DNA from: Pseudomonadota bacterium
GTDB taxonomy: Bacteria; Pseudomonadota; Gammaproteobacteria; GCA-001735895
DNA length: 41,619 nucleotides
NCBI GenBank assembly: GCA_022563685.1
Contig: JADFMY010000009.1
Location: forward strand, 1 to 41,619
Reading direction: 5' to 3'
This document shows, one piece after another, positions 1-41,619 of the stretch. The translations under genes and the position numbers were made by a program. The notes under the pieces are model-generated. The model was not told where the DNA came from, made no database searches, and saw only the letters and a program-made list of their open reading frames with translations. Positions within the stretch are counted from its first letter, which is position 1; every line of letters begins with the position of its first letter.

Positions 1-639
1 TATCGTCGCGGACGCCATTTTATCAGAGCGATCGAATACTTCGATATAGTCGAGCGAACCGGTATAAGCCACCAACACTGCGATACCCATTAAAAATCCG
101 AAATCACCGACTCGATTGACCATAAATGCTTTCAGGTTGGCGTAGATGGCTGTTTCTCGCGTATACCAGAAACCGATTAACAGGTAAGAAACCAGACCCA
201 CGGCTTCCCAACCGAAAAATAACTGGAGAAAATTGTTTGACATCACCAGCATTAACATGGAAAAAGTAAACAGCGAGATATAGCTAAAAAAGCGTTGGTA
301 GCCCGGATCATCCTGCATATAACCAATCGTATAAATATGTACCGTCAGCGAAACACTGGTGACCACGACCATCATCAGCGCAGACAGACTGTCGATCAGA
401 AAGCCAATTTCGAAGTGAATGCCGTCGCTCACCATCCAGGTATATACCGATTGGTTGTAAACCGCGGCGCCGTCGAAAGCGACATCTTTTAACACGACGA
501 GCGAAAGCACAAAAGAAGCGCCCACGCCGAGTATCGCAGCCCAGTGGGTAGCTTCACGGCCAATTTGTTTGCCAAAAAATCCGGCAATAATAGCGCCTAG
601 CAGCGAAGTTAGCGGGATAGCAAGATAGATAGACTCCAT
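1..639 (-). CDS. nuoL: NADH-quinone oxidoreductase subunit L (5' part only)
   Basis: This is the proton-pumping antiporter-like membrane subunit of complex I. Only the first 213 codons are present; the gene continues past the left edge. I read it by reverse-complementing bases 1-639, which is an uninterrupted frame starting MESIYLAIPL. The translation shows the hydrophobic N-terminal helices and the conserved stretch around FGWEAVGLVSYLLIGFW typical of NuoL/ND5, and it ends in-frame at the window edge. The start ATG (complement of 637-639) lies two bases after the nuoK TGA, so the two are probably translationally coupled. Family knowledge: NuoL has about 610-660 residues with 16 membrane helices. 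The C-terminal lateral helix cannot be judged here. Confidence 0.95.
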   Translation of the reverse strand, partial: MESIYLAIPLTSLLGAIIAGFFGKQIGREATHWAAILGVGASFVLSLVVLKDVAFDGAAVYNQSVYTWMVSDGIHFEIGFLIDSLSALMMVVVTSVSLTVHIYTIGYMQDDPGYQRFFSYISLFTFSMLMLVMSNNFLQLFFGWEAVGLVSYLLIGFWYTRETAIYANLKAFMVNRVGDFGFLMGIAVLVAYTGSLDYIEVFDRSDKMASATI

Positions 640-641
640 GC

Positions 642-950
642 TCAACCCCTTAGCTCGGTGATATCTTCCACACTAATCGACCCTTTGTTTCGGAATAACA
701 CGACCAGTATTGCGAGCCCGATCGCTGCCTCGGCGGCGGCTACCGTGAGAATAAAGAATACGAATACCTGGCCCGCCAAATCGTTAAGGTAATGTGAAAA
801 CGCAATAAAATTCAAGTTCACCGACAACAACATCACTTCAATCGACATCAGCAGAATAATGATATTTTTTCGATTGATGACGATGCCAGCAATGCTGATG
901 CTAAACAGTATGGCGGCGAGTATCAGATAATGGCTTAGTTCTATGCTCAT
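642..950 (-). CDS. nuoK: NADH-quinone oxidoreductase subunit K
   Basis: Small membrane subunit of the complex I proton-translocation arm, 102 residues, the usual length. Three hydrophobic segments are visible, at about residues 4-24, 29-50 and 62-84. The conserved membrane glutamates of the family appear in [16 protein letters not shown] and in the third helix ([14 protein letters not shown]). The start codon overlaps the nuoJ stop by four bases (ATGA), and nuoL follows after two bases, as in a tightly coupled nuo operon. Confidence 0.97.
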
Positions 951-1552
951 GGCTCAAAATTACTCGAGCGCATTTTTACGATGCGTAGGCGATCTGCTTT
1001 ACGCACCTTGATTTGGTCCGGCGGACTCTGGTATTTGGTTTTCGGGCGTTTACGCATGGTCAGCGATATCGCCGCCACGATAGCAACCAGCAGTATTACG
1101 GCTGCGATTTCAAAGGCAAACACGTACTCGGTATATAACACCCCGCCGAGTGCCTTGGTATTGCTGTAGTCAGCTGCCTTGGGTATAGGTTCCAACATCG
1201 CTTCACTCGAAAATATGTCCCCGGTCACTACGCTTAGCATCAATGCCAACATCACTAACGCGACCCCTATACCCAACGGCAAATATTGCACAAAGCCTTC
1301 GCGCATGCGCGCAATATTGATATCGAGCATCATCACCACAAACAGGAACAACACCATTACCGCACCGACATAAACCAGTACCAGGATAATTGCGAGAAAT
1401 TCCGCTTCCAGTGTCATCCAGATAACCGCGCTGGTGAAAAACGTAAGCACCAGGAATAGCGCCGCGTGTATCGGGTTCCTAACCGTCACTACCGTGGTCG
1501 CGGAAGCCACCGTCAGGGACGCGAATAGATAAAAAATAAATGCCTCAATCAT
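947..1552 (-). CDS. nuoJ: NADH-quinone oxidoreductase subunit J
   Basis: Membrane subunit J (ND6 homologue) of complex I, 201 residues. Five hydrophobic segments are seen: four in the first 110 residues and one near 148-168. The last 35 residues are basic and predicted cytoplasmic. The conserved ND6-type stretch [20 protein letters not shown] is present at about 56-75; it contains the pi-bulge helix that couples quinone reduction to pumping. The gene lies 24 bases downstream of nuoI and overlaps the nuoK start by four bases. Confidence 0.96.
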
Positions 1553-1576
1553 CTCATTTAATCAACTTCAATTTCA

Positions 1577-2068
1577 TCACCGATAGGGCGCATCCACCGA
1601 GCGGTCGGCAGCCAATTGGGCCTCGTAACGATCACCAATTTCGAGCAATTTCTCCTTTGTCATAATATTCTCACCACGATTTTCGAAGTGATATTCAAAA
1701 ATGTTAGTTTCGACAATCGCATCGACCGGGCAGGCGTCCTCGCAAAAACCACAATAAATACACTTGAATAAATCGATATCGTATAGCGTAGTACGCCGAG
1801 TACCATCTGCACGCTGTTCGGATTCAATGGTAATCGCAAGCGCGGGACATACTGCCTCGCACAGTTTGCAGGCTATACAACGTTCCTCGCCATTGGCATA
1901 CCGCCGCAAGGCGTGTAAACCGCGGAATCGGGGACTAATCGGCGTCTTTTCTTCGGGGTATTGAACGGTAATTTTCCTGCGAAAAAAATATCGCCCGGTC
2001 ACATACATACCCTTGAGCAGCTCCAGAAAGAGAAAACTTTTGAGATAATATTGAATTTTTTCAAACAT
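1577..2068 (-). CDS. nuoI: NADH-quinone oxidoreductase subunit I (2x[4Fe-4S] ferredoxin)
   Basis: Peripheral-arm iron-sulfur subunit carrying clusters N6a and N6b, which pass electrons toward NuoB and quinone. Two classical ferredoxin motifs are visible: Cys64, 67, 70, 74 ([12 protein letters not shown]) and Cys103, 106, 109, 113 ([12 protein letters not shown]). I chose the ATG complementary to 2066-2068, giving 163 residues that begin [13 protein letters not shown], the amphipathic helix typical of NuoI. A longer frame to 2092 would overlap nuoH and add an unconserved MDPGPGNI. With the chosen start, the gene begins four bases after the nuoH TAA. Confidence 0.96.
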
Positions 2069-2072
2069 AATA

Positions 2073-3107
2073 TTACCCGGACCAGGGTCCAATTTTAAAA
2101 TAAACCAGTACGCCTTCGACCACTAGCCATAGGATGGTAACCGGAAGTAAAACCTTCCAGCCCAGTCGCATGATCTGATCGTAGCGATAACGGGGGAAGG
2201 TGGCGCGAAACCATAAGAACAGAAACATAAAGACCGAAGTCTTGGCGAATAACCAGCCGATGCTATCGCCAATGAGACCCGGAACTGGACTTAACCAGCC
2301 GCCAAAAAACAGCAACGACGTCAGCATCGCGATCAAAATCATATTGGCGTACTCGGCGAGGAAAAATACCGCAAAGGTCATTCCCGAATATTCGACGTGG
2401 AAACCAGCGACTATTTCCGATTCTCCTTCGGCTACATCGAACGGCGCCCGATTAGTTTCAGCTACGCCCGATATCAGGAAAACCATAAACAGCGGGAACA
2501 GCCATATAAAATACCAGTTGCTCAAGCCACCCCGCTGCCCTCCTACAATTTCACCCAGGTTAAGACTACCAGCCGCCATTAATACACCGACGAGGGCAAA
2601 GCCCATGGCAATTTCGTATGCGACGATTTGGGCTGCTGATCGCATCGCGCCCAATAACGCATATTTTGAGTTGGATGCCCATCCCGCGATAATAACGCCG
2701 TATACGCCTACCGAAGTCATCGCCAGAATGTATAACAGCCCGGCGTTAATATCGCTGAATACGAGTGTATCGTTGAATGGAATCACCGCCCAGGCTGCCA
2801 TCGACGGCGCGAAGGTAATGACCGGCGCGATAATAAACAGGTAGCGATTTGAGTTGGTCGGAATAATGATTTCCTTGAACATCAACTTGAACATATCGGC
2901 AAACGGCTGCAACAGGCCCAAGGGTCCGACACGATTGGGGCCCCTACGCATTTGCATGTAACCAATCACTTTACGCTCTGCGTAGGTGTAATAAGCGACT
3001 ACGAAGAACAGCGGTACTAAAATTACTACGACCTTGAGCAAGGTATAAACCGTATACTGAACGGGCTCGGGCAGGAACTGAAAGGTCGAGTGGAAAAACT
3101 CGCTCAC
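2073..3107 (-). CDS. nuoH: NADH-quinone oxidoreductase subunit H
   Basis: Membrane subunit (ND1 homologue) at the junction between the peripheral arm and the membrane arm, forming part of the quinone-access channel. It has 344 residues and about eight hydrophobic segments. Family signatures are visible: [19 protein letters not shown] near residue 43-61, [17 protein letters not shown] in the middle, and the acidic loop [20 protein letters not shown] near 215-235. The start ATG overlaps the nuoG stop (ATGA), and nuoI follows after four bases. Confidence 0.97.
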
Positions 3108-5497
3108 GATACTATCTCCAGTTCGACCGCGCCGTAGGCGTTAGCCAGATTTTTTACCGCTTCGATACCGCTCGGCGTGTAAACGCAACCTGCTGGTATG
3201 TCGTCGCTGAGTCGCAATGGCAATACTGCGGTTCCTAGCTTTTGCCTGACCTGTATCTGATCGGCATCGGCAAGGTCGAGTTTTTCGGCCTGCACCCGGT
3301 TCATTACCAGAGCACTTTGCTGTTTCATCGTCGGGGTAGCCTGCAATGGCGTTGATAATCTTGCCAGATCGTCACTCGCGTAGACCGGAGCCACACTAAT
3401 TTTCTGAATCGATCTCGACTTGACGGGTAACTTCACCACCGATGAGCGAACACCGCACAGATTATTTAACTCGAGATCCCGGCATATTTCCTTCAATTCA
3501 TTTCTCACAGTAACCGAGTCGGCATAGTCGAATTCATCGGGTAGCAATAACTGTCCGAGTGCAGTCAATATTTTCCATCCCTGGCGACTCTCACCTGACG
3601 CTTTAACACAGACATTAAAACTCTGCCACAGTCCCTCTACATTGACGAATGTTCCTGATGTTTCGGCAAACCCTGCGAGCGGTAACACCAGGTCGGCCTT
3701 GTCCTCTATGAATTGATTGTGATAGGTATTTATTGCGATAACATACTCATTATTTTTCACCAACTGCTGGTACTGCAAGCCATTGTGAATATCTAGAGTC
3801 GGATTAAAACCAAAGCTCATAAGCACATCATGTTTCGAATCCATCATTTGAGCTGTATTTTGACCCACATCAGCCACCGACCTGCCTGCCACCTGTCGGT
3901 GTGGCAAGCTGCCTGCGAGGCAAGCCCCTGCACTATTCGCCGAAGGGGACAAATAGCCCAGGGTGGAATTACTCAGGCTCGCAATCATTTCACAAAATTC
4001 CTGTATCAGCGATAGATAAGGACTGTTTAGAGCCTGGATACCGACAATCGTGGCCGAGTTTTTCCCGGCCGAGAGTGATTTGGCGATAGATATATGTTCC
4101 TTCCGAGGGCTGGTGCCATCGAGCAATTTAGACAGATGGCTGGTTAAATCGGCACCCGTTAATTCTGCCAGGGCTACCACCACGCCACCCAGGTCGCTAA
4201 GCAATTGCTCGGCTGAGCCGATTAATTCTTCGTGAACCGGATAATTTGACTGGCCACCTACATGGCACAGGGACGATACCTTTGCACCATTATGAATCAC
4301 GGCCTTCCGAATTCTGTGCGATAAAATCGGTTGTTCCAGGCGCAAATTACCGGCCACGACCAAACAGGCATCTAGCGACTCAACCGACTCAAGCGATCGC
4401 CCTAACCACGGCATCACCGCAGATTGCCGCTGTTTGGAAAAATCCACCTGATTGAGGCGATGATCAATATTATTAGACCCCAGTCCACGCATTAACTTTT
4501 GCATCAGAAAGTGCTCTTCCAGCGTCGCCTGGGGGCTAATCAATGCGGCCATTTGGTTAGCGTCTTTTTTAGCCGCAGCGGATAGCTTTTTCACTGCGCT
4601 ATCGATTGCCGTTTCCCAGTCAACCGCCTCGAGCTTTCCTTTAACCCGCATCATCGGTGACTCGATGCGAGTTTCATCACTCAGGGCGGTGTAGCTGAAA
4701 CGATCGCGATCGGAAATCCAGCTTTCGTTGATCGATTCGTTTTCACGCGGCACCACTCGAATCACGCGGTTACCCCGGGTATGAATATAAATATTCGAAC
4801 CGATGCAATCGTGCGCGGCCACGCCCGGGTGCTGGGTCAATTCCCAGGGCCGGGCAGTGTATCGCGACGGTTTGGCCGTCAGGGCGCCGACCGGGCAAAT
4901 ATCGATTACGTTACCCGACATTTCAGACGAAATAGTCTTTTCGATATAGGTACCAATTTCCATATATTCACCGCGACCGATGGCGCCCAATTCGGGCAGC
5001 CCGGCAATTTCATCGCCGAAGCGCACGCAACGGGTGCAGTGGATACAACGGGTGAAATCGGTCGCGATCAGCGGGCCGATATTTTTGTCCATCACCACGC
5101 GTTTTTGCTCGCTGTACTGCGATACGCCCGCGCCGAAACCCATCGCTACATCCTGTAATTCGCACTCTCCACCCTGATCGCAAATCGGGCAGTCAAGCGG
5201 GTGATTGATGAGCAGAAATTCCATCGTCGATTTCTGCGCGGCTATCGCCTCAGGCGAGCGTGTTTTGACCACCATACCATCGGCTACCTGGGTAGCACAG
5301 GCTGGCATAGGCTTCGGCGAACGCTCGATTTCTACCAGACACATGCGGCAATTGGCTGCGACAGAAAGCTTCTTGTGATAGCAAAAACGGGGGATCACAA
5401 TATCATTTTCATCAGCGACATCGATCAACAATCGGCCAGGCTGAGCCTGAATCTCCCGTCCATCGATCGTGACCGTGATGCTATCGCTCATTGACAT
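3104..5497 (-). CDS. nuoG: NADH-quinone oxidoreductase subunit G
   Basis: Large iron-sulfur subunit of the complex I peripheral arm, 797 residues. The N-terminus is a [2Fe-2S] ferredoxin domain (FCYH, CRMC, ACAT cysteines within the first 70 residues). It is followed by the His/Cys-rich segment [16 protein letters not shown] and a [4Fe-4S] motif ([11 protein letters not shown], then DICPVGAL). The rest is a molybdopterin-oxidoreductase-like domain that has lost its cofactor role in this family. The C-terminal half is less conserved and shorter than in E. coli (about 900 residues), as in many proteobacteria with this subunit type. The gene begins two bases after nuoF stops; an alternative ATG lies two codons downstream. 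Confidence 0.95.
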
Positions 5498-5499
5498 AC

Positions 5500-6780
5500 C
5501 TAGGCTGCGTTGCTGATTATCGAGCGCCTGTGCTCGACGTAGTATTCAAATTCGTGGCGGAAATGTTTGATAAAGCTCCACACCGGCATCGCTGCCGCAT
5601 CGCCCAGAGCGCAAATGGTGCGCCCTTCGATCTTGTGTGAAACTTCCTCCAGTCTGAGAATGTCTTCAGGGCGCCCCGTTCCATCGATAATCCGGTTCAA
5701 CATGCGGTATAGCCAGCCGGTACCCTCGCGGCAAGGCGTGCACTGCCCGCAGGATTCAGAAAAATAGAATCGCGAAATCCGGCGCAGCGCCAATACCATA
5801 TCGGTGGTTTCATCCATGATGATCACCGCACCCGAACCCAGCATCGAACCCGCCTTGGCGATCGAATCGTAATCCATGGTGCAATCCATCATCACATCGC
5901 CTGGCAGCACCGGCACCGACGAACCACCCGGAATGACCGCTTTGAGTTTTCGCCCATCTTTGACCCCACCAGCCATTTCGAGCAGGTCCTTAAACGGAGT
6001 ACCCATATTGATTTCGAAATTACCGGGATTGTTGACATGGCCCGAGACAGAAAAAAGTTTCACGCCGCCACTGTTGGGAACACCAAGGTCTGCAAACCAT
6101 TGTGCGCCGTTGCGCATGATCGCGGGCACCGAAGCCAGCGATTCGGTGTTATTGATGGTCGTTGGCTTCCCGTAGAGTCCATAATTGGCAGGAAATGGGG
6201 GTTTATAGCGCGGCTGTCCTTTCTTACCTTCGAGCGATTCAAGCAGCGCGGTTTCTTCGCCGCAGATATAGGCGCCCGCGCCGAGGGTGCCATACAGGTC
6301 GAAGTCGACTCCGCTACCGAGAATATTTTTCCCCAGGTAACCGGCTTCGTAGGCTTCTTTCACCGCCGTCTCGAAGCGCATAAATGGCTCGTCTATAAAT
6401 TCACCCCGCATATAGTTGTAACCCACGGTCGCACCCATTGCATAGGCAGCTATGACCATGCCCTCGACCAGTGCATGCGGGTTAAATCGCAGGATATCGC
6501 GATCCTTGCAGGTACCCGGTTCAGACTCGTCTGAATTACAAATCAGGTATTTTTGTATCGGTGAAGTCCGTGGCATAAAACTCCATTTCAACCCAGTCGG
6601 AAAGCCAGCGCCTCCGCGGCCGCGTAATCCGGATGCCTTGACCTCTTCGATCACGTCTTCGGGAGGAGTTTTTTCATCGAGGATTTTTTTCAGGGCCTGG
6701 TAACCACCAGATTTCAGATAGCTTTCCATGGTCCAGGGTTGGTCGTATTGCAGGGTCGAAAAACAGACTTCGTTAGCCAT
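5500..6780 (-). CDS. nuoF: NADH-quinone oxidoreductase subunit F (NADH-binding)
   Basis: Subunit that binds NADH and FMN and carries cluster N3, where electrons enter complex I. The NADH-binding glycine-rich loop is visible at residues 51-62 ([12 protein letters not shown]), the FMN-site segment at [14 protein letters not shown], and the [4Fe-4S] ligands in [16 protein letters not shown] with a later cysteine in [10 protein letters not shown]. Length is 426 residues, typical of the family. It sits between nuoE (two-base gap upstream) and nuoG (two-base gap downstream). Confidence 0.97.
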
Positions 6781-6782
6781 AC

Positions 6783-7289
6783 CTATTTCAGCCCATTCAG
6801 AATTTCATCGACCTTTTCCGGGGTCAGATTTTCGTAATAGACGTGGTTGACCTGCATCATCGGTCCACCGGTACAGGCGGCAAGACATTCTTCCTCGCAT
6901 TTGAGATAAATCCGGCCGTCGCTGGTGCTTTCGCCAATTTTGATGCCCAACTTTTTCTCGACGTGTTCGACCATGCTTTCCGCACCCATCAGCATGCAGC
7001 TGATGTTGGTACAAATCGCCACATTATTGCGCGCTACCGGTTTGGTTTCGTACATGGAATAGAATGAGGCCACTTCGTACACATGTATCGCAGCGAGCCC
7101 CAGGTATTCGGCCACGGCATCCATCAGTTCGATGGTCAGATACCCCTGATTCTGATGCTGCGCGGCATTCAAAGCCGCCAATACTGCCGAACGTTTTTGA
7201 TCCGCTGGAAACCGCGAAATCCATTGGTCAATTTCTGCCCGGGTATGATCGGACAAGGCGCCAACAGCTGATTTAATTTCGATCGCCAT
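6783..7289 (-). CDS. nuoE: NADH-quinone oxidoreductase subunit E ([2Fe-2S])
   Basis: Thioredoxin-fold subunit with the [2Fe-2S] cluster N1a, paired with NuoF in the NADH dehydrogenase module. It has 168 residues. The four conserved cysteines are visible: CTNISC (C-x4-C) and CEEECLAAC, of which the pair four residues apart completes the cluster. The gene begins 12 bases after the nuoD stop codon; nuoF starts two bases after its own stop. Confidence 0.96.
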
Positions 7290-7301
7290 TTTCTATCTAC
7301 A

Positions 7302-8555
7302 TCACCTATCTATATCGCCAAATACGATGTCCTGGGAGCCGATAATCGTGACTACGTCCGCGAGCATATGACCCTTCGCCATTTCGTTCATGCTGGATAA
7401 ATGGGCAAATCCAGTCGTTCTAAACTTGACGCGATACGGCTTGTTGCTTCCGTCCGATACGAGGTAAACGCCAAATTCGCCTTTGGGATGTTCGATAGCG
7501 GTATAGACTTCACCCTCGGGCAGGGTGTACCCCTCGGTAAACAGCTTGAAATGGTGGATTAAGCCTTCCATATCGGCCTTGATCAATTCCCGGCGCGGTG
7601 GTGCAACTTTATGATTATCGGTCAACACGATGCCCGGATTTTTTCTCAGCCAGTCGATACACTGTATGATAATTCGATTTGACTGCCTCATTTCTTCCAT
7701 GCGCACCAGATAGCGGTCGTAGCAGTCGCCGTTGGTGCCGACTGGAATATCGAAATCCATCCGGTCATATACTTCATAGGGCTGTTTTTTGCGTAAATCC
7801 CATTCGACCCCCGAACCACGTAGCATGGGTCCGGTGAATCCCAGTTGGTAAGCACGTTCCTCCGAGACCACGCCGATACCAACAGTTCGCTGCTTCCAGA
7901 TTCGGTTGTCGGTTAACAGGGTTTCATACTCGTCGATATAGGTTGGAAATCGTCGCGTGAAATCCTCGGTAAAATCGAGCAGGCTGCCCTGGCGGTTTTC
8001 ATTCAGGCGATTCGCCTCTTTCTTGCTGCGCCAGTGGCTTTCCTGGTATTGGGGCATCGCATCGGGTAGATCACGTGCGACACCACCTGGGCGATAATAG
8101 TTCGCGTGCATGCGAGCGCCGGAAACCGCCTCGTATAAATCCAGCAAATCCTCGCGTTCGCGAAACGCATACAGAAACATCGTCATCGCACCCACGTCGA
8201 GGGCGTGGGTTGCAATCCACATTAAATGATTGAGGATGCGGGTGATTTCGTCGAACATGACACGAATATATTTTGCGCGTTCCGGTATATCCAGACCGAG
8301 CAGCTTTTCGATCGCCAAAACATAGCCGTGCTCGTTGCACATCATCGATATATAGTCGAGACGATCCAGGTAGCCGATGGTTTGATTGTAGGGTTTCGTC
8401 TCGGCGAGTTTCTCGGTACCCCGATGCAACAAGCCTATATGCGGGTCGGCTCGTACGATGACTTCGCCCTCCATTTCCAGCACCAGTCGCAAAACACCAT
8501 GCGCTGCCGGGTGTTGCGGTCCAAAATTGAGCGTGTAGGTTTTAATGTCAGGCAT
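7302..8555 (-). CDS. nuoD: NADH-quinone oxidoreductase subunit D
   Basis: The 49-kDa-type subunit that forms the quinone-reduction site with NuoB. The conserved N-terminal loop [20 protein letters not shown] (quinone-site histidine) is intact, as are [11 protein letters not shown] and the C-terminal [10 protein letters not shown] chose the ATG complementary to 8553-8555, giving 417 residues beginning [14 protein letters not shown]. The frame is open to 8603, but that would add an unconserved 16-residue leader inside nuoC. With this start, the nuoC stop and nuoD start overlap by eight bases (ATGCCTGA). NuoC and NuoD are separate proteins here, unlike the fused NuoCD of enterobacteria. Confidence 0.96.
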
Positions 8556-9279
8556 CGCCCTGGGCCTCGTCGTCCTGCTGCTCAGATAGATACCGACTGT
8601 CATCGCGCTTGACCCGTGGCACCAGCACCCTGGGTTCGATGCTGACCGGTTCGTAAATCACCCTTCCTTTTTCCGGGTCATAACGCATTTCAACATGGCC
8701 GATGAGTGGGAAATCCTTACGGAACGGATGGCCGATGAAACCGTAATCGGTCAGTATGCGGCGTAGATCAGGGTGGCCTGAAAAGTGGATGCCGAACAGG
8801 TCAAATGCTTCGCGTTCATACCAGTTGGCTGAATTCCACACTTCGGTCACGGTCGGCACCACCGGGAAATCGTCATCCTGCGCGTAAACCCGTAGCCGCA
8901 GACGGCTATTATTTCGATACGAGAGCAAATGATAAACAGCCGCAAAACGTCTGCCCTCGACTGTTACCGACTCCAGCTCATCGCCGAACCGCAGGCGCCC
9001 TGTCGATGTCGCAGAATCTACGCCGCGGCCGAACCCCACACGGCTGGCATCGTCGGTCTGCCACTCCACCTCGCCATATTGCGAATAATCCACCCCGCAT
9101 AAATCGACCAGTTGCTGAAACGCAAAATCATTTCTGTCGCGCAACTCGGTTGCGACTCCGATCAGTTTATCGGGGCTTAACTCGACAGTCACTTCGCTGA
9201 ATTTGACGCTGACTGAATCCAGTCTGTCACCGAATGCACCGCGCAATGACTCGGCCAGGCGCTGTTGGGATTTCGCCAT
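8548..9279 (-). CDS. nuoC: NADH-quinone oxidoreductase subunit C
   Basis: The 30-kDa-type hydrophilic subunit of the peripheral arm, scaffolding NuoD. The signature [22 protein letters not shown], followed by [17 protein letters not shown], is diagnostic. About 30 residues after the start, the middle part (around [23 protein letters not shown]) looks like a lineage-specific insertion relative to the roughly 200-residue minimal form. I chose the ATG one base after the nuoB TAA, giving 243 residues starting [10 protein letters not shown]; an ATG four codons upstream would overlap nuoB. The end overlaps nuoD by eight bases. Confidence 0.93.
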
Positions 9280-9280
9280 A

Positions 9281-9757
9281 TTATCGGGCAATGGTGTTGG
9301 TGCGTTTTATTTTATTTTGCAACTGCAAAATACCATACAAAAGCGCTTCGGCAGTAGGTGGGCAACCTGGAACGTAGATATCTACCGGTACCACCCGATC
9401 ACAGCCTCTCACTACCGAGTAGGAATAGTAGTAATAACCACCGCCATTGGCGCAAGACCCCATCGAGATAACCCAGCGTGGCTCGGCCATCTGGTCGTAA
9501 ACCTTGCGCAAGGCCGGGGCCATTTTATTGACCAGGGTGCCGGCGACTATCATCACATCCGATTGCCGCGGACTCCCCCGAAAGATGATACCAAAACGAT
9601 CGAGATCGTAGCGGGACGCGCCAGCCTGCATCATTTCGATCGCACAACAGGCGAGTCCGAAGGTCATCGGCCACATCGAGCCGGTACGCGCCCAGTTGAT
9701 CAGTTTGTCCGCGCTGGTGGTGACAAAACCCTGTTCGAATACCCCTTCTATTCCCAT
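9281..9757 (-). CDS. nuoB: NADH-quinone oxidoreductase subunit B
   Basis: The 20-kDa-type subunit holding the terminal cluster N2, which reduces quinone. The ligands are visible as the tandem cysteines in [11 protein letters not shown], then MGSCANGGG and [14 protein letters not shown]. The start [24 protein letters not shown] is at the ATG complementary to 9755-9757, giving 158 residues. A longer frame to 9778 (MEEGGAR) exists but would overlap nuoA by 31 bases and is not conserved. The chosen start overlaps the nuoA end by ten bases. Confidence 0.96.
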
Positions 9758-10104
9758 TCGAGCGCCCCCTTCTTCCATTCATAGATAAAGCCAACGACCA
9801 GCACGCCTAAAAAAACAGCCATTGCGACCAGGCCAAAAGTGCCTATTTGATCGAGTACGATGGCCCAGGGAAACAAAAATGCAATTTCCAGGTCAAAAAT
9901 GATAAACAGGATCGCCACCAGGTAATAACGCACATCGAATTTCATACGGCTATCTTCGAAAGCCTCGAAGCCGCACTCGTAGGGAGAATTCTTTTCGGCA
10001 TCTGGACGCGACGGCCCCAGAATTTTTCCTAGCATGATAAACATCGATCCCATTATGAGGGTTACGAACATGAAAATTAATATCGGCAGGTATTGACCTA
10101 ACAT
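9748..10104 (-). CDS. nuoA: NADH-quinone oxidoreductase subunit A
   Basis: First gene of the nuo operon; a three-helix membrane subunit (ND3 homologue), 118 residues. The conserved ND3 loop [22 protein letters not shown] is intact, including its cysteine (the active/deactive switch residue of the family), as is the helix [15 protein letters not shown]. No strong Shine-Dalgarno is seen upstream. A likely promoter lies about 45 bases ahead. Confidence 0.96.
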
Positions 10105-10149
10105 GTTATTCGTAGCGCCCCAGGGGCTATGCTTGTTGTCGGTGTGCGG

Positions 10150-10178
10150 AGTCTATTGTGGTGTGAATAGTGTGTCAA
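10150..10178 (-). promoter_or_regulatory. Likely sigma70 promoter of the nuo operon
   Basis: On the minus strand, a perfect -35 hexamer TTGACA (10178-10173) is separated by 17 bases from TAGACT (10155-10150), which matches the -10 consensus at four of six positions. It lies about 45 bases before the nuoA start, in the 180-base non-coding gap between tRNA-Leu and nuoA. This is a consensus match read by eye, not an experimentally known start. Confidence 0.55.
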
Positions 10179-10283
10179 GGAAAGCAGTTTATTACTACTT
10201 ATTAGTATATAATTGCGACAGATAGTTAGCTCTGGCCGACCCTCATTAGTTAATAAAACGCTTACATCCATCACTTAAAAAAA

Positions 10284-10368
10284 TGGTGCCGATGGCCGGA
10301 GTCGAACCGGCACAGCTTTCGCCACTACCCCCTCAAGATAGCGTGTCTACCAATTCCACCACATCGGC
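10284..10368 (-). tRNA. tRNA-Leu (anticodon GAG)
   Basis: An 85-nt class II tRNA with a perfect 7-bp acceptor stem (GCCGATG/CATCGGC), encoded CCA, the T-arm sequence GGTTCGACTCC, a long variable arm and a D-loop with GGTGGAATTGGTAGACAC. The anticodon loop TTGAGGG gives anticodon GAG, reading CUC/CUU. It lies just downstream of secG, the same place as leuU in E. coli. A run of seven T residues directly follows the CCA on the transcribed strand, which could help terminate the secG transcript. Confidence 0.97.
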
Positions 10369-10405
10369 AAGATTGCAGTGAAGCCCTGAATTTTTCAGAC
10401 CTTCG

Positions 10406-10786
10406 TCAGTCAGCAGGTGGCAAGTCAGAATCGCTTGAGGCTGTCCCTGATTCGTATGCAGGCGGTAAATCTGAGGCACCTGTACCCAGCCGCTGCGTTT
10501 CTTTCTCTACCGCGGTAACACTGCCGATAACACTTTCAGGACCCTCTCTATTCGCAGCCATATAGGCGAGCGACAGGGAAACGACAAAAAACAATATCGC
10601 GATGATCGCGGTAGTCTTGCTGAGGAAATTACCCGACCCGCGGGCGCCAAAAACTGTGGCCGAAGCACCACTGCCAAATGCAGCACCCGCATCGGCACCC
10701 TTACCATGCTGTATTAGAATCAGTCCAATCAGAGTGACGGACAGGAGAACCTGCGCGATTAATAAAATACTGTTTATATTTTCCAT
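10406..10786 (-). CDS. secG: Preprotein translocase subunit SecG
   Basis: Small auxiliary membrane subunit of the SecYEG translocon, 126 residues. Two hydrophobic segments (about 5-23 and 52-72) flank the conserved cytoplasmic loop QHGKGADAGAAFGSGASATVFGARGSGNFLSKTTA. The C-terminal tail is hydrophilic and Pro/Ser/Asp-rich, with DLPPAYES and DLPPAD ends, as is common and poorly conserved. It starts eight bases after tpiA and is followed by tRNA-Leu. Confidence 0.96.
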   Translation of the reverse strand: MENINSILLIAQVLLSVTLIGLILIQHGKGADAGAAFGSGASATVFGARGSGNFLSKTTAIIAILFFVVSLSLAYMAANREGPESVIGSVTAVEKETQRLGTGASDLPPAYESGTASSDSDLPPAD

Positions 10787-10794
10787 TTCAGTTC

Positions 10795-11538
10795 CTATAC
10801 CGATTGACCTATCGCGATAAAATCGGCTGCCTTTAACGAAGCGCCACCAATCAAACCACCGTCTATGTCGGGTTGAGACAATAGCTCGCCTGCATTGCTG
10901 GCATTCATGCTACCGCCATATAAAATCTGTACTTGCTCGGCGACCCTGGTATCCAGGGCTGCTAACTTTTCCCGCAAATTTTTATGCACCACCTGCGCCT
11001 CCTCGGGTGTCGCTACTTTGCCGGTACCAATTGCCCAAACCGGCTCATAGGCGATCACGCTATGCGCGATGGCCGCTATCCCCTGGGAATCTATCACCGC
11101 ATCAAGCTGTCTGGAGACAACCTCTTCGGTATCTCCATTTTCTCGCTCTTCGAGTGTTTCACCGATGCATAGAATCGGCGTAATCCCCGAGTTCAGCGCC
11201 ATTGCGAAACGTCTGGCAACCAGTTCATCGGACTCATGGTACAGCGCGCGTCTTTCCGAATGCCCTACGATAGCGTACCGGCAGCCGCACTCCTTTAACA
11301 TCGATGCCGCGATTTCACCAGTATAGGCGCCAGATTCCCGATCACAGACATTTTGCGCACCCAGTGCTATCTCGCTGCCATCCAGCATACCACCGACTTT
11401 CATCAGGTAGACCGCCGGGGGACAAATCGCAAACCTGGCATTTTTTACCTCGCCCGCCACAATCGACTCAACCAGTTCGATGACGCCTGGTAAAGAGCCA
11501 TTCATTTTCCAGTTACCTACAATCAAGGTGGTGCGCAT
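10795..11538 (-). CDS. tpiA: Triose-phosphate isomerase
   Basis: Interconverts dihydroxyacetone phosphate and glyceraldehyde 3-phosphate in glycolysis and gluconeogenesis. Catalytic residues are visible: Lys11 (GNWKMNGS), His93 (VGHSERR) and Glu165 (AYEPVWAIGTGK), with the phosphate-binding GGS (YGGSMNASNA) and GLIGGASL near the end. I chose the ATG giving 247 residues (MRTTLIVGNWK). The open frame extends seven codons to a TTG, which is less likely. The gene sits between glmM and secG, a common gammaproteobacterial arrangement. Confidence 0.97.
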   Translation of the reverse strand: MRTTLIVGNWKMNGSLPGVIELVESIVAGEVKNARFAICPPAVYLMKVGGMLDGSEIALGAQNVCDRESGAYTGEIAASMLKECGCRYAIVGHSERRALYHESDELVARRFAMALNSGITPILCIGETLEERENGDTEEVVSRQLDAVIDSQGIAAIAHSVIAYEPVWAIGTGKVATPEEAQVVHKNLREKLAALDTRVAEQVQILYGGSMNASNAGELLSQPDIDGGLIGGASLKAADFIAIGQSV

Positions 11539-11633
11539 TCTAGAATTATCCGTGATCAAAACGGCGGCAAAGGGTAACTACCTCCGTCCAATAAATCAAT
11601 CGCGATTCAATAAAAATTGCCAGAAATCGAGGG

Positions 11634-12968
11634 TTAAGCCGAATCACTCACACAAGCCGCCAGCTCGTTAGCCAGTTTATCTACCAAAACCCCATCCTGC
11701 CCTTCAACCATAACGCGGATCAAGGGTTCGGTGCCCGAAGCGCGCAACAATACTCTACCCCGATCACCGAGTTCCGATTCTGCCGCCTTTACCGAGTCCT
11801 GAATCACCGGCAGCGACTGCGGATCCATTTTTTTGCTAATCGGTACATTAATCATAGTTTGCGGATAGAGATTCATATCGCTGCATGCGTCAGCCAGGCC
11901 GATGTTATTCACCACCAGCCAGTGTAGAACCTGGAGCGCTGCAATAATTCCGTCCCCGGTAGTGGTTTTGTCGAGACAAATAATATGACCCGATGATTCG
12001 CCACCCAGATACCAGCCGTGTTCGACCAGTTTCTCCAGGACGTAACGGTCACCTACTTTTGCTCGCTCGAAGGGTATGCCTGCTTTTTCAAATGCATGCT
12101 CAAGACCCAGATTGGTCATCAGGGTACCAACGACGCCGCCTGCCATTTTACGATCCTTTAGTTTGCTCATCGCTATGATATAGAGAAGCTGATCACCATC
12201 GATCAATCTGCCTTTTGAATCCATCATCAATAGTCGATCGCCGTCGCCATCAAAAGCAATACCGATATCGGCCTGACTTTCCAGCACTACAGAACGCATA
12301 TTGTCTGGGTGTAACGCACCCGCGTCCTTGTTGATGTTCAATCCATCCGGTTTGACACCAAGCTCAATAACCTCGGCACCCAGCTCCCGAAAAACAACAG
12401 GCGCAATGTGATAGGTGGCGCCGTGCGCGCAATCCACGACTATTTTGATGCCGCGAAAGGTGGTATTGAACGGGATCGAGCTTTTGCAAAATTCGATATA
12501 ACGTCCCCTGGCATCGTCCATGCGGCTGGCCTTGCCTATCGCTTCTGACTTAACCATAACTAATGGCTTATCGATCATGTCCTCAATCGCCAGCTCGATA
12601 TCGTCGGATAACTTAAATCCGGCGCCATTAAAAAACTTGACGCCATCGTCATGGTAGGGATTATGCGATGCACTGATGACGATTCCTGCCGATGCGCGTT
12701 GTGCCCTGGCAAAATAAGCAACCGCTGGGGTTGGCATCGGCCCCAGTAACACAACATCAAGTCCGGCTGCGGCGAGGCCAGCTTCCAGTGCAGACTCGAA
12801 CATATATCCGGAAATCCGGGTATCCTTCCCGATCACGACGCTACCTCTGCCCTGTTTTGAAAGGACCTTTCCTGCGGCCCAGCCAAGCTTCATGATGAAA
12901 TCGACCGTCATCGGCGGTGTTCCTACCTCACCTCTTATTCCATCGGTTCCAAAGTATTGACGATTCAT
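11634..12968 (-). CDS. glmM: Phosphoglucosamine mutase
   Basis: Converts glucosamine 6-phosphate to glucosamine 1-phosphate for UDP-GlcNAc, and hence peptidoglycan and LPS, synthesis. It has 444 residues, as usual. The active phosphoserine is Ser101 in [12 protein letters not shown], the metal loop is [12 protein letters not shown], the sugar-binding loop is GGESSGH, and the phosphate loop is [15 protein letters not shown] near the C-terminus. It starts 11 bases after the folP stop. The 95-base gap to tpiA contains no gene. Confidence 0.97.
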
Positions 12969-12979
12969 TACACCCCTCG

Positions 12980-13801
12980 CTATTGCACTTTCACACCATT
13001 AACGGCATCGACGATTGCCAGGGCGTCCAGGGTTTGTGCCACATCGTGCACCCGAACGATGTCCACTCCCAGCATTGCCGCTATCACCGCAGTGGAAATA
13101 CTACCATAGAGGCGTTGCTCGACGGGTTTGCCGAGGATAGTTCCAATCATGCTCTTTCTAGAGATCCCGACCATTAATGGAACTCCCAGGGATTCGAATT
13201 GCGCCAGGGATTTAAGCAGTAGCAGGTTGTGTTGCAAGGTTTTCCCAAAGCCAAACCCGGGATCGACGATAATATTTTCCCTCGCGATACCGGCATCGAC
13301 TGCCGCTTCGATACGTTGTTGCAGAAATTCAATGACCTCGGAAACGACATCGTCGTAGCAGGGATTCTGCTGCATGGTTTCCGGTGTCCCCTGCATATGC
13401 ATTAAACACACGGTCACTCCCAGTTTTGCAGCCACTTCGAGCGCATTTTCCTGGCGCAGGGCCCAGATACTGTTGATCAGATTAGCACCCGCCGCGACAG
13501 CCTGTTGCATCACCACTGGTTTATTGGTATCGATAGAAATCTGGACGTCCGATTCTTCACGTATCGCCTGGATCAGCGGAATAGTTCGTGCCAGTTCTTC
13601 GCTCGCATCGACATTTCCGGATCCTGGCCTGGTTGACTCACCGCCGATATCGAGGATATCGACACCGTCGTCGATCATTTGCCTGGCGTGTTGTAAGGCT
13701 TTTTCAGTCGTATCGAATCGACCACCGTCGGAAAATGAATCGGGCGTGGTATTAATCACGCCCATTACTCTGACCCGCCTTGATCGCTGTTGCTTGCCCA
13801 T
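12980..13801 (-). CDS. folP: Dihydropteroate synthase
   Basis: Joins 7,8-dihydropterin pyrophosphate to p-aminobenzoate in folate synthesis; the target of sulfonamides. Signature segments are present: [61 protein letters not shown] and RVHDV. I chose the ATG at 13801 (273 residues, MGKQQRSRR); an in-frame TTG two codons upstream is possible. It lies between ftsH and glmM, as in E. coli. Confidence 0.97.
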
Positions 13802-13835
13802 AAACAAGCTCAGTTAATACGGATCCAGGATATTG

Positions 13836-15818
13836 TTAATGCAGTTTGGCTGGATCCAGCATATCGGTATCGTCATCGGCTTTCGAATCTTTCGAATCTT
13901 TCGAATCTTTCGAATCTTTCGAATCTTTCGAATCTTTCGAATCTTTCGAAGTTGCACCCCCTTTGCCGGACGAATTTTTTTCGTCATCACCCCAGTCCTG
14001 GGGGGGTCCGGGTACCTTACCTTCCATAATGGAATCGATCTGCCTCGAATCGATCGTTTCGTACTTCATCAGGGCATCGGCCATCAGATGGAGTTTGTCT
14101 TCGTTTTCCTTCAACATGACGACCGCGCGCTGATAGTTTCGATCTATAATCGTACGAATTTCAGAATCGATCGCCTGCGCCGTAACATCGGAGACGGTTT
14201 TCTGCCTCCCCATAGTCTTACCGAGAAAGATCTCGCCTTCGTCTTCGTTATAGGATAACGGGCCCATACGATCAGATAAGCCCCATTGGGTTACCATACT
14301 ACGCGCGATACTGGTGGCTCGCTCGATATCGTTGGCGGCACCTGTGGTAACCGCATCTTCACCATAAATCAGCTCCTCCGCAATACGGCCTCCAAAAAGG
14401 GCGGAGAGCTGGCTTTCCAGTAGCTTTTTGCTAAAGCTGTAACGGTCATCTTCCGGCAGAAACATGGTCACTCCCAGAGTATTGCCACGCGGAATAATAC
14501 TGACCTTGTAAACCGGGTCGTGTTCCGGCACCAACCGTCCAACGATGGCATGTCCGGCCTCATGGTAAGCCGTGAGCTTTTTCTCGTCTTCTTTCATGAT
14601 CATCGACCTGCGCTCCGCGCCCATCATGATCTTGTCCTTGGCGCGTTCGAATTCGGCCATGGTCACTACTTTTCTATTCGCTCTGGCGGCAAATAACGCC
14701 GCTTCATTGATCAGGTTGGCAAGGTCGGCACCGGAAAACCCAGGGGTACCCCGGGCGATTACCATTTTATCTACATTATCTGCCGTCGGTACCTTGCGCA
14801 TATGAACCTTCAAAATTTGTGAACGGCCACGCACGTCTGGCAAAGGCACAACGACCTGTCGGTCAAACCGACCGGGGCGCAATAAAGCAGGGTCAAGCAC
14901 ATCGGGCCGGTTGGTAGCGGCGATTACGATCACACCCTCGTTTCCCTCGAAACCGTCCATTTCGACCAGCAACTGATTCAGGGTTTGTTCGCGTTCATCG
15001 TGTCCACCGCCAAGTCCGGCACCACGATGGCGGCCCACTGCGTCGATTTCGTCGATAAAGATGATACAGGGTGAATGCTTTTTAGCCTGTTCGAACATAT
15101 CGCGCACACGCGAAGCGCCCACCCCGACAAACATTTCAACGAAATCGGAACCCGAAATATTAAAAAATGGAACCTTCGCCTCGCCTGCAATAGCCTTGGC
15201 CAATAAGGTCTTACCTGTGCCCGGCGCACCCACCATCAATACACCCTGGGGGATTTTACCGCCGAGTTTCTGGAACTTGGAGGGGTCAGCTAAAAATTCG
15301 ACCAGCTCTGCCACCTCTTCCTTGGCTTCGTCAATACCGGCAACATCGTTAAAGGTAATATTGATCTGATCTTCGCTTATTAAACGTGCTTTACTCTTGC
15401 CAAATGACATAGCGCCACGGCCACCGCCACCGCCTTGCATCTGACGCATAAAGAAAATCCACAATCCAATTAACACGATGAAAGGGAACCAGCTAACAAA
15501 AATATGTGTGAGTAACGAAGGTTGCTCAGGGGGCTTGCCGATGATATCGACATTGGCACGATCCAGGTCGCCGATTAATGCGGAATTATTGGTTTCGGGG
15601 CTATAGGTAGTAAACAGGGTGTCAGAAATCAACCTGCCGGTTATATTCTGACCTTCGATCATAACTTCCTTGACCTGACCCTGCTTTACCTGGGTCAAAA
15701 AGTCTGAATAGATCAGGGTCTGACTGCTCGAGGAGCGATCGCCAAAATTCTGGAATATCGACAACAATACGACGGCGATGACTACCCATAAAATTAAATT
15801 CTTTGCCACATCATTCAC
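13836..15818 (-). CDS. ftsH: ATP-dependent zinc metalloprotease FtsH
   Basis: Membrane-anchored AAA+ protease that degrades misfolded membrane proteins and short-lived regulators. Two N-terminal membrane helices (about 7-24 and 103-122) flank a periplasmic domain. These are followed by Walker A GAPGTGKT, Walker [14 protein letters not shown], the arginine-finger region [20 protein letters not shown] and the zinc-protease motif HEAGH. Length is 660 residues. The C-terminal tail is odd: seven consecutive KDS units encoded by a perfect 9-bp tandem repeat, then [15 protein letters not shown]. The tail is probably disordered and does not touch the catalytic core. The gene lies 92 bases after rlmE. 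Confidence 0.97.
13881..13950. repeat. 9-bp tandem repeat in the ftsH 3' end (about 7.8 copies)
   Basis: The unit TTTCGAATC (plus strand) occurs seven times without a mismatch, followed by seven of nine bases of an eighth copy. On the coding strand it encodes lysine-aspartate-serine repeats. Because the unit is a multiple of three, gain or loss of copies would only change tail length. Confidence 0.97.
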
Positions 15819-15910
15819 TCAATTTTAACACCTGTTGTGATCGCTCTCTGCCGAGCTATGTTATATTTTACCGCTATTGCTAATAGATACTAGCGTAATT
15901 TCTGTCTCTA

Positions 15911-16531
15911 TTAACATTTGATTCCACTACATACTGCATAAATTTCGCGCGATTTGGCCCTCGAGGCTCTGGGTTTGCGGAATTTGACGCTGTTAAAGGC
16001 CATCCTGAAGACTGAAACCAATGCTTCAAATCCTTCTCCCTGGAATAATTTGACCACGAAATGACCATTTTGGTTTAAATTACCCCTGGCCAGGTCAAAC
16101 GCCAGTTCGGCCAGATACACCGATTTTGGCTGATCCACGATTCCCATACCACTTAAATTGGGGGCCATATCGGATAAAACAAGATCGAATAATTTATTGT
16201 CGACCAGATCGAGAATCCGATCCAGCGTTTCCCGTTCGCTAAAATCACCCTGTATGAACTCAACACCTGCGATTGGTTCCATCGGCAGCAGGTCAACCGC
16301 TATCAATCGACCTTGATCCTGCGCGAATTGACTGACGTATTCGCTCCAGCCACCGGGCGCGGCACCCAGATCCAGCACAAATTGCCCGGGTTTTAAAATA
16401 TGATCCTTTTGCTGAATCTCGATCAACTTGTAAACCGCGCGCGAGCGATATCCTTCTTTACGCGCCTTCAGTACATACGCGTCCTGGTGATGGTTTTTTA
16501 ACCATTGGTTACTGCTTTTGGAACGTGACAT
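15911..16531 (-). CDS. rlmE: 23S rRNA (uridine-2'-O)-methyltransferase RlmE
   Basis: Methylates the 2'-OH of U2552 in the 23S A-loop (E. coli numbering), late in large-subunit assembly. It has 206 residues. The basic N-terminus NQWLKNHHQDAYVLKARKEG leads into the catalytic-lysine region YRSRAVYKLIE. The SAM-binding motif LDLGAAPGGWSEY and the catalytic DMAPNLSG are intact, followed by HFVVKLFQGEG. It is divergent from yhbY and upstream of ftsH, the same pairing as in E. coli. Confidence 0.96.
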   Translation of the reverse strand: MSRSKSSNQWLKNHHQDAYVLKARKEGYRSRAVYKLIEIQQKDHILKPGQFVLDLGAAPGGWSEYVSQFAQDQGRLIAVDLLPMEPIAGVEFIQGDFSERETLDRILDLVDNKLFDLVLSDMAPNLSGMGIVDQPKSVYLAELAFDLARGNLNQNGHFVVKLFQGEGFEALVSVFRMAFNSVKFRKPRASRAKSREIYAVCSGIKC

Positions 16532-16552
16532 CGATCAAGGCTGTGGTAGTAT
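16525..16552 (+). promoter_or_regulatory. Likely sigma70 promoter of yhbY
   Basis: GTGACA (16525-16530, five of six to TTGACA), a 16-base spacer and TAGTAT (16547-16552, four of six to TATAAT) lie 27 bases before the yhbY ATG. The -35 element overlaps the first codons of the divergent rlmE gene. Read by eye. Confidence 0.45.
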
Positions 16553-16578
16553 GCGGCGCCGTTTGGCACGACAACACG

Positions 16579-16887
16579 ATGAACTTAAGTAATTCACAAA
16601 TCAAGCGTTTACGCGCCGAGTCGCAGCGACTAAAACTGAAACCCGTGGTGATGATCGGTCAAAACGGTCTGAGCGAAAATGTGCAAAACGAAATCGATAG
16701 CGCGCTCGGACACCACGAATTGGTGAAAATTCGTATACCTTCACTGGATAAGACTACAAAAATGCCGCTGATCGACACTATTTGTGCTCACCACCGGGCT
16801 AACCTGGTTCAGGCGATAGGGCATGTGATCGTGATCTACCGGCGTAACGACGAGATCGATCGATTTGCTAATTTGCTAAAGGACTGA
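16579..16887 (+). CDS. yhbY: Ribosome-assembly RNA-binding protein YhbY (CRM domain)
   Basis: A single CRM-domain RNA-binding protein that associates with pre-50S particles. The frame is open from 16525, but the ATG at 16579 gives 102 residues beginning MNLSNSQIKRLRAESQRLKLKP, which matches the family's usual 95-100 residues. The typical GxxG loop is seen in VMIGQNGLSENV, and the family segment HELVKIRIP follows. It is divergent from rlmE, as in E. coli. Confidence 0.93.
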   Translation: MNLSNSQIKRLRAESQRLKLKPVVMIGQNGLSENVQNEIDSALGHHELVKIRIPSLDKTTKMPLIDTICAHHRANLVQAIGHVIVIYRRNDEIDRFANLLKD

Positions 16888-16911
16888 TTACAAACATCCG
16901 AAAATAATAAC

Positions 16912-17181
16912 GTGAAAAAATCTTTCTCAGAGTGGATAGAATTCCTTTATGGCCCTTTCTTCAAGGTCATAGGTTTTTTTTACCGCGTCTATACAGCCAA
17001 TCGCGCCCGCGCCGAAAGTCTCAAGGCCAATGAACTAGTATCCTCATTTATCAAGTTCATTACTGTGGCAATTATGCTTGGGTGGTTCCTGGTCTGGTAC
17101 TTCGCGCCCGAAGAGAGCGAAACCAGTCTGATAGACGCAGTCAAACAGAGTATTGGACTCGATTCGCCTTCCGATCAATAG
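16912..17181 (+). CDS. Small membrane protein of unknown function
   Basis: An 89-residue frame starting 24 bases after yhbY on the same strand, probably cotranscribed. The N-terminal 45 residues are aromatic and basic (SEWIEFLYGPFFKVIGFFYRVY), possibly amphipathic. One clear membrane helix covers about 48-66 (FIKFITVAIMLGWFLVWYF), followed by an acidic tail. I do not recognise the family. The start is GTG or the equivalent MKKSF codon after a weak purine-rich stretch. It converges on greA, with 17 bases between the stops. Confidence 0.7.
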   Translation: MKKSFSEWIEFLYGPFFKVIGFFYRVYTANRARAESLKANELVSSFIKFITVAIMLGWFLVWYFAPEESETSLIDAVKQSIGLDSPSDQ

Positions 17182-17198
17182 ATTAATTCACGGCCCCT

Positions 17199-17675
17199 TT
17201 ATCGGTAATGCACCGCGGTTATTTCGTATTCCCTGACACCGCTCGGTGCTTCTACTGTCACATCTTCGCCCTTTTCCTTACCTATCAATGCCCTCGCAAT
17301 AGGTGAACTGATGGCGATTCGATAGAGACTAATATCGGCTTCGATATCCCCTACTATCTGGTAACTCACCTGTTCTTCGGATTCGACATCGATCAGGTCT
17401 ACGGTACACCCGAATACCACGCGTTCGCTCTGGTTTAGACGAGTGACGTCGATAATCTGTGCATTGGTCAAAGCGAACTCTACTTCGGCAATTCGACCCT
17501 CCATAAACCCCTGTTCTTCACGCGCGGCATGATATTCGGCATTTTCCTTCAGGTCGCCATGGTCTCTGGCGACCGCTATGGCTTCGATAACCTTCGGGCG
17601 CCTGACATATTTCAACTCTTTGAGTTCTTCTTTAAGCCTTTCCGCACCCTCTGCGGTCAGCGGTATCTGGTTCAT
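17199..17675 (-). CDS. greA: Transcription elongation factor GreA
   Basis: Rescues backtracked RNA polymerase by stimulating cleavage of the extruded transcript. It has 158 residues, the family length. The N-terminal coiled coil carries the acidic tip (the region [26 protein letters not shown]) that reaches the polymerase active site. The C-terminal FKBP-like domain shows [33 protein letters not shown]. It follows carB by 33 bases on the same strand, the common carAB-greA order. Confidence 0.97.
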
Positions 17676-17708
17676 CTTGCTTTTATCCTGATCTTTTACA
17701 AAGAAATT

Positions 17709-20700
17709 TTAATGTAACGATTGTAACCGGTATACATCTTCGATTTCACGGTGCGACATTGCCTGGCAGGTAGCCCTGCCCCCGGAGAGGGTCGTGGTAT
17801 AGCAAACCGAATGCATCAATGCTTCTCTGCGTATAGCATAGGAATCGGCGATTGCCGAGCGCCCTTCGGTGGTATTGACTATCAATACGATTTCGTCATT
17901 CTTGATCATGTCAACAATATGTGGCCGACCTTCCTTCACCTTGTTGATGTGTTTGCATGCGACACCAGCCGCCTGAATGACCCTCGCGGTACCGCCGGTA
18001 GCGACCAGATTAAAACCTTTATCGAGCAGGTCCCTGGCAATTTCGACTATGCCCTTCTTGTCATTATCGCGCACGCTCAGAAATGCCGTCCCCGGGTGCG
18101 GAATCACGCCACCGGAAGCTATCATACCTTTAGCAAAAGCTTCAGCAAAGGTCTTGCCAATTCCCATCACTTCACCTGTTGATTTCATTTCCGGGCCGAG
18201 GATCGGATCCACACCCTGGAATTTAATGAATGGAAATACCGATTCCTTAACCGATACATGATCTGGCACGATCTGTTTTGTATATCCTTGCTGCACCAGC
18301 GTCTGACCCACCATGCATCGCGCCGCAATTTTCGCCAGCGGCACCCCGGTGGCCTTGGAAACAAAAGGCACGGTACGCGACGCGCGTGGATTGACTTCGA
18401 GAATATAAACTTCCTCGCCCTTGATCGCAAACTGCGTATTCATCAGCCCTATAACTTTCAGCTCTTTTGCCATTTGCCTGACCTGTTCGCACATTCTCTG
18501 CTGTATATCATCGGACAGGGTATAGGGTGGCAGTGAACAGGCGGAATCGCCAGAGTGTACGCCAGCCTGTTCGATATGTTCCATAAGCCCGCCAATCAAT
18601 ACGCTTTCGCCATCGCAAACAGCATCGACATCTACTTCAACCGCGTCATCCAGAAACCGATCGAGTAGCACCGGAGAATCCCGTGTCACCAGTATCGCTT
18701 CTTTCATGTAGCGCGCCAGATCTTCCTGGTCGTATACAATTTCCATGGCCCGTCCACCGAGCACATAGGAAGGTCGGACCACGAGAGGGAACCCAACCTG
18801 ATCGGCGAGACTCGACGCGGTTTCGACATCAAACGCGATACGATTGGGCGGCTGTAACAGGCCGAGCCGATTTATCATTTGCTGAAACCGTTCGCGGTCT
18901 TCGGCCATATCGATCGAATCGGGTGTGGTGCCGATGATCGGTACCCCGGCTGCTTCGAGCGCGCGCGCCAGATTGAGCGGTGTTTGACCACCAAACTGGA
19001 CGATTACCCCTTGCGGTTTTTCGAGCTGTATCACTTCGAGCACATCCTCGAAAGTAAGCGGCTCAAAATATAGACGATCCGAGGTGTCGTAATCGGTCGA
19101 TACTGTTTCGGGGTTACAGTTGATCATGATGGTTTCATAGCCGTCTTCACGCATCGCCATCGCTGCGTGTACGCAGCAATAATCGAATTCGATTCCCTGG
19201 CCGATACGGTTTGGTCCACCGCCGAGTACGATTATTTTCTCCCTGTCGCTCGGCTCGGCTTCGCATTCCTGCTCGTAACTTGAATATAGATAAGCCGTCG
19301 ACGATGCAAACTCCGCCGCGCAGGTATCGACCCGTTTGTAGACCGGGCGCACACCCAGGTTTCTCCGCAGGGATGCAATTTCGAGCTCATCGCTACCCAG
19401 CAATTTTGCCAGGCGCCGGTCGGAAAACCCCTTACGCTTTAATGCGCGAAAATCTTCGGCGCTCAGCGCTGTGGCCTGGGTGCCTGCCAGGCCCGATTCG
19501 GTTTGAAGCAAATCTTCGATCTGCGCCAGAAACCAGGGATCGATGGCGGTATATTGAAAAATCTTTTCCAGACTATATCCGGATCGAAACGCGTCCGCGA
19601 CATACCAGATACGCTGCGCGCCCGGTAATCTGAGTTCCGTGCGGTACAAGTCTTCGAGTTCATCCTTGCTCAGATTCTGATCGACGATTTCGTCCAGTCC
19701 ATCGACGCCCGTTTCCAGTCCACGCAGGGCCTTCTGGAAAGACTCCTGGAAGCTGCGCCCGATGGCCATGACTTCGCCAACCGACTTCATCTGGATCGAG
19801 AGCCTGTTGTCGGCCTGGGGAAATTTTTCGAAGGTAAATCGTGGCATCTTGGTTACCACGTAATCGATCGTGGGTTCAAACGACGCGGGTGTCGAGCCGC
19901 CGGTAATATCGTTTTTCAACTCATCCAGGGTATAACCCACCGCCAGTTTCGCCGCCACCCTGGCAATAGGAAATCCGGTGGCCTTGGACGCCAACGCCGA
20001 AGAACGCGAAACCCGGGGATTCATCTCGATGATGATCATTTCACCATTTTCCGGATTCACTGCGAATTGAACATTGGAACCGCCGGTTTCGACACCGATC
20101 TTACGCAATACCGCGAGCGAGGCATTACGCATGATTTGATATTCCTTGTCGGTCAGGGTTTGCGCCGGTGCGACGGTAATCGAGTCGCCGGTGTGTACGC
20201 CCATTGGATCCAGGTTTTCGATCGAACAAATGATGATGCAATTGTCTTTCTTATCGCGCACCACCTCCATTTCAAATTCTTTCCAGCCCAGCACCGAAGT
20301 TTCAATCAGCACTTCGCTGGTCGGCGACAGTTCCAGCCCATGCCTGATAATGTCTTCGAATTCCTCGCGGTTATAGGCGATACCACCCCCGCTGCCGCCC
20401 ATGGTAAAGGACGGGCGAATGATAACCGGAAACCCTATCTGCGACTGGCCTTGCCAGGCTTCTTCGAGACTGTGCGCGATAAATGCTCTCGGCGTGCTCA
20501 AGCCAATGTCGGTCATGGCTTTCCTGAATTGCTCGCGGTCTTCCGCCATATCGATGGCTTCGCGACTCGCGCCAATCATTTCTACCTGGTATTTTTTCAA
20601 CACTCCTTCGCGGTCGAGATCGAGTGCACAGTTGAGCGCTGTTTGCCCACCCATGGTCGGTAACAATGCATCAGGGCGTTCTTTTTCGATGATCTTTTCA

Positions 20701-20921
20701 ATCACTTTCCAGTTGATCGGTTCGATGTAAACCGAATCAGCACTATCAGGGTCGGTCATAATGGTCGCGGGATTAGAGTTAATCAATATGACTCGAATAC
20801 CTTCTTCCTTTAGCGCCTTGCAGGCCTGGGTGCCGGAGTAATCGAATTCGCAGGCCTGGCCGATTACGATTGGACCAGCACCGATTATTAACACGGATTC
20901 GATATCGGTTCTGCGCGGCAT
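17709..20921 (-). CDS. carB: Carbamoyl-phosphate synthase large subunit
   Basis: Makes carbamoyl phosphate from bicarbonate, ammonia and two ATP, for pyrimidine and arginine synthesis. It has 1070 residues, close to the 1073 of E. coli. Two homologous ATP-grasp halves are visible ([19 protein letters not shown] in the first, [18 protein letters not shown] in the second), each with a biotin-carboxylase-like core and glycine-rich loops ([12 protein letters not shown]). A C-terminal MGS-like allosteric domain contains [16 protein letters not shown]. The ATG at 20921 overlaps the carA TGA by one base (TGATG). A frame six codons longer would lie within carA and is not needed. Confidence 0.98.
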
Positions 20922-22075
20922 CAGGCTACTCCCGCGCAATCAGGCTGATTGGCACGCGCTTTTATCAAATCAAAAAAATGATCGAACATGGGTGCGACAT
21001 CGTGTGGCCCGGGGCTTGCTTCGGGATGACCCTGGAAGCTGAATGCCGGTTTATCGGTGCGATGCACCGCCTGCAGGCTGCCGTCGAATAACGATCGATG
21101 AGTTGCGCGCAAATTATCCGGCAGCGTTTTTTCATCGACCGCGAATCCATGGTTCTGGCTGGTGATCATTACTTCGCCGGTATCCAGATTTTGCACCGGA
21201 TGATTCGCGCCGTGGTGACCGAACTTCATTTTCAGGGTTCGGGCGCCACTGGCCAGGGCCAGTAGCTGATGTCCGAGACAAATGCCAAACACCGGAATGC
21301 TGGTTTGCAAAATCTGGCCGATGGCTGCTATCGCATAGTCGCAGGGCTCAGGGTCACCTGGCCCATTGGACAGGAATACCCCATCTGGGCTCATCTTCAG
21401 CACGGCCTCAGCCGGAGTCTGTGCAGGTACCACAGTGACCCTTGCTCCGCGGTCGACCAGCATGCACAAAATGTTTTTCTTGATACCGTAATCGTAGGCC
21501 ACGACGTGATATTCACCCGCCTGTTGTTTCTGATAGCCCCGTGCTAACGACCAGGTCGACTGCGCCCATTCGTAGGCTTTATCGGTTGACACCACCCTGG
21601 CGAGATCGGTGCCGGCAAGCCCACCAAAAGCCCGCGCCGCGCTCAGAGCCTGCTTTGCTGAAATTTTATCACCCGCCATGATGGCACCGTTTTGCACACC
21701 TTTATCGCGTAGCAGGCGGGTTAATTTGCGCGTATCGATATCGGCGATGGCAACGACCTGCCGGGCCTCCAGATAGTCCTGAAGATTCTGCTGACTACGC
21801 CAACTGCTTGCCCGTATCGGTAAATCTCTGATGATGAGGCCACTGGCATGGATGTTCTGCGCTTCTTCGTCTTCGGCGTTGACACCGGTATTTCCGATAT
21901 GCGGATAGGTCAAAGTGATTAATTGCTGGCAGTAGGAAGGGTCGGTTAAGATTTCCTGGTAGCCAGTCATCGATGTATTGAATACGACTTCGCCGGGTGC
22001 TAACCCGTCGGCTCCGATTGACCTGCCCTCAAATAAAGTTCCATCTTGCAAGGCCAGTATTGCTGGTTTTGGCAC
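20921..22075 (-). CDS. carA: Carbamoyl-phosphate synthase small subunit (glutaminase)
   Basis: Hydrolyses glutamine and channels ammonia to CarB. The class I amidotransferase motif [14 protein letters not shown] holds the nucleophile cysteine, and the His/Glu pair is in [13 protein letters not shown]. The [20 protein letters not shown] signature is near residue 43. I chose a GTG start at 22075 (384 residues, beginning with [14 protein letters not shown] after the start) because GGGAGG lies just upstream; an earlier GTG at 22108 would put that sequence inside the gene. Confidence 0.96.
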
Positions 22076-22115
22076 AAACCCTCCCGGTTCAAAAAAATGC
22101 ACGCGCACGAAAACA

Positions 22116-22136
22116 GGAGGAACCGCAGGTTCTTCC
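22116..22136 (-). promoter_or_regulatory. Stem-loop in the carA leader
   Basis: Nine-base arms (22116-22124 and 22128-22136, one mismatch) enclose a three-base loop about 40 bases before the carA start. It may affect carA expression or mRNA stability. No T-run follows, so it is not a standard terminator, and no attenuator peptide was recognised. Confidence 0.4.
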
Positions 22137-22190
22137 CATCTCTGAATTTTAAAAGTTTACACTGCGGAAGCAGCATCTTCTTGAGAGCGT

Positions 22191-22196
22191 ATTATA
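22191..22196 (-). promoter_or_regulatory. Possible -10 element of the carA promoter
   Basis: A perfect TATAAT on the minus strand lies about 116 bases before the carA start. No convincing -35 hexamer was found at the proper distance, so a regulator-dependent or different start is possible. Confidence 0.35.
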
Positions 22197-22250
22197 TGAC
22201 GATTGAGGATTAACGTCTACAGACAGCAATGGTTTTTAATGCATTCAAAT

Positions 22251-22525
22251 TAGGGATAGTCTGATTTATTCAGGGGTTCCTTAGGGAAGGTCTGATTTAT
22301 TCAGGCCTTCCCGCAGTACTATGGACAGGTTTTTGCTCCTGCAAAACCTGCATTTCCCACAGAGCCTGCCCCGCGAGCATCGCGAGTGCTTTGGGTATCC
22401 TTGTGGGTCATGTGCTGCCAAAATCGATGCCGCTAAGGCATTGATTTTGTGAGACAAACGAAAATCACATTTTTCGTTTGTCGTCCTCTGAGAATTCACG
22501 GATGAATTATTCAGAGGTTCCTTAG
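22251..22525. repeat. Hairpin-rich composite repeat between carA and the HDAC gene
   Basis: The 450-base carA-HDAC gap holds a structured element rather than a gene. Copies of a 24-base direct repeat lie at 22251-22274 and 22282-22305 (two differences). The 19-base TTATTCAG(G/A)GGTTCCTTAG occurs at 22266-22284 and again at 22507-22525, so the element is bounded by same-orientation copies. Stem-loops are seen at 22285-22311 (11-bp stem), 22419-22449 (13-bp stem with one wobble) and 22453-22482 (12-bp perfect stem). A minus-strand frame of 92 codons crosses it but encodes these palindromes. It looks like a remnant of a mobile or dispersed repeat. Confidence 0.7.
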
Positions 22526-22563
22526 CACAAATATAGTATGCACCAGGGTTCCCTGGCAATAGA

Positions 22564-23646
22564 TTAGAATAAAGGATGCCTTTCTTTCAGTGCTCGAACA
22601 TCCCCTTCGGCTCTTAGGCTATCTTCAGGATAGAAGGCGATCGGATCTTCGATTTCCATCTCTGCGCCCAATAAACCTGCTGCAACAGCATAAGCACAAA
22701 GAGGTGCATAGCTTGGGTTATACCCTCCCTCCTGAGTCATCACCAGTTTTCCTCCACAGACTTCCTGCACGAGTTCGCGTAACTGACTGGCCATTCGATA
22801 GTAACCTGCCATCGTCACCATTTGCCGGCCATTTGGGTCAAACTGGTTGGCGTCCTGACCGTTAGCGAGAATAATTAAATCTGGATTAAACGCCTGAACC
22901 TTAGGCACAACACACTGTTCAAATACACTCGTGTAACAGATGTCCCCAGCTCCGAAGGGCAATGGCAGGTTGATATTGAATCCGGTGCCGGCAGCTATGC
23001 CGATTTCATCGACCTTGCCTGTTTCTGGATGGGAAGTACCCCAGGAACCGTGATCCATATGCATTGAAATAGTCAGAATATCCTCTCGATTATAAAATCC
23101 GGCCTGGGTTCCATTACCGTGGTGCACGTCCCAGTCTATAATCGCAATTTTTTTATAACCTTGCGCAATCGCCTCAAGTGCAGCTAATCCGATGCCATTA
23201 ATGAAACAGTAACCATCAGCCATGTTTGGCTGAGCATGGTGATTAGGCGGCCGACAGATACCATAGCTCATCAGGCCTTCGCCACCAAGTACGTATCTGA
23301 GTGCCGAGAGCGCAGCACCTGCTGCGAGACGCGCAACTTCCAGGCCACCTTTGGGCAAATAGGTCGATGGCGAGAGGTATTCTCCTGTTTTGTCGGCCTC
23401 TTTGAGGCGCTGCAGGTATTCCTCCGTATGAAACTCGAGTAACTCCTTATCAGTTGCGCTAACCGGGGTTCCCCAACTCAGTCGATTTCCCAATGGACCT
23501 CTTTTCAATACCGATACGGTGTTGATGATCCGATCGGCGCCTTCAGGCTGCTCGATTTGTTTTTCCAGCAGAGGCGATGGACAGGAGTCGAACATGCCAT
23601 CTGGAATTCGATGTAATAACATTCTTTCATCATAGAAAATTTTCAT
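22564..23646 (-). CDS. Class II histone-deacetylase-like amidohydrolase
   Basis: A zinc amidohydrolase of the HDAC/acetylpolyamine amidohydrolase superfamily, 360 residues; in bacteria these remove acetyl groups from small amines rather than histones. Key residues are in place: the catalytic histidine pair His136-His137 (RPPNHHAQP, with Asn where Gly is usual), zinc ligands Asp173 and His175 (DWDVHHGNGT) and Asp265 (NGQDANQFDP), and the transition-state tyrosine Tyr309 (EGGYN). It starts 23 bases after the M24 gene stop, on the same strand, so the pair is probably one operon. The substrate is not known from sequence. The neighbouring creatinase-like hydrolase suggests deacetylation of a ring-opening or amidine-hydrolysis product, by analogy with the ectoine pathway; this is inference. 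Confidence 0.88.
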   Translation of the reverse strand: MKIFYDERMLLHRIPDGMFDSCPSPLLEKQIEQPEGADRIINTVSVLKRGPLGNRLSWGTPVSATDKELLEFHTEEYLQRLKEADKTGEYLSPSTYLPKGGLEVARLAAGAALSALRYVLGGEGLMSYGICRPPNHHAQPNMADGYCFINGIGLAALEAIAQGYKKIAIIDWDVHHGNGTQAGFYNREDILTISMHMDHGSWGTSHPETGKVDEIGIAAGTGFNINLPLPFGAGDICYTSVFEQCVVPKVQAFNPDLIILANGQDANQFDPNGRQMVTMAGYYRMASQLRELVQEVCGGKLVMTQEGGYNPSYAPLCAYAVAAGLLGAEMEIEDPIAFYPEDSLRAEGDVRALKERHPLF

Positions 23647-23669
23647 TTTACGGAGCTTCCAAATCTTGG

Positions 23670-24911
23670 TCAGGCAAACAGGACCTGAAGTTCACGCGGC
23701 GTGCTGCAGGCAAATTGTGCGTGATTTTCCTGAAATAAAAGGGTTTCGATAGTGACTGATAAACCGGCGCTATTGGGAGCAAAGAAATTACATTCGTGGT
23801 TGACGACACTCATAGGTCCAAAGATATCAGTTTCCTTTGTCATGCTCAGGTCATAAATATAGGTTCCGACCCAATCCGGTGGGAAGGCAATACCCAGTTC
23901 ATAACCACCTGACCAATAACAGTCTTCAAAAATACCCGCTTCAACATAATAGTCACGTATCGATTCAAGTAACCTTTTGACCTTCAGTCCTGGTTTCAGC
24001 TGAGATTGAATAATTTCAAAAGCCTTTATCGATTTTCCGTGAAGAGCTGCAACCTCGGCGGGTGGCTCCCCTACCCAGAAACTGCGCGCAATATTGCAAT
24101 GGTAACGATTAAACACACCGCATAAATCGACGTTCACGCGCTCACCCATCTGTATCGGTTTTCGACTGGCAAGTGGGTGCAGGCAATTCGATCTAAACCC
24201 GGACATAACCGGTGGAAGAATAGCTGGAAATTCACCGCCCGCTCTGGCCATGGCCGATGTGAAGGCCGCAAACACTTCGAGTTCCATTACCCCGGGCTGG
24301 ATAGCGTCTCTTGCCGCGGCCATACCAATATCTGCAATTCGACCTGCCTCTACCAGGCAATCCATTTCCAGCGCAGATTTTTTCCTGCGAGCCTCACGAA
24401 CTATGTCCGTTCCATCAATTACTTTCATACCTGTCGATTCAAAGCCTTTTCGGTATAGCTTCGAGACGACAGGATTGGGTCGATAGTTATAGAGTTCCAG
24501 GCCAACTGAACCCTTTAGCCAGCCCGCCGCCTTAAGCTCCTTAAGAATGAACGAAATACCATCGCGGCGGGATTCGATCGGGAATATTCGAACGTCTTTC
24601 GATACAGTCCCGATAGCGACTAACATCGCCTCGCTGGGGGTTTCAAAATGGATAGTCGTGTCGTGGTTAACCTGCACGGCAATGCCGCTAGTCGGGGGGA
24701 AGTTTCGGCCACTTTGAGCCTGATACCACTCAGATTGAAAACCGCTCACATAGTACAAACTCTCAGGTGATGTCAGGAATAGCAATTCAATTCCAAAACC
24801 TTCCATGAGGCGCCTGATGCGATTAAGCCGCTCTTCATACTCTGCCTCCGGGAAAGGCACTTCTTTGTGTTGAGGCGCAACGGCCAGGGCTGCTTGAAAA
24901 TTTGCTTTCAT
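23670..24911 (-). CDS. Creatinase/ectoine-hydrolase-like M24-fold protein
   Basis: A pita-bread-fold (M24) hydrolase, 413 residues. The N-terminal creatinase domain spans about 25-165 (EERLNRIRRLMEGFGIELLFLTSPESLYYVSGF); the catalytic-fold domain is about 175-400. The conserved His245 (CLHPLASRK) and the first metal-ligand Asp262 are present. The second Asp is Asn273 (CNIARSF), and the third-ligand histidine region reads GGYELGIAFPPDW, without the usual His. That pattern resembles creatinase and the DoeA group rather than true metallo-aminopeptidases. The frame is open 126 codons further upstream, but that part overlaps the truncated yibQ in another frame and shows no family similarity, so I start at the ATG at 24911 (weak Shine-Dalgarno). 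Confidence 0.82.
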   Translation of the reverse strand: MKANFQAALAVAPQHKEVPFPEAEYEERLNRIRRLMEGFGIELLFLTSPESLYYVSGFQSEWYQAQSGRNFPPTSGIAVQVNHDTTIHFETPSEAMLVAIGTVSKDVRIFPIESRRDGISFILKELKAAGWLKGSVGLELYNYRPNPVVSKLYRKGFESTGMKVIDGTDIVREARRKKSALEMDCLVEAGRIADIGMAAARDAIQPGVMELEVFAAFTSAMARAGGEFPAILPPVMSGFRSNCLHPLASRKPIQMGERVNVDLCGVFNRYHCNIARSFWVGEPPAEVAALHGKSIKAFEIIQSQLKPGLKVKRLLESIRDYYVEAGIFEDCYWSGGYELGIAFPPDWVGTYIYDLSMTKETDIFGPMSVVNHECNFFAPNSAGLSVTIETLLFQENHAQFACSTPRELQVLFA

Positions 24912-24969
24912 CACGGTTACCAGTGTGCGGCAGGATCCAGCTATTAAAGCCTGGGAGCTACGGGTTAAT

Positions 24970-25341
24970 TTAATGCAAATGTGCCAGGTAATTTTCCCAG
25001 GTGTGACGTTTCCTCGAAACCATATTGCGCGTGAGCTGATTTTCATCCATCGAATCATGCAACGCGTTTGGTTCAGACGGCGCGGTTGGGATTGAGGACT
25101 GCGACGGAAGGTGCAGGATAATTTCCTTGCCTGGCTGATGTGCAAAGGCTGCCGGTTTTCGGCTATTGGAGGCACCTGGTATGATCGCGAAAGTATGGTC
25201 ACCTTCCAGCTTGATCGCCGCCTGACCCTGGTCGAGCGAATACCCGATATCGTCGATGACCAGGGACAGAACCGGGTGCTGACCACCAACTGCAGCAGTG
25301 GTAAAGCATAGAAATGCCGTGACCAGGTATACTTTCGTCAA
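24970..25341 (-). pseudogene. yibQ: Truncated divergent polysaccharide deacetylase (YibQ-like)
   Basis: A 123-codon frame starting with TTG seven bases after the ctpA stop. It has a signal peptide (VYLVTAFLCFTTAAVGG) and then the start of the divergent polysaccharide deacetylase domain: LSLVIDDIGYSLDQG, FAIIPGASNS, KEIILHLPSQS. Family members are normally about 250 residues or more. Here the match stops around MDENQLTRNMV, and the frame ends after SRKRHTWENYLAHLH. The missing C-terminal half was not found in any frame up to carA. The usual order in relatives is envC-ctpA-yibQ, so this is the old yibQ locus, cut at about 25010-25030. The residual protein is probably inactive. Confidence 0.8.
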
Positions 25342-25345
25342 GCCG

Positions 25346-26662
25346 TTAGCTGCTTTTGCGCTGATTCAGGATGTGTAAACCCTTGAGCAGATTAAGCGCT
25401 TCATATAACTGGAAGTCGGTCTGGGCCAGGGTTTCGGCGTCATTTTTATCAGCCTCATCACGAGCGTCACTGCTGGTGTCTTCTTCACCGTTGGGATTGC
25501 TCAGGCGGCCATCGAGGTCTTTTTCGGAAAACGACTTCCTCTGCGAGCCTTCTTTGGCGGCGACACTGAGCGTGCTCAAAACGATATCCGGATCGATACC
25601 CCTGGCCTGTATCGAACGTCCGTCGGGGGTGAAATATCGTGCCGTGGTCAGTTTTACCGCTGAACCATTGCGTAATTCCTGAATGGTTTGAACCGACCCT
25701 TTGCCGAAGGATTTGGTACCCATAATGATCGCCCGTTTGTGATCCTGCATCGCGCCGGCGACAATTTCCGATGCCGAGGCTGAGCCACCATTGATCAATA
25801 TAATCAGTGGGGCGCCATTAAGACTGTCGCCTGGAGTGGCGAGGTAGCGATTACTCGAGTCTTTGATGCGACCTTCGGTGTATACGATCAGACCATCATC
25901 GATAAAGGCGTCTGATACACCTACTGCACCATTCAAAACACCACCGGGATTATTGCGCAAATCGAGAACCAGCCCTACGAGTTTGTTCTGCTTTTGCAGA
26001 TCGGAAATAGCCTTGAGTAAATCGGTTGTGGTGCGAGACTGAAAATTAGTAATACGCACATAACCGTAACCCGGCTCCAGCATGCGATTCTTAACGCTCT
26101 TAACGCGAATTATTTCGCGCGTAATGGTGAAAATCAGTGGTTTCGGTTCACCTTCACGGATCACCGTGAGTACGATGTCGGTATTAGGTTTGCCACGCAT
26201 CAGTTTTACCGCTTCGTTCAGGGTCATGCCCTTGACTGACTTGTCGTCGAGTTTGACGATCAGGTCGCTGGCCTGTATTCCTGCCCGAAACGCGGGCGTA
26301 TCGTCGATTGGGGAGATCACTTTTACGAAGCCATTTTCCATCCCGACTTCGATTCCGAGGCCGCCGAACTGTCCGGTGGTGCCAATCTTCAAGTCTCCAA
26401 ATTCTGAAGTATTTAAAAAGGATGAATGTGGGTCGAGCCCACTGAGCATCCCTCTAATCGCATCCTCGATCAATTGTTTGTCATCGACAGATTCAACATA
26501 GTCAGATTTGATACGTGAAAATACTTCGGTAAAGGCCCGTAATTCCTCAAACGGAATATCCTGGTCATCTTTTAGTGCGTAGACGCTATGCCCGATGGCC
26601 AAAGAAAGGCCAAGCACTATCCCTACCAGAAAATAGGTTGATTTTCGTAAATTGTTAGGCAT
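25346..26662 (-). CDS. ctpA: Carboxyl-terminal processing protease (S41 family)
   Basis: Periplasmic serine protease with a PDZ domain. An N-terminal membrane/signal segment (STYFLVGIVLGLSLAIGHSVYA) precedes the PDZ domain at about 85-165 (GQFGGLGIEVGMENGFVKVISPIDDTPA). The catalytic Ser is in GSASASEIVAGAMQD and the Lys in TKSFGKGSVQ. The start is the ATG at 26662 (438 residues, MPNNLRKS) because GGAGAA sits four bases upstream; the frame six codons longer has no such site. The acidic tail of about 50 residues is poorly conserved. It lies between envC and the yibQ remnant. Confidence 0.95.
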   Translation of the reverse strand: MPNNLRKSTYFLVGIVLGLSLAIGHSVYALKDDQDIPFEELRAFTEVFSRIKSDYVESVDDKQLIEDAIRGMLSGLDPHSSFLNTSEFGDLKIGTTGQFGGLGIEVGMENGFVKVISPIDDTPAFRAGIQASDLIVKLDDKSVKGMTLNEAVKLMRGKPNTDIVLTVIREGEPKPLIFTITREIIRVKSVKNRMLEPGYGYVRITNFQSRTTTDLLKAISDLQKQNKLVGLVLDLRNNPGGVLNGAVGVSDAFIDDGLIVYTEGRIKDSSNRYLATPGDSLNGAPLIILINGGSASASEIVAGAMQDHKRAIIMGTKSFGKGSVQTIQELRNGSAVKLTTARYFTPDGRSIQARGIDPDIVLSTLSVAAKEGSQRKSFSEKDLDGRLSNPNGEEDTSSDARDEADKNDAETLAQTDFQLYEALNLLKGLHILNQRKSS

Positions 26663-26805
26663 TAATTTCTCCGCATGCATGCTCTAATTGTAGACCAAAT
26701 GCTGTTTGAGAAGTTGTTATACCTCCCAAAATAGCATTTTCGCACTGGTTTGTTTATCCCTCCAGGAGTAGATCCATCGTTCCAGCTGTATTGATGCTAC
26801 CCTGG

Positions 26806-27996
26806 CTAGGATGTGAACAGGTTACTGCTCTTGCACCACCGCGTGGGGTCTTGTGGTTTTCCTTTCTTTCGGATTTCGAAATAGAGACCTGTTTGTGATT
26901 GTCCACCGCTATTACCAATACTACTGATTATATCACCGGACTCAACCCATTCTCCGGCTGATTTAAACAATGATTCATTGTGTCCATATAGTGACAGGTA
27001 TGAATTGCCATGGTCGATGATGACTAAATTGCCCATACCGCGTAGCCAGTCCGCAAATGCAATGCGGCCATGAGAAATAGCCCGCACGTATCTGCCGGCG
27101 GGTGCATCGATCACTATTCCCTGCCAACGCAGGCCAGAGAGCGGCTTTCGTCGTCCGAATAACTGTTTTAATTTTCCTTTCACCGGCCAGGCCAGTTTAC
27201 CTTTGAGCATGGCAAAGGTTTTTCTGTCGAATTCGGGGTCCTGCAATGGTGTTTCGGTCAGAATTTCCTGTATCGAACTGATCAGGTTTTGCAGTTGGTT
27301 GGCGTCGTCCTCGAGTTTGCTCAGGTAGCGGCCCTGTTTCTTTAATAGTTTATCCAGTAACGCGATAATGGATTTACGTTTATTACGATCCTTGCTCAGT
27401 TGGGCGATCTGTGTTTTTTGTAACTTGTGGTTTTTTTCCAGCCCCAGCCGGGTGTTGTTGATCTGGATCTCGGTTTCGATAATCTTGTCGATATTTGCCT
27501 TGACGTTATCGATCAACTTGACTCGGGCGTTCGAGAAATACTGGTAATACACCAGATTGCGCTGAAAGATCTCCGGATCCTGTTGTGAAAAAAGCAGTTT
27601 CGCCTTTTCCTGCGTGCCCAGTGTGAAGGCGGTGTACACCTGCTGTGCCAGGATATCGTTTTCACGGCTGAGCTGCTGCTGATGTTGTTTTCGTGTTTTG
27701 CGTAGTTTTTTGAGCTCGGCCTGTTTTCGCCCTATTTTCTTTTCAGTATCCCGAATTTTCCGGCTGAGGGCGCCGACCTTGCGTTCGATTTTTTCCAGTT
27801 GCCTGGTATAGCGCGATTTACTGTCTTCCTTAACGTCGATCGTCTGTTTTAATTTGCTGATTTTAACCTGAAGGGCCTTGAGCTCTTCCTCTTTCAGGTC
27901 TTTCTGGTTCGCGCTCGCAGGCGCTGCAAGCAGGCACAACGTAAGAAGGGTGAAAACCAGCAGCCGGGTAAAAGAGATATCGAATATCCGCGTCAT
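26806..27996 (-). CDS. envC: Murein hydrolase activator EnvC
   Basis: Periplasmic LytM-like factor that activates septal amidases during cell division. It has 396 residues: a signal peptide (FTRLLVFTLLTLCLLAAPASA), a long coiled coil rich in Lys/Glu/Gln (about 32-250) and a C-terminal LytM domain (about 275-392). Metal-binding positions are degenerate (GLRWQGIVIDAP in place of the His-x3-Asp site; GLYFEIR in place of HxH), as in E. coli EnvC, which is not itself a hydrolase. It is divergent from the ArsR-type gene. The phosphoglycerate mutase gene that precedes envC in many relatives is absent here. Confidence 0.93.
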   Translation of the reverse strand: MTRIFDISFTRLLVFTLLTLCLLAAPASANQKDLKEEELKALQVKISKLKQTIDVKEDSKSRYTRQLEKIERKVGALSRKIRDTEKKIGRKQAELKKLRKTRKQHQQQLSRENDILAQQVYTAFTLGTQEKAKLLFSQQDPEIFQRNLVYYQYFSNARVKLIDNVKANIDKIIETEIQINNTRLGLEKNHKLQKTQIAQLSKDRNKRKSIIALLDKLLKKQGRYLSKLEDDANQLQNLISSIQEILTETPLQDPEFDRKTFAMLKGKLAWPVKGKLKQLFGRRKPLSGLRWQGIVIDAPAGRYVRAISHGRIAFADWLRGMGNLVIIDHGNSYLSLYGHNESLFKSAGEWVESGDIISSIGNSGGQSQTGLYFEIRKKGKPQDPTRWCKSSNLFTS

Positions 27997-28065
27997 GGCG
28001 CGAAATCATACTGGAATTTATTTTGTCTGACCAATCTGGGCGCTCTGAATTAGGTCTGTCATCGG

Positions 28066-28094
28066 TAGACAATTATATACGATTCAATCATAAT
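28066..28094 (+). promoter_or_regulatory. Likely promoter and operator region of the arsR-rhodanese-secB-gpsA unit
   Basis: TAGACA (28066-28071, five of six to TTGACA), a 17-base spacer and CATAAT (28089-28094, five of six) lie 37 bases before the regulator ATG. A small dyad, CGATT-N7-AATCG (28080-28096), covers the -10 and could be an operator for the encoded ArsR protein. A perfect TATAAT on the opposite strand (28072-28077) lies in the spacer and may serve envC. Read by eye. Confidence 0.5.
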
Positions 28095-28130
28095 CGAACG
28101 CTAATATTATTGTTTGGTAATAAACCGTCA

Positions 28131-28460
28131 ATGAATTTTGATTCGGTAGAGTCGATCGACGCCTCGCAGTTACTCGCGCGGGAAGAAGACATTGAAACAG
28201 CGTCGCGTTCGCTCAAAGCCATGTCACATCCACTGCGTTTGAAAATTCTTTGTACCCTCGGAAGCCAGGAAATCAGCGTGCAGGGCATAGTCGACAATGT
28301 CGGGACTTCGCAAAGCAATATTTCACAACACCTCGCGATTTTACGCGATAAGGGTATACTGGCATCGCGCAAGGATGCCAATCGAGTTTTTTACCGTGTT
28401 GGTGATGCACGTACCCTGCGTTTGATCGGTATGATGCAAGAAGTTTTCTGTTCTTCGTAA
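28131..28460 (+). CDS. ArsR-family regulator of the persulfide-sensing type (BigR/SqrR/YgaV-like)
   Basis: A 109-residue winged-helix repressor. The ArsR core reads SLKAMSHPLRLKILCTLGS, the recognition helix TSQSNISQHLAILRDKGILASRKDANRVFYRVGD. Two cysteines are present, Cys41 (ILC in helix 2) and Cys107 (VFCSS at the end). These match the pair that forms a polysulfide bridge in SqrR/BigR and are in the same places as in E. coli YgaV. No CxC metal-binding box of arsenic or cadmium sensors is seen. I start at the ATG at 28131; the frame is open 36 codons further up, through the promoter. A rhodanese gene follows after 13 bases, which fits a sulfur-responsive role, but the ligand is inferred. 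Confidence 0.85.
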   Translation: MNFDSVESIDASQLLAREEDIETASRSLKAMSHPLRLKILCTLGSQEISVQGIVDNVGTSQSNISQHLAILRDKGILASRKDANRVFYRVGDARTLRLIGMMQEVFCSS

Positions 28461-28473
28461 TATCCTATAATCC

Positions 28474-28902
28474 ATGATTGCTCAAATAACTGAATTTTCA
28501 GCTAATCACCCTTTGTTGGTTGGCGGTTTTGTTGTTTTGCTGGTTGCGTTATTTTTTAATGAACTCAAACACGCGGCGAAAAAATTTAAAAGTCTGGTAC
28601 CCGCCGAAGTGATCCGGATGATGAATAACGAGGAAGTGGTATTGCTCGATGTCAGGGAGCCGTCCGAAACCGCAGCGGGGAAACTAGCCAGGGCAATCCA
28701 GATTCCGGCGGGTTCGGTGGCCCAGCGTATCAGTGAACTCAAAAAGCACCGGGGTAAACCGGTCATAGTTTATTGCAAAACCGGCGCTCGTTCCGGAATT
28801 GCCTGCAGCGCGTTAAATAAAGATGGTTTCGAAAATATTTATAGCATGAAAGGCGGCATACTCGCCTGGCAGGACGAGCATTTACCGGTCGTGAAAAAAT
28901 AG
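28474..28902 (+). CDS. Membrane-anchored rhodanese-like sulfurtransferase (YibN-type)
   Basis: A 142-residue protein with one N-terminal membrane helix (about 13-29, LLVGGFVVLLVALFFNE) and a single rhodanese domain. The active-site cysteine is Cys101 in VYCKTGARSGIA, with the substrate-loop Arg following. DVREPSETAAGKLARAIQIPAG is the typical first half. In E. coli the homologue yibN precedes grxC and secB; here grxC is absent and secB follows after 44 bases. Likely role: sulfane-sulfur transfer at the inner membrane, next to a persulfide-type regulator. Confidence 0.9.
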   Translation: MIAQITEFSANHPLLVGGFVVLLVALFFNELKHAAKKFKSLVPAEVIRMMNNEEVVLLDVREPSETAAGKLARAIQIPAGSVAQRISELKKHRGKPVIVYCKTGARSGIACSALNKDGFENIYSMKGGILAWQDEHLPVVKK

Positions 28903-28946
28903 GCTGCCGGTGCGGTAAACATCCCCTTGAAGAGGTATTCAGTACG

Positions 28947-29420
28947 ATGAGCGAAAAACAGGCTCAGGAAAATCAATTCGCTATTCAGAAACTTTACGTC
29001 AAGGATATTTCTTTTGAATCGCCTGGCGCACCGGGTGCATTCAGTTTCAAGAAATGGGAACCAAAAATCGATATTAACTTAAATAATGCGCATAAGATCA
29101 TCAGCGAAAATGTATACGAGGCGGTTTTAACTATCACGGCAACCGTGAAGCAAGACGGTAAAGCCGCTTTCCTGGTAGAAGTACAGCAGGCCGGGATATT
29201 TACCGTCGCCGGATTTAAGGAACAGGATCGAAATTACATCCTCGCCAGCCAATGCATGAATATTTTGTTTCCTTATGCCAGGGAGGTGATTTCGGATTTG
29301 ACCGCACGCGGTGGCTTCCCACCGTTTATACTTTCCCCGGTAAATTTCGATGCCCTGTATCAGCAGCACGTTCAGCGGCAAAAGGATAAACAGCAGGAAA
29401 CGGAAGACCTAAAGCACTGA
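28947..29420 (+). CDS. secB: Protein-export chaperone SecB
   Basis: Cytosolic tetrameric chaperone that keeps precursors unfolded and delivers them to SecA. It has 157 residues, the usual length. Family signatures are visible: FAIQKLYVKDISFESPGAP, then VEVQQAGIFTVAGF and the C-terminal FPYAREVISDLTARGGFPPFILSPVNFDALY. GAAGAGG lies 11 bases before the ATG. gpsA follows after nine bases. Confidence 0.97.
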   Translation: MSEKQAQENQFAIQKLYVKDISFESPGAPGAFSFKKWEPKIDINLNNAHKIISENVYEAVLTITATVKQDGKAAFLVEVQQAGIFTVAGFKEQDRNYILASQCMNILFPYAREVISDLTARGGFPPFILSPVNFDALYQQHVQRQKDKQQETEDLKH

Positions 29421-29429
29421 TAAGGTACA

Positions 29430-30437
29430 ATGACTAACAATACCACGGTTGCCGTACTGGGTGCAGGTTCATGGGGTACTGCACTGGCAATTCAACTGGC
29501 GCGTAACGGGCTGCAGGTTAACCTCTGGGGTCATCGAGCAAAACACATCGAAGGGTTGATCGCCGCGCGCGAAAATATTCCCTACCTCCCCGGTATAGCG
29601 TTAAGCGAAAATATCCGCCCCGATGCCTCCCTGGAAAACTGTTTACAAAATGCAGAAGTAGTACTGATTGCAATTCCGAGCAAGGCATTTCGAAGCTTGT
29701 TGCAATCTTTAAAACCGGGCCTCGATCAGGGCGTCAGCGTGTATTGGGCGAGCAAGGGTTTCGAAATCGAATCGGGTAAGCTATTGCATGAAATATTTTG
29801 TGAAGAATTGCCCGGGCATCATTATGGTGTGATATCGGGCCCCACTTTTGCCAGCGAAGTAGCCTCAGGTTTGCCAGCGGCGATCACCTGTGCCGGGGAC
29901 GAGCAGTCTTCCACAAAGCATTTTGCTAACCTGTTACACGGCAATCGGTTTCGATGTTATACGTCGGATGATGTAGTCGGGGTAGAGTTGGGCGGTGCAT
30001 TGAAGAATATACTCGCGATTGCCGTAGGAACTGCCGATGGACTGGGTTTTGGGGCCAATACCCGCGCCGCGTTGATCACCCGTGGTCTGGCGGAAGAAAT
30101 ACGCCTGGGCCAGCGCCTTGGCGCCCGCCAGGAAACCCTGATGGGGCTGGCTGGCCTCGGCGATCTGGTTTTGACCTGTACCGATGACCAGAGTCGAAAT
30201 CGGCGCTTTGGTTTGGCAATTGGACGCGGGATATCGGTACAACAGGCAGAAATAGAGATCGGTCAGACAGTCGAAGGATTGCGTGCTGCAAAAGCTATCC
30301 ACCACCTGGCGCTCGACCTGAAACTGGATCTACCCATCATGGAACAGGTCTACCAGGTACTTTACCAGGACAAACCCCCGTTGGATGCTGTCAAGGACCT
30401 CGAAAGCAGGCCGCAACGCGCCGAACTGGGAGATTAA
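29430..30437 (+). CDS. gpsA: Glycerol-3-phosphate dehydrogenase [NAD(P)+]
   Basis: Reduces dihydroxyacetone phosphate to sn-glycerol 3-phosphate for phospholipid synthesis. It has 335 residues. The N-terminal Rossmann loop VLGAGSWGTALAIQLARNG binds NAD(P). The catalytic lysine lies in VGVELGGALKNILAIAVGTADGLGFGANTRAALITRGLAE, and LAGLGDLVLTCTDDQSRNRRFG is the family signature. The secB-gpsA order is as in E. coli. cysE, which often lies between gpsA and trmL, is absent, and a small inverted-repeat element occupies that gap. Confidence 0.97.
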   Translation: MTNNTTVAVLGAGSWGTALAIQLARNGLQVNLWGHRAKHIEGLIAARENIPYLPGIALSENIRPDASLENCLQNAEVVLIAIPSKAFRSLLQSLKPGLDQGVSVYWASKGFEIESGKLLHEIFCEELPGHHYGVISGPTFASEVASGLPAAITCAGDEQSSTKHFANLLHGNRFRCYTSDDVVGVELGGALKNILAIAVGTADGLGFGANTRAALITRGLAEEIRLGQRLGARQETLMGLAGLGDLVLTCTDDQSRNRRFGLAIGRGISVQQAEIEIGQTVEGLRAAKAIHHLALDLKLDLPIMEQVYQVLYQDKPPLDAVKDLESRPQRAELGD

Positions 30438-30449
30438 TCGTGAATGGTG

Positions 30450-30542
30450 AATGGGGTCAGGTCTATCTTTTAGCCTCGATTGGAGGTCAGTACATAAGGA
30501 TTACGTTAAATCTTGAGGCTAAAAGCTAGACCTGACCCCATT
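30450..30542. mobile_element. 93-bp inverted-repeat (MITE/REPIN-like) element
   Basis: Two 31-base arms (30450-30480 and 30512-30542) are inverted copies with three differences, separated by 31 bases. The outer ends read AATGGGGTCAGGTCTA, a type of end I associate with non-autonomous elements mobilised by REP-associated tyrosine (Y1) transposases; that identification is from memory and not searched. The right arm supplies the last codons and stop of trmL. Transcription of either side would form a long hairpin, so the element may also separate gpsA and trmL transcripts. Confidence 0.8.
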
Positions 30543-30987
30543 TTTGTTGTCGCCAGGCCTCATACACCACGATAGAAACCGTATTTGACAAGTTCAGGCT
30601 TCTTGAATCCGCTACCATCGGGATTCGAAGTTTACTGTCACCCTCTAGTGAATCGAGTATTTCCGAGGGCAGACCACGGCTTTCCGGACCAAAAAGCAAT
30701 GCATCCAGTGGTTCGAATTGCGCCTCCGAGTAGGTTCGCTCTGCTTTGGTGGTCAAAGCATATAAATGTTTGAAATTATTAGATATTTTGAAATCTTCCA
30801 ATGACTGATAGCAATTTATATCCATCCATTCCCGGTAGTCGAGACCGGCTCTTCGAAGCAACTTATCCTCCAGTTTGAAACCCATCGGTTCGATAATGTG
30901 TAACCGGCACCCGGTATTTGCCGCGAGTCGAATGATATTGCCGGTATTGGGGGGTATCTCTGGCTCATAAAGAACAATATGGAACAT
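30526..30987 (-). CDS. trmL: tRNA (cytidine/uridine-2'-O)-methyltransferase TrmL
   Basis: SPOUT-class enzyme that methylates the wobble nucleotide 34 of tRNA-Leu species. Family motifs are intact: [56 protein letters not shown] and the trefoil-knot region [28 protein letters not shown] use the ATG at 30987 (153 residues); a TTG seven codons upstream is less likely. The normal C-terminal tail is replaced: the last residues WGQV and the TAG stop are encoded by the arm of an inverted-repeat element. The catalytic knot is upstream of that and should be unaffected. Confidence 0.95.
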
Positions 30988-31025
30988 ATTTGAATAAATT
31001 CTTGCCAATTACTTGAATTATGCCG

Positions 31026-31055
31026 ACTATAGGTTAAAATTTGTAGTAGTGACAA
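31026..31055 (-). promoter_or_regulatory. Likely sigma70 promoter of trmL
   Basis: On the minus strand TTGTCA (31055-31050, five of six) is followed by an 18-base spacer and TATAGT (31031-31026, five of six), about 39 bases before the trmL ATG. Confidence 0.5.
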
Positions 31056-31061
31056 TAAGTT

Positions 31062-31091
31062 ATGACGTTTTTCTTAAGGAAACTCTAGAAT
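31062..31091 (+). promoter_or_regulatory. Possible promoter of the msh operon
   Basis: ATGACG (31062-31067), an 18-base spacer and TAGAAT (31086-31091, five of six to TATAAT) lie about 60 bases before mshI, back to back with the trmL promoter in the 166-base divergent gap. The -35 is only four of six, so confidence is modest. Confidence 0.35.
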
Positions 31092-31153
31092 AGATAAAAG
31101 CCAGTCATAGACGAATAATAGCAATACTATTAACAACTACAAACGGGGTTAAT

Positions 31154-32074
31154 GTGAGCCTGTTTTCATCGGCAAGAAAAGATACGCAGATAGGGGTAGA
31201 TTTTTTGCCCGCAGGCGTCGCCGTGGCTCAGGTGCGCACGGATAAGAAATCGCTCGGGAAAATATTACTGAGCGGGTACTTGCCCGCTGTTGGACAGGCG
31301 GCCCAGATACAGGCACTGCAAGGCTGGGTGCGTAAACATCGTTTACAGAAGTCGAACTGCGTCTGTCTGATTGCCAGTGATGATTACGATGTTTACCAGA
31401 TTGAAAAACCCATTGTGGAAGAAGCTGAATTGACTTCGGCGCTCACCTGGCGTGTCAAAGATTTAATTAACTACGAGGTGACTTCGGCTGTAGTCGACAG
31501 TTATCCCTTACCGGTTTCAAACAAAAACAACATCCAGCAGATCAGCGTAGTTTGCGCGCACGAATCTGTAGTTGGGTCTTACGTAGACAGTATCAAGTCA
31601 ACCGGGTTGACTTTGTCGGCAATCGATATTCACGATCTGGTAAGCAAAAACCTTCCCTGTGTCCATCAGGGTATCGGGCGTACCCAGGCGATTCTTTCGT
31701 TGGACAAACAAAGCGGAGTGCTGAGCATCTTCCACGATACAGACCTGTATGTCTCGCGCGATTTTAAAATTGGCATCAACCAGATAAAACAGGCGGGTAG
31801 CGAGGATGAAAGCGAATACGATTCGCTGTTACTCGAAATACAGCGCTCGATGGATTACTTCGAAAGCTATTATGGAATAGGGTCTGTATCCAATATGTCG
31901 ATTTTCCCGCGGCTCCCAGCGACCGAAAAATTGGCAGGGTATCTGCAAAACTTCACCAGTTTTGATATTGATTTTGTCACGCCGGGCGAATCCGGGGAGA
32001 CCGGCAACGAGGGTATTCTTGAGGCGCACTGCTTCCACGCCTACTGTGCTTCGTTAAGAGATGTGCAGCAATGA
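31154..32074 (+). CDS. mshI: MSHA biogenesis protein MshI (PilM-like)
   Basis: First gene of the MSHA pilus operon, 306 residues. It has an actin-like, PilM-type cytoplasmic fold: the N-terminal IGVDFLPAGVAVAQVR loop, then AILSLDKQSGVLSIFHDTDLYVSRDF and a central region with EIQRSMDYFESYYG, typical of MshI/PilM. No membrane segment is seen. In type IV pili, PilM sits under the inner membrane and binds the PilN N-terminus. The start is GTG at 31154. The end overlaps the next gene by four bases. Confidence 0.88.
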   Translation: MSLFSSARKDTQIGVDFLPAGVAVAQVRTDKKSLGKILLSGYLPAVGQAAQIQALQGWVRKHRLQKSNCVCLIASDDYDVYQIEKPIVEEAELTSALTWRVKDLINYEVTSAVVDSYPLPVSNKNNIQQISVVCAHESVVGSYVDSIKSTGLTLSAIDIHDLVSKNLPCVHQGIGRTQAILSLDKQSGVLSIFHDTDLYVSRDFKIGINQIKQAGSEDESEYDSLLLEIQRSMDYFESYYGIGSVSNMSIFPRLPATEKLAGYLQNFTSFDIDFVTPGESGETGNEGILEAHCFHAYCASLRDVQQ

Positions 32075-32673
32075 TTAGTCAACAGATTAATCTCTACCAG
32101 GAGCGCTTCCGGGAAAAGAAGCTGCTGCTTTCCGCCAGACAGTTTGGCAGCTTGCTATTTCTTCTGCTGCTAAGCATAGGGGTAGGGTCTCCATTACTTC
32201 AAATGGATCTGGATCACGTCAGCCGGCAAAATCTGGCGATCAAGGCCAGCCAGGAAAAGATTACCGAGGAACTCAATGCAGCCAATGCCGAACTGGCCCG
32301 GTTATTAGCAGATAACCGCGCCGATCAGGAAATTGCCGGTATATCGAGAGAGATCAGTGCCCGCAGGAAAGTATTAAGTTTTGTCGATGCGAATCGGTTC
32401 GGGTCAGGCCAGGGGTTCTCTGCCTATCTGGTGGCGCTTTCGAGTTTGCATGTACGCAATGTGTGGCTGGATGAAATTGCGCTCGGCGAAAACTATGTCA
32501 GATTACGCGGCAGCGCCCTAAATGCAGACCTGATACCCGAATACTTTAACCGTTTTAGTGAAGAATCGATTTTTAAGGGCAACCGCTTTCATATATTTCA
32601 GCTAGAACGGAATGAGGCAAGTGCCTGGAAGGTGGATTTCGAAATTGCCACCGACGAGAAGGTCGATGAATAA
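32071..32673 (+). CDS. MSHA assembly protein, PilN-like (MshI2-type)
   Basis: A 200-residue bitopic inner-membrane protein. The short cytoplasmic N-terminus ISQQINLYQERFREKK resembles the PilM-binding INLLPWR-type motif of PilN. It is followed by a membrane helix (about 26-44), a coiled coil (about 55-100, ELNAANAELARLLADN) and a ferredoxin-like periplasmic domain (LSSLHVRNVWLDEIALGENYVRLRGSA). It is the PilN-equivalent in the MshI-PilN-MshJ platform. It overlaps mshI by four bases and mshJ by eight. Confidence 0.85.
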   Translation: MISQQINLYQERFREKKLLLSARQFGSLLFLLLLSIGVGSPLLQMDLDHVSRQNLAIKASQEKITEELNAANAELARLLADNRADQEIAGISREISARRKVLSFVDANRFGSGQGFSAYLVALSSLHVRNVWLDEIALGENYVRLRGSALNADLIPEYFNRFSEESIFKGNRFHIFQLERNEASAWKVDFEIATDEKVDE

Positions 32674-33319
32674 CCCGTTCAAACCAGGTGCAGAGAAATA
32701 TAACTCGCTTACCCTGCGTGAGCGAGCCCTGATTGGTTTCACAGTCCTGGCTGCGATCGGTTTTGCCTGGTGGCAGCTGTACGCCAGTCCCACTTTGGAG
32801 CAGACCAGCAGCCTTGCCAGGGAAAACAGCAGACTCAGTAGCGAAGTGGCTATGACCCGCGCCGCGATCAACGATATCCGAACTCGGATTGCTGCAGGAG
32901 TCAATCGGGAAAAAGACCTTAAGCTGGCACAGCTCAGGCGCGACCTGGAAGCCGTGCAAGAGCGCCTGCGCTTAAAGACGATCGAGTTGATCGACCCGGA
33001 ACAAATGCTTCAATTGATGACCGAGCTGGTTTACAGAAAATCGAATTTGAAGTTATTGAGTTTGAAAAGACGCGAAGTTAAGCCTGCCATTACACTGACC
33101 GAGCAACAGCAGGAGAATGCAGGCATTTATCGGCACGTGCTCGAAGTGAAGTTTTCCGGCAAATTCACCGATATCCTGAAATATATTCAAACGCTTGAAA
33201 ACCTGGACTGGAAGTTAATCTGGGATCAAATCGAAATTGTCAGGCAGGAATATCCACAGATTACGGTCGAAGTGGTAATTTCGACGCTCAGCACAAGAAA
33301 GGAGTGGGTCGGTGTTTAG
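32666..33319 (+). CDS. mshJ: MSHA biogenesis protein MshJ (PilO-like)
   Basis: Bitopic inner-membrane protein of the PilO type, 217 residues from the ATG at 32666 (MNNPFKPG); the frame is open 18 codons further up but lies within the previous gene. One membrane helix is at about 22-42 (ALIGFTVLAAIGFAWWQLYA), followed by a coiled coil (about 48-110), then LLSLKRREVKPAI and a periplasmic domain VLEVKFSGKFTDILKYIQTLENLDWKLIWDQIEI. It partners the PilN-like protein. AGGAG near its end serves the next gene, which overlaps it by eight bases. Confidence 0.85.
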   Translation: MNNPFKPGAEKYNSLTLRERALIGFTVLAAIGFAWWQLYASPTLEQTSSLARENSRLSSEVAMTRAAINDIRTRIAAGVNREKDLKLAQLRRDLEAVQERLRLKTIELIDPEQMLQLMTELVYRKSNLKLLSLKRREVKPAITLTEQQQENAGIYRHVLEVKFSGKFTDILKYIQTLENLDWKLIWDQIEIVRQEYPQITVEVVISTLSTRKEWVGV

Positions 33320-33920
33320 GCCATTCCTAAAAATGCGCTTTTTCCGCGATGGCCGCGTCTGCATCGTGCTCAAATCCTCATGTATTATTCATACATTCCG
33401 GTTCTCGACTCTGGCATCCTGCTTCGTTCTACCTCCTGCATCCATGCAGTCGTCCGCGCGGAACTTCCTTGCCCTGGCAAAAAAATCACTATTTTTAGAG
33501 GCACTCTACAGAGTGCCCATCCGAAATATCCTAACATTGATGCTGCCTCTATTTATCTTCCAGGCTGGTATAGCTCAGGCTGCGGAGATCAGGGACCCGA
33601 TGCGGCCTCCGGCTTTTGCTTTGCAGAAATTTCAGCAGGCCAGGTGGAAAAACGCTAATAAGGGCGTTATAAAAGCAACCGCAGTGAAAAAAACGGCGGC
33701 AAAACCGATGCAATTGACATCGATTCTCTATTCTCCTGAACGCAAGATCGCAATTATCGACGATCAAACGCTTAGAGTGGGTGACTCGATCCGCAATGCC
33801 AAACTGATCAGAATCAATAAAGACAGTGTTCGACTGATGAAAAAAGGAAAACTCATCGACCTTCACCTGAACCATGAATTGACTGCGATTAAAAAAATAA
33901 CAGTCGAGAGAAAATTATGA
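33312..33920 (+). CDS. mshK: MSHA biogenesis protein MshK with an atypical N-terminal extension
   Basis: Small periplasmic partner of the MshL secretin (PilP-like). The recognisable part starts at about residue 68 (RNILTLMLPLFIFQAGIAQA, a signal peptide) and continues with EIRDPMRPPAF, the family signature, and LTSILYSPERKIAIIDDQTLRVGDSI. That part, from a GTG at 33513, would be 135 residues. However, a strong AGGAG site seven bases before a GTG at 33312 serves a start overlapping mshJ. The intervening 67 codons are open and consist of a palindrome-rich insert. So either the protein has an unusual extension in front of its signal peptide, or an internal start is used. The end overlaps mshL by four bases (ATGA). 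Confidence 0.8.
   Translation: MFRPFLKMRFFRDGRVCIVLKSSCIIHTFRFSTLASCFVLPPASMQSSARNFLALAKKSLFLEALYRVPIRNILTLMLPLFIFQAGIAQAAEIRDPMRPPAFALQKFQQARWKNANKGVIKATAVKKTAAKPMQLTSILYSPERKIAIIDDQTLRVGDSIRNAKLIRINKDSVRLMKKGKLIDLHLNHELTAIKKITVERKL
33327..33516. repeat. Palindrome-rich insert between mshJ and mshK
   Basis: About 190 bases with several adjacent short perfect palindromic arms: ATGTAT/ATACAT around 33391-33407, CTGCAT/ATGCAG around 33437-33450, CCGCGCGG at about 33455-33462, TGCC/GGCA near 33470-33479, and GCACTC/GAGTGC (33501-33506 and 33511-33516). Base composition and translated product differ from the flanking msh genes. The structure resembles a dispersed intergenic repeat. Its exact borders are uncertain. 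Confidence 0.6.
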
Positions 33921-35593
33921 TCCAGTCTCGTTTCTTACTGATATTTACCCTGTTTTTGTTGACCTCCTGTGCGTCAAAAAACAGCATCGATAGTGCCCGC
34001 CAGACTCAACAGAGTATCAGCGATGCGATGGCGGAAGCCAGTCAGGTTGAAATTCCAGGGGTGGAAACCCCCTCGAGCGATATTCTCGACGATTTGTTAC
34101 CCGGAAGCGGAATCAGCATTCCCGGATTGAGTGAAGATATCAAACAGGAAGCGGCTTTCGACATCTCGGTTTCTAACGCCCCGGCCAAATTATTCTTCAT
34201 GAGCCTGGTGAAAGATACCGATACCAACATGGTGGTTCATCCGAGCGTACAGGGTGAACTATCGCTGGACCTCAAAAACGTAACGGTCGCCGAGGTGCTG
34301 GATCTGACGCGCGAAGTGTATGGCTACGAATACAAGCTGACGGCCACGGGTTACATCGTATTGCCGGCGCGACTCCAGTCGCGCATCTTTCCAGTCAATT
34401 ACCTGAATGTCAGTCGTACCGGGAAATCCAGGATGACGGTCAGCTCGGGGCAGATCGCAAGCAGCGGTAGCAACAGTAGTAGCGACGATAGCGATTCGTC
34501 ATCGGATTCAGCACATGCGAGCCAGTCGAGCAGTATCAACACAACGATTCGGTCGGATTTCTGGGCCGATCTGCGCCAGACAGTTACTACAATCGTGGGC
34601 CAGGGTGAGGGGCGCTCGGTAGTCGTGGACCGTCATGCCGGCCTGGTAATAGTACGTGCTATGCCGGGCGAATTACGTGATGTCGAAGCCTACCTGAGCG
34701 ACGCGCAGGAAAGTCTGCAGCGACAGGTTATTCTGGAAGCCAAGATTATCGAAGTGACATTGAATGACAGCTTTCAATCCGGCATAGACTGGGCGGCATT
34801 ATCTTCCAGCGGTAGCGCATTTGCCGGCACCGCCGGTATTATCGATGGCAGTGCGGCAATCCTGGATAATTCAGGCGATCTGGATGTGTCGGCCGCGTTG
34901 TCGACCGGTAATAATGCTTTTACCAACCTGTTTGCGGTGGGTGGCGCGTCAAACAGCTTTGCAGCCCTGATACGCTTATTGAATACCCAGGGTGAAGTGC
35001 GGGTCCTGTCCAGTCCGCGCGTATCTACCCTCAACAATCAAAAAGCCGTGATCAAGGTGGGGTCAGATGAATTTTTTGTCACCGACGTGTCCTCAAGCAC
35101 TTCATCGAGCACCTTGAGCACTATCACCACGCCGGATATTACCCTGACACCGTTTTTTTCGGGTATCGCGCTCGATGTGACGCCGCAAATCAGTGAGGAC
35201 GGCATGGTCATATTGCACATCCACCCGAGTGTCACCGAAGTCACCGATCAAACCAAGAATATTACCGTCGGAGGGCAAATCCAGCAGTTGCCGTTGGCGT
35301 TTAGTACCGTACGCGAGTCGGATTCGGTGGTCAGAGCCAGAAGCGGGCAGGTGATCGTGATTGGGGGATTGATGCAAAACATTAGCAGCAATGACGATGC
35401 GGGCGTACCGGGCATCAGCAAGATTCCACTCTTCGGCAATTTATTCAAGCAAAAAAGAAAGATCAACTCGCGTAGTGAACTGGTCATCCTGCTGCGGCCG
35501 ATAGTCGTGGATGCAAACAAAACCTGGTCAAACTATATCAAGGACAGTGCGGCAAGAATCGAGCGATTAAGGTTCAATCCGGAAGGTGACTAA
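33917..35593 (+). CDS. mshL: MSHA outer-membrane secretin MshL
   Basis: Forms the outer-membrane pore of the pilus machine, 558 residues. It is a lipoprotein: the signal LLIFTLFLLTSC puts lipid-modified Cys18 at the mature N-terminus. N-domains follow at about 70-270: a secretin short domain around VSNAPAKLFFMSLVKDTDTNMVVHP, a Ser/Asp-rich linker at about 180-207, then VIVRAMPGELRDVEAYL. The C-terminal secretin domain contains VLSSPRVSTLNNQKAVIKVG, VDVTPQISEDG-type strands (ALDVTPQISEDGMVILHIHP) and VIVIGGLMQN. The stop codon directly abuts the mshM ATG. Confidence 0.94.
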   Translation: MIQSRFLLIFTLFLLTSCASKNSIDSARQTQQSISDAMAEASQVEIPGVETPSSDILDDLLPGSGISIPGLSEDIKQEAAFDISVSNAPAKLFFMSLVKDTDTNMVVHPSVQGELSLDLKNVTVAEVLDLTREVYGYEYKLTATGYIVLPARLQSRIFPVNYLNVSRTGKSRMTVSSGQIASSGSNSSSDDSDSSSDSAHASQSSSINTTIRSDFWADLRQTVTTIVGQGEGRSVVVDRHAGLVIVRAMPGELRDVEAYLSDAQESLQRQVILEAKIIEVTLNDSFQSGIDWAALSSSGSAFAGTAGIIDGSAAILDNSGDLDVSAALSTGNNAFTNLFAVGGASNSFAALIRLLNTQGEVRVLSSPRVSTLNNQKAVIKVGSDEFFVTDVSSSTSSSTLSTITTPDITLTPFFSGIALDVTPQISEDGMVILHIHPSVTEVTDQTKNITVGGQIQQLPLAFSTVRESDSVVRARSGQVIVIGGLMQNISSNDDAGVPGISKIPLFGNLFKQKRKINSRSELVILLRPIVVDANKTWSNYIKDSAARIERLRFNPEGD

Positions 35594-36496
35594 ATGTACG
35601 AACAATACTATGGCCTGACAGAAAATCCATTTAGCCTGACACCTGATACCGATTTCTTTTATCAGAGTTTTACCCATCAGGAAGCGCTCAATGTATTACT
35701 CGTCGCAATCAGGGCTGGCGATGGCTTTTTGAAGGTAACCGGTGAAGTCGGTACCGGTAAAACTCTGTTGTGCCGTAAGTTACTCGATACCCTGGACGAC
35801 CGATACAATACCGTTTATATCCCTAATCCTTACATGAACTGCAATGCCCTGCTCGAAGCCGTGATGGTAGAGATGGGTATTTCCCACAGGCTGGAAAAAG
35901 ATAATCATATTGCCTGTATCAATGAATACCTGATCGAATCGGCGCGTCAGTCGAAAAGCACCGTCATTATCCTGGATGAAGCGCAGTCGCTTCCGCAGGA
36001 GAGTCTGGAGGCAATCCGGTTGTTAAGCAACCTGGAAACCGAAAAGCAAAAACTGGTGCAGATCATCCTGTTCGGTCAACCAGAGCTGGATTCCCTACTC
36101 GAACAAAGCAGTATCCGACAGTTGCAACAACGGATTATGCACGCCTATCATCTTAAGCCCCTGAACCGGTCGGCGATAGGCGCCTATATTCGGCATCGTA
36201 TGCGCTCCGCCGGCTATGCCGGCCCCGAACTGTTCGATCGCGCCGCGCAGAATCTTTTGTATAAAATGAGCCGGGGTATTCCCCGCGTCATCAATGTACT
36301 GTGCCATAAGGCGATGATGCAGTCATATGCCAACGGCGAATTCTATATTCGTAAAAAGCAGATTCGCTCGGCTGTTCAGGACAGTGCAGTCAGTGTACCT
36401 GTCCGCTCGACCGGTTACGGCAATAACCATCGGTTCCAGTGGGGTCTGCTTAGCCTGTTGCTGGCAGGGGCGTTGCTGATGAGCCAGTATCAATGA
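35594..36496 (+). CDS. mshM: MSHA biogenesis ATPase MshM (ExeA-like)
   Basis: An AAA ATPase of the ExeA/GspA type, thought to help place or assemble the secretin, 300 residues. The family N-terminus YYGLTENPFSLTPDTDFFY is clear, with Walker A TGEVGTGKTLLC at about 50-61, Walker B VIILDEAQSLP, and a lid with RGIPRVINVLCHKAM. A membrane helix ends the protein (LLSLLLAGALLM), a position compatible with inner-membrane anchoring. It starts directly after mshL. The stop region is part of a duplicated stop/start junction. Confidence 0.93.
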   Translation: MYEQYYGLTENPFSLTPDTDFFYQSFTHQEALNVLLVAIRAGDGFLKVTGEVGTGKTLLCRKLLDTLDDRYNTVYIPNPYMNCNALLEAVMVEMGISHRLEKDNHIACINEYLIESARQSKSTVIILDEAQSLPQESLEAIRLLSNLETEKQKLVQIILFGQPELDSLLEQSSIRQLQQRIMHAYHLKPLNRSAIGAYIRHRMRSAGYAGPELFDRAAQNLLYKMSRGIPRVINVLCHKAMMQSYANGEFYIRKKQIRSAVQDSAVSVPVRSTGYGNNHRFQWGLLSLLLAGALLMSQYQ

Positions 36497-36540
36497 GTCC
36501 ATTCTTAATGAGCCCATTCTTAATGAGCCAATACCGATGA
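36492..36540 (+). repeat. 15-bp tandem repeats with a 15-codon mini-ORF at the mshM-mshN junction
   Basis: AATGAG(T/C)CCATTCTT occurs twice (36492-36506, 36507-36521), and a third AATGAGCC start follows. In one frame this reads ATG at 36493 to TGA at 36538, giving MSPFLMSPFLMSQYR. Its ATG overlaps the mshM TGA, and its TGA overlaps the mshN ATG, both as ATGA. The last codons copy the mshM 3' end (MSQYQ). Whether the peptide is made is unknown. Confidence 0.75.
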
Positions 36541-37889
36541 GCGTGATCAACAGTGTTCTGAAAGACCTGGAAAGTCGGTCCAGTCAGTTTACCCCGATTG
36601 AGATCGCCGCGGTCGAAAACCTGACCGAGCGGAAACCAAAACAAACTGTTTCTTACGCCATCGCCCTGTTATCGATATTATTGCTCGCAGGCCTGGCGTT
36701 CGGCTTTTACCTGTTTCAACAGGGTAGGGTTGTGGCGAATAACCAGAGCGAGCCGGCTTCGATGACCCCTGCACCGGTTACGCAGCAGATTCAGCTACCC
36801 GTTGAGCCTGCGTTGCCAGCCAATCAGATTATCGATTTGCAAATCCGCGAGTCAATCGATGACATGACCCTGGAATTTTCCCTGCGTGAAAAAGTCGTTT
36901 CCTACCTGAAAGAGCGCACCGAACACAGTTTCGTGTACCACCTCAAGAATATTCAGAGTGAAATTGTTGCACCCGTAATCAGTCAAAACCGCTGGATCGA
37001 GAAATTATCGCTGTTGGCTCGTGACGAAGGTGTAGACATCAGCTTTCGTACCGTCACCGGCGTGCTGGTGGAGACGCGGCAGAATTCCGAGGATGGAACA
37101 CAAGTTTGGTCGATCAAGTTGAAAAAAGTGGCCAGACCAGTTGAAGTGGTGAAGCAGGTCGAAGTACCAGTCCGGGCGGCAGTAGAAGCTCCAAAGGGGG
37201 ATAGTAAAACAACCAAAGTCGTTGAAATGATTGAGCAGAAAATCGAAGCACCCGCCGAAGCACCCGCCGAAGTGGCGGTTGAAACAAAAGTGGTGAAACT
37301 CGATATCAAATCATCGCAGAAAAAGCTGAGTTCGGGAGAGCAGTTGCAAAAAGCCTGGGTATCTATCAAAAACCGGCGTTGGAATGAAGCTGAAACAGTG
37401 TTGCTGGGATTGATCGAAGGGCCCCAGGATCTGGCCGCTCGAACTCGATTACTGAGCATTTATCTTCAACGGCAACAGGCCGGGCGTTTTTCTACGCTGG
37501 TACGCGAATCGATCGATCGCTATCCGCAACAGGCATTGTTCAAAACCGAATACGCCAGGTCACTATTTCAACTCAAGGGCTATGCCGAAGTAATCGAGTT
37601 ACTTCGTGCGGAACGAGATGCAAACGCAACTCAACTGGCATTACTTGCGGCGAGTCACCAACGGCTCGATCAACACCAGCAGGCGCTCGATTATTATCAA
37701 CAGTCCCTGAATAAAGACGCTCGCCAGTCAAAAAACTGGATTGGCCTGGGAATTTCGCAGGAACAAACTGCACAGTTTGAAGACGCTCGGCGCTCCTACG
37801 CTACCGCGGCAAAGATCGGTAAGCTAAATACCCGGTTGCAGGCCTTCGTCGAGGAGAGAATGGAACAGCTCGCCGCGGTGGTTAACTGA
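36537..37889 (+). CDS. mshN: MSHA biogenesis protein MshN (TPR)
   Basis: A 450-residue bitopic protein. The conserved N-terminus MSVINSVLKDLESRSSQF is followed by one membrane helix (about 36-58, SYAIALLSILLLAGLAFGFYLF), a secretin/STN-like stretch (about 95-200, VVSYLKERTEHSFVYHLKN), a Lys/Glu/Ala-rich linker with a duplicated APAE unit, and TPR repeats from about 275 to the end (LQKAWVSIKNRRWNEAETVLLGLIEG, ALDYYQQSLNKDARQSKNWIGLG). The precise role in assembly is unresolved in the family. The stop overlaps the mshE ATG by one base. Confidence 0.9.
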   Translation: MSVINSVLKDLESRSSQFTPIEIAAVENLTERKPKQTVSYAIALLSILLLAGLAFGFYLFQQGRVVANNQSEPASMTPAPVTQQIQLPVEPALPANQIIDLQIRESIDDMTLEFSLREKVVSYLKERTEHSFVYHLKNIQSEIVAPVISQNRWIEKLSLLARDEGVDISFRTVTGVLVETRQNSEDGTQVWSIKLKKVARPVEVVKQVEVPVRAAVEAPKGDSKTTKVVEMIEQKIEAPAEAPAEVAVETKVVKLDIKSSQKKLSSGEQLQKAWVSIKNRRWNEAETVLLGLIEGPQDLAARTRLLSIYLQRQQAGRFSTLVRESIDRYPQQALFKTEYARSLFQLKGYAEVIELLRAERDANATQLALLAASHQRLDQHQQALDYYQQSLNKDARQSKNWIGLGISQEQTAQFEDARRSYATAAKIGKLNTRLQAFVEERMEQLAAVVN

Positions 37890-39631
37890 TGGCATTCGCC
37901 AAGAAAATCCGCCTTGGCGACCTGCTGGTCGAAAAAAACCTGATCACCGAGGATCAATTGCAACTGGCATTGACCGAACAGAAAAAACTGGGGCGAAAAC
38001 TGGGAGGCACACTGATCGAACTCGGAATGATCGACGAAGACAGCCTGCTCAATCTATTATCCGCGCAACTCGGCATTCCGCTTATCGATCTGCATAATTA
38101 TAACTATAGCGATGAGGTCGCAAAATTGTTGCCGGAGGTCGTAGCGCGTCGTTATAGAGCAATCGTACTCGATGATCGCGGCAGCGATTACCTGGTCGGG
38201 ATGGCCGACCCGACCGATATTTATGCCCTCGACGAGATTCGGGATAAGTTAAACAAGCCGGTGAGCCAGGCGATCGTGCGCGAGTCCGAGTTATTGGTAA
38301 ATTTCGACATGGTTTATCGCCGTACCGAAGAGATCAGCGCGCTCGCGGAGGAACTCGGCCAGGATCTGTCGGACAGTGCCATCAATCTCGACGAACTTTT
38401 GCAGACCGGGATGACCGATGCACCGGTGGCAAAACTACTGCAATCGATCTTCGAAGACGCAGTGCAGGTCAATGCATCGGATATACATATAGAACCCGAT
38501 CGGCACGTGATCCGCGTGCGCCAGCGCATCGATGGCGTGTTGTACGAACAGGTGATGAAAGAGACCCAGATCGCACCAGCAGTGGCTGTGCGTCTCAAGT
38601 TGATGGCGGGCCTGAATATCTCGGAAAAACGGCTTCCTCAGGATGGTCGTTTCAGCATGATTGTTAAAAACCGCGACATCGATGTGCGGCTCTCGACCAT
38701 GCCGGTGCAGTACGGTGAATCGGTGGTGATGCGTTTACTCGACCAGACCAGGGGCGCCCTCGATATTGCTAAGCTCGGTATGCCGCCGGACCTGTTACGC
38801 CGATTCCGCAGGAATTTTCATCTGCCAAATGGCATGATCCTGGTGACCGGGCCTACCGGTAGCGGTAAAACCACCTCGTTATACGCGGCGCTGAAGGAGC
38901 TCAACCGGCCCGAATTCAAAATAATTACCGTCGAAGATCCGGTGGAATACCGCCTCGAACGGATTAACCAGGTTCAGGTGAATCCGAAAATCGGGTTGAA
39001 CTTCGCCCATGTATTAAGAACTGCATTACGCCAGGACCCCGACATCATCATGGTTGGCGAGATGCGTGACGCCGAAACCGTCGAAATCGGTGTAGCCGCG
39101 GCGATGACCGGCCACCTGGTATTGTCCACCCTGCACACCAACGACACGGTTTCTACCGCGACACGGCTGATGGACATGGGGGTTGAAGGTTACCTGTTGG
39201 CGACTACGCTGCGCACAATCATCGCGCAACGCCTGGTGCGAAAAATCTGCCGTAGCTGTGTTGAAGACTACAGGCCGGATAGTTTCGAAACCGGCTGGCT
39301 GCAGGATATCCTGAATATAGAGGTCAGCCAGCATCATTATAAAACAGGCCGGGGTTGCAACCATTGCGGCAACACCGGCTATCACGGGCGCATGGGCGTT
39401 TTCGAATTGCTCGATATGAATAGCGAGTTGGCCGAAGCGCTACGCAATAATGACTCGCAGGGATTTGTCGAGGCGGCGCTCAAAGCACCCGGATACGAAC
39501 CATTGATCAGCGTTGCCCACCATCATGCGAGCAACGGTTTAACCACGATCGAAGAAATGCTGCGCCTCGCGGGGCAGGTGAAGGACGAGGTACTGGATGA
39601 ACCACTGTCCCTGGATAGCGCGGCGGGTTAA
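37889..39631 (+). CDS. mshE: MSHA pilus extension ATPase MshE (c-di-GMP-binding)
   Basis: Hexameric GspE/PilB-family ATPase that powers pilin extrusion, 580 residues. The N-terminal MshEN domain has two 24-residue c-di-GMP-binding motifs of the form (R/K)LGxxLxx...LxxxLxxQ, at residues 8-31 and 37-60, so pilus extension is probably controlled by c-di-GMP. The catalytic part shows the Asp box, Walker A GPTGSGKTTS at about residue 321, Walker B DPDIIMVGEMRD and the His box TGHLVLSTLHTNDT. The zinc site is CRSC with CNHCG near 455-495. It lies two bases before mshG. Confidence 0.96.
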   Translation: MAFAKKIRLGDLLVEKNLITEDQLQLALTEQKKLGRKLGGTLIELGMIDEDSLLNLLSAQLGIPLIDLHNYNYSDEVAKLLPEVVARRYRAIVLDDRGSDYLVGMADPTDIYALDEIRDKLNKPVSQAIVRESELLVNFDMVYRRTEEISALAEELGQDLSDSAINLDELLQTGMTDAPVAKLLQSIFEDAVQVNASDIHIEPDRHVIRVRQRIDGVLYEQVMKETQIAPAVAVRLKLMAGLNISEKRLPQDGRFSMIVKNRDIDVRLSTMPVQYGESVVMRLLDQTRGALDIAKLGMPPDLLRRFRRNFHLPNGMILVTGPTGSGKTTSLYAALKELNRPEFKIITVEDPVEYRLERINQVQVNPKIGLNFAHVLRTALRQDPDIIMVGEMRDAETVEIGVAAAMTGHLVLSTLHTNDTVSTATRLMDMGVEGYLLATTLRTIIAQRLVRKICRSCVEDYRPDSFETGWLQDILNIEVSQHHYKTGRGCNHCGNTGYHGRMGVFELLDMNSELAEALRNNDSQGFVEAALKAPGYEPLISVAHHHASNGLTTIEEMLRLAGQVKDEVLDEPLSLDSAAG

Positions 39632-39633
39632 GT

Positions 39634-40857
39634 ATGCCAAATTTTGCCTACAGGGGTCGCGGTAGCCATGGCGAGTTGATCGACGGCGAGCTAGAAGGCG
39701 CCAACAGCTCTGCCGTGGCGAGCCTGTTGATGGACCGCGGTATCACACCGATTACCATCGAGGAGAAAAAAGCCCGGGTCGATATTATCGATGCACTGAA
39801 TGAAAGATTCGACCTGTATAAAGTCAGCGTCGAAGAACTATTGATGTTTACGCGCCAGATGAGCGCGTTGATCAAGGCGGGTATACCGATCACGCGCGCG
39901 ATTGCAGGCATCCAGGAGTCAATCGAGAATCCATTATTGATCAAAGCGCTGCGCGATATTCAGGAACAGCTCGAATCGGGCCGTAGCCTGTCGATATCCT
40001 GCGCCAGGCACCCGAAGGTATTTTCCAATATTTATATCAGTATGATCCAGGTCGGTGAAAATACCGGTAAGCTCGAAGAGAGTTTCGCGCTAATGTCTGA
40101 TTATATCGATCGCAATCGTCGAATCACCAATAATATCAAAACCGCGCTGCGCTACCCGACCACGGTGATCATTGCAGTCGGCATAGCGATGGTGATCGTC
40201 AACCTGTTCGTGATCCCAAAATTTGCCGCATTTTTCGAGGCCAATAACCTGGAGCTCCCCTGGCAAACGCTATTCCTGCTCAATACTTCGAGTTTCTTTG
40301 TGAATTACTGGGCCTATATGCTGGTATTGTTGGTGGGTGGCGCGGTCGCGTTCAAACGCTATATCAATACACCCGAGGGTAAATACAACTGGCACCGGAT
40401 TATTCTTAAGGCGCCGCTGGTGGGCGATATTCTGCACCGGGCGTTCATGGCCCGCTTCGCGCGCTCGTTTTCTATGGCCTACAGCGCCGGTGTGCCGATC
40501 GTTCAGGCCATGGGGGTGATTTCGCGCTCTATCGGCAATGAATTTATCTCCCGTCGCGTGAACGGCATGCGCGAAGGCATCGAACGCGGCGATTCACTGA
40601 CCCGCACCGCGTATCAAACCGAGATGTTTACCCCGGTAGTGATGCAAATGTTCGCGGTCGGCGAAGAATCGGGTAGTCTGGATGAAATGATGACCTTCAT
40701 CGCCGATTTTTACGAAGAAGAAGTCGACTACGATGTGAAAACCCTGTCCGATAAAATCGAGCCGCTCCTTTATGTGGCGATCGGTGTGATGGTGTTGATA
40801 TTGGCACTGGGCATCTTCGTACCGATGTGGGATCTGGCGCAACTCGCGAATCGATGA
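39634..40857 (+). CDS. mshG: MSHA inner-membrane platform protein MshG
   Basis: GspF/PilC-family platform protein onto which MshE docks, 407 residues. The domain is duplicated: a cytoplasmic half (about 50-165, FTRQMSALIKAGIPITRAIAG), membrane helices at about 170-190 and 225-245, a second cytoplasmic half (FARSFSMAYSAGVPIVQAMGVISRSIGNEF) and a C-terminal helix (LLYVAIGVMVLILALGIFVPMWDL). The stop overlaps the next start (ATGA). Confidence 0.96.
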   Translation: MPNFAYRGRGSHGELIDGELEGANSSAVASLLMDRGITPITIEEKKARVDIIDALNERFDLYKVSVEELLMFTRQMSALIKAGIPITRAIAGIQESIENPLLIKALRDIQEQLESGRSLSISCARHPKVFSNIYISMIQVGENTGKLEESFALMSDYIDRNRRITNNIKTALRYPTTVIIAVGIAMVIVNLFVIPKFAAFFEANNLELPWQTLFLLNTSSFFVNYWAYMLVLLVGGAVAFKRYINTPEGKYNWHRIILKAPLVGDILHRAFMARFARSFSMAYSAGVPIVQAMGVISRSIGNEFISRRVNGMREGIERGDSLTRTAYQTEMFTPVVMQMFAVGEESGSLDEMMTFIADFYEEEVDYDVKTLSDKIEPLLYVAIGVMVLILALGIFVPMWDLAQLANR

Positions 40858-41345
40858 GATACATCAGCTCTTACCCCGGGGCTTATACGTTCAGATTGAT
40901 CATGATTGTCATTATCATGAGCACTCTCATCGTGCTGTTTTTTAACTACACCGACCGAATTTCAATAGCAACCGAAAAGGCGTCGATCCAGCAAACCAAG
41001 AACGTGATCAATAGTTCGCTCGCGATCGTGTTTGCGACCTATGCGGTCAAGGGTGAACTGGAGCGCTTGAACGAACTCGACGGTGGGAATCCGTTCGTGC
41101 ATATGGCCGAATACAATATGGTGCCAGCTAACTATCAGGGTGTGATTAGAGCGAGGAACCTGGATGATTTAGCTCCAGGGTGGTATTACGACGAGTTGAG
41201 TGAAAAGGTTATCTATAAAACCTATTACGACGATCAGGTTTATTATTTTTCTCAGGTATTAGATTATAAAGATGTAAATGGGTCGGGTCGATATGAACCG
41301 GATATTGACGTGTACCAGATGTTAAATTTCCGGCTCTTCCCCTGA
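40854..41345 (+). CDS. MshF-like MSHA accessory membrane protein
   Basis: A 163-residue protein with one N-terminal membrane helix (about 12-30, FRLIMIVIIMSTLIVLFFNY), followed by a short coiled coil and a small periplasmic domain (AEYNMVPANYQGVIRARNLDDLAPGWYYDELSEKVIYKTYYDDQVYYF). Position directly after mshG (overlap ATGA), length and topology fit MshF, a poorly conserved member of this operon, but sequence recognition is weak. I start at the ATG at 40854; the frame is open nine codons further inside mshG. Confidence 0.75.
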   Translation: MRYISSYPGAYTFRLIMIVIIMSTLIVLFFNYTDRISIATEKASIQQTKNVINSSLAIVFATYAVKGELERLNELDGGNPFVHMAEYNMVPANYQGVIRARNLDDLAPGWYYDELSEKVIYKTYYDDQVYYFSQVLDYKDVNGSGRYEPDIDVYQMLNFRLFP

Positions 41346-41619
41346 TTGGGTGGGGTCGAATTCATTCGACCCTACAGGATGATCTAGCGAGTTAACTTTT
41401 GGGCAGTATTTTGTAGGTTGGGGTGAGCTATGCGAACCCCAACATAAACAAGATTCGGATAAAATAACAATCGTAGCTCGTCAATCGCATTGCTTTGTTG
41501 GGGTTCGTGCCTCTCGGCAACTGCTCCTGCGTCGCCTAAAAGCGCCTACTGTTGGTGCTCTAATAACACGCCCTGAGGTGGACCACCACCCCTATTTCAA
41601 GATTTAGCGGCAAATTGTA
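41346..41619. repeat. Non-coding end of the window with inverted repeats
   Basis: No gene is seen in these 274 bases. A 9-bp perfect hairpin (GGGTCGAAT/ATTCGACCC, 41353-41361 and 41364-41372) lies just after the mshF-like stop, without a T-run. Further on, GTTGGGGT (41417-41424) pairs with ACCCCAAC (41436-41443). The 12-base CGAACCCCAACA at 41433-41444 is inverted again at 41496-41507. These look like dispersed intergenic repeats. The MSHA pilin genes expected here lie beyond the edge, if present. Confidence 0.6.

Follow-up and report, generated by a model that had tools for sequence, protein, structure and literature searches.

A conserved pairing of an EutD-like M24 hydrolase with an HDAC-family deacylase as a candidate small-molecule catabolic module

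A pair of adjacent genes, encoding an M24-family hydrolase and an HDAC-family zinc deacylase, was identified in a contig of 41,619 nucleotides (the window, i.e., the whole stretch of DNA analysed here) belonging to a 3.0 Mb gammaproteobacterial draft genome of 201 contigs. We consider it rather probable that the two enzymes catalyse successive reactions in a module for small-molecule catabolism, comparable to EutD-EutE with a different deacylase, by the mechanism proposed below; the pair probably acts in sequence on an imported small nitrogen compound. This reading is supported by the intact state of both genes, by the ligand loss and EutD-like predicted fold of the M24 protein, by the conserved pairing of the genes and their transfer as a unit, and by the other amide hydrolases found beside M24; the replacement of EutD Glu255 by Asp in the M24 protein counts against it. 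The original prediction of an M24 and HDAC-like pair on the same strand was confirmed, as both are intact minus-strand ORFs, separated by 23 bp, with Pfam domains PF00557 plus PF01321 and PF00850, respectively. The gene order on this strand is ctpA, yibQ, M24, HDAC, with carAB downstream (Table 1).

Table 1. Positions in the window of the M24-HDAC gene pair and of its immediate neighbours.
Feature	Position	Strand	Remarks
M24-family hydrolase, creatinase/EutD-like fold	23670..24911	-	413 aa; binuclear metal site lost; PF00557+PF01321
HDAC-family zinc deacylase, HdaH-like, class II type	22564..23646	-	360 aa; catalytic residues intact; PF00850
yibQ (divergent polysaccharide deacetylase), ~140-residue internal deletion	24970..25341	-	PF04748 positions 1-81 of 212; compared with intact yibQ of relatives; neighbour, outside module
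Dispersed repeat element copy, between HDAC gene and carA	22281..22525		~40 other places, same genome; neighbour, outside module

The same prediction had placed the pair where the 3′ half of yibQ should be, and this location had to be abandoned. A yibQ of near-full length (~265 residues) follows ctpA in 18 of the 19 other genus members examined. The window yibQ matches that of the closest relative over residues 1-107 and the last ~13, with ~140 residues absent between, and the C-terminal ends read RKRHTWENYLAHL in the window and RERDTWKNYLSYL in the closest relative. The deletion is in-frame, spans ~140 codons and leaves the gene its own C-terminal codons and stop codon, and the M24 ATG lies 58 bp past that stop. 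Since yibQ keeps its C-terminus and the pair starts beyond the stop codon, the pair has not taken the place of the gene's 3′ half, and an insertion of the pair into yibQ was ruled out by the internal deletion with its preserved C-terminus. Beyond the HDAC gene, a hairpin-rich repeat had been described; the repeat itself is present as a dispersed element, possibly a MITE, that occurs at ~40 other places in the genome in pieces of 115-245 bp that are up to 98% identical, and as to its hairpins, a single perfect one of 12 nt was detected in the window copy.

The association of the two genes was then assessed by their co-occurrence. HDAC orthologs, delimited within the genus by at least 43% identity (paralogs lie at ~36%, with a clean gap between), were found in nine genus genomes, and all nine adjoin an M24 ortholog, eight divergently and the window copy co-directionally. 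A scan with the M24 alignment over 84,980 species' genomes returned 57 M24-family loci, spread over Gamma- and Alphaproteobacteria, Myxococcota, Actinomycetota, Bacillota and archaeal MAGs. An HDAC gene was next door in 18 of the 57, in three gene orders, namely M24 then HDAC (L128, L132, L133 and L135), divergent (11 loci) and HDAC then M24 (three Leucobacter loci); eight of these 18 seem to duplicate genus contigs that had been counted before. Outside the genus the pair was found in Alphaproteobacteria and in Leucobacter, so that the recurrence elsewhere that had been put forward as a check was observed in more than one phylum and in three arrangements. As a control, an M24 gene was present in 0 of 21 HDAC-paralog loci and an HDAC gene in 0 of 19 M24-paralog loci (0/40 in total, with flanks of up to ~1.5 kb a side). 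We regard it as very improbable that an M24 peptidase and a protein-lysine deacetylase are adjacent here by chance: neither protein falls in a characterised equivalog and each is also found without the other, as such a reading would have it, but the three gene orders, the spread over more than one phylum and two M24 subfamilies, the 0/40 of the controls, the joint transfer of the pair and the loss of metal ligands in M24 all argue against it.

The M24 and HDAC distance matrices were strongly correlated (r 0.96; Mantel, 0 of 5000). A value of this size is expected from vertical descent alone, and the stronger point is therefore the placement in the trees, as both the M24 and the HDAC tree put the window pair with Alphaproteobacterial pairs, apart from its own genus. 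Because the two trees agree in this grouping, the window pair must have been acquired as a unit; base composition, inspected as a transfer signal, showed no clear step at the pair. Half of the support for the module comes from gene neighbourhood in draft MAGs. In addition, no recognised amide hydrolase stands beside M24 in more than half of the family's loci, the closest relative L127 among them; both points count against the module. In the open-access literature, a scope outside which most subscription journals lie, we found no earlier report of an M24-HDAC pairing. In one further locus (L157:1301-3317) the gene order is that of the HDAC-carrying relatives, and the HDAC gene is absent between the methyltransferase gene and M24.

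The M24 protein had been predicted to keep Asp262 and His245 and to have lost the second Asp (as Asn273) and the ligand His, and this was confirmed. In an alignment of 55 family members, Asp262, His245 and Tyr337 were invariant, Asn273 was present in 52/55 and Glu373 in 54/55 members, and Tyr337 occupies the ligand-His position of the GHxxG motif. Two of the five canonical metal-ligand positions (D262, N273, Y337, E373 and a variable 389) are kept, i.e., Asp262 and Glu373; the ligand set is incomplete across the 55 members, and an M24 metallopeptidase of the Xaa-Pro type, with its D, D, H, E, E ligands, was rejected as a candidate. The best NCBIfam profiles were those of DoeA, with scores of 143 against a cut-off of 575 bits (NF038259) and 103 against 613 (TIGR02993); a DddP DMSP lyase was also rejected (31.9 bits against the NCBIfam cut-off of 600). 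An AlphaFold2 model of the protein (pLDDT 93) had EutD as its closest fold (6twj, Z 42.4, 371 aligned residues, 2.1 Å), followed by creatinase (1chm, Z 38.8) and then prolidases at Z of 37.4 or less. The expectation of an EutD/creatinase-like protein was thus borne out by the fold; in the tree the family formed a clade apart from DoeA, and the branches between it and the 20 DoeA-profile sequences carried support of 100/99 to 100/100. This separation was seen again when the tree was repeated with other rows. Asp262 aligns with Glu255 of the solved Halomonas EutD, and the equivalent position holds Glu in 20/20 DoeA rows versus Asp in 55/55 M24-family members; EutD Glu255 reportedly forms a covalent intermediate, in work attributed to Mais et al. 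in 2020. Judged by profile, tree and catalytic residue, the M24 proteins are a separate family and not members of DoeA. Further family invariants, W62, R144 and E338 as well as W333 (a gap or Ala in DoeA), differ from DoeA as well, suggesting that the substrate of the M24 family is not that of DoeA.

The nearest known system is EutD-EutE (DoeA-DoeB), in which a hydrolase and a deacetylase are juxtaposed and both needed (PMC8739950). Like it, the window pair joins an M24-fold hydrolase that lacks the metallopeptidase ligand set, and whose model is nearest EutD, to an adjacent zinc deacetylase. The analogy to ectoine breakdown, in which an M24-fold enzyme opens the ring and a deacetylase then acts, was upheld by EutD/DoeA as closest fold, by DoeA as best profile, though far below cut-off, and by the amide hydrolases that are the other neighbours of M24. 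Unlike in EutD-EutE, the window M24 belongs to a separate clade below the DoeA cut-offs and has Asp for Glu255, no ectoine regulator or TRAP importer was seen with the window pair, and the deacetylase has an HDAC fold (PF00850) and not that of EutE, whose family is AstE-like. The M24 protein also resembles creatinase in sharing an M24 fold without the full metal site, but is only ~19% identical to it, and no creatine pathway genes were seen nearby. A 2026 survey of ectoine catabolism (PMC13188858) counted only proteins with more than 55% identity to EutD, a threshold that would leave the window M24 family out.

We also weighed whether the pair simply degrades ectoine, with M24 as a diverged ectoine hydrolase and the HDAC in place of EutE. 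Besides the EutD fold, this would accord with the presence of EctC in many genus members and with an ectoine-synthase-like gene of the EctC family (L151:7471-7851) immediately upstream of M24 in one relative that has a second EctC elsewhere, which is the only direct ectoine-type hint. However, a custom HMM run over all M24-family loci found such a neighbour at one locus only, and EctC was not detected in the window genome. In addition, the distance of M24 from both DoeA cut-offs, its separate clade, the several DoeA-invariant positions that differ in it, and the presence of a true DoeA together with this M24 in one genome (G010) make plain ectoine degradation quite improbable.

The HDAC partner scored 262 bits against PF00850 (cut-off 27.9), and the prediction that it has all zinc ligands proved correct: 20 aligned sequences show no variation at Asp173, His175 and Asp265, at the His136/137 pair or at Tyr309. 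Its model (pLDDT 87) had the nearest solved folds at Z 46-47, these being HDAH of Bordetella/Alcaligenes, Pseudomonas HDAH, Klebsiella HdaH, dimethoate hydrolase and propanil hydrolase. The window HDAC has this fold, 32-35% identity and all catalytic residues in common with the HdaH-type enzymes (HDAH, DmhA and PrpH), but forms a subfamily of its own, set apart by the GQDANQFDPNGRQ motif and the M24 operon context. All M24-linked members have Asn272 after the DP motif (DPNG). In HDAC10, this position is held by the gatekeeper Glu (DPEG), and an HDAC10-type polyamine deacetylase was rejected as a candidate on its absence. Bacterial deacylases have been sorted into five clusters (PMC11532494), in which polyamine deacetylases occur in cluster 4 only, whereas cluster 1, which holds the HdaH-type enzymes, includes DmhA and PrpH in 1b as small-molecule amidohydrolases; by predicted fold, the window HDAC resembles the cluster 1 enzymes.

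In parallel, the HDAC alignment alone was searched against 398 genomes of the phylum. Besides the window, it matched three genomes (6-7 Mb) of one genus, for which "Pseudomonas-like" is used here as a working label, and one genome of another class (G440), and an M24 gene lies directly upstream of HDAC in all four. In the Pseudomonas-like genus, M24 stands beside 16/16 close HDACs and is absent beside one 35%-identical HDAC. The operon there comprises a divergent LysR gene, a PotA-like ATPase, a binding protein, a pair of ORFs occupying the permease position (one of the two confirmed as BPD_transp_1), M24 and HDAC, the importer being of the PotABCD type. Its M24 shares only 28-29% identity with that of the window, carries Glu at position 262 and, in the tree, lies on the DoeA side, so that one HDAC subfamily is paired with two distinct M24 subfamilies. 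Against the module, five of six genomes of the G440 class that carry this HDAC subfamily have no M24 nearby. Two loci of another class (L256:7842-11538 and L257:3069-6767) hold a same-subfamily HDAC but no M24; the HDAC there belongs to another cluster of catabolic appearance, which includes an amidase-like ORF.

The M24 gene was also found with other partners. Five genus members that lack HDAC, and two Rhodobacteraceae-type genomes, have it next to a DMFA2 large-subunit gene, which itself has a small-subunit-like neighbour; within the genus, each of the five close copies of the large-subunit gene adjoins M24. The encoded enzyme of ~740 aa, whose gene is absent from the window, is nearest among solved structures to N-acetyl-(R)-beta-phenylalanine acylase (8huy, E 1e-153) and to the large subunit of N,N-dimethylformamidase (DMFase; 6lvb, E 7e-153). 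In three Rhodospirillales-type loci M24 lies between amidase genes (PF01425), and in three distant members it is followed by a GNAT acetyltransferase (one cluster; family identified for one member). Many other M24 loci show none of these partners. As a tentative extension that could well hold, M24 hydrolases of the EutD/creatinase kind may supply one part of a mix-and-match catabolic module, the other part being recruited from three or more unrelated amide-hydrolase folds (HDAC, DMFase/N-acetyl-beta-amino-acid acylase and amidase), the HDAC version occurring as an operon with its own importer in the Pseudomonas-like genus.

With regard to the substrate, the Pseudomonas-like operon encodes a binding protein most similar to binders of GABA, polyamine, mannopine and agropine, the one beside the Leucobacter pair is most similar to PotD/PotF, and DMFase prefers small formamides (PMC7686228). 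Taken together, these likenesses and this preference point to an imported amine that carries an amide or amidine group, and an ectoine-like cyclic amidine or an N-acylated diamine or GABA-type compound fits best. In the mechanism that we propose, the M24 enzyme, devoid of a binuclear metal site, would hydrolyse a C-N bond in a cyclic amidine or a compound like it, its invariant Asp262 presumably standing in for EutD Glu255, and the zinc-dependent HDAC-fold enzyme would then strip an acyl group, probably acetyl, from the product. We infer the reaction order, the acyl group and the substrate. The same pathway could also run in another order and with other chemistry, such that the HDAC deacylates an imported N-acyl polyamine or GABA-type compound and M24 then hydrolyses the product at a creatinase-like guanidino or other C-N bond. 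The binding proteins, creatinase as second-nearest fold of M24, and an arginase-family gene two genes downstream of M24 in L163, with a gene at the matching place in L165, would agree with this order; we nevertheless hold it to be unlikely, as the nearest fold and profile are those of EutD, which acts ahead of its deacetylase, and the HDAC has DPNG and not the gatekeeper Glu of HDAC10.

A new pathway variant is plausible, being well supported for gene association and fold, with its chemistry inferred. Most bacterial HDAC-like enzymes lack assigned physiological substrates, and an operon with an importer and an EutD-like hydrolase makes such a role testable in culturable organisms, i.e., Leucobacter isolates and the Pseudomonas-like genus. 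The pairings suggest that hydrolase-deacylase bimodules of the EutD-EutE kind came together on more than one occasion, with unrelated deacylases. If the mix-and-match proposal is true, bacterial relatives of class-II HDACs would serve small-molecule catabolism and not protein deacetylation. For annotation, M24 proteins of this kind are easily named Xaa-Pro peptidases and their partners histone deacetylases. Two further arrangements were seen among the loci: a Rhodospirillaceae MAG carries a tandem run of four M24-family genes (L134:3976-9242), and in Leucobacter chromiisoli the HDAC-M24 pair has, upstream of it, a second, more distant HDAC gene (L170:4944-6107) that neighbours an MFS transporter.
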